From: an uncultured Clostridia bacterium
GTDB lineage: Bacteria > Bacillota > Clostridia > Christensenellales > UBA1242
Direction of reading: 5' to 3'
DNA length: 64,000 nt
NCBI GenBank assembly: GCA_930990515.1
Contig: CAKNPS010000004.1
Location: 1-64,000 of the forward strand
Below the pieces are notes generated by a model, which ran no database searches, was not told the origin of the DNA, and was given only the letters and a program-made list of their open reading frames with translations. Made by a program: the position numbers and the translations under genes. Positions 1 through 64,000 of this stretch are shown piece by piece. Within the stretch, counting starts at the first letter, position 1. Every line of letters begins with the position of its first letter.

Positions 1-160
1 GCAGGCTGATCTTGAAAAGTATGGAGCGAAGCGGAATTAAACCGCAAGGTCGTAGGTTCGCCCGTTCCGGCGGAGTGTTGCTTGGAACAACACTCGTTCA
101 AGCGGTAAACAATCACACAGGATTGTTTACGGTGTCGCTCTCACCCTACCTGAGGAGCCA
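1..160 (+). tRNA. 3' part of a tRNA-Ser(UGA)-like gene, 5' end outside the window, T-loop interrupted by about 80 nt; may be a pseudogene
   Basis: CTTGAAA anticodon-loop-like sequence at about 11-17, long variable arm with GCGG/CCGC stem (41-55 region), T-stem GTAGG-TTCG (52-60) complemented by CCTAC (145-149), then CTGAGGA-G-CCA (150-160). Anticodon stem pairs poorly and the acceptor 5' strand is not in the window. Confidence 0.45.
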
Positions 161-164
161 AAAT

Positions 165-196
165 AAATCTTGCAGAAAAGTCTTGCAAGATTTTAT
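165..196 (+). terminator. Rho-independent terminator after the tRNA-like gene
   Basis: aaatcttgca-gaaaagtct-tgcaagattt inverted repeat followed by T-rich sequence. Confidence 0.6.
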
Positions 197-238
197 TGTT
201 TATATTATAATATATAAAAGTAATTGTTATGGTGTTAT

Positions 239-745
239 ATGGATAAATATTTGGAGAAATATAAACTTTATGTAGAAGATCATAGAAAGAAGGTAAAATT
301 AGCATTTAAGCTTCTTTATCCTTTCATATCTCATAATATGGATTTAAATAAAGAAGATTTGGAACAATTAAAAGTAAATATTGACAATCATGATAAAAGT
401 AAATTTGACGAAGAAGAAAATACGGCAAATGCCTATGCTGAATTTTATTATTGTGAAAATGTCGATGATGAAATATTGGAAAACTTTGAAAATGCAGTTA
501 GATTACATAAGATAAATAATCCACATCATATAAACTATTGGCATACAAGGAATCAAGAAATGCCTACTATCTATCTAATTGAGATGTTTTGTGATTGGTG
601 GTCTTTTAGTTTTGCCAAAAATGACCCAATGGAAATTTTAGATTGGTATAATAAAAATAAGGAAAGTATTAATTTGCGTGATAAAGAAATTGAAACTATA
701 CAAAAATTATTAACGTTTGTAAAAACATTAGATAAACAAAAATAA
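239..745 (+). CDS. DUF5662-like hypothetical protein
   Basis: ORF; ATG at 239 preferred over the TTG at 224; pattern NIDNHDKSKF...ENAVRLHKINNPHHINYWH recalled as DUF5662-like. Confidence 0.65.
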   Translation: MDKYLEKYKLYVEDHRKKVKLAFKLLYPFISHNMDLNKEDLEQLKVNIDNHDKSKFDEEENTANAYAEFYYCENVDDEILENFENAVRLHKINNPHHINYWHTRNQEMPTIYLIEMFCDWWSFSFAKNDPMEILDWYNKNKESINLRDKEIETIQKLLTFVKTLDKQK

Positions 746-792
746 TTTTATAATTAATTTATACATAAAATATAGATTAAAATTAATAATAA

Positions 793-818
793 AAAACTCT
801 CAAGTGAGAGTTTTATTT
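793..818. terminator. Bidirectional terminator
   Basis: aaaactctc-aagt-gagagtttt between convergent genes. Confidence 0.6.
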
Positions 819-1696
819 TATGCAAAATCTTCTTGGTTGAACCAATCTGGTTCTGAAACTTGACTATTAGATTTATCTAAACTTATTGTTACATTATTTG
901 GATATATTTCGTTTCCTGCACCGCCAAATACTTGCATACTAAAATCAAGACTATTAATATTGTCGTTGTTGTCAAAAGTTATTACGATTTCTCCAAATCC
1001 TTCATCTTTGAGTTTCTCTAGTGCTTCGCCAGTTCCAAATAAGCCGTCAGTTGAAGGTCCTACAGTTTCCATGACATAAGAAGCATATTCATACATGTTT
1101 ATTTCAATTGTTAATGTGTAGCCATCATTAATTGAAGTTTTTAAAACATCACCTCTATATGCAACTTCAAAAGCTTTATCAAGAAACATGACATCAAAAT
1201 TACACAAGATTAAACTTAAGTTGGCACTTTCTTCCGTTCCGTTTGAAAATTCTGTTTTTGTTTTTGAGCCATCAAAATTTATTTTATAAATAAAATTGCC
1301 GTCAAAATATTCTTGTGTTGAAAGATTGGTGCTATTATTGCTTACATTATAATTTAAGGCGTATTTAGACCAAGCATCACCTGTTTTTTCAATTGTTGCA
1401 GACATATTAACTGAATCAGTATATTCTGGAGTGACTAAATTACTTCTAATATAAGTGTCAGTTGTTCCAAATTTTAAGAATACATCTCTATTACCATTAT
1501 TCGCCTGAGATGATATTTGCGAAGATGTTTCATTATCTAGTGAAAGAGCATTGACAATTAGTTCCTTTGTTTCGGCAAGGGTGATTGTTTCTGACTGGTC
1601 ATTAGGTGAATCATTGCAGGCTGTTAATATAAAGCCAAAACATAAAATTAATGAAAGCAGAAGTAATATTCTAAAACTTAATGATTTTGTTTTCAT
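818..1696 (-). CDS. Putative lipoprotein
   Basis: N-terminal signal peptide with lipobox (FILTAC). Confidence 0.7.
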   Translation of the reverse strand: MKTKSLSFRILLLLSLILCFGFILTACNDSPNDQSETITLAETKELIVNALSLDNETSSQISSQANNGNRDVFLKFGTTDTYIRSNLVTPEYTDSVNMSATIEKTGDAWSKYALNYNVSNNSTNLSTQEYFDGNFIYKINFDGSKTKTEFSNGTEESANLSLILCNFDVMFLDKAFEVAYRGDVLKTSINDGYTLTIEINMYEYASYVMETVGPSTDGLFGTGEALEKLKDEGFGEIVITFDNNDNINSLDFSMQVFGGAGNEIYPNNVTISLDKSNSQVSEPDWFNQEDFA

Positions 1697-1841
1697 AATC
1701 TTCTCCTTAATGTTATTATATCATATAAACTTTTAATTTCAAAATTTTTATATAGAATTATAAAGAAAACTTGTCGTATATTTGTTTATTTGATTAAACT
1801 ATGATAAAATAAGTTTATCATAATTTTTTTAAGGAGTTTTT

Positions 1842-2582
1842 ATAACACCGAAAATATTTGGTTGGGAGCACATCACTTTTCTTGTTGTCTTTTTTGTTTT
1901 AGCAATTCTTTCTTTAATTTTAATCAAAAAATATGTGAAGTCTGATAAAACCAAAGATATCATTGTGAGATGTGTGGCGGGAGTTTTGCTTATTACTCTT
2001 TTGTGGAACCGTATTTCACTTGCTGTCATTCAAGGGAATTGGGTGCGTATAATTCCAAACACTTTTTGTGGCATGGATAGTTTAGTTTTGGCACTTGCAG
2101 TATTGTTTGGACGAAAGAATAATAATGTTTTACACTTTGTTGTATACCTTGCTTTTGTTGGGGGATCACTCACAATTTTGTATCCAACTTTTATTGAAGA
2201 TTATGACACATTTTTTCACACAGTAACGCTTTCAGGAATGCTTCATCACGCATTAAGTTTTTATCTTTCCATATTAGTCCAAGTGGTTTGTTGGTTTATT
2301 CCTACTTACAAGAAATGGGCAAATTTAATTATAGGCTTTATGGCATATATCACACTTGGAACATTTTTAATTTTTGTTTTAGATGTAAATACAGCATTCT
2401 ATATTAGCCATCCAATTTTGTCTGGAACACCATTGACGGTATGGGTTCTTGCGCCAATATTTGCAGTAGGTTATGCACTTTATATGTTGGGACTAGAATT
2501 AATAAGACGAAATTGGAAAAGTCGAAAGAAAGAGTCTGACTCATTCAAAATTATAATGCAAACAATAAAAAAGAGTGCTTGA
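1842..2582 (+). CDS. YwaF/TIGR02206-like integral membrane protein
   Basis: Multi-TM ORF; reading frame stays open upstream of the listed start to 1842, where AAGGAG is followed by ATA. Confidence 0.6.
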   Translation: MTPKIFGWEHITFLVVFFVLAILSLILIKKYVKSDKTKDIIVRCVAGVLLITLLWNRISLAVIQGNWVRIIPNTFCGMDSLVLALAVLFGRKNNNVLHFVVYLAFVGGSLTILYPTFIEDYDTFFHTVTLSGMLHHALSFYLSILVQVVCWFIPTYKKWANLIIGFMAYITLGTFLIFVLDVNTAFYISHPILSGTPLTVWVLAPIFAVGYALYMLGLELIRRNWKSRKKESDSFKIIMQTIKKSA

Positions 2583-2620
2583 AGCACTTTTTTTAGTAAT
2601 ATTTGTTTTAATTTTTTCTA

Positions 2621-3577
2621 TTAAGCATTGCAATCTTTAGGAATAGCAAAAAGAACAATTTCTGTAGGGTATAGATTTCCGCCATAATTACGAAGATAGA
2701 ATTTATAGTTTTTGTTATAACTATAAATTAATTTTGGAAGTTTAAAGTAATGGTTGTTGTTGTGATATAGTGAAATCAAAAGTTTTGGGGTGTCATTTTG
2801 AATATGTTTTTTTGCTCCCATTAGTGCCAACTCTTCATCGCCTTCAATATCCATTTTGATTAACGAGATTTTTTCTTTAACATCTTCATCAAGTGATTTT
2901 GCTTCAATTTTGATTTTACCTTTATTTTTCGTTTTATTGGCAGAGTTACTTGTTGAGTTTTCGTCTAAATATAAAGTTTTTGATTTATTGCTGACGGCCA
3001 AACTTTTTATTTCTATATTTTTATAGTTTATTAAATTATTTTTTAAAGTTGGAATTATATCAGTTGTAATTTCATAGCAATAGATTTTTTTGTAAGAATT
3101 TTCTCCATAACATTTTATGAAATCTAAGACAGTGTCGCCAGTGTAACTTCCAATGTCAGCAAAAACTTCTTCTTTCATTTTTGGCAAAATATCAAAATCG
3201 AAATAATGATGGTATTTTTGATTTAAAGTTTTTTGAAGGGAAGTAAAATCGTAGTTAATAAAATTGTTTAAAATAGCGTGAAGCAAGAATTTGGAAGAGT
3301 CGTCTTCAAGTTTTCCATATAGCCAAACAAAATCATTGATATGATTTTTTATCGTTTTTGCTTTTTGTTCGATTTCGTCATAGTCTAAATTGTCTTCGTG
3401 AAGGCTTCCCCAAAACTTGTATTTGTCAAAATAGTTTTCTAAACTTGTTTTTATATTTTTGGGAAGAAAAGAATAATTAAACTTGATTTTAAAAAGTAGT
3501 TCTTCTTCGTTTAAATTTGAAATAGAGTCAACTAATTGGTAAAAATTTTTATCGTGAATATTGTTTATTTTTTGCAT
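2621..3577 (-). CDS. FkbM family methyltransferase
   Basis: FADIGSYTGDTVLDF and IKMDIEGDEELALMGA motifs. Confidence 0.8.
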   Translation of the reverse strand: MQKINNIHDKNFYQLVDSISNLNEEELLFKIKFNYSFLPKNIKTSLENYFDKYKFWGSLHEDNLDYDEIEQKAKTIKNHINDFVWLYGKLEDDSSKFLLHAILNNFINYDFTSLQKTLNQKYHHYFDFDILPKMKEEVFADIGSYTGDTVLDFIKCYGENSYKKIYCYEITTDIIPTLKNNLINYKNIEIKSLAVSNKSKTLYLDENSTSNSANKTKNKGKIKIEAKSLDEDVKEKISLIKMDIEGDEELALMGAKKHIQNDTPKLLISLYHNNNHYFKLPKLIYSYNKNYKFYLRNYGGNLYPTEIVLFAIPKDCNA

Positions 3578-3738
3578 ATAATTCTCCTATTAAAATTTCT
3601 ATGAAATAATAAATAATTTTGTTATTATTAAAAATAATTGAAAAATCAATTAAAATATAATAAAAAAACAATATTTTTTGTAAATTTTTACTATTTTTTA
3701 ATTTTAATTTTGTTTTATTGGAGAAATTTAAAATGGTA

Positions 3739-3767
3739 TTGACAAAAAATATGATTTAATATATACT
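3739..3767 (+). promoter_or_regulatory. Sigma-A-type promoter upstream of ABC transporter
   Basis: TTGACA (3739-3744), 17-nt spacer, TATACT (3762-3767). Confidence 0.65.
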
Positions 3768-3788
3768 AAGGAAGTTTAGGGAGAGGAT

Positions 3789-5576
3789 ATGAAAATTTCA
3801 TCTTATTTTAAAAAACATATTTTCGTTATAATTTTGTATATTTTATTGTATGCTATTATGACTGGGTTAAATGTGGCACTTACAATATTACTTGCAGATT
3901 CTGTAGAATATATAACTTTGGGAGAGTATGAAAATGCTGTTAAATATTTTTCTATTGGGATTCTTTGTCTTTTGATACGAATTATTCTCAACCTATTTCA
4001 TTCTTTAATGTATAACAAGTATTCTGCACTTATTGTCAGAGATATGAGTCTTGATTGTGTTAAACAAGCATTTAAATTAAATTCTGCAACCTACACTGAC
4101 CACAAAACTGGCGAGTTTACACAAAGAATTGTTGGAGATCCAAATAGAATCATTGGAAGTTTAGATACACTTATTCAATATGTGTCAGTTATTATTTCTG
4201 CTATAGTAGTTACAACTTATGTTTTTTTCTTAAATTGGGTTATTGCGTTAGTTATTGTCGGAGTAATAATAATTGCGGTAATAGTTGATATTATTAGAGT
4301 TAAACTTAGAAACAAAAATCAAAATAAATCTTTAAAACTTAACGATCAAGTTTATTCAATTGTTAATGAAGTTGTAAAAAGTGAACGGGATATTAAAACA
4401 TCAGGACTAGAAAATAAACTTGAAATCACAACAAAAGAAAAATATGATAGATACATAGAGCAGAATATCAAAACGACAAAGATTAATACAACGCTGAATA
4501 TGTTGAGAGTGTTTATTACAAATATAGGTATTTATGGAACTTTACTTTTGGGTATTTTCTTAATGGAAAAAGGACTTGTGACAATAAGTATATTTATGGT
4601 TATATATTCATATAATGGCACTCTTCGTTCTTTTCCAGCATATCTAAGCAGTCTATTGAATGTTTTTAGTGATATTAAAATTCATACAAGAAGAATTAAA
4701 CAATTATTTGATGAAGAAGAATACGTGACGGAAAAATTCGGAAATGTAAAATTAGAAAATGTTAAAGGGGAAATCAAATTTGATAATGTTGGGTTTAAAT
4801 ATAAAGTTTATGACTATAAACGCGATGAAAAAACAGATAAACTTGAAAAAACTCTAAAAAGTGAAAATGAAGTCTTAAAAGATTTAAGTTTTGAAATTGA
4901 ACCAAACACGACAGTTGCGTTTGTTGGAAGAAGTGGAAGCGGAAAATCAACAATTCTTTCGCTTATGGCAAAAATGTTAGAAACAGATAGTGGACAAGTT
5001 TTGATTGATGGTGTTGATATTAAAGACTTAGACAAAGAGACTCTTAGAAAATCAATTTCGCTGGTAAACCAATTTCCATATATTTTTGATATGAGTATAA
5101 AAGAAAATCTGCTTCTTGCAAAAGAAGACGCGAGCGATGAAGAAATTGAAAATGCCATTAAAGACTCATATCTTGATGAATTTGTAAAAACATTACCAGA
5201 AGGGCTAGATACGGTTGTGGGGGAGAGTGGAATTAAACTTTCAGGTGGTCAAAGACAACGCCTTGCGATTGCAAGAGCCCTGCTTAGAAAGTCAAGCATA
5301 ATCATTTTTGATGAAAGCACCAGTTCTCTTGATAACTTTGCACAGGAACATATTAAAAAATGTATCGATGGACTCAAAGGTAAAAGCACAATTGTGATTG
5401 TGGCACACAGACTTTCTACGATTAAAAATGTTGACAAGATTTACTTTTTGGAAGAAGGAAAGATTTCTGATACGGGAACATTTGACGAACTTTATAAAAC
5501 AAATAAAGAATTTAAAGATATGTTTACACTTGAAAATTTGCAGGAAAATTTACAATCTGAAAATCCAGAAAATTAA
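3789..5576 (+). CDS. ABC transporter, fused permease and ATP-binding protein
   Basis: N-terminal TM domain, Walker A GRSGSGKST, signature LSGGQRQR, Walker B IIIFDEST. Confidence 0.92.
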   Translation: MKISSYFKKHIFVIILYILLYAIMTGLNVALTILLADSVEYITLGEYENAVKYFSIGILCLLIRIILNLFHSLMYNKYSALIVRDMSLDCVKQAFKLNSATYTDHKTGEFTQRIVGDPNRIIGSLDTLIQYVSVIISAIVVTTYVFFLNWVIALVIVGVIIIAVIVDIIRVKLRNKNQNKSLKLNDQVYSIVNEVVKSERDIKTSGLENKLEITTKEKYDRYIEQNIKTTKINTTLNMLRVFITNIGIYGTLLLGIFLMEKGLVTISIFMVIYSYNGTLRSFPAYLSSLLNVFSDIKIHTRRIKQLFDEEEYVTEKFGNVKLENVKGEIKFDNVGFKYKVYDYKRDEKTDKLEKTLKSENEVLKDLSFEIEPNTTVAFVGRSGSGKSTILSLMAKMLETDSGQVLIDGVDIKDLDKETLRKSISLVNQFPYIFDMSIKENLLLAKEDASDEEIENAIKDSYLDEFVKTLPEGLDTVVGESGIKLSGGQRQRLAIARALLRKSSIIIFDESTSSLDNFAQEHIKKCIDGLKGKSTIVIVAHRLSTIKNVDKIYFLEEGKISDTGTFDELYKTNKEFKDMFTLENLQENLQSENPEN

Positions 5577-5696
5577 AAAAAATGCAAAAAAATAGAAAAA
5601 AGTGAAAAAATATTAAAAAATTATTGTTTTTAATTTAATTTTTTGAAACTTTATCTAATTTGGTATTATAGTTAATTTTTTAAATCTTGACAAAAA

Positions 5697-5725
5697 AGAC
5701 TATATATGGTAAAATAATTCTATTA
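5697..5725 (+). promoter_or_regulatory. Sigma-A-type promoter
   Basis: TTGACA (5697-5702), 17-nt spacer, TAAAAT (5720-5725). Confidence 0.6.
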
Positions 5726-5738
5726 AAGGAGATAAGAT

Positions 5739-6494
5739 ATGAACATACTTTTAAGTCAAGTAATTAATGCAAAAAACGGACGATATCGTGCGGTAAGTGG
5801 ATTGTCTAAGGGTGATGTTGTGTTTATACCAAAAAATCAGCAATCAATAAAACCTTCTAATTTTAAAACTGATTATAAAGATGGTTGGCTTGTTAGGTTA
5901 AAGGGAAATCCTTTTGGAGAGACATTTGAAATTGATGATAGCAAACCTATTCTTGAATGTAAGGAAGTAAAACTCGACAGAGATTATTTTTATTATAAAT
6001 GTGTTGTTCCTTATGGTTTTAAACAAAAAAATATGTATTCAATTGATGGAAAAATTTTGGTAAGAGAACAAATTACTGATGAAATTAAGTTCTTTGATGT
6101 TGATTTAAGAGAAATTAAAGATTTAACATTTTATCAACAAATGGTAAAAACTTTTAAAATTTATGAAAATCTTCCTAGAGAAAATCCGTTAGATGTAAGT
6201 TATTTCTTTCAATTTTTTAATCAATTTAAAAATGGATTAAATCCTTTTGCAAACAATACTCTTTTTAAAGATGCTGTGAAGCAGAACAAGACTTTGGAAG
6301 AATGTGATAATATAAAAGAAGTGATGCTTACTAAAGAACAAGCTGAAGAACTTCAGTCTTTTGGACTTGCAATGTGTAAATCGGCATTAACTGATGATTA
6401 TGGCAAAGTTGATCCTGATTATTTTGGTGAGTATCAATTAATGCTTCGTCAAATCGTAGAAGCAGTTGATAAGGCAAATCCTTTGGAAAAATAA
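5739..6494 (+). CDS. Hypothetical protein
   Basis: Long ORF with SD (aaaggag) and upstream promoter. Confidence 0.75.
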   Translation: MNILLSQVINAKNGRYRAVSGLSKGDVVFIPKNQQSIKPSNFKTDYKDGWLVRLKGNPFGETFEIDDSKPILECKEVKLDRDYFYYKCVVPYGFKQKNMYSIDGKILVREQITDEIKFFDVDLREIKDLTFYQQMVKTFKIYENLPRENPLDVSYFFQFFNQFKNGLNPFANNTLFKDAVKQNKTLEECDNIKEVMLTKEQAEELQSFGLAMCKSALTDDYGKVDPDYFGEYQLMLRQIVEAVDKANPLEK

Positions 6495-6504
6495 AAATAT
6501 ATAA

Positions 6505-6545
6505 AAAATCGCAAAAAAATTAAAAATTTTGCGATTTTTTGCATT
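6505..6545 (+). terminator. Rho-independent terminator
   Basis: aaaaaatcgcaaaa...ttttgcgatttttt. Confidence 0.65.
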
Positions 6546-6963
6546 TTTTAAGTAATTTTCTATCATTTTAATTAAATTCAAACATTTAGTGTTTTTATAT
6601 ATAATCAAAAATAATTCTTTGTCGCTTTAGTTAATAAACAAATTTTGACTTTTAGATTGTGCTATTTTGCTTTATATTTATATTAGATTTCGAAGATAGG
6701 ATTTTGTCTATTTTAATATGCTTTTATTTCCGTTATTCGTTACTATTAATTATATATAAAATATATATTTTAAATTTTCATCTATATTAGGATTTACAAG
6801 TTTTAAATCCAATTTAATTTTGAAGTATAAGAATAAGAAAAAGTTTTGTATTAATTGGGAGGGTGGTATTGTCACAAATTTAAATAATTGCGATTGCGTT
6901 ATCAAGGGCGACGACGTCGAAACAAAAAAAGTGGCAATGTCACAAATTATTTTTGAAAAACTG

Positions 6964-6992
6964 TTGACATTTAATTTTTAGTCTGCTATAAT
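6964..6992 (+). promoter_or_regulatory. Strong promoter of the ribosomal protein operon
   Basis: TTGACA (6964-6969), 17-nt spacer, TATAAT (6987-6992). Confidence 0.85.
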
Positions 6993-6999
6993 ATGCTTG

Positions 7000-7242
7000 C
7001 TGTTATTTATGGGGCGAAGCACAAGGTTACTTACACTTAACAAGCAGTGGTAAGAAAATTTGTGTGGACCAAATCCTAGTCATAGATGCTAGGGTGACCG
7101 AAATGACATTTTTTTAAACTTAACAGCGCGACACACACGGGGTAGTGTTTGAGAGATGAAAAATGTGGGAAGAATTCTTGAGAATAACTATTTAAGTGTG
7201 AAATGCAACATTTCGGGGTGCTATTACAGGAGGTATTATTAA
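7000..7242 (+). promoter_or_regulatory. Long structured 5' leader of the S10 operon
   Basis: About 240 nt between promoter and rpsJ; CCTAG/CTAGG hairpin and long-range CCGAAATG (7098-7105) / CATTTCGG (7209-7216) complementarity. Confidence 0.5.
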
Positions 7243-7551
7243 ATGGCAACACAAAAAATGAGAATTAAACTTAAAGCCTATGAACACTCTTTAATTGACC
7301 AAGCTTGCAAGAGAATTATTGAAACTGCTGGCAAGAATGGTGCAAAGGTTTCTGGGCCTATTCCACTTCCAACAGATAAAGAAGTGGTTACTGTGATCCG
7401 TTCTCCTCACAAGTATAAAGATTCAAGAGAACAATTTGAAAGCAAAACCCACAAAAGACTTATCGATATTTATAATCCAACAAACAAGGCTATTGACGCA
7501 CTTATGAAGTTAGAACTCCCTGCCGGTGTTGAGATTAAAATCAGTCTATAA
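7243..7551 (+). CDS. rpsJ: 30S ribosomal protein S10
   Basis: Sequence and operon position. Confidence 0.98.
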
Positions 7552-7569
7552 GGAAGGAGGTAAAGAGAA

Positions 7570-8199
7570 GTGAGTAAAGCAATAATCGGAAAGAAAATTG
7601 GTATGACACAAGTCTTTGCCGAAGACGGAAAAGTTATTCCTGTGACTGTTGTTGAAGCTGGCCCTATGGTTGTGGTTAGAAAGAAGACAGTTGAGACTGA
7701 TGGATACAACACTTATGTTGTAGCATTCGGCAAGAAAACAAAGAATGTCACAAAACCTATGAAAGGTGTTTATGACAAAGCAAAAGTTGAACCTATGAAG
7801 GTTTTAAAAGAATTTGACCTTGATGGTGAATACGAAATCGGAAACGAAATCAAAGCAAACATTTTCTCAGAAAATGACAAAGTTGATGTTTCTGGTATGA
7901 CAAAAGGACACGGATTTTCAGGCGTTATCAAAAGATGGAATGCTCATCGACTTAAGATGACTCACGGTACTGGTCCTGTTCACAGAGAAGTAGGTTCCTT
8001 GAGTGCAAACTCATCTCCATCGCGTGTATTTAAAAATAAACACATGCCTGGACAATATGGAAACGAAAAAGTTACCATTCAAAACTTAGAAATTGTTAAA
8101 GTCGATGCAGACAGAAACTTACTTTTAATTAAAGGTAATGTTCCAGGAGCAAAGGGAGCAATCCTTACAATTAAAGAGTCTGTTAAAAAGGCTAAATAA
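7570..8199 (+). CDS. rplC: 50S ribosomal protein L3
   Basis: Sequence and operon position. Confidence 0.98.
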   Translation: MSKAIIGKKIGMTQVFAEDGKVIPVTVVEAGPMVVVRKKTVETDGYNTYVVAFGKKTKNVTKPMKGVYDKAKVEPMKVLKEFDLDGEYEIGNEIKANIFSENDKVDVSGMTKGHGFSGVIKRWNAHRLKMTHGTGPVHREVGSLSANSSPSRVFKNKHMPGQYGNEKVTIQNLEIVKVDADRNLLLIKGNVPGAKGAILTIKESVKKAK

Positions 8200-8210
8200 G
8201 GAGCGAAGAA

Positions 8211-8834
8211 ATGGCAAAAGTTAAAGTATATAACATGAATGCCGAAGAAGTTGGAACAAAAACTTTAAAAGATGACATCTTCGGAGTTGAGTATAACGAA
8301 CCACTCATTCACGAAGTTATTGTTGCTTACAACGCTAACCAAAGACAAGGAACAAAAAGCACATTAACAAGAAGTGAAGTTAGAGGTCACGCAGCAAAAC
8401 CTTGGCGTCAAAAGGGAACAGGTCGTGCTAGACAAGGTTCAACAAAAGGTCCACAATGGACAGGCGGTGGAGTTGTTTTTGCTCCAAAGCCAAGAGATTT
8501 CTCTAAGAAGGTTAATAAAGTGGCAAAAAGAGTTGCTCTTCTTAGTGCATTAAGTGAAAAACTTAGAGAAAAGAATGTTACAGTTCTTGACAAATTCGAC
8601 ATTACATCAGCAAAAACTAAAGATGCTCAAAAATTCTTAGATGCATTCAAGTTTGATGGAAGCGTGGTTGTTGTTAGTGCTGATAACACAGAAAAAGAAG
8701 TTAGAGCAGTTAAAAACATTCAAAATCTTCAAACAGTTGATGTATCACTTTTGAACGTTTACGATGTTGTTGCAAACAAAAATGTTGTTTTAACTGAATC
8801 TGCAATTAAATACTTAGAGGAGGCTAACGCATAA
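8211..8834 (+). CDS. rplD: 50S ribosomal protein L4
   Basis: Sequence and operon position. Confidence 0.98.
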
Positions 8835-9136
8835 TGGACGCTAACGAAATTATCGTAAGACCACTACTTACGGAGAAAAGTTATAGTGGAATTCAAAACA
8901 AGACATACACTTTCATCGTAAACAAAAATGCGAACAAAGTTCAAATTGCTAAAGCAGTTGAAGAAAAGTTCAAAGTGGAAGTTGAGAAAGTAAACACAAT
9001 TCTTGTTAAAGGAAAGAAAAAATCACAAAACACAAAACAAGGAAGAACAGTAGGAAAAACAAGTGATTACAAAAAAGCAATCGTAACTTTAACTGAAAAA
9101 TCTAAACCTATTGCCTTCTTTGAAAGCTTATCTTAA
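8834..9136 (+). CDS. rplW: 50S ribosomal protein L23
   Basis: Sequence and operon position. Confidence 0.97.
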
Positions 9137-9148
9137 TAGGAGGGGAAA

Positions 9149-9976
9149 ATGGCTATAATTAAGAGTAATCCAACTTCAGCTGGTAGAAGATTTTACACAA
9201 AACTCGCTGCTGAAGAAATAACAAAGAAAGCACCTGAAAAATCTCTCCTTGCTGTTAAGAAAAAACATGCTGGAAAGAATGCTCAAGGTAAAATCACAGT
9301 TCGTCACAAGGGTGGCGGAAATAGACAAAAATATCGTATCATTGACTTTAAGAGAAACAAAGATAACATTCCTGCAAAGGTTGTTGGAATTGAATATGAC
9401 CCAAACAGAACGGCATATATCGCACTCCTTTCATATAAGGACGGAGAAAAAAGATATATCATCGCTCCAAACGGACTTAAAGTTGGCGATATTCTTATGA
9501 GTGGCTCAAATGTTGAAATCAGAGTTGGAAACAATCTTCCACTTTCTGATATTCCAGTTGGTTCTCTCATTCACAACATTGAACTTGAACCAAAGAAAGG
9601 CGGACAACTCGCTCGTTCTGCAGGTGCTGAAGTTCAACTTATGGCAAAAGAAGGCAAATATGCCACACTTCGTCTTCCAAGTGGCGAAATGAGAAAAGTT
9701 CTTTTAACTTGCCGTGCAACCATTGGAACAGTTGGTAACTTAGACCACGAACTTGTTTCTCTTGGTAAGGCTGGAAGAAAAAGACACATGGGTGTTCGTC
9801 CAACCGTTCGTGGTGTTGTTATGAACCCTAATGACCACCCACATGGTGGTGGTGAAGGTAAGAGCCCTGTTGGTATGGCAACACCTGTTACACCTTGGGG
9901 TAAACCTGCACTTGGATACAAGACAAGAAAGAAAAATAAACAATCTAACCGTTTAATGGTTAAGAGAATTAATTAA
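9149..9976 (+). CDS. rplB: 50S ribosomal protein L2
   Basis: [19 protein letters not shown]. Confidence 0.98.
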
Positions 9977-9987
9977 GGAGCAAGAGT

Positions 9988-10266
9988 ATGAAGAAAGAAG
10001 TTAAACAGCCTTATGTTAGCCCAAGACTTATGAAAAAAGTTCTTGAAATGACTGAAAGTGGCGTTAAGAAACCAATCAAAACTTGGTCAAGAAGTTCAAC
10101 TATCTATCCAGAATTTGTCGGTTTCACTTTCGCTGTTCATAATGGAAAGAAACATATCCCTGTATACTGCACTGCAGATATGGTTGGTCATAAACTTGGT
10201 GAATTCTCTTTAACTAGAACTTTCAAAGGTCACGCAGGTCAAAAGAAAACTGCGTCAAATAGATAA
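9988..10266 (+). CDS. rpsS: 30S ribosomal protein S19
   Basis: Sequence and operon position. Confidence 0.98.
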
Positions 10267-10278
10267 GAGAGGTGAAAA

Positions 10279-10674
10279 ATGGCTACAAGAATTAGACAAA
10301 AAGCAGAAAAAAGAGCTGTAAATAAAGATAACCGTCCTTATGCTGTTGCAAAAGATGTTCGTATGAGTTCTTCAAAGGTTAGAATTGTTTTGGACAACAT
10401 AAGAGGAAAGAAAGTTAATGAAGCAGTTGCTATCTTAACATATATGCCACAAAAAGGGGCATACGAAAGTTTGAAAGTTCTTAAAAGTGCAATCGCAAAT
10501 GCTGAAAACAATAAAGGACTTTCTGCTGACAACTTAATCGTTGCTGAATGTTATACAACACCAGGTCCTATGATGAAGAGAGTAAACTTCAGAGGTAGAG
10601 GTAGAGTTGATCATATCATTAAGAGAAGTTGTCACATCACAATCATCTTAGATGAAATGAAGGAGGCAAAATAA
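10279..10674 (+). CDS. rplV: 50S ribosomal protein L22
   Basis: Sequence and operon position. Confidence 0.97.
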   Translation: MATRIRQKAEKRAVNKDNRPYAVAKDVRMSSSKVRIVLDNIRGKKVNEAVAILTYMPQKGAYESLKVLKSAIANAENNKGLSADNLIVAECYTTPGPMMKRVNFRGRGRVDHIIKRSCHITIILDEMKEAK

Positions 10675-11339
10675 TGGGACAAAAAGTTAATCCTATTGGA
10701 CTTAGAATTGGTATCAATAAAGATTGGCAATCAACTTGGTATGCTAGTAAACAAGATTTTGCCGCTAACATTAAAGAAGACCACGATATTCGTGAATATT
10801 TCAAGAAAAAACATTCTGCTTCTGGCGTTTCTAAAATTGAAATTGAAAGAACAGAATCAAGACTTACAATCAATATCTACACTGGAAAACCTGGTATGAT
10901 TATCGGAACTAAAGGTGCTGGAATTGAACAAATCAAAAAAGACCTTGGAAAAATTATCCGTCCTGTTAAAAACCTTTCACTTAATGTGAAGGAAATCAAG
11001 AAACCTGACCTTGATGCTCAACTTGTTGCTGACAGCATTGCTCAACAACTTGAAAAGCGTGTTCAATGGCGTCGTGCTTTGAAACAAGGTATTCAAAAGG
11101 TTATGAAGGCAGGAGCAAAAGGTTGTAAAGTTCAAGTAAGTGGTGTTATTGATGGTGCAAACACAATGGCAAGAACTGAAAAGTATATGGAAGGTTCTCT
11201 TCCACTTCATACTCTTCGTGCTGACATTGACTATGCTACTTCCGCTGCTTACACAAACTATGGTAAACTTGGCGTTAAATGCTGGATTTTCAAGGGCGAA
11301 ATTTTGCCAAGCAAAGCCGAGAAAGGAGGGCAAGAATAA
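10674..11339 (+). CDS. rpsC: 30S ribosomal protein S3
   Basis: [14 protein letters not shown]. Confidence 0.98.
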
Positions 11340-11782
11340 TGTTAATGCCTAAAAGAGTTAAAAGAAGAAAGGTTATGCGTGGCAGAATGACTGGTAAGGC
11401 AACAAGAGGCAACACTTTGACTTTTGGTTCTTACGGAATTATCGCCACAGAGCCTTGTTGGATTAAATCTAACCAAATCGAAGCTGCTCGTATTGCTCTT
11501 ACTCGTTACATTAAAAGAGGTGGTAAGGTTTGGATTAAGATTTTCCCTGATAAACCTGTAACAAAGAAACCTGCTGAAACTCGTATGGGTTCAGGTAAAG
11601 GTAATCCAGAATTCTGGGTTGCTGTTGTAAAACCAGGTAGAGTTCTTTTTGAAATTGAAGGTGTGAGTGAAGAAGTTGCTCGCGAGGCTCTTCGTCTTGC
11701 TGGACACAAACTTCCTTGCAAAGTTAAGTTCATAAAGAAAGAAACTGAAACTAACGAAGGTGGTGAGAAGAATGAAGAATGA
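11339..11782 (+). CDS. rplP: 50S ribosomal protein L16
   Basis: [17 protein letters not shown]; start internal to the listed ORF. Confidence 0.97.
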
Positions 11783-11981
11783 AGAAATCAAAACCCTTTC
11801 TCTTGAACAGTTAAACGCAAGACTTAAAGAATTAAAAGATGAACTCTTTAATCTTCGTTTTTCGCACGCAACAAGAAATCTTGCAAACCCACTTGCAATC
11901 AGAAATGTGAGAAAGGAAATCGCAAGAGTTAAAACAGCAATAAGAGAAAAAGAAATCGGAGGGAACAATGGAAACAAGTAG
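11772..11981 (+). CDS. rpmC: 50S ribosomal protein L29
   Basis: [30 protein letters not shown]. Confidence 0.96.
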
Positions 11982-12228
11982 AAAACCAAGATATACACGA
12001 CAAGGTGTTGTTGTTAGTGCAAGTATGGACAAAACTGTCGTTGTTAATGTTCCTTATTTAGTTAAAAATAAACAATTCGGAAAAGTCGTAAAGAAATCTA
12101 AAAAATTCAAAGCACACGATGAAAATAATGAATGTGGTGTTGGCGATACCGTTATTATTATGGAAACTCGTCCACTTTCAAAAGACAAATACCACAGAGT
12201 TATCAAAATCGTTAAGAAAGCAGATTAA
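11968..12228 (+). CDS. rpsQ: 30S ribosomal protein S17
   Basis: Sequence and operon position. Confidence 0.97.
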
Positions 12229-12239
12229 GGAGGAGAGAT

Positions 12240-12608
12240 ATGATACAACCTCAAACAAGGCTTAAAGTTGCCGACAACACAGGTGCTAAGGAAATTATGT
12301 GCATTCGCGTTTTAGGTGGTTCTTTTAGAAGAAGTGGAAACATCGGTGATGTTATTGTTGCTTCTGTAAAAAAGGCTATCCCAGGCGGAAATGTTAAAAA
12401 AGGCGATGTTGTTAAGGCTGTTATCGTTAGAACAACAAAGGGCTTAAACAGAAATGATGGTTCTCATGTTCGTTTTGATGACAATGCTGCTGTTATCATT
12501 GATAACCAAAAACAACCAAAAGGTACTCGTGTGTTTGGACCTATCGCAAGAGAACTTCGTGATAAGGGTTATATGAGAATTATTTCTCTCGCTTCAGAAG
12601 TTATTTAA
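12240..12608 (+). CDS. rplN: 50S ribosomal protein L14
   Basis: [27 protein letters not shown]. Confidence 0.98.
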
Positions 12609-12622
12609 AAGGAGAACCGAAA

Positions 12623-13183
12623 ATGAAAATGACAGTTAAAAAAGGCGATAATGTTGTTGTTATTGCAGGTAAAGAAAAAGGAAAAACTGGCAAAGTATTG
12701 GAAGTTTTCCCTAAAGATAACAGAGTTTTAGTTGACGGTGTAAACTTAGTTACTAAACACAAGAAAGCAAGAACTCAACAAGAACAAAGTGCTATTATTA
12801 AGAAAACTGCACCTATTGATGCTTCAAATGTTATGGTTGTTTGCTCAGTTTGTGGAAAAGCAACAAGAATTGCTCACAAAGAAATCGATGGAAAGAAAGT
12901 TAGAGTATGTAAAAAATGTTCTGCTTCTCTTGACAAAGAATATGTAAAACAAACAAAGAAAGAAGCAAAGAAGAATGTAAGTGCTGACAAGAAAGACACT
13001 AAAGAAACAGCAAAAAAGACAACAAAGTCTGCTGAAAAAGTTGTTGAAGCAAAAGCAAGTGAAAAGAAAACTACTGCAAAATCTACAACAACAAAGAAAA
13101 CTACATCAAAACCTGCTGGCGAAACAAAAAGCACAGCAAAAACACAAAAGTCGAACACTAAAAAAACTTCGGTTGAAGGTTAA
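12623..13183 (+). CDS. rplX: 50S ribosomal protein L24 with Lys/Thr/Ala-rich C-terminal extension
   Basis: Canonical KOW N-terminal region to about residue 103, then low-complexity basic tail. Confidence 0.95.
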   Translation: MKMTVKKGDNVVVIAGKEKGKTGKVLEVFPKDNRVLVDGVNLVTKHKKARTQQEQSAIIKKTAPIDASNVMVVCSVCGKATRIAHKEIDGKKVRVCKKCSASLDKEYVKQTKKEAKKNVSADKKDTKETAKKTTKSAEKVVEAKASEKKTTAKSTTTKKTTSKPAGETKSTAKTQKSNTKKTSVEG

Positions 13184-13194
13184 GGTGGTGAAGA

Positions 13195-13743
13195 ATGAAA
13201 GAACAAAATCAAACTTTAAAACGCTACAAAGAGGAAGTTGTTCCATTTCTTATGAACGAATTTAAGTATAAGAATGTTAACGAAGTTCCAAAACTTGTTA
13301 AAATTGTTTTAAATATGGGACTTGGCGATGTTAAAGATAACTCAAAAAGTTTTAACACTGCTGTTGACGAACTTACTTTAATTGCTGGACAAAAACCTGT
13401 TGCAACAAAAGCAAAGAAAGCAATCTCTAACTTCAAAGTTAGACAAGGTATGAAGATTGGTGCAAAAGTTACTCTTCGTGGAACAAGAATGTATGAATTC
13501 TTCGATAGACTTACTGCAATCGCTCTTCCAAGAGTGAGAGACTTCCGTGGAATTTCTGATAAATCTTTTGATGGTCGTGGAAATTACTCTATGGGTATCA
13601 AAGAACAACTTATCTTCCCTGAAATCTCTTATGATAAAGTTGAGAAGATTAGAGGCCTTGACATTTCATTTATTACAACTGCAAAAACAGACGAAGAAGC
13701 AAAAGCACTTTTAAAGGCACTTGGTTTGCCTTTTGCTAGATAG
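13195..13743 (+). CDS. rplE: 50S ribosomal protein L5
   Basis: Sequence and operon position. Confidence 0.98.
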
Positions 13744-13751
13744 GAGGAATT

Positions 13752-13937
13752 ATGGCAAAGAAATCATTAATTGCAAAGCAACAAAAACCACAAAAATATA
13801 AATCTAGAGAATACACTCGTTGCTCAATTTGCGGAAGACCTCACGCAGTTTTAAGAAAGTATGGTATTTGCAGAATTTGTTTTAGAGAAATGGCTAACCG
13901 CGGGGAAATCCCTGGCGTTAAAAAGTCAAGTTGGTAA
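13752..13937 (+). CDS. rpsZ: 30S ribosomal protein S14, zinc-binding type
   Basis: CSICGRPH...CRICFRE zinc motif, 61 aa. Confidence 0.95.
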
Positions 13938-13947
13938 GGAGGGAATT

Positions 13948-14346
13948 ATGTTAAGTACAGACCCAATCGCAGATATGTTAACTAGAATCCGTAATGCTAT
14001 TTCAGCAAAACATAAGACTGTTACTGTTCCTGCATCAAAAGAAAAGATTGCTATCGCTAAAATTCTTCTTGACGAAGGATATATCGTAAGTTACGATTTA
14101 GTTGATAACGGTAAGTTTAAAGATATTGATATCACCATCAAGTATGATGAAGAAGGTCAAAGTGTTATTCAAGGTCTTAAAAGAATTTCAAAACCTGGTC
14201 TTCGCATCTACTCAAACAAAGAAAATCTTCCAAAGGTTATAAGCGGACTTGGCATTGCCATTATTTCAACAAACAAAGGAATTGTAACTGATAAAGTTGC
14301 TCGTTCTTTGAATGTTGGTGGCGAAGTGCTCGCTTATGTTTGGTAA
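13948..14346 (+). CDS. rpsH: 30S ribosomal protein S8
   Basis: [17 protein letters not shown]; start internal to the listed ORF. Confidence 0.98.
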
Positions 14347-14357
14347 GGAGGTATGCT

Positions 14358-14897
14358 ATGTCAAGAATAGGAAATAAACCTGTTAAACTTGAAGGTGCTA
14401 CCTTTGAGAGAAATGGAAATATTGTTACAGTTTCTGGAACAAAAGGAACTTTAACTCAAGAAATTGATAAAAACATCAAAACAGAAGTGAAAGACGGAGA
14501 AGTTCACTTCACTTATGATAAACCAGAACTTAACGCAAAACAAGGACTTGCAAGAGCACTTGTTCACAATATGGTTATTGGTGTAACAAAAGGTTGGAGC
14601 AAAAAACTTATTGTTGCCGGCGTTGGTTACAAAGCACAAGTTTCTGGTAAAAAACTTACATTAGGACTTGGTTATTCTCACCAAATTGAAATGGAAATTC
14701 CTGAGGGTATTCAAGTTACTTGTCCATCAGTTACTGAAATCTTAGTAAGTGGAACTGACAGACAAAGAGTTGGTCAATTTTGTGCCAATGTTATGAAAAA
14801 AAGACCTTATGAACCATACCACGGTTACGGTATCCATGTTGATGGTGCTCACCTTATTAGAAAGGTTGGTAAGACCGCTGGTAAAGGTAAGAAGTAG
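14358..14897 (+). CDS. rplF: 50S ribosomal protein L6
   Basis: MSRIGNKPV; start internal to the listed ORF. Confidence 0.98.
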
Positions 14898-14908
14898 GAG
14901 GAAAGGAA

Positions 14909-15277
14909 ATGATTACTGTTAATGATAAAAATAAAGACAGAGTTATTCGTCATAAGAGAGTAAGAAAGAACCTTTCTGGAACAGCAAAAAGACCAAGACT
15001 TTGCGTTTACAGAAGTTTAACAAACATCTATGCTCAAATTATCGACGACGAAAAGGGAGTTACTCTCGTTTCTGCTTCTACTCTTGATAAGGAAGTTGCA
15101 AAAGAATTGAAAGGTAAAAACAAAACCGAACAAGCAAGACTTGTTGGAGAAATTGTTGGTAAAAGAGCAATTGCAAAGAAAATTAAGGCTGTTGTTTTCG
15201 ATAGAGGTGGATACCTTTACACAGGTCGTGTTCAAGCAGTTGCTGACGGTGCTAGAAGTGCCGGTTTGGAATTTTAG
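14909..15277 (+). CDS. rplR: 50S ribosomal protein L18
   Basis: Sequence and operon position. Confidence 0.97.
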
Positions 15278-15286
15278 GAGGAAGTG

Positions 15287-15832
15287 ATGGCTGAAGAAAT
15301 TAAGAAAAGTAAACAAGATAGACCTCAAAAACCACGCAGAGAAAAACCTGTTAAAATTGATGATGGTTTAGACAAAAGACTTGTTTCTGTAAGAAGAGTT
15401 AGCAAGACCGTTAAAGGTGGAAGAACAATGCACTTCTCCGCTCTTGTTGTTATTGGTGATGGCAAGGGAAATGTCGGAATGGGTATTGGTAAGGCAGCAG
15501 AAGTTCCAAACGCTATTGATAAGGCGACAGTTGTTGCTAAGAAAAATATGAAAAAGATTTCTCTTAACGAAAACACAATTCCACACGAAACAGTTGGAAA
15601 ATTTAGTTCTACAAAGGTTTTAATGATTCCTGCTGAAGAAGGTCACGGAGTTATTGCCGGTGGTGCTGCTCGTGCGGTTTTGGAAGTTGCTGGTGTCAAA
15701 AACATTGTGACCAAAATTCACGGCTCAACTAACAGAATAAACGTTGTTAAGGCAACAATTAATGGACTTACTGGACTTAAAACAAGAGAAGAAATCGCTT
15801 CTCGTCGCGGTAAGAAACCAGAAGAAATTTAA
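15287..15832 (+). CDS. rpsE: 30S ribosomal protein S5
   Basis: Sequence and operon position. Confidence 0.98.
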   Translation: MAEEIKKSKQDRPQKPRREKPVKIDDGLDKRLVSVRRVSKTVKGGRTMHFSALVVIGDGKGNVGMGIGKAAEVPNAIDKATVVAKKNMKKISLNENTIPHETVGKFSSTKVLMIPAEEGHGVIAGGAARAVLEVAGVKNIVTKIHGSTNRINVVKATINGLTGLKTREEIASRRGKKPEEI

Positions 15833-15846
15833 GCGGAGGTGAAAAA

Positions 15847-16035
15847 ATGAGTAAACAAAAAACATTGAAAGTCACCTATGTGAGAAGTGCTATTGGTTAC
15901 AACAAAAATCAAATGAAAATCTTAGAAGCACTTGGTTTTAAGAAACTACACCAAACAAGAGTTTTTCCTGACAATCCTTCTATTCGTGGAAGTTTGTATC
16001 ATGTTAGACACCTTGTTGAAGTTGTAGAAGAATAA
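15847..16035 (+). CDS. rpmD: 50S ribosomal protein L30
   Basis: Sequence and operon position. Confidence 0.96.
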   Translation: MSKQKTLKVTYVRSAIGYNKNQMKILEALGFKKLHQTRVFPDNPSIRGSLYHVRHLVEVVEE

Positions 16036-16045
16036 GGAGCATAGT

Positions 16046-16495
16046 ATGAAATTAGAAAATCTTAAACCAGCAGAAGGTTCTGTAACTAAAAAAGTTAGAG
16101 TTGGTCGTGGAATCGGTTCTGGCATTGGCAAAACAAGTGGTAAAGGCCACAAAGGTCAATGGGCTAGAAGCGGTGGCGGTGTTAAGGCTGGATTTGAAGG
16201 CGGAAACATTCCAATGATTAGAAAATTGCCTATTCGTGGTTTCAACAACTACAATAATCGCAAAAACTATTCAACAGTGAATGTTGGTGACCTTGAAGTT
16301 TTTGAACCAAACACTGTTATCACTGAAGAACTCTTATATGAAACAAGAGTTGTTGGGAAACGTATGCCATACGGACTTAAAGTTCTTGGAAATGGCGAAA
16401 TTACTAAACCTTTAACAATTAAGGCTAAAAAAGCTACTAAAGCTGCAATTGAAAAAATTGAAAAAGCGGGTGGAAAAATCGAAATAGAGGAGTAA
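16046..16495 (+). CDS. rplO: 50S ribosomal protein L15
   Basis: Sequence and operon position. Confidence 0.98.
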   Translation: MKLENLKPAEGSVTKKVRVGRGIGSGIGKTSGKGHKGQWARSGGGVKAGFEGGNIPMIRKLPIRGFNNYNNRKNYSTVNVGDLEVFEPNTVITEELLYETRVVGKRMPYGLKVLGNGEITKPLTIKAKKATKAAIEKIEKAGGKIEIEE

Positions 16496-16498
16496 TTT

Positions 16499-17800
16499 AT
16501 GTTTAAAACTCTCGTAAATGCTTTTAAAGTAAAAGATATTAGAAAAAAGTTGTTAATTGTGCTCGGTCTCATTCTTATCTATAGAGTGGGCTGTGCCATT
16601 GTTTGTCCTGGTTTTGACTTCCGTGACGAAATTGCAGACAGCACGACAGGTACAACTTTCTTCTCACTTATGAATATGTTGTCAGGTAATGCGTTGTCGA
16701 ATGGTTCGATTTTGGCATTAGGGGTTTCCCCTTATATTACTGCTTCAATCGTTATTCAACTTTTGACAGTTGCTATCCCTGCACTTGAAAGAATCGCAAA
16801 GCAAGGCGAAGATGGAAAGAGAAAAATGCAGTTCTACACTCGTATCACTGCTCTCGTTTTGGCTCTTGCACAAGCAATTGGTATTGTTGTTTCTTATTCA
16901 AGTGCTATCAACACCACAGTTCTTAATATGCCAGTTTGGCTTGCAGGGTGTGGTATTGTGTTAATCTTGACAGCAGGTGCTATGTTCACTGTTTGGATTG
17001 GTGAAAAAATCACACAACTTAATGTTGTTGGAAGTGGTATGAGCTTACTTATCTTTGTTGGTATTATTGCATCATCTGCTTCTGGAATTTCCACAGCAAT
17101 TCAACAAGTTGGACAAGATATTGACAACCTTTGGATGATTATCATCTATGTCGTTGCACTCGTTCTTATCTTTGGTTTCATTGTATTTATGGATTCCAGT
17201 GAAAGAAGAATTCCTGTAAGTTATGCAAAACAAATTAAGGGTAGAAAAATGTATGGCGGACAAGACACTTTCATTCCAATCAAAGTGAATAGTTCTGGTG
17301 TTATGCCAATCATTTTTGCAACATCACTTTTAACATTGCCACAACTTATTATCAGTATGTTCTGGCCAGAATCTGAGGCTATGGTTTGGTATCAAACTTG
17401 GCTAGGGACAAGTTCGTGGGTATATATAGTTGTGCTTGCACTTTTGATTTTTGCATTTGCTTTCTTCTATTCTATGATAACTTTCGATACCAACGATATT
17501 TCAAGACGATTACAGCAACAAGGTGGATTTATTAAGGGTATAAGACCTGGGCGAGAGACTTCGGAATATTTGAAGAAAATCTCTAAGCGTATAACTCTTT
17601 TTGGAGCATTCTTCTTAGCGATAATCGCACTTATTCCAAGTTTAGCATTCAAAGTTATTTCAGACAATTTGATTATGACAACATTAGTAAACGCATTCAG
17701 TACAACCGGACTTATGATTATGGTTTCTGTTGCACTTGAATTTGACAAAAATCTTGAGGCACAAATGTATATGAGAAACTATAAAGGCTTTTTAGACTAA
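16499..17800 (+). CDS. secY: Preprotein translocase subunit SecY
   Basis: Multi-TM, IKGIRPGRETSEYL, operon position. Confidence 0.98.
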   Translation: MFKTLVNAFKVKDIRKKLLIVLGLILIYRVGCAIVCPGFDFRDEIADSTTGTTFFSLMNMLSGNALSNGSILALGVSPYITASIVIQLLTVAIPALERIAKQGEDGKRKMQFYTRITALVLALAQAIGIVVSYSSAINTTVLNMPVWLAGCGIVLILTAGAMFTVWIGEKITQLNVVGSGMSLLIFVGIIASSASGISTAIQQVGQDIDNLWMIIIYVVALVLIFGFIVFMDSSERRIPVSYAKQIKGRKMYGGQDTFIPIKVNSSGVMPIIFATSLLTLPQLIISMFWPESEAMVWYQTWLGTSSWVYIVVLALLIFAFAFFYSMITFDTNDISRRLQQQGGFIKGIRPGRETSEYLKKISKRITLFGAFFLAIIALIPSLAFKVISDNLIMTTLVNAFSTTGLMIMVSVALEFDKNLEAQMYMRNYKGFLD

Positions 17801-17819
17801 AAGTTAAAGAGAGGTATTT

Positions 17820-18443
17820 ATGAAAATCATATTACTTGGAGCACCATTTTCTGGAAAAGGAACTCTTGCAAGAAACATTATGAAGGACTTTGATGTCGTT
17901 CAAATTTCTACGGGAGACCTTTTCCGTGAAAATATTAAAAATGGCACAGAAGTTGGAAAACTTGCTAAATCTTATATGGACAAAGGCGAACTTGTGCCTG
18001 ATGAAGTAACAATTAAAATGCTTGCAGAACGCATTAAGAAAGATGATTGCAAAGAGGGTTTCATCTTAGACGGCTTCCCAAGAAGTATTGCTCAGGCTGA
18101 AGCACTTAAAACAATCACTGACATTGATGCGGTAATTGAGTTGGACGTTCCGCTTGACGAAATCAAGCGTCGTTGCGTAGGTAGAAGAATATGTTCTAAA
18201 TGTGGTGAAATTTATAACACTTCCACTTACGATAAAACCACATGTCAAAAATGTGGAGCACCATTGTTCCAAAGAGATGACGATAATCTGGAAACAATTA
18301 CACTTCGTCTGGAAGTTTATGAAAAAACAACCGCACCACTCATAAACTTCTACGCTGACAAGTTGTTTGTTGCTAAAGGTTCCGATAAAGGACCAGAAGA
18401 AACATACAAACCTGTAAAAACTTTCTTAAAGGGGTTAAAGTAA
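17820..18443 (+). CDS. adk: Adenylate kinase
   Basis: GAPFSGKGT P-loop variant, DGFPRS, Zn lid CSKCG...CQKCG. Confidence 0.97.
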   Translation: MKIILLGAPFSGKGTLARNIMKDFDVVQISTGDLFRENIKNGTEVGKLAKSYMDKGELVPDEVTIKMLAERIKKDDCKEGFILDGFPRSIAQAEALKTITDIDAVIELDVPLDEIKRRCVGRRICSKCGEIYNTSTYDKTTCQKCGAPLFQRDDDNLETITLRLEVYEKTTAPLINFYADKLFVAKGSDKGPEETYKPVKTFLKGLK

Positions 18444-19228
18444 TGCTACAAAAAACTCCTGCCGAAATTGTCCTTATCAAAAAGGCTTGTGAAATCACTC
18501 GAGATGCTTTAATACTCGCAAAATCTTTAATTAAAGAAGGAATTTCCACTTTTGATATTGACAAATCGATAGAAAAGTTTATAATAGATAGTGGTGGTTC
18601 TGCTCCTTGCATAGGCTATATGGGTTATCCGTCTGCAACTTGCATTTCGGTTAACGATACAGTCGTTCACGGCATTCCAAACAAAAATATCATTTTGAAA
18701 AAAGGCGATATTGTCAGTGTTGATATTGTTGTTTCTTACAAAGGATATTGCGGAGATGCCACAAGAACTTACTGCGTGGGAGAAGTTGATGGCGAAAAAG
18801 AAAAACTTGTTCGCGTCACCAAAGAATGTTTTTTCAAGGGAATTGAAAATGCACGAGTTGGGGATAGAATAGGAAAAATCTCATCAGCCATTCAACATCA
18901 CGCTGAAAGTAACGGATTTTCGGTTGTCCGTGAACTCACAGGGCACGGCATTGGCAGAAAAATGCACGAGCCTCCAGAAGTTCTTAACTATGGAAAGGAA
19001 ACAGACGGTGCGGTCATTAAGGAAAATATGACCATTGCCATTGAGCCGATGATAAACGCTGGAAAGAAAGAAATCTATGTTCTTCCAGACGGCTGGGGCG
19101 TTAAAACTCGCGATGGCAAACCTGCAGCACATTATGAGAACACTGTTCTTTTCACTGCAAGTGGAGTGGAAGTCTTGACCTTGGAGAAAGATGATGAGTA
19201 TTACTCAAAATACTGTCCAAAAGGGTGA
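18443..19228 (+). CDS. map: Methionine aminopeptidase type I
   Basis: GHGIGRKMHEPP, operon position. Confidence 0.97.
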   Translation: MLQKTPAEIVLIKKACEITRDALILAKSLIKEGISTFDIDKSIEKFIIDSGGSAPCIGYMGYPSATCISVNDTVVHGIPNKNIILKKGDIVSVDIVVSYKGYCGDATRTYCVGEVDGEKEKLVRVTKECFFKGIENARVGDRIGKISSAIQHHAESNGFSVVRELTGHGIGRKMHEPPEVLNYGKETDGAVIKENMTIAIEPMINAGKKEIYVLPDGWGVKTRDGKPAAHYENTVLFTASGVEVLTLEKDDEYYSKYCPKG

Positions 19229-19484
19229 TGTGGTGATTGCCACAGCCGGCAAAGAGAAAAATCAAATTTTTGTTGTAATTGAAAAAGACGAAAAATATTG
19301 TTATCTCGTTGACGGAAAAAGACTTAAAATAGTAAAACCGAAGAAAAAAAGCCTAAAACATGTCCAAAGGGCTTCAAAAACACCTTTTCCAATGGAAAGG
19401 TTATCTGGACAAGAAAAAGACAATGCGGAAATTCGAAAATTTTTAAAGGAGAGAAGCGATTATGTCAAAACAAGATGTCATTGA
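19194..19484 (+). CDS. KOW-domain putative RNA-binding protein
   Basis: [22 protein letters not shown]-like motif between map and infA. Confidence 0.75.
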
Positions 19485-19683
19485 ATTTGAGGGAGTTGTT
19501 ACTGAAGTTTTACCAAGTATGACTTTTAAGGTTACTCTTTCTAATGGGCATGTGATTACTGCCTACATTTCTGGCAAACTTAGACAAAACTTCATTCGCA
19601 TCATTGAAGGCGACAAAGTAAAAATTGAGATGAGTCCGTATGACCTCTCGAAAGGCCGTATAACTTGGAGAGAAAAAGGTTAA
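19462..19683 (+). CDS. infA: Translation initiation factor IF-1
   Basis: Sequence and operon position. Confidence 0.97.
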
Positions 19684-19696
19684 AAAGGAGAAAAAA

Positions 19697-19813
19697 ATGA
19701 AAGTCAGAGCATCGGTTAAACCAATGTGTGATAAATGCAAAGTTATCAAAAGAGATGGAAAAGTTATGGTTATTTGTTCAAAGAGCAAAAAACATAAACA
19801 AACACAAGGTTAA
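19697..19813 (+). CDS. rpmJ: 50S ribosomal protein L36 (38 aa, below ORF-track cutoff)
   Basis: [40 protein letters not shown] aaggag upstream. Confidence 0.97.
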
Positions 19814-19830
19814 AAAGGAGATTATAGAAA

Positions 19831-20208
19831 ATGGCAAGAATTGCTGGTGTTGACCTTCCAAACGACAAAAGATTGGAATATGGCTTAACTTATATTTATG
19901 GTATTGGTCCAAAAACTTCTCGTGAAATTTGCGAAAAAACAGGAATTTCTATGGATGTTCGTGTTAAAGATTTAACTGAAGACCAAGTTGCTAAACTTCG
20001 TTCCTACATTGAAAATCAACTTATCGTTGAAGGTGAACTTAAATCAAAAGTTAGTATGAATATCAAGAAGTTAAACGAAATTGGTTGCTATCGTGGTATT
20101 CGTCATCGTAAGGGATTACCTGTTCGTGGACAAAGCACAAAAAATAATGCTAGAACAAGAAAAGGTCCAAAGAAAATCGTAAGCGGTAGTTCTAAGAAGG
20201 GTAAATAA
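19831..20208 (+). CDS. rpsM: 30S ribosomal protein S13
   Basis: Sequence and operon position. Confidence 0.98.
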
Positions 20209-20218
20209 GAGGTAGATT

Positions 20219-20614
20219 ATGGCAAACACAAATAAGAAAACTAAAACAAGAAAAAGAGTTAATCAAAAAATTGAAAAAGGTCAAGTTCACATCACAACCT
20301 CTTTCAATAACACAATCGTTTCCTTCACTGATATTGCAGGAAATGTTATTTCTCAATGCTCTTCTGGCAGACTTGGACTTAAAGGTTCTAAGAAAAGCAC
20401 TCCTTTCGCTGCACAAACTTGCGTGGAAAGAGCCGCTGAAACTGCACTCAATATGGGTATGAAGAGTGTGGAAGTTTATGTTAAAGGACCAGGTACTGGT
20501 AGAGAGAGTGCTATTCGTGCTCTTGGTACTCTTGGTTTTGATGTTACATTAATTAAGGATGTTTCTCCAATCGCTCATAACGGTTGCAGACCTCCTAAAA
20601 GAAGAAGAGTTTAA
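20219..20614 (+). CDS. rpsK: 30S ribosomal protein S11
   Basis: Sequence and operon position. Confidence 0.98.
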
Positions 20615-20629
20615 AAGGAGGAAAGGACA

Positions 20630-21250
20630 ATGGCAAGAAAAATCGAACCAGACTGCCGTCAATGTAGAAGAGAAGGTCGTAAACTCTTCCTTAAAGGCGA
20701 AAGATGTACAACTAAGAAATGTGCTATGGAAAGAAGACCTGTTATTCCTGGACAACATGGTGCATCAAGAAAAAGAGTTACTGAATACGGACTTCAACTT
20801 CGTGAAAAACAAAAAGTTAAAAGAATGTATGGCATTTTAGAGAAACAATTTAGAAAGTATTATGATGAAGCAGTTAGACTTAAGGGTGTTACTGGTGAAA
20901 ATATGCTTTCACTCATTGAAAGAAGACTTGACAATGTTATTTATAGAATGGGTATTGGTGCTTCAAGAGCAGAATGTCGTCAAATCGTAAATCACGGTCA
21001 AATCACTGTAAACGGCAAGACTGTTAGTATCGCTTCTTACATCGTTAAAGTTGGTGATGTTATCTCTATTAAGGAAAACAAACGTGACCTTGAAATGTTC
21101 AAACAACTTAAAGGTATGAAGATTGTTATGCCTAAATGGTTAGAATTTGACACTGAAACTTTGACAGGAAAAATTTTAGCAAATCCTGAAAGAGCAGATA
21201 TTGACACCGATATTAAAGAACAACTTATCGTTGAGTTCTATTCTAGATAA
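20630..21250 (+). CDS. rpsD: 30S ribosomal protein S4, Cys-containing form
   Basis: CRQCRREG...CTTKKC and PGQHG; operon position. Confidence 0.97.
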   Translation: MARKIEPDCRQCRREGRKLFLKGERCTTKKCAMERRPVIPGQHGASRKRVTEYGLQLREKQKVKRMYGILEKQFRKYYDEAVRLKGVTGENMLSLIERRLDNVIYRMGIGASRAECRQIVNHGQITVNGKTVSIASYIVKVGDVISIKENKRDLEMFKQLKGMKIVMPKWLEFDTETLTGKILANPERADIDTDIKEQLIVEFYSR

Positions 21251-21270
21251 TTTTGAGGAGGAAATTTATT

Positions 21271-22224
21271 ATGATGGAAATGGAAAAACCAAGAATCACT
21301 TGTGAAGAAACTGATGGCGGAAATTTTGCTAGATTTGTTGTCGAACCACTTGAAAAAGGATATGGTATCACACTTGGAAACTGTATGAGAAGAACACTTT
21401 TAAGTGCACTTCCAGGTTCTGCTCCTATCGCTTTTAGAATTGCTGGGGTATCTCACGAATTTTCAACTATTAGAGGAGTGACTGAAGATGTTGTTGACAT
21501 CGTTCTTAACTTGAAAAGTCTTGCAGTTAAATGCACAAATCAAGAAAAGAATTTCATCACATATCTTCGTTTAAGAAAAAATACTCCTGGTGAAGTAACA
21601 GCAAAAGATTTTGAATTTAATGATGAATGTGAAATCTTAAATCCAGACCTTCACATTTGCACAATGGACGAAGGCGCTGTTTTAGACCTTGACCTTATGA
21701 TTGGAAATGGTCGTGGTTATGTTTCCGCAGACGACAACAAAGAAAAATATGATAACATTGATTTCATTGCAATGGACAGTATTTTCTCACCTGTAAAGCG
21801 TGTTAATTTCAATGTTGAACCAACTCGTGTTGGAAATAGTATTGATTATGATAAACTTGTTTTGGAAGTTACAACAAATGGAACAACTTCAGCAAGAGAA
21901 ATCGTAAGTTTGGCAGGTAAGATTGTTAATGAACATGTTAATCTTTTCATTGAACTTTGTGCTCAAATGAGCGAAATGAACATCTTGGTTTCAAAAGAAG
22001 AAGATAAACAAGTGAAACTTATGGAACTTCCAATTGAAGAAATGGATCTCTCTGTTAGATCTTATAACTGCTTAAAGAGAGCAGGAATTAATGTCATTGC
22101 AGACCTTCTCAAAAAGTCTAAGAGTGATATGTTTAAAGTTCGTAACTTGGGTGCTAAGAGTGTTGAAGAAGTTATCAACAAATTGGAAAGTTATGGACTC
22201 AGTCTTCGTAAAGATGAAGAATAA
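21271..22224 (+). CDS. rpoA: RNA polymerase alpha subunit
   Basis: GNCMRRTLLSALPGSA, C-terminal DNA-binding domain; ATG at 21271. Confidence 0.98.
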   Translation: MMEMEKPRITCEETDGGNFARFVVEPLEKGYGITLGNCMRRTLLSALPGSAPIAFRIAGVSHEFSTIRGVTEDVVDIVLNLKSLAVKCTNQEKNFITYLRLRKNTPGEVTAKDFEFNDECEILNPDLHICTMDEGAVLDLDLMIGNGRGYVSADDNKEKYDNIDFIAMDSIFSPVKRVNFNVEPTRVGNSIDYDKLVLEVTTNGTTSAREIVSLAGKIVNEHVNLFIELCAQMSEMNILVSKEEDKQVKLMELPIEEMDLSVRSYNCLKRAGINVIADLLKKSKSDMFKVRNLGAKSVEEVINKLESYGLSLRKDEE

Positions 22225-22244
22225 TTTATAAAAGGAGAAAGAAA

Positions 22245-22754
22245 ATGGCTAACGATAAATTAGGCAGACCTTCAAAAGAAAGAAAGGCTCTTCTTCGTGG
22301 ACAAGTTTCCACTCTTCTTTGGAATGGTAAGATTGAAACAACTCTTGCAAAAGCAAAATCAACTGCTAGAGTTGCTGAAAAAATTATCACTCTTGCAATT
22401 AATTCCTATGAAGACACTTTGAAAGTGGTAAAAGAAGTTAAGGGTGCCGATGGAAAGAAAGTAAAACAAGAAGTTCTCAACGATGGACCAAAGAAACTTG
22501 CTGCTAGAAGAAAGATTATGAGTTATGTTTATGACCTTCAAGAACAAAGAAAAGAGAAAGAATCAAAAGAAACTTTCAAAGCTCGTATTGAAGGAATTAA
22601 CCACCCATTGATTGAAAAAATCTTCAATGTTTATGCTCCAAAATATGCTCAAAGAGCAAAAGACAAAGGTGTTGGCGGTGGTTACACAAGAATAACCAAA
22701 CTTGGTGCTCGTCGTGGCGATGCAACTGAAATGGCAATTGTTGAACTTATATAA
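22245..22754 (+). CDS. rplQ: 50S ribosomal protein L17
   Basis: Sequence and operon position. Confidence 0.96.
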   Translation: MANDKLGRPSKERKALLRGQVSTLLWNGKIETTLAKAKSTARVAEKIITLAINSYEDTLKVVKEVKGADGKKVKQEVLNDGPKKLAARRKIMSYVYDLQEQRKEKESKETFKARIEGINHPLIEKIFNVYAPKYAQRAKDKGVGGGYTRITKLGARRGDATEMAIVELI

Positions 22755-22815
22755 TTTTTGATAATACTTAATGCATTTTCAAAAGTCTTATTTAACCTTT
22801 TGATATATTTATTTA

Positions 22816-22848
22816 AAAATTTCCTATGATTTCATAGGATTTTTTTAT
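22816..22848 (+). terminator. Terminator of the ribosomal protein operon
   Basis: tcctatga-ttt-cataggatttttttattttt. Confidence 0.7.
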
Positions 22849-23012
22849 TTTTGTGACTATATATTATTTAGTTTTAAAACCTATTTTTTAAATATAGTTT
22901 ATAATTAATAATTGTATAAATCTTAAAAAATAGGAAGTATTAAAAGCAACCACAGGTTGTAAAAGTTAATGAAATTTAGAAACAATCGCGGATTGAAAAC
23001 ATAAATAAAATT

Positions 23013-23864
23013 ATGTTTAATGGAATTGAAATTATTGATAATGCTGACTTGAAAAAATATTGCACTTTCAAAATTGGTGGTCGAGGGACGATTGTTTTTC
23101 CGAAAAATGTGAATGAATTAAAAAGAATTGTTAAAGAGTGTGATAAAAATAATTTAAATTATTTTATTTTAGGAAATGGGAGCAACTTGCTCTTTTCTGA
23201 TTTTGAGATAAATACAATTCTTGTGTCATTAAAATATTTTAATGAAATTAGGCAAGTGAAAAAAGACGAAGTCTTTGTTGGAGCGGGAGTTAATCTTTTT
23301 CCGCTTAATATTTATTTAAAAAATCATAATTTAAGTGGACTAGAGTGGTCCTATGGCATTCCTGGGAGCATAGGTGGAGCAATATTTATGAATGCTGGGG
23401 CATTTGGTCACTCAATTTCAGAAAACATTTTAAATATAAAAGTATTAAAATGTGGAAAAGTGGAAAATATATCAAAGAAAAATTTAGAATTTTCCTATCG
23501 TAAAAGTAATATAAATGGCATTATTCTTGGAGCGACAATGAAATTTAAGGAAGGAAATCTTGATGAAATTGCATTTTTACAACAAGACTATCTTGAAAGA
23601 CGAAAGATGAGTCAACCTTATGATAAATTTTCTGCTGGAAGTGTTTTTAAAAGGAATATTGAAAAAAACATTATCCCTGCCAAAATCATTGACACTTTTG
23701 GGCTTAAAGGAACAAGAATTGGTGGTGCGGAGATTTCTAAAAAGCACGCGGGGTTCATAGTTAATAATGGCGATGCCAAGGCGATTGATGTTTTGGCTTT
23801 GATTGAATACATAAAATATAAAACTGGCGAAGATTTGGAACTTGAAATAATTTATGTAAAATAA
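23013..23864 (+). CDS. murB: UDP-N-acetylenolpyruvoylglucosamine reductase
   Basis: FAD-binding GNGSNLLFSD, GIPGSIGGAIFMNAGAFG. Confidence 0.95.
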   Translation: MFNGIEIIDNADLKKYCTFKIGGRGTIVFPKNVNELKRIVKECDKNNLNYFILGNGSNLLFSDFEINTILVSLKYFNEIRQVKKDEVFVGAGVNLFPLNIYLKNHNLSGLEWSYGIPGSIGGAIFMNAGAFGHSISENILNIKVLKCGKVENISKKNLEFSYRKSNINGIILGATMKFKEGNLDEIAFLQQDYLERRKMSQPYDKFSAGSVFKRNIEKNIIPAKIIDTFGLKGTRIGGAEISKKHAGFIVNNGDAKAIDVLALIEYIKYKTGEDLELEIIYVK

Positions 23865-23934
23865 AATATCTATCGCTTTTCACTTTTATCTTCTTATAAA
23901 AAATGTTATAATAAAAAGGCTATAGGAGATAAAT

Positions 23935-24378
23935 ATGAAAGCAGTAATTCAAGTGGTAAACGGGGCAACCTTAAAAGTTGATGGTGAGATTATATCTCAA
24001 ATTGATAAGGGGCTTGTTGTTTATTTTTGTGTAGAAAAAGACGATAAGGAAGAATTATTAGATTATTTTGCTAAAAAAATTTCTAATATGAGAATCTTTG
24101 TTGATAGCAATGATAAAATGAATTTATCAGTCAAAGATATAGGTGGAGAAATTTTGCTTGTCTCTCAATTTACTCTTGCGGGTGATTGTGAACATGGAAA
24201 TCGTCCATCTTTTATAGGAGCAGAACTTCCAGAGCGAGCAAATATGCTTTATGAAAAACTTGGAGAAAAAATTGAAAAGGAGTATAACATCAAAGTTAAG
24301 TTCGGACGCTTTGGAGCAGATATGAAAATAGCTCAAGAAAATTCAGGCCCAGTTACAATTATTTTAAATAATAAATAA
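23935..24378 (+). CDS. dtd: D-aminoacyl-tRNA deacylase
   Basis: LLVSQFTLAGDCEHGNRPSF, NSGPVT. Confidence 0.95.
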   Translation: MKAVIQVVNGATLKVDGEIISQIDKGLVVYFCVEKDDKEELLDYFAKKISNMRIFVDSNDKMNLSVKDIGGEILLVSQFTLAGDCEHGNRPSFIGAELPERANMLYEKLGEKIEKEYNIKVKFGRFGADMKIAQENSGPVTIILNNK

Positions 24379-24656
24379 TTATTAATTAATTTAAAAATAA
24401 TTAAAAAAATAACAAAAAAATGCAAATTTTATTTATTTTTTGCCATTATTTTAGGTATTTTTATTATTTTTTGACTTTTTTTAATAAACTTTATTTATTT
24501 TTTAATTTTATTTTAATTAATTATAAAAATTGATAATTTAATTAAAATATTAATAAGTTGAAAGTTTATAAACTATTATATTATAATTTAAAATGCAATC
24601 AAAGATTGCTTGTTTTTTTGTCTTAATCGTGATAAAATATTCATAAGGAGATTTGT

Positions 24657-25421
24657 ATGTTATTATATGGAGATTTTCACACTCATTCAATATATTCTCG
24701 TCACAATCACGGTAAAGGGACAGTTTTAGAAAATGCGTCCGTTGCTGCAGACAAAGGACTTAAGCAAATTGCCATAACTGACCACGGTTTTAATCATAAG
24801 GCTTATGGAATTAGAAGAAAAGATATTCCACTTCTTCAAGAAGATATTTTAAATGCTAGGGAAATCACTGGGGTTGATATTTTGCTTGGAGTGGAAGCGA
24901 ATTTAATTTCTTTAAATGGCGATGTTGATGTTATTGAAGAAGACTATGAATTTTTAGATATTTTTCTTATGGGCTATCATAGATTTGTCAATACGACAAC
25001 TTTCAAAGATAAAGTTATGCTAAATTGGGCAACTGACTGGGCAAAAATTTTCCACCCATCACAAGAACAAATCAACAGAAACACCACTGCCTTTTTGAAA
25101 GCACTTGACCGATACCCAATTGATGTTATAACTCATTTAAATTATGGTTTTCAAACTGATACACTTGCAGTTGCCAAAATGTGCAAACAAAAAGGAGTTT
25201 ATGTTGAACTCAATGGCAAACGCATCAATTTCACTGATGAAGAAGTTTTGACAATGGCAAGCGAAGGTGTTAAATTTATTGTAAACTCTGATGCCCACAC
25301 TCCTGACAGAGTTGGAGAAGTGAACAATGGGTTGAACCTTATTTATCGACTTAATATTCCACTTTCACAAGTTGCAAATGTGGACAAGTTGCCAAAGTTT
25401 AACAAAAAGCGTGGTTTCTAG
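24657..25421 (+). CDS. PHP-domain phosphoesterase family protein
   Basis: DFHTHSIYSRHNHGKG, ITDHGF, VNSDAHTPDRVG. Confidence 0.85.
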   Translation: MLLYGDFHTHSIYSRHNHGKGTVLENASVAADKGLKQIAITDHGFNHKAYGIRRKDIPLLQEDILNAREITGVDILLGVEANLISLNGDVDVIEEDYEFLDIFLMGYHRFVNTTTFKDKVMLNWATDWAKIFHPSQEQINRNTTAFLKALDRYPIDVITHLNYGFQTDTLAVAKMCKQKGVYVELNGKRINFTDEEVLTMASEGVKFIVNSDAHTPDRVGEVNNGLNLIYRLNIPLSQVANVDKLPKFNKKRGF

Positions 25422-25523
25422 GTGTCAGCGACATTTTTTAGATTCTTACAAATTGAATTTTATAAGAAAAATTAGTTTATTAAATTGAAAAATAAATAAA
25501 ATTAAAAGCATAGGAGTGAAAAA

Positions 25524-26486
25524 TTGAGTTTTTCTAGACAATCAAAAATTGAAATTTTAAAAACGCCAATGGAAGATGATACTTCTTCTATTGCTTTTTT
25601 GTCTGGGCTTTTTCATTCTTGTGGGGAAATAGGGAAAAATGGTAGTAAGTTTTTTGTTTCCATTGTTTCTGACATTCAAGAACTTTTCCCTTATGTCAAA
25701 AATATTGTTAAAAAGCTTTATGGCAACAATGTGGAAGAAGAAATAAGCGAAAACTATTTAATCAACAAAAACACCTTCTACGAAATGCGTTTTGATGTGG
25801 AAACTTTTCAACAACTTCTTCTTGATGTTGGGGTTATTGATTTTTCTAACGGAATTTCATTTATTTTTGAATTGAACAAAAGTTTGCTTTCTGAAGATGC
25901 CTCTTGTCGTGCATTTATTAAGGGAGTCTATATTGGCTGTTCCACATCAAGCATTAAATTTTCGGAAGGGGCGCACAGGAGTGAATTAACAGGCTATCAC
26001 TTAGAATTTGTTTCTAAAAATCACGAATTTTTGCTTGAATTTTCTTCCATTCTTGCAAATTATAATATAATTGGCAAGATTTTTGAAAGAAAAGGTGATT
26101 TTGTGTATTATTTAAAAGATGTCAATGCCATCACTGACCTTTTAGCCTTAATTGGTGCAAATGAAAGTGTTTTAAAGTTATCAAACGAACTTGTTACACG
26201 CGAACTTCGCAACAAAGTGAACAGACAAGTGAATTGCATAAATGCCAATATTAACAAAACTGTGGAAGCGAGTATGAAACAAGTTGATGCAATAAACACC
26301 ATTATCTCAACAATTGGACTGGAAAGTCTCACTGAAGATTTGAAAGAAGTTGCTCTTCTTCGTCTTGCAAACCAAGAAGAAAGTTTAGATGAACTTTTAA
26401 AACTCTCCACAATCAAACTCACAAAGTCAGGTTTAAATCATAGGTTCAGAAAGTTAATTAAAATTGCTAAGGAGTTAGAAGAATGA
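25524..26486 (+). CDS. whiA: DNA-binding protein WhiA
   Basis: SFSRQSKIEI...AFLSGLFHSCGEI; C-terminal HTH (LLKLSTIKLTKSGLNHRFRKL). Confidence 0.93.
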   Translation: MSFSRQSKIEILKTPMEDDTSSIAFLSGLFHSCGEIGKNGSKFFVSIVSDIQELFPYVKNIVKKLYGNNVEEEISENYLINKNTFYEMRFDVETFQQLLLDVGVIDFSNGISFIFELNKSLLSEDASCRAFIKGVYIGCSTSSIKFSEGAHRSELTGYHLEFVSKNHEFLLEFSSILANYNIIGKIFERKGDFVYYLKDVNAITDLLALIGANESVLKLSNELVTRELRNKVNRQVNCINANINKTVEASMKQVDAINTIISTIGLESLTEDLKEVALLRLANQEESLDELLKLSTIKLTKSGLNHRFRKLIKIAKELEE

Positions 26487-29400
26487 AAGATTTTGTCCAT
26501 TTACATTTGCATAGCGAGTTTTCACTTTTGGACGGTATCGCCAGAATTAATAAAGTTGTGGAACTTACAAAAGAACGCGGTTATTCTGCTTGTGCTATCA
26601 CTGACCACGGAAATATGTTTGGAACATTGCAATTTTTCGAGTCCTGTGTTAAAGCGGGCATTAAACCTATTATTGGTTGCGAGTTTTATATTTGCGAAGA
26701 TTTACATAAGAAAACAGGGAAAGATGACATTGGGCATATCATTCTTTTAGCGAAAAATAATGATGGCTTACATAATCTTTACAAACTCAACGGAATTGCT
26801 TATGTTGACGGGTTTTACTATAAACCAAGAATTGACTATAAAACACTTGCAGAACATAGTGAAGGGGTAATTTGTCTTTCTGCTTGCCTTGCAGGACACA
26901 TTCCATCTTTAATTTTACAGAGAAGATTTAGTGAAGCAGACGAACTTGCCCTTAAACTTAAAAATATGTTTGCGGAAGGAGATTTTTATCTTGAACTTCA
27001 AGACCATGGTCTTGAAGAACAAAAGGTTGTCAATTCCTATCTTTACGAACTTGCCAAAAAGATAAATGTCAAACTTGTCGCAACAAATGATGTCCATTAC
27101 ATAAACAAAGAAGACGCAGAAATGCAAGATGTTTTGATGTGCGTTCAAATGGGTAAATATCTTGAAGATGAAGATAGACTACGCTTCCACTCTCAAGAAT
27201 TTTATCTTAAAACTCGTGAAGAGATGGAAGAGAGATTTCCTAGCGAAGTTTTGGACACCACTGTTGAAATTGCAAATAAGTGTGATGTCGTCATTAAGAC
27301 AAAATCACTTGGCGAAGCAGCGGGAGTTGATGAAAAATATAAATTACCAAGTAACAAAAACTATATTCCAGTTTATAAACCTTCCACTGGCGAAACCGCC
27401 TATGATTTTCTTCGCCGTATTTCTTATGAAGGCTTGTATAAAAATTATAAGGAAGTGACGCAAGACCTTATTGACAGAATGGAAATGGAACTTTCTGTCA
27501 TTAAAGAGCAGGGCTTTGTGGAATATTTCTTGATTGTTTGGGACTATATAAACTGGTCGCGTGAACACGACATTCCAGTAGGTCCAGGTCGTGGAAGCGG
27601 TGCCGGAAGTTTGGTGGCATATTGCTCTGGAATTACTCGCGTTGACCCAATCAAATATAATTTGTTCTTTGAACGCTTTATCAACAAAGAACGTGTGTCA
27701 ATGCCGGACTTCGACGTTGACTTCTGCACTGATAGGCGTGGAGAAAGCATTGAATATACTCGCCAAAGATATGGTGCTGATCATGTCGCTCTTATTGTCA
27801 CTTTTGGTCGTATGCAGGCAAAGAATGCCATTCGCGATGTTGCCAGAGTTCTTAGAACTCCATATCCAGAAGTTGACAAAATCACCAAACTTATTCCAGC
27901 AAAACTTCCAGATGGAATTAAAAAACCGCCAGTTTTGAAATACTATTTTGGAACAACTGGAAAACCAGAGAATGACAAATATATCATTCCTGAATTAAAA
28001 GAAATGTATGACAATGACCCTAGCGTTAAGCGTATTGCTGATATGGCAATCAAACTTGAAGGGGTGCCACGTAACACTTCCACTCACGCGGCTGGAGTTC
28101 TTATTTCGCCAGAACCAGTTTCCAACTTCGTTCCGCTTGCAAGAAACGGCGATGATATTGTTACTCAATACGATATGATTGAACTTGAGCACTTGGGGCT
28201 TCTTAAGATGGACTTCTTGGGGCTTATCACTCTTACCGATATTAAAAAGGCGTGCGATTATGTTTATGAAGACCATGGTATTAAAATTGATTTTTATGCT
28301 ATGGATTATGATGACCCTAAGGTTTTTGAGCTTATCTCTTCGGGAAAAACTGATGCGGTGTTCCAACTTGAAAGTGCTGGTATGAAACGCTTTATGAAAG
28401 ACTTGAAACCAACTTGTATGGACGACGTTATCGCTGGAATTTCTCTTTATCGACCGGGGCCAATGGACTTTATTCCAAAATTTGTGAAAAATAAGCAAGA
28501 CCCAGAACATATCGAATATGAAGACCCATGTCTAGAAAGTATTCTTGATGTTACTTATGGTTGCATTGTATATCAAGAACAAGTTATGAAAATCTTTCAA
28601 GTTATGGCGGGTTATAGTCTTGGTCAAGCGGACAATATTCGTCGTATTATGGGTAAAAAGCAAGTTGACAAAATTGACAAGGAAAGAGTTAAGTTTGTCA
28701 ATGGTTGGGAAGACCCAGAAGGCAAAAAATCTATTCCTGGTGCTATTAAACTTGGTCATAAAAAGGAAGTTGCGGAAAAGATATTTGATGAAATGAAAGA
28801 ATTTGCAAAATATGCTTTCAACAAATCTCACGCGGCTGCTTATACATATTTATCTTATCAAACAGCTTATTTAAAGTGCTATTATGAAGTGGAATTTTTG
28901 ACCGCAGTTTTAAACAACAGAATTACAAAGGCAGACAGTTTGACAAAATATGTCAACTTTGCAAAAAGCGAAGGCATTCAAGTTTTTCCACCAGATGTCA
29001 ACAAGAGTGGAACATACTTCAAAGTGGAAAATGGTGGTATTCGTTTTGGTCTAGGTGGACTTAAACATGTTGGAACAAGTATTATTGAGCAAATGGAAAA
29101 CGAGCGTTCAACAAACGGACCATTCAAGAGTATGGAAGACTTCATTGATAGAATGAGTGACTATCCAATCAATAAAAAAATGATTGAATGTTTAATTTTA
29201 AGTGGAGCTTTTGATTCGTTTGGAAAGACTCGTTCAGCATGTATGGCAATTTATGAAAAACTTATGCAAAGAGCACATAATGACAAAAAGAATCGTCAAC
29301 ATGGGCAGATTTCCTTCTTTGCAACAAATGATATAGAAGATACAGTGGAATATCCAGACATTAAAGAATTTTCTAAAAAGGCATTACTTCGTTATGAAAG

Positions 29401-30079
29401 AGATATTATTGGTGTTTATATGTCTGGACACCCACTTGAAGACCATGTCGACAAATTTAAAAACTTCACTTTGACTTCTGAGATGTATAACACAATGGTT
29501 CAACCATCAGAAGAAGAGATGGTGGAAGATAGTGACGAATATGATAAGTTCCAAGAAGATATCGCTCTTTTAGATGGGCAAACTTTTACCTGTGGCGGAA
29601 TTATTATTGAAGCAAAGAAAAATCGAACAAAATCTGGAAAAGATATGTGCTATCTTAAAGTGGAAGATTTGACTGGAACAATGGAATTTACTCTTTTCCC
29701 TGCAAATTACGCAAAGTATAGAAATATTTTAGTTGAAGACAATATGGTCACAATTAAAGGCAAAATTAATGTCCGTGATGGGAATTCAGTTTCGTTAATT
29801 GGGGAAGCGGTCTTCCTTTGGGACGATGAAGAGAAAGTTAAGAAAGAAGATGGCAAAGGAAAATTATTTTTAAGATTTGACACCAAAGATATTGATGTAT
29901 ATTCCAAAGTTAAAAACTCTTTATCTTCCTATCCAGGAGAGTCACAGGTAATTATTCGTTGCACTTCAACGGGGTCTGCTTTTAATTATCAAAATAAGGT
30001 GACAATTAATAATTATTTATTAAATGAACTTTCGGGAATAATTGGTAATGAAAATATTGTTGTGCAGGGGGTAAAATGA
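26483..30079 (+). CDS. dnaE: DNA polymerase III alpha subunit
   Basis: N-terminal PHP, GPGRGSGAGSLVAYCSGITRVDPIKYNLFFERFIN, PDFDVDF. Confidence 0.97.
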   Translation: MKDFVHLHLHSEFSLLDGIARINKVVELTKERGYSACAITDHGNMFGTLQFFESCVKAGIKPIIGCEFYICEDLHKKTGKDDIGHIILLAKNNDGLHNLYKLNGIAYVDGFYYKPRIDYKTLAEHSEGVICLSACLAGHIPSLILQRRFSEADELALKLKNMFAEGDFYLELQDHGLEEQKVVNSYLYELAKKINVKLVATNDVHYINKEDAEMQDVLMCVQMGKYLEDEDRLRFHSQEFYLKTREEMEERFPSEVLDTTVEIANKCDVVIKTKSLGEAAGVDEKYKLPSNKNYIPVYKPSTGETAYDFLRRISYEGLYKNYKEVTQDLIDRMEMELSVIKEQGFVEYFLIVWDYINWSREHDIPVGPGRGSGAGSLVAYCSGITRVDPIKYNLFFERFINKERVSMPDFDVDFCTDRRGESIEYTRQRYGADHVALIVTFGRMQAKNAIRDVARVLRTPYPEVDKITKLIPAKLPDGIKKPPVLKYYFGTTGKPENDKYIIPELKEMYDNDPSVKRIADMAIKLEGVPRNTSTHAAGVLISPEPVSNFVPLARNGDDIVTQYDMIELEHLGLLKMDFLGLITLTDIKKACDYVYEDHGIKIDFYAMDYDDPKVFELISSGKTDAVFQLESAGMKRFMKDLKPTCMDDVIAGISLYRPGPMDFIPKFVKNKQDPEHIEYEDPCLESILDVTYGCIVYQEQVMKIFQVMAGYSLGQADNIRRIMGKKQVDKIDKERVKFVNGWEDPEGKKSIPGAIKLGHKKEVAEKIFDEMKEFAKYAFNKSHAAAYTYLSYQTAYLKCYYEVEFLTAVLNNRITKADSLTKYVNFAKSEGIQVFPPDVNKSGTYFKVENGGIRFGLGGLKHVGTSIIEQMENERSTNGPFKSMEDFIDRMSDYPINKKMIECLILSGAFDSFGKTRSACMAIYEKLMQRAHNDKKNRQHGQISFFATNDIEDTVEYPDIKEFSKKALLRYERDIIGVYMSGHPLEDHVDKFKNFTLTSEMYNTMVQPSEEEMVEDSDEYDKFQEDIALLDGQTFTCGGIIIEAKKNRTKSGKDMCYLKVEDLTGTMEFTLFPANYAKYRNILVEDNMVTIKGKINVRDGNSVSLIGEAVFLWDDEEKVKKEDGKGKLFLRFDTKDIDVYSKVKNSLSSYPGESQVIIRCTSTGSAFNYQNKVTINNYLLNELSGIIGNENIVVQGVK

Positions 30080-30945
30080 GAGTTTTAGTTTTATGTAGTG
30101 GTGGTGATGCTCCAGGAATGAATAGATTTATCTACACTCTTTCAAAAAACATTGATGGAGAACTTTTCTATGCCAAAGAAGGCTTTAAAGGTCTTGTCAA
30201 AGGAGAAATTTTTAAGATTGATGAAGAAAAAATTGAAAATGCTAAAGATGAAGCAGGAACAATTATTTTAACTTCTCGCTACCCTGAATTTAAAGAAAAA
30301 AAGTTTTTTAACAAAGGTGTTAAAAATGCTAAAAATTTTGATTATGTGGTAATTTTAGGAGGAAATGGCTCTCAAAAAGGCGCGAAAAGTCTTAATGATG
30401 CTGGTGTAAATGCCATTTTCGTGCCAGCAACAATTGATAATGATGTGGCAAATTCCTTTTATTCTATCGGTTTTGATTCGGCAGTCAATCAATGCGTCTA
30501 TGTTGTTAATAACACAATGCCTAGCATTCAGTCGACTCTGCAAACATCATTCTTTGAAATTATGGGGAATAAGAGCTCCCTTCTCACAGAAACAGTTTCA
30601 AAATTAGTTAATGCAGATTATACCATTTGCGAAGAAAAAGACATTGATTATAAAAAAATTGGCAAAGTGATTAAAGAAAATCTTAAAAAAGAAAAAGCAA
30701 CCTTAATTGTCATTAAAGAAAAAATCAAAAATGTGTATGAGATTGAAAAAGATTTGGAAGATATGGGCTATTATGTTTGGTCACAAGTTGTCGGTAAACT
30801 TCAACGCGGTGGGAAACCAACTAAAAAAGAAATCAAAATGGTAGACAAGTTTGCTTTGGGTGCTGTTAAGATTATTAAAAATAAAGAACGCGGAGAAATG
30901 GTTTTGGCAGATGAAAAAGAAAAAATCCAAATTGTTGAATATTAA
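30076..30945 (+). CDS. Divergent 6-phosphofructokinase-family protein
   Basis: SGGDAPGMN, PATIDND, LQRGGKP; several canonical residues substituted; dnaE-pfk gene order. Confidence 0.85.
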   Translation: MRVLVLCSGGDAPGMNRFIYTLSKNIDGELFYAKEGFKGLVKGEIFKIDEEKIENAKDEAGTIILTSRYPEFKEKKFFNKGVKNAKNFDYVVILGGNGSQKGAKSLNDAGVNAIFVPATIDNDVANSFYSIGFDSAVNQCVYVVNNTMPSIQSTLQTSFFEIMGNKSSLLTETVSKLVNADYTICEEKDIDYKKIGKVIKENLKKEKATLIVIKEKIKNVYEIEKDLEDMGYYVWSQVVGKLQRGGKPTKKEIKMVDKFALGAVKIIKNKERGEMVLADEKEKIQIVEY

Positions 30946-30975
30946 AAAACAGCAAAATAATTTGCTGTTTTTTTT
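30943..30975 (+). terminator. Rho-independent terminator
   Basis: aaaaaacagcaaa-ataa-tttgctgttttttttg. Confidence 0.75.
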
Positions 30976-31034
30976 GTTTTAGATATTTAGATTTTGCTTT
31001 ATATGTTTAGTTCTGATTTTTAAATTTTATAAAT

Positions 31035-31754
31035 TTAATTATAGTTTGCTAAAATAATATTGCAATACGCAAGTTTAATCGCACTTGAAAAATTTTCTTT
31101 GGAGTTTGTCAAAGTTTCTAATTCGCTAGAAATTGTGTTAAAAAGTTCTCTTATTGTTTTGATATCGTTATTATTTTTTTCTGAGAACAAAGTTTCAAAG
31201 TTGTTTTTTGTTGTTAAAAAGTTGGAATATATTTCGTTCACATTAAAGCGTGCAGTAAGTTCGTCATAAACATTGGTGTCAAGAGAAACAGAAACATCAT
31301 ATAAACTTTTATAAATTTTGTTTTGAACTTGAAGGCAATCTTTTAAAACTTGTTGCTCTGGGGTTGAGAAGTTTCCTTCAAGTGAAAACCCACTAATTTT
31401 ATAGTTTAAAATCTCCACAGTGTAACCGTTTGCTTGCAGACTACTTTTTACAAGTTCAGCATCGTTTACATTGTCGTAAATACTGGCAATGATATGATAT
31501 TTCCCGTCGTTTTCATAGATATATCCGGCACAACCTTGATTTTGAAAATTTTGTAGATTATTTTCACAATCTTCTTTATTTTCATTTTGATATATAGATA
31601 AAAGATAGTATGTGTTATTTTGACTTTCCACTTTTGAAGTGGTTTGAAAAAGATTTGTTGTAACAACAAGTGTGGAAATTAAATATCCAACTGAAACACA
31701 CAAAACTAGGGTCAAAAATGCAAAAAATGTTGTAAAATATGGAAATTTTTTCAT
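31035..31754 (-). CDS. Membrane-anchored SPOR-like domain protein
   Basis: N-terminal TM helix then YYLLSIYQNENKEDCENNLQNFQNQGCAGYIYENDGKYHIIASIYDNVNDAE pattern. Confidence 0.55.
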   Translation of the reverse strand: MKKFPYFTTFFAFLTLVLCVSVGYLISTLVVTTNLFQTTSKVESQNNTYYLLSIYQNENKEDCENNLQNFQNQGCAGYIYENDGKYHIIASIYDNVNDAELVKSSLQANGYTVEILNYKISGFSLEGNFSTPEQQVLKDCLQVQNKIYKSLYDVSVSLDTNVYDELTARFNVNEIYSNFLTTKNNFETLFSEKNNNDIKTIRELFNTISSELETLTNSKENFSSAIKLAYCNIILANYN

Positions 31755-31845
31755 ATTTTAATATATTTTTTCGTTTTTTATTTTAGAATTAAAATTATTT
31801 TTAATTTTATTTTTATTTTGAAAAAAAGTTTGATATAATAAAATT

Positions 31846-32694
31846 ATGAAAAACATTTTTAACCTTTTTAAAAGAAAGATAAAAATTGGTGTGGCTTTTG
31901 GTGGCGGTGGTGCCAAAGGTATTACTCATATTGGGGTTATCAAGGCCTTTCAAGAATTTGGACTTAATTTTGACTATGTGGCAGGCACAAGTGTGGGAAG
32001 TATTATGGGTGCATGCTATGCCAACAATATGAAATATGACGAAATTTTAAAAATTGCCAAGACTTTAAAGACAAGTGATATTAGAACAAGTAAACTTTTT
32101 TTTATTCCTTCCAAAACAGAAGGGATTGAAACAATGATGAAAGACACTTTTGGTGATATTAACATCGAAAATTTGAAGAAACCATTTTCTTGTGTTGCTG
32201 TTGACATCAAAAGCACAAAAGAACTTTGCATTTCAAAAGGGAATTTGTCTAAAGCAGTGGCTGGAAGTTGTTGTGTTCCGGGTGTTTTTCAACCAGTTGA
32301 ATTTGGCGATTATCTTCTCTGTGACGGCGGACTTCAAAACAATATACCTGCGAACATTCCACGCTTTTTTGGTTGCGACTATGTTATTGCAGTTGACTGT
32401 AACAGCACCAGAACCTATGGAACGGACAGTTCAAAAACTCTCGATGTTTTGGCTTGTTCAATAAGAATTTTGATGAAAAGTAACTCAATTAAGGGGTATA
32501 TGAATGCCGACCTTACCATTGCAAGCGATACCAAAAAGTTTAAATCAACAGAACTTCAGGGACTTGATGAAATGGTGGATATTGGTTATCGAAATGCGGT
32601 TGATATGATGCCAGAAATCATGAAAATTTTTGCTGGAAAGTATCCAAAGCGAAAAAATAAAGATTTTGGAAAGGACGATATTTTATTTATTTAG
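31846..32694 (+). CDS. Patatin-like phospholipase family protein
   Basis: GGGGAKGITHIGV oxyanion hole, GTSVGS, DGGLQNNIPA. Confidence 0.92.
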   Translation: MKNIFNLFKRKIKIGVAFGGGGAKGITHIGVIKAFQEFGLNFDYVAGTSVGSIMGACYANNMKYDEILKIAKTLKTSDIRTSKLFFIPSKTEGIETMMKDTFGDINIENLKKPFSCVAVDIKSTKELCISKGNLSKAVAGSCCVPGVFQPVEFGDYLLCDGGLQNNIPANIPRFFGCDYVIAVDCNSTRTYGTDSSKTLDVLACSIRILMKSNSIKGYMNADLTIASDTKKFKSTELQGLDEMVDIGYRNAVDMMPEIMKIFAGKYPKRKNKDFGKDDILFI

Positions 32695-32695
32695 T

Positions 32696-33814
32696 ATGCA
32701 AAAGATAAGTGTTTACGTTAATCAAATCAAAAATTTCAAAATCACAAGAAAAATTGTTATTCAGATTTTTCTTGTTTTATTATTATCAATGATTTTTTCT
32801 CTTGTCTATTTTAATCTTACAACCATTTCACTATATCTTCATAATTTTGGTAGCATCTATAATTCTAGACTTCAATTATATAGTATCTATGTGGGACAAG
32901 GAGATTCTTCCTTTATCATTCTTCCGAACAAAACTTCAATTTTAATAGATACTGGAACCGAAGAATATGCCGAAAAATTTTGTGATGAACTTGAAAGTGT
33001 TATGGATGCAAATAGTTTAGAAAAAATTGATTATATGTTTTTAACACACCCACATAGTGACCATATTGGCGGAGCATTAAAAGTTTTTGAACAATTTGAA
33101 GTTGTAAACATTTTTAGGCCAATCATTTGCTCTCCACTAGAAGAAAATTTGCAAGGCTATGACGTGAGTGATGATTTTTTGTATATTGAAGTTTTGGAAA
33201 GAGCCGAACAAGAAGGAAATGTTGAATTTATCTTGCCAAAAGAAATAAATGTTGACGATTATACCTTGAAAATTTGGACTCCACTTTCTACAAATTACTC
33301 AGATTTAAATGATTATTCTCCAATTATTACAATTCAAAATGCAGAAAATTCTTTGATGTTTACAGGCGATTTGACGATTGATGGCGAAGCAGAATTTTTA
33401 AATACATATAAAGATATAGAAATTGATGTTGATGTTCTTAAAGTCGCTCATCACGGTTCAGAAAATGCTACAAGTGCAGAATTTTTGGAAAAAGTAAATC
33501 CAGAAATTGCCATTATTAGTGCAGGTGTTGATAATATCTATAATTTTCCTAACGACCAATTGATGCAAAGGTTGAATGATAGCGGAGTAAATAAGATTTT
33601 ATCAACAAATATGGCTGGAACAATCGGCATGAGCGTTTCGGGCGATGTTTATAATTTTGCGACTGGTTTTATTTTTCATGATAGAGTAGTTTTTGTTGTT
33701 ATATATTTCATTTTGCTATTTGCCATTTTTTCCGTGAAAAAGAACGGAACATTAAAGAAAGTGGAAAGAATAAGAGCAGGTAGCAATTTGATTGTTTCAA
33801 AGAAAAATTTTTGA
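32696..33814 (+). CDS. ComEC/Rec2-like metallo-beta-lactamase-fold protein with N-terminal TM
   Basis: LTHPHSDHIGG, VAHHGSENATS; ATG at 32696 directly after upstream stop. Confidence 0.85.
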   Translation: MQKISVYVNQIKNFKITRKIVIQIFLVLLLSMIFSLVYFNLTTISLYLHNFGSIYNSRLQLYSIYVGQGDSSFIILPNKTSILIDTGTEEYAEKFCDELESVMDANSLEKIDYMFLTHPHSDHIGGALKVFEQFEVVNIFRPIICSPLEENLQGYDVSDDFLYIEVLERAEQEGNVEFILPKEINVDDYTLKIWTPLSTNYSDLNDYSPIITIQNAENSLMFTGDLTIDGEAEFLNTYKDIEIDVDVLKVAHHGSENATSAEFLEKVNPEIAIISAGVDNIYNFPNDQLMQRLNDSGVNKILSTNMAGTIGMSVSGDVYNFATGFIFHDRVVFVVIYFILLFAIFSVKKNGTLKKVERIRAGSNLIVSKKNF

Positions 33815-34003
33815 AATATTCTTTCCTAAAAGTTGAAAATAAAATTTAATTATAATAAAAACTTAAAATTTTCTTTTACTTTTAAAAGTTATGAAATCAA
33901 AATTATTTTGTTGTTTAGACATTTTGCTATAGAAACTTTAAATCAAAACTAAAAATGTCTTAAATTTGTTTGTTAAAAATGAAGTTTGTGGTAAAATAAC
34001 ACT

Positions 34004-34477
34004 ATGAACAAAAATTTACCAAACAAAATTGTGATTATATCATTGTGCGAAAAATTCTCAAATGAAATTGCAAAGATGATTTCACAAGATTTAGGTATGC
34101 TTTTTTGTAATGCACGAGAACTTATTGAATATGAACTAATCGACAGAAAGCGTGTGGAAGAAATTGCCAGTGTTAAATATGTCAAAGATGTCGAGAAAAA
34201 AGTTTTAAAAAATTTGGCGAGTTATGAAAATGTTTGCATATCATTGTCTTATGAGCATTTTATGACAAGTTACAAATCTTTTGAAAACAATAGTTTAATA
34301 ATTTTTCTTGATTTGCCTAAAAATTACATTAAAGAAAATGAAATGGTAAGTTTTTTAGACTATGATGAGAGAAAGAAGAATTTAAGTGAACTTTCCACAT
34401 GTTTAGTATGTGTAAGAAAACTAGATAAAAATTTTGTTAAAGACAAAGTTTTGAAAATTCTTGGAGGTATTCTATGA
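34004..34477 (+). CDS. Hypothetical protein with degenerate nucleotide-kinase (shikimate/cytidylate kinase-like) layout
   Basis: ORF overlapping tkt start; no Walker A motif. Confidence 0.6.
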   Translation: MNKNLPNKIVIISLCEKFSNEIAKMISQDLGMLFCNARELIEYELIDRKRVEEIASVKYVKDVEKKVLKNLASYENVCISLSYEHFMTSYKSFENNSLIIFLDLPKNYIKENEMVSFLDYDERKKNLSELSTCLVCVRKLDKNFVKDKVLKILGGIL

Positions 34478-36441
34478 ATATAACACAAAAGGCATTAAAT
34501 TATTTGAAAGCAATTTCTGCGGAAACAATTTCAAATGCAAAGTCGGGACATTTAGGTGTGACACTTGGGGCATCTTCCATTTTGTTTGCCTTTTTTAAAG
34601 ATCATTACAATTTTGATGCTTCAGACTCTGACTTTTTAAATCGTGACAGATTTGTGATGTCAGCAGGCCACGGCAGTGCGTTATATTACACTCTTTTATC
34701 AATGTTCGGATTCGATATTAGCTTGCAAGATTTAAAGAATTTTCGCTCGTATAAGTCAAAAACACCAGGGCACCCGGAATATCGCGTGACAGATGGTGTG
34801 GAAATAACTACTGGAGCATTAGGTCAAGGGGTTGCCAATGCTGTTGGTATGGCAATTGCTGAAAGTGTTATGGAAGAACGTTTTAATACAGTTGGTTTTA
34901 ACATCATTGACCACTACACTTATTGCTTTATGGGTGATGGTTGTCTTATGGAAGGTATTTCTCAAGAAGCAATCAGCCTTGCTGGAAATTTGAAGTTAAG
35001 AAAACTCATCTTTTTGTATGATAGCAATAATGTAACTATTGATGGTCCATTAAATTTAGCAAATAAGGAAAATGTTGCCAAAAAATTTCATTCCATGGGC
35101 TGGTCGGTAATTAAAGTTAAGAACGGAAATTCTTATCGTGCCTGCACATCAGCAATTGCTCGAGCAAAGAAAAGCACGAAACCAACAATCATCATCTTTA
35201 ACACCACAATAGGCATTGGCACAGAAAAAGAAGGGACTTCTTCTGTTCATGGGGCATATTTAAATCAAGGCGAACTTGAAGCATTTAAAGAAAAACTTGG
35301 GGTCAAAGAGAGTTTCTTCATTCCAAGTGATGTTAGAGAACTTTGTATGGCAACAACTCGTCGAGGGAAACTTGAACACGAAAAGTGGAATCAACTTCTT
35401 GCAATGTATAGTAGCACACACCCAGAACTTTATAAAAGTTTTCTTGCTTTCTTTGATAGAAAGAAAATAAATTACGAAAGAATCATTAAAAATATTGCAA
35501 AATATGATGGGCAAAGCACAAGAAGAATCAATCATTTTGCTTTAAGCGAACTTGCTTATCAATGCCCACAATTAATTGGAGGAACTGCCGATGTTGGGCC
35601 TTCTACACAAGCATATATTGACAATGCTGGAAATTTTTCTGCTGGAAATAGGCGGGGAAAAAACATACATTTTGGTGTTCGTGAACATGCAATGGCAGGA
35701 ATTGTTAACGGAATTGCGGTATATGAAGATTTCATCACTTTTGATTCCACATTTTTAACCTTTTCTAACTATATGATTCCAGCCATTCGCATGCGTGCAA
35801 TGATGAAACTTCCAGTTCTAAGTTTCTTCACGCATGACAGTATAGCAGTGGGGCAAGATGGTCCAACACATCAGCCAATAGAACAAATTGGGCAACTTAG
35901 AAGTATTATAGGTAACACTGTTTTTCGTCCTTGTGATTATAAAGAACTTATTGCTGGCTATCAATATTGTTTAAAAAATTACACTCCTGTTGCATTTGCT
36001 TTAACAAGACAAGATGTTCCGCATGTTGATAACACATCTTTTGAACTTGCTTTAAATGGTGGTTATACAGTTGTTGATTGTGGACAAAAACCAGATGTAA
36101 TTTTGGTGGCAAGTGGGAGTGAAGTGCCACTTGCAGTAAATTCAGCAAAAGAAATTTCCAAAAAGTATAAGGTTAATGTTGTGAGTATGCCATCTTTGGA
36201 AGTATTTGAAAATCAATCAACACAATACAAAACCAAAGTTTTGCCAAAAGATGCACTAACAATCTATGTTGAGTTAAGTAATGATACAAAACCATTAAAA
36301 ATTTTACCTAAAAATAGTTATTTATATGGGGTTGAAAACTATCAATATAGTGGCAATGGCGAAGTTGTTATGGAAAAGGCTGGTTTTAATGTTAAAGCCT
36401 TGACACGATTTGTGGAAAGTAAGATAAAACAACAAATTTAG
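34474..36441 (+). CDS. tkt: Transketolase
   Basis: GDGCLMEGISQEA thiamine diphosphate motif, FGVREHAM. Confidence 0.96.
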   Translation: MNITQKALNYLKAISAETISNAKSGHLGVTLGASSILFAFFKDHYNFDASDSDFLNRDRFVMSAGHGSALYYTLLSMFGFDISLQDLKNFRSYKSKTPGHPEYRVTDGVEITTGALGQGVANAVGMAIAESVMEERFNTVGFNIIDHYTYCFMGDGCLMEGISQEAISLAGNLKLRKLIFLYDSNNVTIDGPLNLANKENVAKKFHSMGWSVIKVKNGNSYRACTSAIARAKKSTKPTIIIFNTTIGIGTEKEGTSSVHGAYLNQGELEAFKEKLGVKESFFIPSDVRELCMATTRRGKLEHEKWNQLLAMYSSTHPELYKSFLAFFDRKKINYERIIKNIAKYDGQSTRRINHFALSELAYQCPQLIGGTADVGPSTQAYIDNAGNFSAGNRRGKNIHFGVREHAMAGIVNGIAVYEDFITFDSTFLTFSNYMIPAIRMRAMMKLPVLSFFTHDSIAVGQDGPTHQPIEQIGQLRSIIGNTVFRPCDYKELIAGYQYCLKNYTPVAFALTRQDVPHVDNTSFELALNGGYTVVDCGQKPDVILVASGSEVPLAVNSAKEISKKYKVNVVSMPSLEVFENQSTQYKTKVLPKDALTIYVELSNDTKPLKILPKNSYLYGVENYQYSGNGEVVMEKAGFNVKALTRFVESKIKQQI

Positions 36442-36529
36442 TTTAATTTTGACAAAAATTAACAAAATTTTAATAATTTTCATATAACCTTTCAAATTAT
36501 ACTATTAATGTAATTTGAGAGGTTTTTTT

Positions 36530-37456
36530 ATGACTAAAAAAAGTATAGTCTTAAGTGATGTGAATGGAAATTCTCCTTTAAAAGCTGTTTTGACTTTGGA
36601 AAGGAAAGATGATGATATCGCTGGAATGATAAGGTTTTATAATTTACCATTTGAAGTTGACGGCCTTTTGACTTTGGGGTTTTATGTTGATGGCAAAGTG
36701 ATTAAAAGTGGTTTAACAAGAAAAAATGGCTCGCTTTACACATTTTTTCTTTCTGAAGATTTTTTGGATAAAAATTTTTCTTGTGCGGTAATTATGTTTA
36801 AAGATGCGGAAAGAGTTCCTCTTTTATATGGTTCAAGTGCTGGACGAGAAGAAGATATATATGCAAGCATAATTAATGAAATTTCTGGAGATTCTTCTGT
36901 TCAAAATGTCACTAAAGTGTTAGATAAATATGGTGTAGACTTTGATGAAGAAGAACAAAAAGAAATAGACAGAAAGATTGATGAATGTATGGAAGAAAAC
37001 AAATGCTCAAAGTGTTTTTATAAAGAACAATTTTATAATAATAAAAAATTTGAAACTCAATCAACCGAAGAAAAGGAAAAAGTGATTGAAGAAAAAGAAG
37101 AACCTAAGGAAGAAAAGATAACATTTTTTAACAGGTTAAAACCACAAATTGACAAACTTTTTGAGAATAATCCTATTGAAAGAAATCTTGAAGAAATGAT
37201 ACCATCATCAAAATGGGTTAAAGTGGAATATGAAGATGACGGCGATTTTTATGTTTTTGGTCTTTTATATGAAGGACATGACATAAAATATGTTTGTTAT
37301 GGTATACCTGCTGTATTTGAAGAAGAACCACCAAAAGAACTTTCTGGTTATCCCATTTTTTTACCACTTGATAAAGATAATAAAAGGGGTTTTGGTTACT
37401 GGCTCACATATCAAGATGCCGAAACGGGCGAGCCAGTAAAAGCCATAATTGAATAA
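36530..37456 (+). CDS. Hypothetical protein
   Basis: ORF with SD (gagaggt) before ATG 36530; Glu/Lys-rich middle. Confidence 0.75.
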   Translation: MTKKSIVLSDVNGNSPLKAVLTLERKDDDIAGMIRFYNLPFEVDGLLTLGFYVDGKVIKSGLTRKNGSLYTFFLSEDFLDKNFSCAVIMFKDAERVPLLYGSSAGREEDIYASIINEISGDSSVQNVTKVLDKYGVDFDEEEQKEIDRKIDECMEENKCSKCFYKEQFYNNKKFETQSTEEKEKVIEEKEEPKEEKITFFNRLKPQIDKLFENNPIERNLEEMIPSSKWVKVEYEDDGDFYVFGLLYEGHDIKYVCYGIPAVFEEEPPKELSGYPIFLPLDKDNKRGFGYWLTYQDAETGEPVKAIIE

Positions 37457-37465
37457 GGGTGTTTA

Positions 37466-38404
37466 ATGAGAATTTTAGCATGGATTGTAATTGGTTTAGT
37501 CATTATAATTTTTGTAGGACTGTTGGCATATCTAATTTTAGGAGCAATACTTTTTCATTTTAGTTTAGGAAGAAAAGAACTTAAAAAACGAGTAAGAAAA
37601 AATAATTTAAAACAAAATTTAGAAAAATATCAAATTGACTTATGTTGGTGGGATAATTTTGATTTTAAAAGGGTGGAAATTAATAGTTTTGACGGTTTAA
37701 AACTTGTAGGGCACTATCTTGACCAGAAAAGCGATTTGACGATTTTGTTAGTTCACGGATATAGTGCAAACTATAAAGAGATGCAAAAATATGCTAAGTT
37801 TTTCTATCAAAAAGGGTATAACTTATTATGCGTGGAAAATCGAGCGCATGGGGACAGCGAAGGCGAATGTGTTGGAATGGGTTATTTGGACAAATTCGAC
37901 TTAAAAAACTGGATTGATTTTCTAAATGAAAGCGAAAAAAAGAAAATTATTTTGTTTGGTTTGTCAATGGGAGCAAGTGCTGTTTGTGCTGTGAGCGGAG
38001 AAAATTTACCTAATAATGTTGTTGGTATTATTGCAGATTCTGCTTTTGATGATGTTGAAAAACAAATTAAATACATTTTAAGAAAGGCGGGACCTTTAAA
38101 AAATTTACTTTTTAAAGTCCTAAAAAGTTATACCAAAAAGCGATATGAGTTTAATCTTAGTGATGCAAAGTTTACTAAGGCTGTAAAAAACACCAAGATT
38201 CCCATTCTTTATTTCCATGGCAAAGCAGATAAATATGTTTTGCCTGAATGTTCGGAAAATTTGTATAATGCAACACCTGAAAATTTGAGAGAATTAGTAT
38301 TGGTAGATGAAGCAGACCATGCTATGAGTTATGTGCTTTTAGGTAATATGTATGAAAGAAAAATAAATAAATTTTTTAGTAAATTTAAAATTATAGGAGA
38401 GTAA
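37466..38404 (+). CDS. Alpha/beta hydrolase (FrsA/BAAT-like) with N-terminal TM
   Basis: LLVHGYSANYKEM, GLSMGASA, ADSAFDD, ADHAM. Confidence 0.88.
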   Translation: MRILAWIVIGLVIIIFVGLLAYLILGAILFHFSLGRKELKKRVRKNNLKQNLEKYQIDLCWWDNFDFKRVEINSFDGLKLVGHYLDQKSDLTILLVHGYSANYKEMQKYAKFFYQKGYNLLCVENRAHGDSEGECVGMGYLDKFDLKNWIDFLNESEKKKIILFGLSMGASAVCAVSGENLPNNVVGIIADSAFDDVEKQIKYILRKAGPLKNLLFKVLKSYTKKRYEFNLSDAKFTKAVKNTKIPILYFHGKADKYVLPECSENLYNATPENLRELVLVDEADHAMSYVLLGNMYERKINKFFSKFKIIGE

Positions 38405-38569
38405 AATGAAAAAAATTAATAAAAAAATAAAAAATAATGAAGAAAAACAATTTAAATTTATTTTAAATATTTTAAAAACTGAAAATATGTAATAAAAAAT
38501 TGTTTTTAAATATTAATAAAAAAATAATTTTTAATATTTTTAATAAAATAAAAAAACAGGCACAGCCTG

Positions 38570-38725
38570 TTAATTTTCATTTGCAACTTCGTGGTCGCTT
38601 TGTGCATTGGTTGAATTTTCCAGTGTTTTAATTCTATCTTCAAGTTCAGGTATGGTTTTTCTTGTTAGGTGCCATACCAATTTTTTTAAATCTTCAACTT
38701 CTGTTTCAATACTATAAAAATTCAT
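38570..38725 (-). CDS. Small coiled-coil-like hypothetical protein, 51 aa
   Basis: MNFYSIETEVEDLKKLVWHLTRKTIPELEDRIKTLENSTNAQSDHEVANEN; SD aaaggag upstream; terminator (aacaggc-aca-gcctgtt) downstream; missed by the ORF track. Confidence 0.6.
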   Translation of the reverse strand: MNFYSIETEVEDLKKLVWHLTRKTIPELEDRIKTLENSTNAQSDHEVANEN

Positions 38726-38775
38726 TTTTTTCTCCTTTGGTAATAAGTTTAATTTAGATTTCTTCTGAAAACAAG

Positions 38776-39465
38776 TTATTGTGACATTTTTTTCTTTTTA
38801 TTTTTGTTTTTCATAAAAAGGAATGCCATAATAATTCCAATGCACGCAAGTGCAATCGTGATGGCATATATGATTGCAGGATTAATGCCATCAGGGGATA
38901 TTTCTTCGGTTTTGATGTAGCCATATTCTAAAGAGTTTTCCACTTTGACAGCGACTCTTGTGTAAGGAAGGCTATTGTCATATCCTTCATAGAGATATAC
39001 TCTTGAACCTTTTACTAATAGTGTTTCTGTTGGCGTTATTTCTTCGCCAGTTGCCTCATATAGATAAACATCATTTTTTAAGGTTGCATTGAAAGTTGGA
39101 TATGTTTCAATGTTAGAGATATTTTCTGTCACAAAATCTGAAAAGATATATCCTTGTGTGATTGTTGTATTGTTAACTGATAGAACGGCGTAAAAAAGTT
39201 GCCCCTCACTATCTTCGTAAGTGTTTAAGCCATTTTCTCCTTCTTCCAAAATCAAGATGTCTTTGTGCCTAACAATAATAGGTTCATTATTTTCATCTAT
39301 GACTTTTTCAGAAGTAAAAGATGGAGAAGAATAGATGTAGCAATAGTTTGCAATACAAATCCACTCTTTTTCGCTTTCGGCACTTACAAAGTTTACACTA
39401 GGCAAACATAATAAAAGAAAACTTAATAAGAGTAAAATTTTTCTCACTTCCCTATTATCTAACAT
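38776..39465 (-). CDS. Secreted/membrane protein with signal peptide, SH3-like region and C-terminal TM
   Basis: Signal peptide ...SVNFVSAES, C-terminal hydrophobic helix plus Lys-rich tail. Confidence 0.65.
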   Translation of the reverse strand: MLDNREVRKILLLLSFLLLCLPSVNFVSAESEKEWICIANYCYIYSSPSFTSEKVIDENNEPIIVRHKDILILEEGENGLNTYEDSEGQLFYAVLSVNNTTITQGYIFSDFVTENISNIETYPTFNATLKNDVYLYEATGEEITPTETLLVKGSRVYLYEGYDNSLPYTRVAVKVENSLEYGYIKTEEISPDGINPAIIYAITIALACIGIIMAFLFMKNKNKKKKMSQ

Positions 39466-39587
39466 TTCAAATCACTTTGTCAAGCAAAAGGGGAAGATAA
39501 AAAAATAATTTCCGATTATGTCGAAAATTATTTACGTTAAAGATAAGATTATATTTAAAAATTTATGTTTTAAGTTTATTTGACGAT

Positions 39588-40010
39588 TTAATCTTCTTTT
39601 TCATTTGGTTTACAATGCACTTCATAAATTTGTTCTAAAACTCTGTCGCTTGGAATATCTAATCTTCCTGAATAGACTTTACGAAAAGTCCATCGTATTA
39701 TTTCTTGCACATCTTTAATTTCAATATTATAGTCTTTTGAAAATTCTTCTATCGTTTGTGGAATAGGATTATTTTCATCAAGTCCATAAAGTTTAGTAAA
39801 AACAATTTGTCCCGCTTTTGGGAAATGCTTAAAAAGACTTTTAATTGCTTCAACAAATCTTCTTTTTTCGCAAACAACTTTGTTTTTTAAAAAATATTCT
39901 CCGAATTTTAAGTAATTTTTATATAAAACAAAATCTCGGTAATAATCATCCGATTTAATGAATTTTTCTAGTTGTTCTTTGCTCATTTTATCAATATCAT
40001 AATTTTCCAT
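39588..40010 (-). CDS. Hypothetical protein, possible sigma-70 region 4-like HTH
   Basis: GQIVFTKLYGLDENNPIPQTIEEFSKDYNIEIKDVQEIIRWTFRKV; minus-strand TTGACA-17-TAAAAT promoter upstream. Confidence 0.5.
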   Translation of the reverse strand: MENYDIDKMSKEQLEKFIKSDDYYRDFVLYKNYLKFGEYFLKNKVVCEKRRFVEAIKSLFKHFPKAGQIVFTKLYGLDENNPIPQTIEEFSKDYNIEIKDVQEIIRWTFRKVYSGRLDIPSDRVLEQIYEVHCKPNEKED

Positions 40011-40071
40011 AGCTATATTTTATCAAACAATTCTCATCTTGTCAATAGCGGAAAATATCGGCGAATTAGTT

Positions 40072-40200
40072 TTGTGTGTGATTTTACTTTGCTTTTTTAT
40101 TGACATTTGCTATGCGGTCAAGACGCTAAGTTCGCCAAAGACACAATATACCATTGTTATTGATGCGGGGTATTCGGATTAGAGGTTGAGTTAGGATAGT
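40072..40200 (+). pseudogene. Decayed 5' fragment of cwlD-like amidase gene (copy 0)
   Basis: ttgctatgcggtcaagacgctaagttcgccaaagacacaatataccattgttattgatgcgggg...gttgagttaggatag aligns to the other copies; ORF disrupted. Confidence 0.75.
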
Positions 40201-40239
40201 ATATTACTAAGAAAAAACAGAACGATACTGTTCTGTTTT

Positions 40240-40614
40240 TTATGACTTATAATCATAAGGAATTTTGTTTTTCTTTTTACCTAGTAGGTTTACAATGTAA
40301 CCATTTTCCACCTTGCACCAAGCGGTTTTATCGGGTAACATTTCATATATATCTTCATCAGTAGCATTGCTTTCCTTAATCACTTCCATGTCTTCAATTT
40401 TAACATCAATTAGAATATCGTCTTCTATTGTTTCAATATTTTCGTCAGTCCAATGAAAGTTTTTATCAAAAAAGCGTTTATCAATAAAAACAACTTCAAA
40501 ACTATCTTCATGAATTTCAGGGGAATTTATTCTTCCTATTCTTCCTTTATAAATTCCATTTTCTGTATAAGAATTACAAGTATTTAAAACTTTTATCTCA
40601 TCAAATAATTTCAT
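40240..40614 (-). CDS. Hypothetical protein (possible partner/immunity of next gene)
   Basis: ORF overlapping the 40611-41249 stop (ATGA-type coupling). Confidence 0.6.
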   Translation of the reverse strand: MKLFDEIKVLNTCNSYTENGIYKGRIGRINSPEIHEDSFEVVFIDKRFFDKNFHWTDENIETIEDDILIDVKIEDMEVIKESNATDEDIYEMLPDKTAWCKVENGYIVNLLGKKKNKIPYDYKS

Positions 40615-41249
40615 TTTGTCCAGCCTCCTATTGGTGTATTATTTTTTAATTGTCCATTTGGATAAACAATATAACTAGATGTAATTAGAAAAATTCTGTT
40701 TGCTTTTTCTCTTTTTCCTGGGAACTGAAGTTTAATTCTTATTCTAAAACCATATTTTTTCTTGTCTTTTGGTGGGGGATTGTTAGTATAATTTCCATTG
40801 CAATATGATTCTTTACTTAATGATTCAATAAGTTGAAAAACTTCTTGTTTATCTTCAATATTATAACCCATTGATAGCAACCAGTCTTTTTTATCTAAAA
40901 ACAAGTAATCCATTCTTCGCTCTAAATCAAAAATAATAATTTGATTTGGATTAGGTTTGGTTATAGAATTAGTTTCACAATGACAATTAGGGTGATATAA
41001 ACCTCTTTTGTTTATTGGAATTAGTGGAGTAAATAGGTAATTAAATTCTTCCGGTTTTTTGCCATCTTCATTTTTAAACCAACATTGATTTATAATAGTG
41101 CAATCAACACAATGCGGTTTTATTAATTGCTCATTAAAATTTATCTTTGAAAAACTTTCAATTGTCCAAGGATTTCTATCATCATAAATTTCTACCCATT
41201 CACTAAAATTTGTAATTAATTTTTCATAAACACTATCAAATACACTCAT
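40611..41249 (-). CDS. Hypothetical protein with HPNCHC motif
   Basis: GLYHPNCHCETN resembles the Cys/His motif of phage head morphogenesis-type (PF04233-like) domains. Confidence 0.55.
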   Translation of the reverse strand: MSVFDSVYEKLITNFSEWVEIYDDRNPWTIESFSKINFNEQLIKPHCVDCTIINQCWFKNEDGKKPEEFNYLFTPLIPINKRGLYHPNCHCETNSITKPNPNQIIIFDLERRMDYLFLDKKDWLLSMGYNIEDKQEVFQLIESLSKESYCNGNYTNNPPPKDKKKYGFRIRIKLQFPGKREKANRIFLITSSYIVYPNGQLKNNTPIGGWTK

Positions 41250-41381
41250 ATATTAACATATTTCTCCTTCTCTTTAAAACTAATTTTATGACAAAAAGAG
41301 AATAACACTCAAAATTTGCATATTAAATGTTTTGTGTCATTTTTTTATTAAATAAACGAAATTAGTTTAATAAAATATAAT

Positions 41382-41567
41382 ATGAAATTTTTAACAATAA
41401 AAAAGCACACAATGTGTGTTCTTTTGGTGGGTGTAATTTTGATTTGCTCTATTGTTGGTGTTTGCTATGTGGTCAGGGTGGCAAGTTCGCCAAAGATAGT
41501 GCGCACCATTGTTATTGATGCGGGGCATGGCGGGCGAGATTTCAAGTTAGGACGGTATGTAAAATAA
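41382..41567 (+). pseudogene. Truncated 5' fragment of cwlD-like amidase gene (copy A, 61 aa ORF)
   Basis: MKFLTIKKHTMCVLLVGVILICSIVGVCYVVRVASSPKIVRTIVIDAGHGGRDFKLGRYVK. Confidence 0.85.
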
Positions 41568-41597
41568 AAAAGCATATCGGATTGATATGCTTTTTTT
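41566..41597. terminator. Bidirectional terminator, GCATATC/GATATGC family
   Basis: aaaaagcatatcggattgatatgcttttttt. Confidence 0.7.
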
Positions 41598-42645
41598 ATA
41601 TTGTATTATGCTGGCATTTAGTGCAAAGCGGTGCCAAGTTTAAGTTGTACTTATCAACAATTTTTTTAGATTTTTTATAGACATCATTAAGAAAAGATGC
41701 AGAAGGATAATTGCCAATATTGTTGTAAGGTATGTAAGGGGATAACATTGGCATACAACCACACTTGCAAATTTCTTCAACTGCTTTAAGAGTGTCTTTT
41801 TTACTTTCTAAACCAACAATCAAGCCAGATCTTACGTTTTGCGAACCAAAGATTTCACTGGCAATTTTCAGGAAATAAAAATAATTATCTCTACCTAATT
41901 TATATTTTTCGGGGCAATATTTTGCACATATTTCGTTGTTATATAATTCAACATTTACCGAAAGTCCACTTACGCCAATTTTTTTAAGATGCTCTATATA
42001 AGGTTTAAATTGACTTCTATCTGTATAGCTATCAAAACCTCTTGGAGTTGTCATCACATCAAAATCGTATTTAGGAAACTTCTTACAAAAATATTCGTAT
42101 ACTTTTGTCAAATATTCTAAATCGCATTGTTTTGGACTCCCGCCAGATATAAGGATATGAGTTACTCTCTCATCTTTTAACAAATATTTTAAACAAGTAT
42201 TTATATCTTCAATACTATTTTTTTTGTATTTTATTGAATTCATAGAGCAGAATGCACAATGATTATTGCAGCCGTTTATTGGAGATATTCTAACACGATC
42301 AAAGTGAGAAACTGCTATATTTGATTTTAGTAAATCATGAGTTTTTTGATCAATGTTTTTAGCGATGCAAAGCCATGGTTCCCAAATTTTTATGGATTCT
42401 CTTATTCTTTTATGTTTAAGTATTAAATTATTTTGTTCTAATATAATTTTATATGAAGATTTGGAATTAATGCGACTTGTAACATAAAAATTGTTACCAA
42501 GTTCTATCATTATGCCAGTAGTTGTTATATAATCGTCGTTATAAAATTTTTCTCCAAAATTTTTGTATAAATATTTTAAAGCTTTATTTTCAATATCAAC
42601 CCCATTAGTCATAAGGTTAATTTTAATTTTTTGTAAATTTTTCAT
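41596..42645 (-). CDS. Radical SAM protein
   Basis: CNNHCAFC (CX3CX2C), ILISGGSPK, auxiliary C-terminal Cys. Confidence 0.88.
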   Translation of the reverse strand: MKNLQKIKINLMTNGVDIENKALKYLYKNFGEKFYNDDYITTTGIMIELGNNFYVTSRINSKSSYKIILEQNNLILKHKRIRESIKIWEPWLCIAKNIDQKTHDLLKSNIAVSHFDRVRISPINGCNNHCAFCSMNSIKYKKNSIEDINTCLKYLLKDERVTHILISGGSPKQCDLEYLTKVYEYFCKKFPKYDFDVMTTPRGFDSYTDRSQFKPYIEHLKKIGVSGLSVNVELYNNEICAKYCPEKYKLGRDNYFYFLKIASEIFGSQNVRSGLIVGLESKKDTLKAVEEICKCGCMPMLSPYIPYNNIGNYPSASFLNDVYKKSKKIVDKYNLNLAPLCTKCQHNTI

Positions 42646-42661
42646 CCGTAAATTTCCTTTT

Positions 42662-43606
42662 TTAGTTAAAGTTTTTTGTTAAAAGATTTAATTGCTTATC
42701 AAATAATGATTTTTTTCCTTTTTTTAACAACATTTCATTCAGTTTTGCTGTTGAACCTTGGAAGCGGGCGTTTATTTCCATAAAATATAAAGTGTTATTT
42801 GATAAAATAAAATCTATTCCAAGAACTCCTTGATATCCAATGTCAAGCAAGAATCTCTTCCCAATCTTTTTTGCTTCTCTTCTAACAAGATTTTCAGTAG
42901 AATTGCTTAAATTAAATAAAGCGCCATCATAATTCATCTGATTGTTATCGGTTTTTATGATTTGTTGGGAAGGGGTAAAATATTCCACTTGACCATTTTG
43001 TATAAAAAGATGTATATTGATAGGAAAAAAATTTTTTTGTAAGACTGAAATACAGTATGTTGTAAAATGTTTTAATTTTTTTAATTGTTGTTTGTAATTG
43101 TTTTTTGTAAAGATATATGTATTAGCTCCAGCGAAACCAAATTTTTCTTGCAGAACAAAATCACAGTTTTCTGTTTTCCAATGATTGAGTAGATAATTTT
43201 TTATTTTTCTTTTCCCATGAATATAATCATAATGTAAAATATTTGTAATATTTTTTAGTTTTTTTCTGATTTCAAATTTATTGTTAAGTAAATTATAAAT
43301 TTGATATTTATTAGCACTTAAAATGTGGTATTTTCGCAAATTAAAATGTTTTAAATTGTGTTCATTATAGCGAATAAAATATGCATTTTTGTTCTTTTTG
43401 ATTATCTTTTTTATGCATTTAATATAAAACCTGTCTATCTTATCTAAATCTGCAATATTATTGTGGTCCACAGATTTGTTAGGATAAACATCTTTAAAAC
43501 AAATATTGTCTTTCGTATTAAAATTCCTTTCTACAGTTATTGAACCACAAAAATTATTTTGAGTTTGTAAAATGTTATCGTTAATACCAATAAAATATAT
43601 GTCCAT
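42662..43606 (-). CDS. ATP-grasp domain protein
   Basis: KFGFAGANTYIF and GVLGIDFILSNNTLYFMEINARFQGST. Confidence 0.75.
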   Translation of the reverse strand: MDIYFIGINDNILQTQNNFCGSITVERNFNTKDNICFKDVYPNKSVDHNNIADLDKIDRFYIKCIKKIIKKNKNAYFIRYNEHNLKHFNLRKYHILSANKYQIYNLLNNKFEIRKKLKNITNILHYDYIHGKRKIKNYLLNHWKTENCDFVLQEKFGFAGANTYIFTKNNYKQQLKKLKHFTTYCISVLQKNFFPINIHLFIQNGQVEYFTPSQQIIKTDNNQMNYDGALFNLSNSTENLVRREAKKIGKRFLLDIGYQGVLGIDFILSNNTLYFMEINARFQGSTAKLNEMLLKKGKKSLFDKQLNLLTKNFN

Positions 43607-43758
43607 AATTTTTCCTTGCTATTCCTATCCTTATAAAGTTTATTATACATTAATTTTAATACAATGCAAAATGATTTAATTAAAATATAGATAATAATTT
43701 GCCTATAAAAATTTTTTATTAATGTTATATAAAATATTTTTACTTAATAGAATACAAT

Positions 43759-43935
43759 ATGAAGATTTTTACAATAAAAAAGCACACAATGTGTGTTCTT
43801 TTGGTGGGTGTAATTTTGATTTGCTCTATTGTTGGTGTTTGCTATGCTGTAAATGCGACAACTTCGCCAAAAGCATTATACACCATTGTCATTGATGCAG
43901 GGCATGGTGGAGTAGATGTCAAGTTAGGACAGTAA
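43759..43935 (+). pseudogene. Truncated 5' fragment of cwlD-like amidase gene (copy B, 58 aa ORF)
   Basis: MKIFTIKKHTMCVLLVGVILICSIVGVCYAVNATTSPKALYTIVIDAGHGGVDVKLGQ; gap-free length match to full gene through IDAGHGG. Confidence 0.88.
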
Positions 43936-43979
43936 GTTTTTAAAATTTTAATAGAAAAAAGACACATATTTTATAAGTG

Positions 43980-44015
43980 TAAAAAAAGCATATCGGTTGA
44001 TATGCTTAATTTTTT
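43980..44015. terminator. Terminator, GCATATC/GATATGC family
   Basis: aaaaaaagcatatcggttgatatgcttaatttttta. Confidence 0.65.
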
Positions 44016-44018
44016 ATT

Positions 44019-45056
44019 TTATAAATAGCAAGGATTTTCAACTTTCTCCCAAATATCTCGGACATATTCATTGTCTATCTTGGCGTTTTTGATAAAATCT
44101 TCCTTGTCTTTGAAATATGCAACTTCATCATCGTTTGGTCCCCAACTAAATTCAATTTTAGATAGTTCCTTATTTTTATCATGAATAAGAAATAAACAGA
44201 AATCTTTATTTTTATAACTAAATACAACTTCGCTATAAACATAAAGCATTTCCATAAATTCATTTAAGTTAGGTTTAAAGGGTTTTCCTTCTTTATAAAG
44301 TTGTTTGGCCTTATTTAATGAAATCAAGTTTGGAAAAAGGACGTCGTTTTTCATTTTTTCTCCAAGGACATCAAATTTCCAGCCACATTTATTGCATTCT
44401 CCATTTCCATATTGGTCTTTTATGCAATTAGTTTTGCACACAGGGCATTTGCAACTTCTATATATTCTTTTGAAAGAACTTTCTTTCCCACAAACTGGAC
44501 ACCTGCCTTTTTGCGAATTAACGGTGATATAACTTCCGCATGCACAAGTGTAGTGAGCGGCATAGAAAAAGCCCCTTCTCTTCACTGACATTTTTCTAAT
44601 GATTTCTTCAATTTGACTTGGCGAAGAGAAGTCGATTTTAATGCGAAACTCGCGTGATTTTGAATTTTTGATATTATTTTTGCGCTCTTTTGTATCCATT
44701 GAGTCAAAAAATTGATGATTGTCAGTGCTGTAAACACTAAACTCAAAGTGATTAAGTTTGGCAAAATTGAATTTTAAAATTTCATTTTTTGCGAGAGTAA
44801 ATTTGATAAAGCCAAGATAGTTTGTGGCGGTTGCAAGGTCAAATCCGATTTGAGTTTTGTATCCATGGAGACGGCAGGTGATAACAGGTATTGGATAATT
44901 TCTGTAAATCAGTTCTCCGTCAATACGAGAGGAGATTTGATTATTAAAACTTAGTGCATTCTCAATATGATAAGAAAAAAGTAATTTCAAAATTTCATCT
45001 GCTAAAGATAGTGCAGAGGAATAGAGCTTGTTTAATTGTAAGATTTTATCTTTCAT
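44019..45056 (-). CDS. Hypothetical protein with multiple zinc-ribbon motifs
   Basis: CACG...CPVCG...CKCPVCKTNC...CNKCG. Confidence 0.7.
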   Translation of the reverse strand: MKDKILQLNKLYSSALSLADEILKLLFSYHIENALSFNNQISSRIDGELIYRNYPIPVITCRLHGYKTQIGFDLATATNYLGFIKFTLAKNEILKFNFAKLNHFEFSVYSTDNHQFFDSMDTKERKNNIKNSKSREFRIKIDFSSPSQIEEIIRKMSVKRRGFFYAAHYTCACGSYITVNSQKGRCPVCGKESSFKRIYRSCKCPVCKTNCIKDQYGNGECNKCGWKFDVLGEKMKNDVLFPNLISLNKAKQLYKEGKPFKPNLNEFMEMLYVYSEVVFSYKNKDFCLFLIHDKNKELSKIEFSWGPNDDEVAYFKDKEDFIKNAKIDNEYVRDIWEKVENPCYL

Positions 45057-45238
45057 AAGTTTATTATATCAAGTTTTGAACCAACACACAAAGCATATTT
45101 TTAATTTTCTAAAATCTTTCTAGATATTTTTAAAAGACTTTTTTGTTTGGAAATAATTTATAATAAAGATTTTGTTAATTCAATATTTACTGTCATCTTT
45201 TTGTGATAATTACAAAATTTCTCAAATAAAATATTTTG

Positions 45239-45421
45239 ATGAAACTTAAATTTTTAATAATAAAAAAGCACACGTTGTGTGTTATTTTGGTGAGTGTGAT
45301 TTTGATTTGCTCGGTGGTTGGTGTGTGCTATGCGGTTAGGGTGGTAAGTTCGCCAAAGATAGTGCGCACCATTGTGATCGATGCAGGGCATGGTGGAGTG
45401 GATGTCAAGATAGGGCAGTGA
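45239..45421 (+). pseudogene. Truncated 5' fragment of cwlD-like amidase gene (copy C, 60 aa ORF)
   Basis: MKLKFLIIKKHTLCVILVSVILICSVVGVCYAVRVVSSPKIVRTIVIDAGHGGVDVKIGQ. Confidence 0.88.
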
Positions 45422-45462
45422 GTTTTTTATTTTAAAAGGGAAAACATATATATTTTAGGAGT

Positions 45463-45494
45463 ATAAAAAAAGCATATCAAATGATATGCTTTAA
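45463..45494. terminator. Terminator, GCATATC/GATATGC family
   Basis: aaaaaaagcatatcaaatgatatgcttt. Confidence 0.65.
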
Positions 45495-45510
45495 TTCGTT
45501 TGATTAAATT

Positions 45511-45804
45511 TTAAATTCCAAATGGATTGTTTTTTAAAAATTCTTCAATGTCAACTTTTTGTAGAACAAGTTTATCAAGTTCGTCCGCCAAAACTTTTTC
45601 GTCCATTGTCATAATATTGGGATTTTGATAGAAAAGGTCTGGCAAAGCTTCTTTTGGGTAGCCATAAAAATTTAAAACTTGTATCACACCTTTAACTTCT
45701 TTTAGTGTGGTCACATCAAGAGTCGGAGCGATGTTTTTCATATCTTCAATTTCATTTTTTGAAAACTTCATCTGGAGCAAAAATTTTTCCAAATCTTTTT
45801 CCAT
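45511..45804 (-). CDS. Small helical hypothetical protein, possibly mTERF-like
   Basis: SD ggagaataatATG; VLNFYGYPKEALPDLFYQNPNIMTMDEKVLADELDKL. Confidence 0.6.
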   Translation of the reverse strand: MEKDLEKFLLQMKFSKNEIEDMKNIAPTLDVTTLKEVKGVIQVLNFYGYPKEALPDLFYQNPNIMTMDEKVLADELDKLVLQKVDIEEFLKNNPFGI

Positions 45805-45805
45805 A

Positions 45806-47215
45806 TTATTCTCCTTTCCCTTTATCTTTTTTCTGCAAATCTTCAAATTTAGTTTCAAGTTTTTTGTCCCCATTTTTCTCGGCAAGTTTGTTATATTCGC
45901 TGTTTACAAACCTTACAACTTCTTTTGTGATTGGGAATTTTTCCATAAGTTCATTGCTTTCAATGCCATACTTTTTTTGAAACCTTTTTTCATTACATAA
46001 GATATCAGCGGGTTTTGCTCTTTCATTCTGCTTTATATATGCATATCTTGCCCAAGTTTTCTTTTCACTTGTCATATACCAAATTGTGTCAAGAAAACTT
46101 TTGTTCCCAAAATCAATATATAAAAGCATATATCTAAAAATAAAACTGTTTGATGGTGCAGTTAAAATGGAAGGATTTTTTATGATATCGTTTTTATCTA
46201 ATCCAATTTTGTCAATGTTTTTCTTCTTATCTAACACGCTTCCATTATTATAACCCAAAAGAGCAGGTAGTGTTTTAAACATTTTACTAAATTCAGTTTG
46301 TGTTAAATTGAATGTTTTCATATAAAAGTTTGCTTTATCTAAAACACTTTCATTATTTAAACTCAAAAGAGTAGGTAGTGTTTTAAACATTTTACTAAAT
46401 TCAGCTTGTGTTAAATCAAATGTGCTTTTATAAAAATTCACTTTATCTAAAACACTTTCATTATTATAACTCAAAAGAGCAGGCGAAGTTTTTAGCATTT
46501 TGTTAAATTCAGCTTGAGTTAAATCAAATGTGCTTTTATAAAAATTCACTTTATCTAAAACACTTTCATTATTATAACTCAAAAGAGCAGGCGAAGTTTT
46601 TAGCATTTTGTTAAATTCAGCTTGAGTTAAATCAAATGTCTTTTTATAAAAATTTACTTTATCTAGCACACTTTCATTATTTAAACTCAAAAGAGTAGGC
46701 AAAGTTTTAAGTATTTTGTTAAATTCAGCTTGTGTTAGATCAAATGTTTCCATATAAAAATTTACTTTATGTAACACACTTTCGTTGTTTAAACCCAAAA
46801 GAGTAGGCAAAGTTTTAAGTATTTTATTAAATTCAGTTTGTGTTAAATCAAATGTGCTTTTATAAAAATTCACTTTATCTAAAACACTTTCTTTATTATA
46901 ATTCAAAAGAGTAGGTAGTGTTTTAAACATTTTGCTAAATTCAGTTTGTGTTAAATTAAATGTTGTTAAATAAAAATTCACTTTGTCTAAAATACTTTCG
47001 TTGTTTAAACCCAAAAGAGTAGGCAAAGTTTTAAGTATTTTATTAAATTCAGTTTGAGTTAAACTGAAAGTTGTCATATAAAATTTTGCCCTTTTTAAAA
47101 TTTCTTCTTTTTCAAGGTAATAAATGGATGAAAGAAGATTCTCTTTTCTTTTAACATCTTCATCTGTCAAATCAAAATATTCTTTCAAGGTTTCTATAAC
47201 ACTTACTAAACTCAT
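45806..47215 (-). CDS. Tandem 36-aa helical repeat protein, mTERF-like
   Basis: Seven near-identical LLxxNNESVLDKVNFYxxTFxLTQxEFxKxxKTxPx repeats plus degenerate edge repeats; SD ttggag before ATG at 47215. Confidence 0.8.
   Translation of the reverse strand: MSLVSVIETLKEYFDLTDEDVKRKENLLSSIYYLEKEEILKRAKFYMTTFSLTQTEFNKILKTLPTLLGLNNESILDKVNFYLTTFNLTQTEFSKMFKTLPTLLNYNKESVLDKVNFYKSTFDLTQTEFNKILKTLPTLLGLNNESVLHKVNFYMETFDLTQAEFNKILKTLPTLLSLNNESVLDKVNFYKKTFDLTQAEFNKMLKTSPALLSYNNESVLDKVNFYKSTFDLTQAEFNKMLKTSPALLSYNNESVLDKVNFYKSTFDLTQAEFSKMFKTLPTLLSLNNESVLDKANFYMKTFNLTQTEFSKMFKTLPALLGYNNGSVLDKKKNIDKIGLDKNDIIKNPSILTAPSNSFIFRYMLLYIDFGNKSFLDTIWYMTSEKKTWARYAYIKQNERAKPADILCNEKRFQKKYGIESNELMEKFPITKEVVRFVNSEYNKLAEKNGDKKLETKFEDLQKKDKGKGE
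46260..47010 (-). repeat. 108-bp tandem repeats within the mTERF-like gene
   Basis: About seven in-frame 108-bp units; the units at about 46440-46625 contain an exact repeat. Confidence 0.8.
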
Positions 47216-47231
47216 TTTAATCTCCAATCAA

Positions 47232-47260
47232 ATTTTATCACAATCTATTAAAGTTGTCAA
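47232..47260 (-). promoter_or_regulatory. Promoter of mTERF-like cargo gene
   Basis: Minus strand TTGACA (47255-47260), 17-nt spacer, TAAAAT (47232-47237). Confidence 0.6.
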
Positions 47261-47339
47261 TATGAGGAGTAAGAGTTTTTGGCATCGATATATTCAAGCA
47301 TATTGTTATAAAGTCTAATTTTCAAAAATACAATACTTT

Positions 47340-48038
47340 ATGAAAGTTTTGACATTGAGAAAACGGGCGATTGTAATCGGGTTGTGTGTTTTGTTGTGCG
47401 TGGCGGGAGTGGTGATTTATTTCACTGCCATTCGTCCAACCTTCCAGCCCAAACCACAATACACCATTGTCATTGACGCGGGGCACGGTGGGAGAGATGG
47501 GGGAGCGGTTGGAAAGACTACTGAAACAACTGAAAGTTATTTGAATTTGCAATTTTCATTAAAACTCAAAAGCATCTGTGAAGAATATGGCTTTAAGGTT
47601 GTGTTGACACGAAAAGATATGAATGGGATTTATTCTGCTTTTGCTAGCAATAAAAAACGAAGTGAAATGGAAAAGCGAATGGAAATTATTGAAAGCGCAA
47701 ATCCTGATTTAGTTGTCAGCATTCATATGAATAGTTTTTCTAATTCTTCTGCTCGGGGAGCACAGGTTTTTTATGCAGAAAATTTTCCAGAAAACGAAGA
47801 ATTTGCCCAAACTGTTCAAGATGCCTTAAATGAGAAAATTCCTAATGCAAAGAAAACGCCAAAATCAAGCGACTTCTATGTTATTAACACCACATCAAAA
47901 CCAAGTATTTTGGTGGAATGTGGTTTCTTGTCAAACCCAGAAGAAGAACGCTTGCTTGTGAGTGAAGAATATCAAGAAGATTTTTGTTATGTTCTTTTCT
48001 ATGGAATTTTATCTTATTTTTCAGTAAACAATCTTTAA
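47340..48038 (+). CDS. cwlD: N-acetylmuramoyl-L-alanine amidase, CwlD-like
   Basis: N-terminal TM, TIVIDAGHGGRDGGAVG, LVVSIHMNSF, PSILVECGFLSNPEE. Confidence 0.88.
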   Translation: MKVLTLRKRAIVIGLCVLLCVAGVVIYFTAIRPTFQPKPQYTIVIDAGHGGRDGGAVGKTTETTESYLNLQFSLKLKSICEEYGFKVVLTRKDMNGIYSAFASNKKRSEMEKRMEIIESANPDLVVSIHMNSFSNSSARGAQVFYAENFPENEEFAQTVQDALNEKIPNAKKTPKSSDFYVINTTSKPSILVECGFLSNPEEERLLVSEEYQEDFCYVLFYGILSYFSVNNL

Positions 48039-48151
48039 AATTTTTATAAAAAATAAAAAAGTGACATTCTCACTCTTTTTTTGACAAAAAAATCGAAATT
48101 TTTGCTATAAAATTTGAAATTTTTAGATTTACAATCTTTTTGAGGTTGTAA

Positions 48152-50449
48152 ATGAAAAAAATAAATCTTAATAATTATTTAAATTCACTTTTAAAATTTG
48201 TTATATTTATCTTTCTTTTCTTTGTTTTGTTCAAGGCAAACATCAACAACATTCTTTCGCCTTTTGCTTTTGGCATGCTTTTTGCACTCACTTGGGCAAA
48301 CCAAAAAGTTTACTTACTCGCCCCAGCATATTTAGTTGCAGGGCTTTTAAATCAATTTAGTTTTGAAAATGCTATTTCACTTTTATGCACTTTATTTGTT
48401 TTGATTATGCCGTATTTTATCCACATATTATGCAAAAAGAATATGAAAAAATGGGAGTTTGGCATTTTTGCAGTTTTAAGTCAGACAGCACAAGTTGTAT
48501 TTGAAATTTTGTCAGGTTTTTCGCCAATCCTTTCAGTTGTCAACATAGTTTTAGGCACACTTTTTATGTATTCTTCAATTGTCATTTTTGAAGCCTTAAT
48601 CATTCGCGGTTTTACAAACAAATTGACGAGTTTGGAACTTGTTTCTCTTTTTACAATTGTTTTGAGTTTAAGTGCAGGGCTAGTTAATCTCAATATCTAC
48701 AATTTTTCCTTTTTAAAGTTGTTTGTAAGTTTTTTAATTTTAGTTTTTGCCTATTCTTCAACACCAATTCTAACATTATTAGTTGCCATAACAGGTGGGC
48801 TTGGGGCATTGCTTTCAAGTAATAATCCGATGTATGTCACGCCATTTGTTTTGTGGGCACTACTTGCTCTCATTTTCAAAAATCACCACAAAATTTTTAT
48901 GATTGTTGGAGTTTTATGTGTTGAAGTTTTAGCGGGGCTATATTTTAACCTTTATACAAGTTTTGGCATTGTTGAAGTTTTACCGCTTATTCTTTCAAGT
49001 TTGTCATTTTTCCTTATTCCTAAAAAGGTTTTAAACGAAATTGCTGTCATCTTCAATTTTTCAAAAGATAGACTGGCGATGAAAAATGTGGTTAATAGAA
49101 ATCGAGAACTTTTGCATAAAAGACTAGGAAATCTTGCGGAAGTTTTTAATGATATGAACATTATTTATCGCAATATGTTAAAAAAGAATATGACAAGAGA
49201 AGATGTGACAAAAATTTTAAATGAAGAAATTTGCGACAAAATTTGTTCGTATTGCCCAGAAAGAAATCATTGTCACCGCACATTTCAAGAAGATACAAAA
49301 AAAGTGTTTGACGAACTTATTAATGTGGCTTTTGATAGGGGAAGGGTTACTCTGCTTGATATTCCTTCCTATCTCACATCGCGTTGCAAACAAACAAGCG
49401 CAATTCTAGGTAGTGTTAATGCGTTGACAAGTCAATACAAAAAATATTTAACAATGATGAGTGATGTCGACACTAGCAAAGTTTTAATTGCTGACCAACT
49501 TCTTGGAATTTCAAAAGTGATTTCATCACTTTCTAAAGAAGTTGAAAGTAATATATCTTTTGATACAGTTCGCGAAAATAAGATTTTAGATGAACTCACT
49601 TATCATAATGTTGTCTGTATTGATACTGTTGTTTATGAAAAAGATATTCACACAGAGATTGCTTCACTAGTTGTTAGGAACGAAGACAGTGCTCGCCTTA
49701 GAATTGAAGATTGTGTTAGTAAAGTATGTGGGTGTAAAATGGCTCTTTATGAAAGTTTTCCTAGTGTTAGACCAAACTATACTGTTTTAAATTTAAGAAC
49801 TGCTCCAAGATTTGATTGTATTTTTGGCATTGCACAAAAAACCAAAGAAAATTCAAAAGTGAGTGGCGACACATATTCACTTGTTCGACTTGATGGCGAT
49901 AGGATTTTGTTTGCCATAAGTGATGGTATGGGAAGCGGAGAAAGGGCGGAAGATGTGAGTGAAATTTCCATTTCATTGATTGAAAATTTCTATAAGGCTG
50001 GGTTTGATAATGAAATCATATTGTCCACAGTGAATAAACTTTTAAATCTTCATAAGGAAGATATTTTCTCAGCATTAGATATTGGCGTGATTGATTTACG
50101 AAATGGCATTGTTGATTTTATTAAAATGGCAAGCCCTGTCACACATATTTTAAACGAAGACGGTGTGAAAGTTATCACTTCTTCAACTCTTCCAATGGGA
50201 ATTGTTGAAGATTTAAATCCTATTGTCAAAAAAGAAGTGATAAATGCAAACGATTATATCATTATGGTTTCAGATGGTATAAGTGACAGTTTTGAAAATG
50301 ATGAAGTTTTCAAAGAAGAGATTAAAAGTTTAAAAATAAAAAATCCACAAGAGCTTGCAGATGCAATTTTAAACAAAGCATTAAATCAAAATAATGGATA
50401 TGCGGTTGATGACTTGACTGTGCTTGTTTTAAAAATTTTTGAAAGCTAA
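48152..50449 (+). CDS. spoIIE: Stage II sporulation protein E
   Basis: Multi-TM N-terminus; PP2C domain ISDGMGSGERAEDVSE; CSYCPERNHC. Confidence 0.92.
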   Translation: MKKINLNNYLNSLLKFVIFIFLFFVLFKANINNILSPFAFGMLFALTWANQKVYLLAPAYLVAGLLNQFSFENAISLLCTLFVLIMPYFIHILCKKNMKKWEFGIFAVLSQTAQVVFEILSGFSPILSVVNIVLGTLFMYSSIVIFEALIIRGFTNKLTSLELVSLFTIVLSLSAGLVNLNIYNFSFLKLFVSFLILVFAYSSTPILTLLVAITGGLGALLSSNNPMYVTPFVLWALLALIFKNHHKIFMIVGVLCVEVLAGLYFNLYTSFGIVEVLPLILSSLSFFLIPKKVLNEIAVIFNFSKDRLAMKNVVNRNRELLHKRLGNLAEVFNDMNIIYRNMLKKNMTREDVTKILNEEICDKICSYCPERNHCHRTFQEDTKKVFDELINVAFDRGRVTLLDIPSYLTSRCKQTSAILGSVNALTSQYKKYLTMMSDVDTSKVLIADQLLGISKVISSLSKEVESNISFDTVRENKILDELTYHNVVCIDTVVYEKDIHTEIASLVVRNEDSARLRIEDCVSKVCGCKMALYESFPSVRPNYTVLNLRTAPRFDCIFGIAQKTKENSKVSGDTYSLVRLDGDRILFAISDGMGSGERAEDVSEISISLIENFYKAGFDNEIILSTVNKLLNLHKEDIFSALDIGVIDLRNGIVDFIKMASPVTHILNEDGVKVITSSTLPMGIVEDLNPIVKKEVINANDYIIMVSDGISDSFENDEVFKEEIKSLKIKNPQELADAILNKALNQNNGYAVDDLTVLVLKIFES

Positions 50450-50620
50450 AATTTTAAATTTTCAAAAAATGAAGAAAAATCTCTTAAAAATGCAAAATTT
50501 TTGCTAAAAAGTATTGTTTTTTCTATAATTTTAATGTATACTAAATATATAAATAGTCGGAGTTAATAATTTTAAGTGTATAAAATTTATGTTTGGTTTT
50601 TAAAAAATTCCGATTAAATT

Positions 50621-51970
50621 ATGCGTTTTAAGGATAAAATTATGGAAGAAATTTTAGATTTTATTAAAGAGAACAAACTTATCAAAAAGGGAGAAGTCAT
50701 TGGAGTTGGAGTTAGTGGTGGAGTTGATTCAATGTGTCTTCTTCATTTTTTAAATGCAAATAAAGAAAAACTTGATATTGATGTTGTTGGTATTCATATC
50801 AATCACGGAATTAGAGAAGAAAGTTATGACGAAGCAAGATTTGTTTTAGAAAAATGCAAAGAGATGGGAATAAGAGTGTATAAATTCACTATTGATGCAC
50901 CTAAAATTGCTAAAGACAAAAAGTTGAGTGTGGAAACTGCTGCAAGAGAAGGCAGATATGGAGTTTTTGAAGCACTTATTAAAAAAGATATTGTTGATAA
51001 AATTGCACTTGCTCATCATCAAAGTGACCAAGCAGAAACAATTTTGATGCATATCTTTCGTGGAGCAGGTGTTGCTGGAGCAAAAGGTATGGAACCAATT
51101 CGTGACGGCATTTATATTAGACCAATGCTTCAAACTTCAAAGAAAGACATTTTAGAATATGCTTCACTTAATGACATTGAATATATTGAAGATAATAGCA
51201 ATCAAGATAATTCCTATAACCGAAATTTCATTCGCAATGTAATTATGAAGGAAGTTTTGAAACGCTATCCAAATGCCGTTGAAGCAATCAATAATTTTTC
51301 AAAGTCAGTTTGTGAAGATGATGATTATATCAACCAAAATCTTGATTTAAACAACTTGATTATTGATGAAAAATCTGTCCAACTTCCTTGCAGTATTTTC
51401 AAACTTCATAGTGCGGTTTATTCTCGTTTAATTTTTAAAGCACTTGATGCAATTAATGTTAAAAAAGACATCGAAAGAAAACATATTGAAATGATAAAGA
51501 ATTTGGCTTTGAATCTTGAAAATGGCAAGAAAATCAAACTTCCACTTGATGTTACTGTGACAAAAGAATATGGTTTCTTAACTTTCCAAAATGTTTATGT
51601 TGAAAAACCAACCTTAAGAAAACCAAACAAGTGTATGACTTTCAGTGTGGAAGGCTTTGGAACTGTGACAGTTAAACGCGTTAAACTTGATGCAGTTTTA
51701 GAAAACGGACTTTATTTTGACTATCGAAAAGTTCCAAAAGATGCGGTTTGGCGTTTTAGAGAAGACGGAGATGTTTTTGAAAAATTTGGCGGTGGCACAA
51801 AGAAATTAAAATCTTTCTTCATTGACAAAAAAATTCCTGTAAGAAAAAGAGATATAATTCCAGTGCTTGCAAGCGGAAACGAAGTTTATGTCATTGCAGG
51901 AATGGCAATTTCTGAAAAAGTCAGAGTGGAAAATGTTCCAACTTGCTATTGTTGCAAAGTTGATAGTTAA
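50621..51970 (+). CDS. tilS: tRNA(Ile)-lysidine synthase
   Basis: VGVSGGVDSMCLLHFL PP-loop, HHQSDQAETILM. Confidence 0.92.
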   Translation: MRFKDKIMEEILDFIKENKLIKKGEVIGVGVSGGVDSMCLLHFLNANKEKLDIDVVGIHINHGIREESYDEARFVLEKCKEMGIRVYKFTIDAPKIAKDKKLSVETAAREGRYGVFEALIKKDIVDKIALAHHQSDQAETILMHIFRGAGVAGAKGMEPIRDGIYIRPMLQTSKKDILEYASLNDIEYIEDNSNQDNSYNRNFIRNVIMKEVLKRYPNAVEAINNFSKSVCEDDDYINQNLDLNNLIIDEKSVQLPCSIFKLHSAVYSRLIFKALDAINVKKDIERKHIEMIKNLALNLENGKKIKLPLDVTVTKEYGFLTFQNVYVEKPTLRKPNKCMTFSVEGFGTVTVKRVKLDAVLENGLYFDYRKVPKDAVWRFREDGDVFEKFGGGTKKLKSFFIDKKIPVRKRDIIPVLASGNEVYVIAGMAISEKVRVENVPTCYCCKVDS

Positions 51971-52028
51971 GCGTTTTTGATTAAATTTAAACAAAATTTT
52001 AATTTTTATAACTTTATACGATTTAATA

Positions 52029-52060
52029 ATAAAAAAGCATATCAAATGATATGCTTTTTT
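52029..52060. terminator. Terminator, GCATATC/GATATGC family
   Basis: aaaaaagcatatcaaatgatatgctttttt. Confidence 0.7.
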
Positions 52061-52126
52061 CAATTAAAATGTAAAGCTTATTAAGATTTCGTTGTTTATT
52101 GTTTTTTAATTTATGTTAAATTAAAT

Positions 52127-53164
52127 TTATTCAATGGTCGGAAGTTCAATGCTGTAAGCCGTTTTAAAGTTGTCGCGAGTGAAATATTTATATTTGTTGC
52201 AAGCATTTTCAAAAAGTATGAAAAGTCTATCATCTTTAACTGCAATTTCTTCGCTCATACATGGAGCCTTGATTGTTTTTGCTGGGGTGTCTAAAATGTA
52301 AGTGTCAACTTCTTCTTCCACATTTTCAAAAGTCATTTTAATTGGCTCTAAACCTGAGTTTAAAACATTTTTATAAACATACAAATTTGAACTTGGGAGA
52401 GAGTAAGAAGTTGAAAGAATGATGCTATCATCTGTTATTGCCATTCCTTGCACAAGTGATGTTGTGGAAATTGCATACACAGGGTTAAGATTTCGTAGTC
52501 CATATTCGCTGTTGTTATCAATTTCGTAAGCAAATGTCACAGCATGATTTGTCCCATTTGTTGTTTCAATTACATGGCTTTCAGATGTGTCATATTTGCC
52601 TTCTCTATGAAATTCTCCAACAAGCAATTTGTTATCACAAATTGTCAAGAAATCTGCACCATTTGGAGCATTAAAATATGAGTCTGCCACAATTTGTCCG
52701 CCATCATCTACATATATGATGTCTTCATATTTAAAATAGTAAACATAACTTTCGCCACAGAACCAAACCCCGTTTCCGTCAGTTTTAATTCCGCCACAAT
52801 GTCCAACATAATCAACAATATTGTCATTTTCATCTAAGTAAGCTAGAGAAAAGGATTTTAAAGTTACATAAGTATTGGCATCAACAACATAAACTCTTGA
52901 GGCTTTGCCATCACTCATATAACCGCCAACTAAGAATATGTTGTTTGCGTCATCTTTAAAATAACATAAGCTTTGTGGAACGAGATTGTCAGAAAGTCCA
53001 ACAATTTCAAATTCTTGTTTTGCAGTTTTGTAAAAATCGGTGTAAGGCTCGCCAAAATAGTAAACAAAAGCAAAAATTGTGAATGCCACAAAAATAACCA
53101 TCATTACAATTGCTGTCGCAAATTTAGATTTTGTGATATGTTTGTTGTCATTTGTTTCTTCCAT
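52127..53164 (-). CDS. Membrane-anchored extracytoplasmic protein, beta-propeller-like
   Basis: N-terminal TM, repeated Gly/Tyr-rich beta segments; SD ggaggg before ATG 53164. Confidence 0.6.
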   Translation of the reverse strand: MEETNDNKHITKSKFATAIVMMVIFVAFTIFAFVYYFGEPYTDFYKTAKQEFEIVGLSDNLVPQSLCYFKDDANNIFLVGGYMSDGKASRVYVVDANTYVTLKSFSLAYLDENDNIVDYVGHCGGIKTDGNGVWFCGESYVYYFKYEDIIYVDDGGQIVADSYFNAPNGADFLTICDNKLLVGEFHREGKYDTSESHVIETTNGTNHAVTFAYEIDNNSEYGLRNLNPVYAISTTSLVQGMAITDDSIILSTSYSLPSSNLYVYKNVLNSGLEPIKMTFENVEEEVDTYILDTPAKTIKAPCMSEEIAVKDDRLFILFENACNKYKYFTRDNFKTAYSIELPTIE

Positions 53165-53362
53165 AATACCCTCCATAACATAAGTTTAACATATAATTTC
53201 TTAATAAGGCAAATAAAAAATAGTTTTAAAATTTAAATTATTTTTGAAAATCTAAAAAAAATAGTTTGAAATTTGTTTTTAATCTATTATAATTAATATA
53301 AGTTGTGTATCAACTTAAAATTTGTTTAAAATTATGTCAATAATTATAATATAGGGGGATAT

Positions 53363-54214
53363 ATGAAAATTGCAATTTCTGCTGAAAGCACAGTTGATTT
53401 ACCTAAGGAATTATTAAAAGAATACGATATTCACACCATTCCTTACACAATCATTATGAATGGGCAAGAATATTTGGACGGAGAAATAATGCCAGAAGAA
53501 ATTTTTACCAAAGCGGAAGAAACAAAATCTCTTCCTAAAACGTCGGCAATCAATGAAACTCAGTATGAAGAATATTTTGCTTCACTTTTAAAGGAATATG
53601 ATGGAATTGTTCATTTTTCACTATCTAGTGAAATTTCATCCGCTTGCAAAAATGCTGTGTTAGCGAGTGAAAAGTTTAAAAATGTTTATGTTTGTGACAG
53701 CAAGTCGCTTTCAACCGGCATCGCACTTCTTGCAATTTATGCAAGAAAACTTGCGAATGAAGGGTTGTCAGCAAAAGAAGTTTATGAAAAGGCAAATGCT
53801 CGTGTACCAAAAGTTCAAGCAAGTTTTGTTTTGAAAAAGTTGGAATATTTATATAAAGGTGGGAGATGCTCGGCTCTTTCTTATTTTGGAGCAAATCTTC
53901 TTCACATTCGTCCGCAAATTATCTTGAAAGATGGAAAAATGGGTCCATATAAAAAATACCGTGGCAATATGGACAAGGTTGTGGAAAATTATTGCAAGGA
54001 CACACTTGAAGAGTTTAACACACCAGATTTGTCAGTTGGCTTCGTGACATACACAACTGCAACTGATGAAATGGTGAGAGTGGCAAAGCAAAGTCTGATT
54101 GATAGGGGGTTCAAAACTATCTATGTGACAAAAGCAGGTGCAACAATTTCTAGCCACTGTGGAGAAAACACCCTTGGAATTTTGTATATCAATGACAATT
54201 TGCAAGAAGATTAG
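53363..54214 (+). CDS. DegV family protein
   Basis: ISAESTVDLPKELLKEYDIHTIPYTI; KLEYLYKGGRCS. Confidence 0.93.
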   Translation: MKIAISAESTVDLPKELLKEYDIHTIPYTIIMNGQEYLDGEIMPEEIFTKAEETKSLPKTSAINETQYEEYFASLLKEYDGIVHFSLSSEISSACKNAVLASEKFKNVYVCDSKSLSTGIALLAIYARKLANEGLSAKEVYEKANARVPKVQASFVLKKLEYLYKGGRCSALSYFGANLLHIRPQIILKDGKMGPYKKYRGNMDKVVENYCKDTLEEFNTPDLSVGFVTYTTATDEMVRVAKQSLIDRGFKTIYVTKAGATISSHCGENTLGILYINDNLQED

Positions 54215-54308
54215 GTGGGTATCAATGATACCAAAGTTGACACAAAAGTGGCTTGGTTGTTTATTGGTGCAAAACAAAATTCATAAATTTAAGAAAACAA
54301 TTTAAAGA

Positions 54309-54402
54309 GTGTCACGGGCACATAATAAAAAGTGCTACAAGCATAGTGCTGTGAGCACGCAATAGAGAGTGCTGTTGGCATAATAGAAAGTGCCAATGGC
54401 AC
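54309..54402. repeat. Array of five 13-nt micro-hairpins (5-bp stem, 3-nt loop)
   Basis: GTGTCacgGGCAC, GTGCTacaAGCAT, GTGCTgtgAGCAC, GTGCTgttGGCAT, GTGCCaatGGCAC. Confidence 0.65.
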
Positions 54403-54403
54403 C

Positions 54404-54523
54404 CTAGAGGTCGTCGGCATCTTGTTGTGGTGGGTCATAAGGATTTTCTGGCACACCCGTGTAAGAACCTAATGGGTCAGTTTTACTTTGAAATTTTTTC
54501 TTTTTTCGTTTAAATATACTCAT
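54404..54523 (-). CDS. Small hypothetical protein, 39 aa
   Basis: MSIFKRKKKKFQSKTDPLGSYTGVPENPYDPPQQDADDL; resembles a short protein recalled from Firmicutes genomes; missed by the ORF track. Confidence 0.65.
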   Translation of the reverse strand: MSIFKRKKKKFQSKTDPLGSYTGVPENPYDPPQQDADDL

Positions 54524-54598
54524 AAAAATAGTTTGAGTATATTTTTCTTTATTATGCAAGAATTGACAAAGGAAATGGTGATATGTTAATATATTTTT

Positions 54599-55459
54599 AT
54601 GGAAAAAGCACTATCTAAAGCACAACTTGTGGAGCGCAGTTTAATGAAAAAATTTCGTAAGTCCATTTGGACGAAATTTATTCTTGCTCTTAAAAGATAT
54701 AACCTTGTGGAAAAAGGTGATAAAATTGCTGTTTGCGTTTCTGGTGGAAAAGATAGTATGCTTCTTGCCAAACTTTTTCAACTGTTAAAAAGAATAAGCG
54801 AAGTCAATTTTGAAGTGGTTTATCTTTCTATGAACCCGGGCTATAATCAAGCAAACCTAAATCAAATAGAAAGCAATGCCAAAATGCTGGAAATTCCACT
54901 CACAATTTTTGAAACGAACATTTTTGACAGCGTTGTCAACATTGAAAAATCGCCTTGCTATCTCTGTGCCAGAATGAGAAGGGGATATTTATATAACGAA
55001 GCGAAGAAACTTGGTTGCAACAAAATTGCTCTTGCTCATCATAATAGCGATGTGATTGAAACCACACTTATGGGAATGTTTTATGGGGCACAAATTCAAG
55101 CAATGCCACCAAAACTATGGTCGAAGAATTTTGAAGGAATGGAGTTAATCCGTCCACTATATTTTGTTAGCGAAGAAGATATAATTGCGTGGAAAGACTA
55201 TAACGAATTGAAGTTTTTGCAATGTGCTTGCCGTTTCACAGAAATGAGTAATTTAAGTGAAGATGAAATTTCCCCTTCTGCAAGAAAGAACATAAAAAAT
55301 CTTATTAAAAATCTTAAAAAAGATATTCCAGAGATTGAAAATCATATTTTTAAAAGCATTCATAACTGCCAAGTTGACACAATGCTTGGAGTTAAACACG
55401 ACGGAAAATATTATGACTTTAATGAAATTTTTGAAGCAAATAAACCGAAGAAAGAGTAA
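54599..55459 (+). CDS. TtcA/TilS-family tRNA thiolation-type ATPase
   Basis: VCVSGGKDSMLLAKLF PP-loop, PCYLCARMRRG, AHHNSDVIETTLM. Confidence 0.88.
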   Translation: MEKALSKAQLVERSLMKKFRKSIWTKFILALKRYNLVEKGDKIAVCVSGGKDSMLLAKLFQLLKRISEVNFEVVYLSMNPGYNQANLNQIESNAKMLEIPLTIFETNIFDSVVNIEKSPCYLCARMRRGYLYNEAKKLGCNKIALAHHNSDVIETTLMGMFYGAQIQAMPPKLWSKNFEGMELIRPLYFVSEEDIIAWKDYNELKFLQCACRFTEMSNLSEDEISPSARKNIKNLIKNLKKDIPEIENHIFKSIHNCQVDTMLGVKHDGKYYDFNEIFEANKPKKE

Positions 55460-55479
55460 AATTCTAATATTAAAATAAA

Positions 55480-55508
55480 AAATGTGTGAGCTATTCACAC
55501 ATTTTTTT
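55480..55508 (+). terminator. Rho-independent terminator
   Basis: aatgtgtga-gctat-tcacacattttttt. Confidence 0.7.
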
Positions 55509-55568
55509 GTGTCACTGACACCTTTTGTGTTTAAAGTTTTGAAAATCAAATTTACAAACTTTTAAACT

Positions 55569-55724
55569 CTATTTTTCTAAAACATAATATGAACCTTCGT
55601 GTTGTGTTGGTGGGAATGTTTCGCCTTTTTCAAGGTGAGTTGTTCCACCATTTCTTCCACCGTTGCTATATGCAGTGTAATCACCACTTTCTTGAACGGT
55701 TTCGCCTGGTCTATATTTTTCCAT
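55569..55724 (-). CDS. YjzC-like small protein, 51 aa
   Basis: MEKYRPGETVQESGDYTAYSNGGRNGGTTHLEKGETFPPTQHEGSYYVLEK; missed by the ORF track. Confidence 0.7.
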   Translation of the reverse strand: MEKYRPGETVQESGDYTAYSNGGRNGGTTHLEKGETFPPTQHEGSYYVLEK

Positions 55725-55879
55725 ATTTACCTCCCGCTAATATTGTTTGCAGTGGAAGAAAAAATATTCAAAAATAATTTTAAAATTTAAATCAGAAAAA
55801 TTTTAATTAATATAAATAATATTAAATTAATTAAAAAATATTTAAATAAATTGTAAAAAATAATAAAAAACACATTTTT

Positions 55880-55925
55880 TTGCAAAAAAATACGCAATTT
55901 TTGATATTTTTTGCGTATTTTTTAA
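55880..55925. terminator. Terminator
   Basis: aaaaaatacgcaattttt...attttttgcgtattttttaat. Confidence 0.5.
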
Positions 55926-55954
55926 TAATTTTTGTTTTTTAGTTTTAATTTTAT

Positions 55955-56824
55955 TTAATTTAATGGCAGGGATTTTAAATATTCTTTTAAATCATCTTTT
56001 ATATCATTTTCGTTTAAACCAAATTCAATCATACATTTAATATATTCAAGTTTATTTCCACAGTCATAGTAATTTGCATCAAATTCGTAACTTGCCACTC
56101 TGCCTTTTCTTGCCAAATTGTCTATGGCATCAGTTAGGTAATATTCTGTATTTTTTGGAGTGCAATTTAAGATTTCATCAAAAATTTCACTTGTCAAAAC
56201 ATAGCGGGCAAGCCCTACCAAATTTGAAGGGGGATTTTTAGGTTTTTCAATAATGCCATCAATATCATAACACCTATCAAAAAGTTTTTCTTTTGTGATA
56301 ATGGAAGAATATCTTGGAATAACTTCTAATGGAAAGGGTCTTGCACCGATGATATTTTTACCAGTTTTTTCATAGGCATCAATTACTTGTTTCATAACTG
56401 GAACATTTTTAGAAATACATAGGTCATCACCATTCACAACAACAAATGGTTCTCCTTTTGCCCATTCTTTGATAGAATAAACTGCTCCTCCTGAGCCATT
56501 GATATTTCCTTGATAGATGAAATCAATTTCAAGATTGTCGATAACTTCGTTTAGTTCTTGTAAAAGTTCGAATTTTCCAGATTTTTTAAGTTGTCCTTCC
56601 AAAGCGTAGTCGTGTTTAAAAAATTCTTTGACGCCTTCTTTTTCTTTAGAAATGACAAGACAAACTCTTTTTATTCCACTTTTTAATGCTTCCACTAAAT
56701 GAAAAAGTAAAATTGGTTTATTGCCAATTGGGAAAAGTTCTTTGGCAACTGCACGGGTTGCAGGTAAAAATCTAGTGCCTTTGCCAGCCATTAAAATGAC
56801 ACATTGTTCAACTTTTTGTTTCAT
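55955..56824 (-). CDS. galU: UTP--glucose-1-phosphate uridylyltransferase
   Basis: MAGKGTRFLPATRAVAKELFPIGNKPI; SD ggagaaattATG at 56824. Confidence 0.92.
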   Translation of the reverse strand: MKQKVEQCVILMAGKGTRFLPATRAVAKELFPIGNKPILLFHLVEALKSGIKRVCLVISKEKEGVKEFFKHDYALEGQLKKSGKFELLQELNEVIDNLEIDFIYQGNINGSGGAVYSIKEWAKGEPFVVVNGDDLCISKNVPVMKQVIDAYEKTGKNIIGARPFPLEVIPRYSSIITKEKLFDRCYDIDGIIEKPKNPPSNLVGLARYVLTSEIFDEILNCTPKNTEYYLTDAIDNLARKGRVASYEFDANYYDCGNKLEYIKCMIEFGLNENDIKDDLKEYLKSLPLN

Positions 56825-56982
56825 AATTTCTCCTTTCACACGTTGTGTGATATTTTTATTTAACGGTTTAATGCATGCTTCCATTTTTAGATTTATCGCA
56901 TCTTATTATATATGGTAAATTTAAATTTTACGTTTAAGGAAAAGAAAAAATCAAAATGAAAAGTCATTTTGATTTCAAATCT

Positions 56983-57948
56983 TTATGCTAAAGCAACTGC
57001 CACAGCAAGAGAAACTGTTGCTCCAACCATTGGGTTATTGCCCATTCCGATAAAGCCCATCATTGCAACGTGTGCAGGAACGGAACTACTGCCGGCAAAT
57101 TGTGCATCGCTATGCATTCTTCCAATTGTGTCGGTCATTCCATAACTTGCAGGGCCACATCTCATATTGTCTGGGTGAAGTGTTCTTCCTGTGCCACCAC
57201 CAGAAGCAACTGAGAAATACTTTTTGCCATTTTCATAGCACCATTTTTTGTATGTTCCAGCAACTGGGTGTTGGAAACGAAGCGGATTTGTGGAGTTTCC
57301 AGTGATTGAAACATCAACTTTTTCATGTTGCATAATTGCCACACCTTCGGAAACGTCATAAGCACCATAAATTTTAACAGCGGCTCTTTCGCCTTTTGAA
57401 AATGCCTTTTCACCTAAAATTTTCAAACTTTGACTTTCTCTGTCAAATTGTGTGTTCACATAAGTGAAACCATTGATTCTTGCTATGATATACGCAGCAT
57501 CTTTGCCAAGTCCATTTAAAATGACTTTAAGTGGAGTTTTTCTAATTTTGTTTGCCGTTCTTGCAATTCCCATTGCTCCTTCTGCAGCAGCAAAACTTTC
57601 GTGACCTGCAAGGAAGCAGAAACATTTTGTTTCTTCGTCAAGAAGACGAGAAGCAAGATTTCCGTGTCCAAGACCGATTTTTCTTTCGTCTGCAACAGAA
57701 CCTTTCACGCAAAAAGCTTGAAGTCCTTCGCCAATTTTTTCAGCGGCTTCGCAAGCATTTTTTGTTTTTGAAAGAAGGGCAATCGCCGTTCCAAGAGTGT
57801 AAGCTTCAACAGCGTTATCAAAGCAAATTGGCTGAATTTCGCGAACAATTTTTTCTACGTCAATATTTTTTTCCGAGCAAATCTTTTTAGCATCTTCAAG
57901 ACTTTTTAAATTATATTTCTTTAAGGTTTCGTTTACATAATTTTCCAT
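56983..57948 (-). CDS. GGGtGRT family protein
   Basis: SVASGGGTGRTLHPDNMRCGPASYGMTDTIGRMHSDAQFAG. Confidence 0.85.
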   Translation of the reverse strand: MENYVNETLKKYNLKSLEDAKKICSEKNIDVEKIVREIQPICFDNAVEAYTLGTAIALLSKTKNACEAAEKIGEGLQAFCVKGSVADERKIGLGHGNLASRLLDEETKCFCFLAGHESFAAAEGAMGIARTANKIRKTPLKVILNGLGKDAAYIIARINGFTYVNTQFDRESQSLKILGEKAFSKGERAAVKIYGAYDVSEGVAIMQHEKVDVSITGNSTNPLRFQHPVAGTYKKWCYENGKKYFSVASGGGTGRTLHPDNMRCGPASYGMTDTIGRMHSDAQFAGSSSVPAHVAMMGFIGMGNNPMVGATVSLAVAVALA

Positions 57949-58619
57949 TATTCACCTCTTGGATTGATAACTTTTTTCGCGTCATCAAATCTACCATAAA
58001 CTTTTGTCGACTTTTGAAGTGCTTCTTTGCAAGAAAGGTTTTCATCACTTGTCATATTTTTAAGAAGAAGTCCAAGGTTAACATATTCGTAGCCGATAAC
58101 TTCGTCATTTTCGTCAAGTGCCATTTTTGTGATATAGCCTTCTGTTAGGTTAAGATAGCGAACACCTGTTTTTTCTGTTGAGAAGATTGTTCCAATTTGG
58201 CTTGTCTTGTATTTTCCTAGATCTTCCATTGACGCACCAACTTCAAGTCCGCCGAGTGAGAAAGCAGATTGACTTCTTCCATAAACGAGTTGAAGGAAGA
58301 TGTTTTTCATTGCATCATTGATGGCATCACAAACAAGGTCAGTGTTCAAGGCTTCCAAGATTGTTTTCCCAATCAAGATTTCGCCTGCCATTGCAGCAGA
58401 ATGTGTCATACCACTGCAACCAATTGTTTCGATAAGTGCTTCCTTAATAATTCCGTTTTTCACATTGAGAGTGAGTTTGCAAGTGCCTTGTTGTGGGGCA
58501 CACATACCGCAACCATGAGAAAAACCAGAAATGGAAGTGATTTCTTTGACTTGGTCCCATTTTCCTTCTTGTGGAATAGGAGATGGTCCAAAGCCACTCA
58601 TATTTTTTACACAACTCAT
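57948..58619 (-). CDS. Fe-S cluster assembly scaffold (NifU/IscU-like) protein
   Basis: ETIGCSGMTHSAAMAGEILIGKT; overlaps GGGtGRT gene start. Confidence 0.75.
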   Translation of the reverse strand: MSCVKNMSGFGPSPIPQEGKWDQVKEITSISGFSHGCGMCAPQQGTCKLTLNVKNGIIKEALIETIGCSGMTHSAAMAGEILIGKTILEALNTDLVCDAINDAMKNIFLQLVYGRSQSAFSLGGLEVGASMEDLGKYKTSQIGTIFSTEKTGVRYLNLTEGYITKMALDENDEVIGYEYVNLGLLLKNMTSDENLSCKEALQKSTKVYGRFDDAKKVINPRGE

Positions 58620-58747
58620 AATATTTACTCCTTTACCGAAAATAATTATAACAAATTGAAAAAAAATCTCAAAATGAAATATTAAAATTTATCATTTAAT
58701 TTTGTAGATTTCAGCCATAAAGAAAAAAGAAGAAAAAATCTTCTTTT

Positions 58748-60064
58748 TTATGGAAATAATCTTTTTGGGCCTCTAAATAGAAAAGTTACTTCTTTAACCC
58801 CAGGAAGTTCAAATAAACTTGTTAAAGTTCTTGTGATGCCGATTGCAAAACCACCATGAGTTGGAGCTCCATATTTAAAGAACTCTAAATATTCTTTCAT
58901 ATTTTCTGGTTTTATTCCGTTCTCAATAATACGTTCTTTTAATTTTTCATAGCGATGTTCTCTTTGAGCGCCAGAAGTTATTTCTAGTCCTTTAAAAAGT
59001 AAGTCGTAAGAATTGCAGATTTCAGGATTTTCTTCATTTTTCATTGTATAGAATGCACGGGCACTTGTTGGAAAGTCTGTGATAAAAACGAAGTCAGAAC
59101 CATATTTTTCTTTGACATATTCACAAATCAATCTTTCGCCCTGAGGATCTAAGTCGCCTTTAAGTTCTCTTGGGACTTCATAATTTTTATGAGTTTTTAA
59201 AATCTCATAAACTTCATATAATTTGATTCTTGGAATTGGATTTTCTATTTGTGGAACCTCAATATTTAATATCTTTTTGAATTCTTGACCAAATTCTTCT
59301 TTTAAGTTTTTTAAAATGTATTTTAGAAGTTCTTCTTCGGCGTCCATAACATCGTGATGTGAATGAATGTATGATATTTCCACGTCAATTCCAGTAAATT
59401 CAGTGTCGTGGCGAGAAGTGAAAGATGGATTTGCTCTAAAATATTCGCCAATTTCAAAAGTTCTATCAAAGCCAGCCATCATTGACATTTGTTTATATAA
59501 TTGTGGAGATTGTGTTAAATAAGCTTTTTGTCCAAAATAATCTTTAAGTTCAAAAACTTCAGAACCGCCTTCTGACGACAAAGCAGTTATCTTAGGGGTA
59601 TGAATGGAAATATAGCCATTTTTTGTGAAATATTCCCAAGCATACTTTTCAAAAGCAGTTTGAATTTTAAAATAAAATAATTTTTTTTCATTACGAAGGT
59701 CTATCCATCTATAGTCCAATCTTAAATCCTGAGCAGAATTTTGTGAAATAGGGGAAGTTTCTGCAATTGATAAGACATTAATGTTTGATGGATAAATTTC
59801 AATACCATTAAGTTTTACATTTACGGCAGAAACACATTTTCCTATCACTTCAATAAAACTATTTGTTGTTAATTTTTCAACTATTTCAACAAGAGTTGGA
59901 TATTCTGATTTAATGATAGTAATTTGAGCGGATCCAGTAGCATCAGTTAAAACAAGAAAAATCATATTTTTTTGATTTCGTATAGTTTCAATATATCCTG
60001 CAACAAGCACTTCTTCTGTTGGTTTTAAATTTTTTATATATGTTCGTTTAATAGTTTCTTTCAT
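58748..60064 (-). CDS. aspS: Aspartyl-tRNA synthetase, archaeal-type (probably non-discriminating Asp/Asn)
   Basis: DLRLDYRWIDLRN, SPQLYKQMSMMAGFDRTFEIGEYFRANPSFTSRHDTEFTGIDVE, C-terminal RGPKRLFP. Confidence 0.85.
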   Translation of the reverse strand: MKETIKRTYIKNLKPTEEVLVAGYIETIRNQKNMIFLVLTDATGSAQITIIKSEYPTLVEIVEKLTTNSFIEVIGKCVSAVNVKLNGIEIYPSNINVLSIAETSPISQNSAQDLRLDYRWIDLRNEKKLFYFKIQTAFEKYAWEYFTKNGYISIHTPKITALSSEGGSEVFELKDYFGQKAYLTQSPQLYKQMSMMAGFDRTFEIGEYFRANPSFTSRHDTEFTGIDVEISYIHSHHDVMDAEEELLKYILKNLKEEFGQEFKKILNIEVPQIENPIPRIKLYEVYEILKTHKNYEVPRELKGDLDPQGERLICEYVKEKYGSDFVFITDFPTSARAFYTMKNEENPEICNSYDLLFKGLEITSGAQREHRYEKLKERIIENGIKPENMKEYLEFFKYGAPTHGGFAIGITRTLTSLFELPGVKEVTFLFRGPKRLFP

Positions 60065-60136
60065 ATTATTCTCCTAATTTAAATTCTTAATTTAGATTTT
60101 TTAATTATAATTAATATTATATTCCTAAATAATAAA

Positions 60137-60202
60137 CTAACACTTCGCCCTGCCAAAGGCGTCAATACTTTTTACTGAACCAATATTAATATTAATTTTC
60201 AT
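60137..60202 (-). CDS. 21-aa small ORF
   Basis: MKININIGSVKSIDAFGRAKC; SD aaagaggt 5 nt upstream. Confidence 0.4.
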   Translation of the reverse strand: MKININIGSVKSIDAFGRAKC

Positions 60203-60244
60203 ATTTACCTCTTTAACCTTATAATTTTGTTGTTTAAATAAAAA

Positions 60245-60278
60245 TAAGCCTTGGGTTCTGTTTCCCAAAGGCTTTTTA
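60245..60278 (-). terminator. Attenuator terminator in aspS leader
   Basis: Minus strand AAGCCTTTGGGAAACAGAACCCAAGGCTTATTTTTATTT. Confidence 0.65.
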
Positions 60279-60310
60279 TAACTATTTTTGCCATGAAACA
60301 ATGAACCCGA

Positions 60311-60370
60311 CTAAATCGTGTTTGAATCATCGTCATCGTTTACATTAACAATTGAGTGGATGTTTTTCAT
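60311..60370 (-). CDS. 19-aa putative leader peptide with Asp/Asn run
   Basis: MKNIHSIVNVNDDDDSNTI, upstream AAAGGA; lies between promoter and terminator of aspS. Confidence 0.55.
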   Translation of the reverse strand: MKNIHSIVNVNDDDDSNTI

Positions 60371-60392
60371 GACATTTTCCTTTTATGCTATA

Positions 60393-60421
60393 ATTATAGA
60401 ACGATAAAATTAATTTGTCAA
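60393..60421 (-). promoter_or_regulatory. Promoter of aspS leader transcript
   Basis: Minus strand TTGACA (60416-60421), 17-nt spacer, TATAAT (60393-60398). Confidence 0.8.
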
Positions 60422-60449
60422 CATTTAAATGAAAATATTTTTTAAATTC

Positions 60450-60478
60450 TTGACATTTAAAATTTTGTCTGCTATACT
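60450..60478 (+). promoter_or_regulatory. Promoter of tyrS T-box leader
   Basis: TTGACA (60450-60455), 17-nt spacer, TATACT (60473-60478). Confidence 0.8.
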
Positions 60479-60484
60479 TTGTTT

Positions 60485-60865
60485 GTTTTAATCAAAATGG
60501 CGGAATAGGACTAGTAGATTTAAAAATTACCTTTTAGAGAGAGATTGGCTGGTGAAAAATCTTGGGAGTTTTAAGTTGAATTACACTTGTTTCAAGTTTT
60601 GCGTTAGTCCACGAACGGACATAATAAGGGTTATTGACTTTTGAATTTGCTTGTGGGATCAAAACTTCTTTAAGTTGCGACAAAACGCCAATGTAGAGAA
60701 GCGTAATGCGTTTTCGCTTGGTCGCAGATGTTGAAAAACAAGTGAAAGGCGATGCTTTTTGAAAAATCTCAAAAACGAGCAAGAGCGAAAGTTTTTCAAC
60801 CGAATTTAGGTGGTACCACGAACGCACGCTTCGTCCTAAAAATTTGGGAGAGCGTGCTTTTTTAT
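60485..60865 (+). promoter_or_regulatory. T-box riboswitch leader of tyrS
   Basis: T-box core AGGTGGTACCACG near 60808, terminator gcacgc...gcgtgctttttt, TAC-containing putative specifier segment (gaattacac) near 60580. Confidence 0.9.
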
Positions 60866-60876
60866 AGGGAGAATGT

Positions 60877-62112
60877 ATGAAAGTTGACACAAATTTATTT
60901 AAGGTTTTGAAAGAAAGGGGCCTTTTATATCAATGCACTGATGAAGATGCCCTTAAAAAAGTTTTGGAAAGTGGAAAACCTATCGCTTTATATGAAGGAA
61001 CTGACCCAACGGTTGATAGTTTGCATATTGGACACTGCGTTCCATATTGCATTTTGCGTCGTTTCCAACAAGCAGGTCACAAAGTTGTGCTTTTAATGGG
61101 CGGTGCAACAGCATCAATTGGCGACCCAACAGGAAAAAGTGAAATGAGAAAGGTGCTTGATAAAGACACCATTAACTCTAATATTGAAAAAATCAAAAAT
61201 TCACTCAAAGTTTTCCTTAAATTTGACGGAGATAACCCAGCAATCATTGTCAATAATAAAGATTGGTTCACAGGCTATGATTATGTTGATTTTATGCGTG
61301 ATATTGGCAGACATTTCAATGTGAACAAAATGCTTGCAAATGAAATTTATGCCAATCGTATTAAAGAAGGGGGCTTGACACTTTTTGAACTTGGTTATAT
61401 GCCAATGCAGGCTTATGACTTTATACATTTAAATAAAGAACACAACTGCACGCTTGAATGGGGTGGTGCTGACCAATGGGGAAATATTGTCGCAGGTGTG
61501 GAGCTTGCAAGAAAACTTAACTATGAAAATGGAACAAACATTGAACTTATTGGAGCAACAAATCCACTTCTTTTAACTCCAGAAGGAAAGAAAATGGGAA
61601 AAACAGAAAAAGGTGCAATTTGGATTGATAAAGATAAGATTTCTGCTTATGATTTCTATCAAGGAATTTATCAAACACCAGATGCTTGTGTTGAGATGAT
61701 GTTTGCCCTTTTCACTGATTTACCAATGGAAGAAATTAGGGGTCTTATCAAAGAAGATATTGTCAAAGCAAAGAAAAGACTTTGCTATGAAATGACCAAA
61801 TTTGTTCGTGGCGAAGAAGATGCGATTGAAGCCCAAAAGATGAGTGAAAACTTGTTTGCTGAAGGTGGGAGTGATGCGCCAGTTGTGGAAATTGCAAAGG
61901 GCGATTTTCCAATGAATATCTGCGATTTACTTTTCAGAACAAAACTTGCTCCTTCAAAAAGCGAAGCAAGACGACTTATTCAAGGTGGAGCAATAACTTT
62001 CAAAAGCGAAAAAGTGACTGATTTCTCAATGCAAGTGTCAGCAAGCGATATTGAAGGTGGAGCACTACTTAAAAAAGGCAAAAAGAATTTCATTAAAGTT
62101 GAATTAAATTAA
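60877..62112 (+). CDS. tyrS: Tyrosyl-tRNA synthetase
   Basis: YEGTDPTVDSLHIGHCVP, C-terminal S4 domain, T-box. Confidence 0.97.
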   Translation: MKVDTNLFKVLKERGLLYQCTDEDALKKVLESGKPIALYEGTDPTVDSLHIGHCVPYCILRRFQQAGHKVVLLMGGATASIGDPTGKSEMRKVLDKDTINSNIEKIKNSLKVFLKFDGDNPAIIVNNKDWFTGYDYVDFMRDIGRHFNVNKMLANEIYANRIKEGGLTLFELGYMPMQAYDFIHLNKEHNCTLEWGGADQWGNIVAGVELARKLNYENGTNIELIGATNPLLLTPEGKKMGKTEKGAIWIDKDKISAYDFYQGIYQTPDACVEMMFALFTDLPMEEIRGLIKEDIVKAKKRLCYEMTKFVRGEEDAIEAQKMSENLFAEGGSDAPVVEIAKGDFPMNICDLLFRTKLAPSKSEARRLIQGGAITFKSEKVTDFSMQVSASDIEGGALLKKGKKNFIKVELN

Positions 62113-62142
62113 GAGCAAATCATTTTGCTCTTTTTTATTTTT
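62111..62142 (+). terminator. Rho-independent terminator
   Basis: aagagcaaat-catt-ttgctctttttta. Confidence 0.65.
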
Positions 62143-62356
62143 TTATAATAAACATATTTTCATATTCAATGCCTATTATTCTTGACAAGCGAACAATTTG
62201 ATGTAACTTATATTTTGAATTATTTTCTAATATAAAAACTAATTCTTCTTTCTCAAATCCACATAATTTTGCCATTTTTTCTATTGATAAATTATGCTTA
62301 TGCATATATTTTTCTATAATTTCAGTATTAATCATATAACTTTTACTTTTTTCCAT
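62135..62356 (-). CDS. HTH (Xre-like) putative DNA-binding protein
   Basis: HNLSIEKMAKLCGFEKEELVFILENNSKYKLHQIVRLSRIIGI. Confidence 0.65.
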   Translation of the reverse strand: MEKSKSYMINTEIIEKYMHKHNLSIEKMAKLCGFEKEELVFILENNSKYKLHQIVRLSRIIGIEYENMFIIKK

Positions 62357-62516
62357 TTTATTAATTCCTTTTAGTTTGATTTTGGATATCCAACTAGAGA
62401 ATAACACATAGAAAATAAAATTTTGTTGCTATTACCGAACGGGAATAAAAACAAAAAAGGAATTTAATGTAAATATTTATTTGCTAAAAAATCTAAAAAT
62501 TTGTTAAAATGTTTAT

Positions 62517-62885
62517 ATGAATGTGGAATTTAAAAAGATAATTGAAATTGTGGAAAAGAAGTCTAGGTTTTTGGGCTATCGTTCGCCGTGTAAAACTGTG
62601 GACGAAGTGGAAAGGGCACTAGAATTTTTAAGGAAAGAACATAAAAAAGCCACTCATATTTGTTATGCCTATTCTCTTAAATCTCCCTTTCTTGAAAAAG
62701 CAGTCGATGACGGAGAACCAGGTGGAACAGCAGGGCGACCTATTCTTTCCGTTATTCAAAAACGGGGTGTCACTGACACTTGTGTTTTTGTGGTTAGATA
62801 TTTTGGTGGAATAAAACTTGGGGCGGGTGGACTTGTCCGTGCTTACACAAAAGTGACAAGTGAAGTTTTGAAGGAAGAAAAATGA
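62517..62885 (+). CDS. YigZ/IMPACT family protein, short form
   Basis: DDGEPGGTAGRPIL, VVRYFGGIKLGAGGLVRAY; stops after N-terminal domain. Confidence 0.88.
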   Translation: MNVEFKKIIEIVEKKSRFLGYRSPCKTVDEVERALEFLRKEHKKATHICYAYSLKSPFLEKAVDDGEPGGTAGRPILSVIQKRGVTDTCVFVVRYFGGIKLGAGGLVRAYTKVTSEVLKEEK

Positions 62886-63196
62886 AAGTTTTAACAATTT
62901 GTGGAAGTATGCGTTTTGAAAAACAAATGATTGAAATTGCAACGGAACTTGAATTTAAAGGTTTTTGTGTTTTGCAATGTGTTTACTTTGATAAAAATAA
63001 AAATGTGGCAAAAGAAGAATATCAAAATTTAGAGAAAGCACACCTAAAGAAGATAGATTTGAGTGACGGAATTTATGTTGTGAATTGCGGTGGCTATATT
63101 GGTGAAAGCACACAAAAAGAAATTGAATATGCTTTAAAAAACGGCAAAGAAGTTATCTATTTAGAGCCAAACGGGAGAAAAAATGACAATAACTGA
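62882..63196 (+). CDS. Nucleoside 2-deoxyribosyltransferase-like / DUF4406-like protein
   Basis: TICGSMRFEKQM...YVVNCGGYIGESTQKEIEYALKNGKEVIYLEP. Confidence 0.6.
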   Translation: MKVLTICGSMRFEKQMIEIATELEFKGFCVLQCVYFDKNKNVAKEEYQNLEKAHLKKIDLSDGIYVVNCGGYIGESTQKEIEYALKNGKEVIYLEPNGRKNDNN

Positions 63197-63809
63197 AATT
63201 AAGAAAACTAAAAATGCAATGCGATATCATCTTTATGTTGATGATAAGTTTTTTGGTATTTTTTTAGATGAAATCTTGGCAAAATATGCCTTGAAAACTG
63301 GGCAAGAGATTGAAAAAGAAGATTTGGAAGAAATAAAAAAAGAAAATGACGGCAAACTTGCTTTTTTGATGTCGATTTCATATCTTGAAAAATATAATGT
63401 TTCCAAAAAGGGAATTGTGGACTATCTCAAGAAGAAGGGGATTGATAAAAATGCTATTGATGGTGCAGTCATTAAACTTGAAAACTATGGCTACATTGAT
63501 GACAAAGTTTTTGCGAAAAACTATTTTGAAAGTTTGAAAAACACAAAGGGGAAGCGAGCAATCGTGCAAAAACTTAAAGAAAAAGGAATAAATAGTGAGA
63601 TTATATCGGAACTTGTGGAAAACATTGATGACGAGTGCGAAGAAGAACGAGCGTTACTCCTTGCAAAGAAATTCGCCAAAAATCGTGAGAATAACCTAAA
63701 AAACAAACAAAAGTGCCTTGCTCATTTAATCTATAAAGGGTATGATTATAGTGTAGCACAAAGAGTGGTAAACAAAATTTACGCAGGAGATGAAAATGAT
63801 TGGATTTGA
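63183..63809 (+). CDS. recX: Regulatory protein RecX
   Basis: Helical repeats ISYLEKYNVSKKGIVDYLKKKGID / ENYGYIDDKVFAKNYFES. Confidence 0.85.
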   Translation: MTITEIKKTKNAMRYHLYVDDKFFGIFLDEILAKYALKTGQEIEKEDLEEIKKENDGKLAFLMSISYLEKYNVSKKGIVDYLKKKGIDKNAIDGAVIKLENYGYIDDKVFAKNYFESLKNTKGKRAIVQKLKEKGINSEIISELVENIDDECEEERALLLAKKFAKNRENNLKNKQKCLAHLIYKGYDYSVAQRVVNKIYAGDENDWI

Positions 63810-64000
63810 CCTTGAACACATTTCAAGAATTAAAAATGCTGACAAATTGCTGGAAAAAATTGCAACTGCAAGTGAAATTGCCTACATAGAGAAATTTAAA
63901 AACAAACTTGAAAAAGTTGCATCACTTTGGGCAGTTAAGGAAGCAACCTTTAAGGCTCTTGACATTTCGGCTGGAGAAATTTCCTATAAAGAGATTGAAC
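63790..64000 (+). CDS. acpS: Holo-ACP synthase (partial, runs off window)
   Basis: MKMIGFDLEHISRI...SLWAVKEATFKAL. Confidence 0.85.
   Translation, partial: MKMIGFDLEHISRIKNADKLLEKIATASEIAYIEKFKNKLEKVASLWAVKEATFKALDISAGEISYKEIE

Follow-up and report, generated by a model that had tools for sequence, protein, structure and literature searches.

A predicted leader-peptide attenuator with an Asp-enriched Asn codon run precedes an archaeal-type aspS gene in an uncultured Clostridia bacterium

In the window, a 64,000-nucleotide stretch of contig CAKNPS010000004.1 from an uncultured Clostridia bacterium, a single short region separates two divergently oriented aminoacyl-tRNA synthetase genes whose charging sensors apparently differ. 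One of them, tyrS, is preceded on the plus strand by a T-box leader that scored 81.2 bits (E 3e-17), below the Rfam gathering score of 93, and by a promoter-like site that stands back to back with the promoter of the aspS leader. The other, aspS, lies on the minus strand and encodes an archaeal-type aspartyl-tRNA synthetase (AspRS), as a preliminary description of this DNA had stated. The same Rfam scan that detected the adjacent tyrS T-box left the aspS leader empty (60050-60430, minus strand): neither the T-box family (RF00230) nor any other Rfam family matched it, at the gathering threshold or up to E = 5.

The preliminary description had also proposed a set of attenuator parts upstream of aspS, all of which we found in place (Table 1). 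These are a perfect TTGACA-17-TATAAT promoter, a 19-amino-acid leader ORF in which four Asp codons are flanked by Asn on both sides (NVNDDDDSN), and an intrinsic terminator with a competing antiterminator. Region 2, the 5' strand of the antiterminator, begins just 3' of the leader stop codon, and region 3, the 3' strand, lies in the terminator loop and 3' arm. Their pairing (GGGTTCATTGTTTC with GGGAAACAGAACCC) is worth -11.2 kcal/mol for a 13-nt core and -20.6 kcal/mol for a longer stretch. The leader ORF is the only small ORF dense in Asn and Asp (N/D) codons in the 64-kb window, against an expectation of 0.05 per 64 kb in first-order Markov sequence; given this expectation and its recurrence in dozens of relatives, the arrangement is beyond chance. 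Between the terminator and aspS, within the interval that the preliminary description covered and absent from it, lies a second small ORF (ORF2).

Table 1. Features of the aspS leader and its surroundings, in window coordinates.
Feature	Position	Strand	Observation
Promoter TTGACA-17-TATAAT	60393..60421 (TTGACA 60421-60416, 17 nt, TATAAT 60398-60393)	-	Consensus matches 12/12
Leader ORF (ORF1) MKNIHSIVNVNDDDDSNTI and stop codon	60311..60370	-	N/D-rich homologues in ~60 relatives
Sensor-run core, four Asp codons GAT GAC GAT GAT	60326..60337	-	Asp in run mostly aspS-linked
Region 2 GGGTTCATTGTTTC, antiterminator 5' strand	60295..60308	-	Own-terminator pairing, permutation tests
Intrinsic terminator hairpin AAGCCTTTGGGAAACAGAACCCAAGGCTT, then ATTTTTATTT	60246..60274; T-rich tract reaching 60236	-	-12.7 kcal/mol
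Region 3 GGGAAACAGAACCC, antiterminator 3' strand, within terminator	60253..60266	-	Pairing with region 2
ORF2 MKININIGSVKSIDAFGRAKC	60137..60202	-	GAGG resembling a ribosome-binding site; relatives have counterparts upstream of asnA and aspS
G+C-rich part of ORF2, CGCCTTTGGCAGGGCG, a divergent version of the conserved AAYGCCGTAGCGGGCGA hairpin element	60146..60161	-	By eye, 19 leaders
Weaker promoter-like site	60156-60129	-	Matches 10/12
aspS, archaeal-type AspRS, 438 aa (predicted regulated gene)	58748..60064	-	Tree
Two ORFs after aspS, 223 and 321 aa	56983-58619	-	GGGTGRT motif in the second
Promoter-like site	60450-60478	+	
T-box leader of tyrS	60492-60841	+	81.2 bits, E 3e-17
tyrS	60877-62112	+	

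Sequence profiles built from window-like and Asn-run leaders were used to search the genus and then the family (310 genomes, 42 genera), and approximately 60 homologous leaders were recovered within this one family of Clostridia, mostly from metagenome assemblies. The genes behind them are asnA, gatCAB, archaeal-type aspS (often as aspS-gatCAB) and bacterial aspS. We could parse a short ORF with a ribosome-binding site and a codon run in the window and in 58 further leaders; by downstream gene, these 59 comprise 19 asnA, 13 gatCAB, 20 archaeal-type aspS and 5 bacterial aspS leaders, as well as 2 for which the gene was unidentified. TTGACA or TTGACT promoters stand at the equivalent position in 10 of 10 leaders checked. 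The preliminary description had named homologues without the Asp/Asn run or the antiterminator pairing as counterevidence; the homologues, compared on both counts, favor the attenuator. The AspRS proteins most similar to that of the window, those of loci L031 (74% identical) and L032 (72%), have leaders that read MFVSFVNDNNNDNNALDLMGSFIIVD and MIAIRVNNNNNDDNALVLMGSFIVVD, respectively, at the matching position, and another aspS clade of the genus has Asn runs in its leaders (e.g., MQKIAMIIVNNNNNNNNNALNLMGSFYYC).

Some matches are less regular. A leader-like sequence whose start region is altered, with no related gene detected downstream, occurs at L158/L140 (genome G091) and is possibly decayed. 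The same leader precedes genes without an assigned name at L185 (G557), L180 and L187, and at the latter two asnA lies about 1 kb further downstream. L205, L208 and L215-L220 were judged to be chance matches, as were the inspected profile matches beyond the family, from 396 genomes sampled across the order, which lacked such a leader before a related gene.

Covariation among homologous leaders, the check that the preliminary description had put forward, revealed pairing of each leader with its own terminator and compensatory changes. An intrinsic terminator could be called in all 59 leaders, and in 53 it was at or below -7 kcal/mol and accompanied by a usable anchor for region 2, which was placed via its G-run and not via pairing. 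Summed over these 53 leaders, the pairing of region 2 with the leader's own terminator reached -599.1 kcal/mol, compared with a permuted mean of -421.3 (sd 14.7), and none of 20,000 permutations equaled it; a hand-checked set of 23 leaders gave the same outcome (0/20,000). Compensatory pairs include GGGTTCC/GGAACC, GGGTTTC/GAAATCC, GGTGCC/GGCAC, GAGCC/GGCTC and GGATTTTC/GAAAATTC. By eye in the alignment, the Asn codons AACAACAAT are in many leaders complementary to TTGTTGTTG directly 3' of region 2, which resembles the protector pairing of the classical attenuation model. The parts of the putative attenuator, their conservation and the covarying pairing can be read directly from the sequences.

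We modeled the competing structures from equilibrium energies and an assumed ribosome footprint. With the ribosome on the last codon of the run, which lies a median of 17 nt 5' of region 2, the antiterminator reached a value of at least 0.5 in 52 of 53 leaders (median, 0.95). With the ribosome at the stop codon, the median was 0.0 for the antiterminator and 0.95 for the terminator, and the terminator reached at least 0.8 in 49 of 53. For the window, the modeled antiterminator values were 0.75 in the stalled state and 0.03 at the stop codon, where the terminator value was 0.91.

The homologous leaders, the covarying pairing and the modeled ribosome states support the ribosome-mediated attenuation of aspS that was originally proposed. 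The aspS leader is very probably a classical ribosome-mediated transcription attenuator that belongs to a family-wide Asn-sensing set, of which the window copy would be an Asp-enriched version suited to a stand-alone AspRS gene. A ribosome that follows RNA polymerase would translate the 19 leader codons. With ample charged tRNA-Asp and tRNA-Asn, it would reach the stop codon and cover region 2, such that the terminator forms and transcription stops before aspS. When charging is low, the ribosome would stall on the N/D run and leave region 2 free to pair with region 3 in the terminator, and aspS would be transcribed. What we infer from these features is that the leader is translated, that the ribosome stalls and transcription reads through, and which charged tRNA is limiting.

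Archaeal-type AspRS together with GatCAB is a known second route to Asn-tRNA beside AsnRS (PMC4206432). Searches of the window genome identified one GatB and no AsnA, and neither AsnRS nor a bacterial AspRS was detected above family cut-offs. The genome has a second archaeal-type aspS, which lies in a gatCAB operon behind a T-box with the specifier AAC (Asn); the Asn route would therefore be under T-box control, and gatCAB is not linked to the leader-bearing aspS. T-boxes, seen by a conserved motif, also precede some other aspS genes of the genus. GatB is encoded shortly downstream on the same contig at nine leader-bearing archaeal-type aspS loci (G024, G064, G067, G068, G115, G116, G009, L031 and L032), and loss of the aspS-gatCAB linkage was seen for the window copy only. 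Among the 15 genomes searched for AsnA, none has AsnA and GatB together, and G124 and G125 have neither. The two ORFs that follow aspS in the window sit where the nearest relatives have gatCAB.

The preliminary description had expected the window AspRS to charge tRNA-Asp and tRNA-Asn alike, which makes it at most a candidate non-discriminating enzyme. In a tree of AspRS sequences, the window enzyme groups with those of L031, L032 and L066, and this grouping brings together gatCAB-linked enzymes and adjoining leaderless ones from genomes in which GatB was not found. The leader-bearing window group and the leader-bearing clade of L002 and L068-L073 are not sisters, which implies that the leader moved between aspS genes, that the gene was replaced beneath the leader or that the leader was lost in between. 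The anticodon-binding domain has Glu26 and Lys85 in the window enzyme and likewise in most relatives of either gene context; the corresponding residues are Trp and Lys in the discriminating AspRS of T. kodakarensis, and position 26 is His in S. tokodaii.

The part of the preliminary description that took the codon run as a sensor is supported, while its reading of the leader as an Asp/Asn device needs modification. Pure Asn runs predominate among relatives, before asnA, gatCAB and aspS, and Asp codons therefore seem to have been acquired later, in the aspS-linked copies; Asn, not Asp, is the likelier ancestral signal. From this it is a short step to propose that the window leader also senses Asn alone and that its Asp codons arose by drift, given that GAY is one substitution from AAY and that Asn codons are retained on either side of the Asp run. 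We consider this unlikely, as Asp in the run is tied to aspS: it occurs in 11 of 25 aspS-linked but only 1 of 32 asnA- or gatCAB-linked leaders (Fisher p = 0.0002, with shared ancestry ignored), or in 11 of 26 versus 2 of 34 when three leaders read by eye are included (p = 0.001, likewise ignoring shared ancestry). Asp was read by eye in the run of the asnA leader L211. The Asp-bearing aspS leaders span several genera and both AspRS types. Within genome G657 the run is pure Asn ahead of asnA (L177) but DNNNDNN ahead of aspS (L204), and the four consecutive Asp codons of the window form the longest Asp run seen. We thus favor sensing of both Asp and Asn charging by aspS leaders, presumably with the strongest response to Asp in the window copy. 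The run itself is a mixture of Asp and Asn, and either could be its main signal.

Two other explanations would remove regulation from the leader altogether. It could be the relict of an aspS-gatCAB attenuator whose function disappeared after the local loss of gatCAB, consistent with the lack of a downstream gatCAB, a leader stop codon that comes earlier than in L031 and L032 and the divergence of ORF2. Decay of this kind is improbable, however, in a leader whose promoter, ORF, terminator and antiterminator are all intact, whose modeled states are like those of relatives and whose antiterminator, though specific to the window in sequence, retains its pairing (GGGTTC:GAACCC plus TGTTT:AAACA). 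Alternatively, the short ORF could encode a functional peptide ahead of an ordinary constitutive terminator, and transcription of aspS could start at a more downstream promoter, for which the weaker promoter-like site in Table 1 is a candidate. This we regard as very improbable: across the homologues the peptide is variable outside the N/D run, even in length, and it is the nucleotide pairing and its spacing that are conserved. Attenuation by a translated, codon-sensing leader remains the reading that we prefer.

Counterparts of ORF2 were identified in 30 parsed leaders with asnA or archaeal-type aspS. Scored by pattern, they occur in 17 of 19 asnA leaders, in 13 of 20 archaeal-type aspS leaders (one doubtful) and in none of the 13 gatCAB leaders. 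The conserved stretch, AAYGCCGTAGCGGGCGA, comprises an Asn codon and, 3' of it, a potential hairpin rich in G+C. In six asnA leaders (L134, L135, L137, L138, L139 and L157), a sequence such as CTCCTTAAAA lies 3' of ORF2 and, by eye, has two alternative partners, the end of ORF2 (TTTTAAGGAG) or the asnA ribosome-binding site (TTTAAGGAG); matched differences in these pairings, also by eye, occur among the six. This suggests a possible second, translational control step in these leaders. The window shows no comparable arrangement, and no anti-Shine-Dalgarno sequence was seen 3' of its ORF2. At L066 (G124, about positions 318-402), the reading frame of ORF2 apparently continues into that of aspS, and no clear ribosome-binding site separates the two; the contig is short and possibly misassembled.

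The enterobacterial trp, his, thr, leu, ilv and pheST attenuators, of which pheST is a synthetase operon, share the mechanism and the order of competing regions proposed here; the amino acids differ, and no sequence relationship is expected. A search of an open-access library, which omits most subscription papers, returned no report of an Asn or Asp leader-peptide attenuator, and to our knowledge none has been described. Only a few leader-peptide attenuators from Firmicutes appear in the literature surveyed. The nearest precedent is the set of His leader peptides of hisS/hisZ and his operons in Firmicutes (PMC2965389, PMC9413887), likened here by description and not by sequence: these also combine a short ORF bearing a codon run with a terminator and antiterminator, in a T-box-rich group and with an aminoacyl-tRNA synthetase gene included, but they sense His, whereas the present leaders would sense Asn or Asn plus Asp before asnA, gatCAB and aspS. 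The transamidation operon of Clostridium acetobutylicum has a two-codon T-box (Saad 2013, as cited in PMC4052509). According to that secondary account, it likewise makes a tRNA-dependent transamidation operon responsive to uncharged tRNA-Asn, but its RNA binds tRNA directly, with no leader peptide or ribosome, and senses Asn and Glu tRNAs. The tandem attenuators of the Salmonella mgtCBR leader (PMC3641672) also involve two small ORFs, one of them rich in codons for one amino acid (Pro); the mgtCBR ORFs respond to separate signals (ATP and Pro), whereas ORF2 here sits 3' of the terminator.

Judged by comparison with its homologues, the predicted attenuator is real and its mechanism ordinary; the apparent novelty lies in the amino acid, the gene set, the Asp-enriched variant and the second ORF. 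More broadly, we tentatively propose, with slightly less than even confidence, that this Clostridia family possesses an unreported Asn regulon built on leader-peptide attenuators whose codon run evolves with gene function (Asn before asnA and gatCAB, Asn together with Asp before aspS), with ORF2 in many members adding an Asn-dependent step that is probably translational. One element is common to genes for three steps of Asn-tRNA supply, those encoding AsnA, GatCAB and AspRS, and these putative Asn-supply attenuators occur in a group that also uses T-boxes. The aspS paralogues of one genome, one with a T-box and the other with a leader peptide, allow the replacement of tRNA-charging sensors to be studied. 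If the proposal is true, a single profile would predict the Asn regulon across a bacterial family, and its leaders would provide a natural series for relating codon content to gene function.
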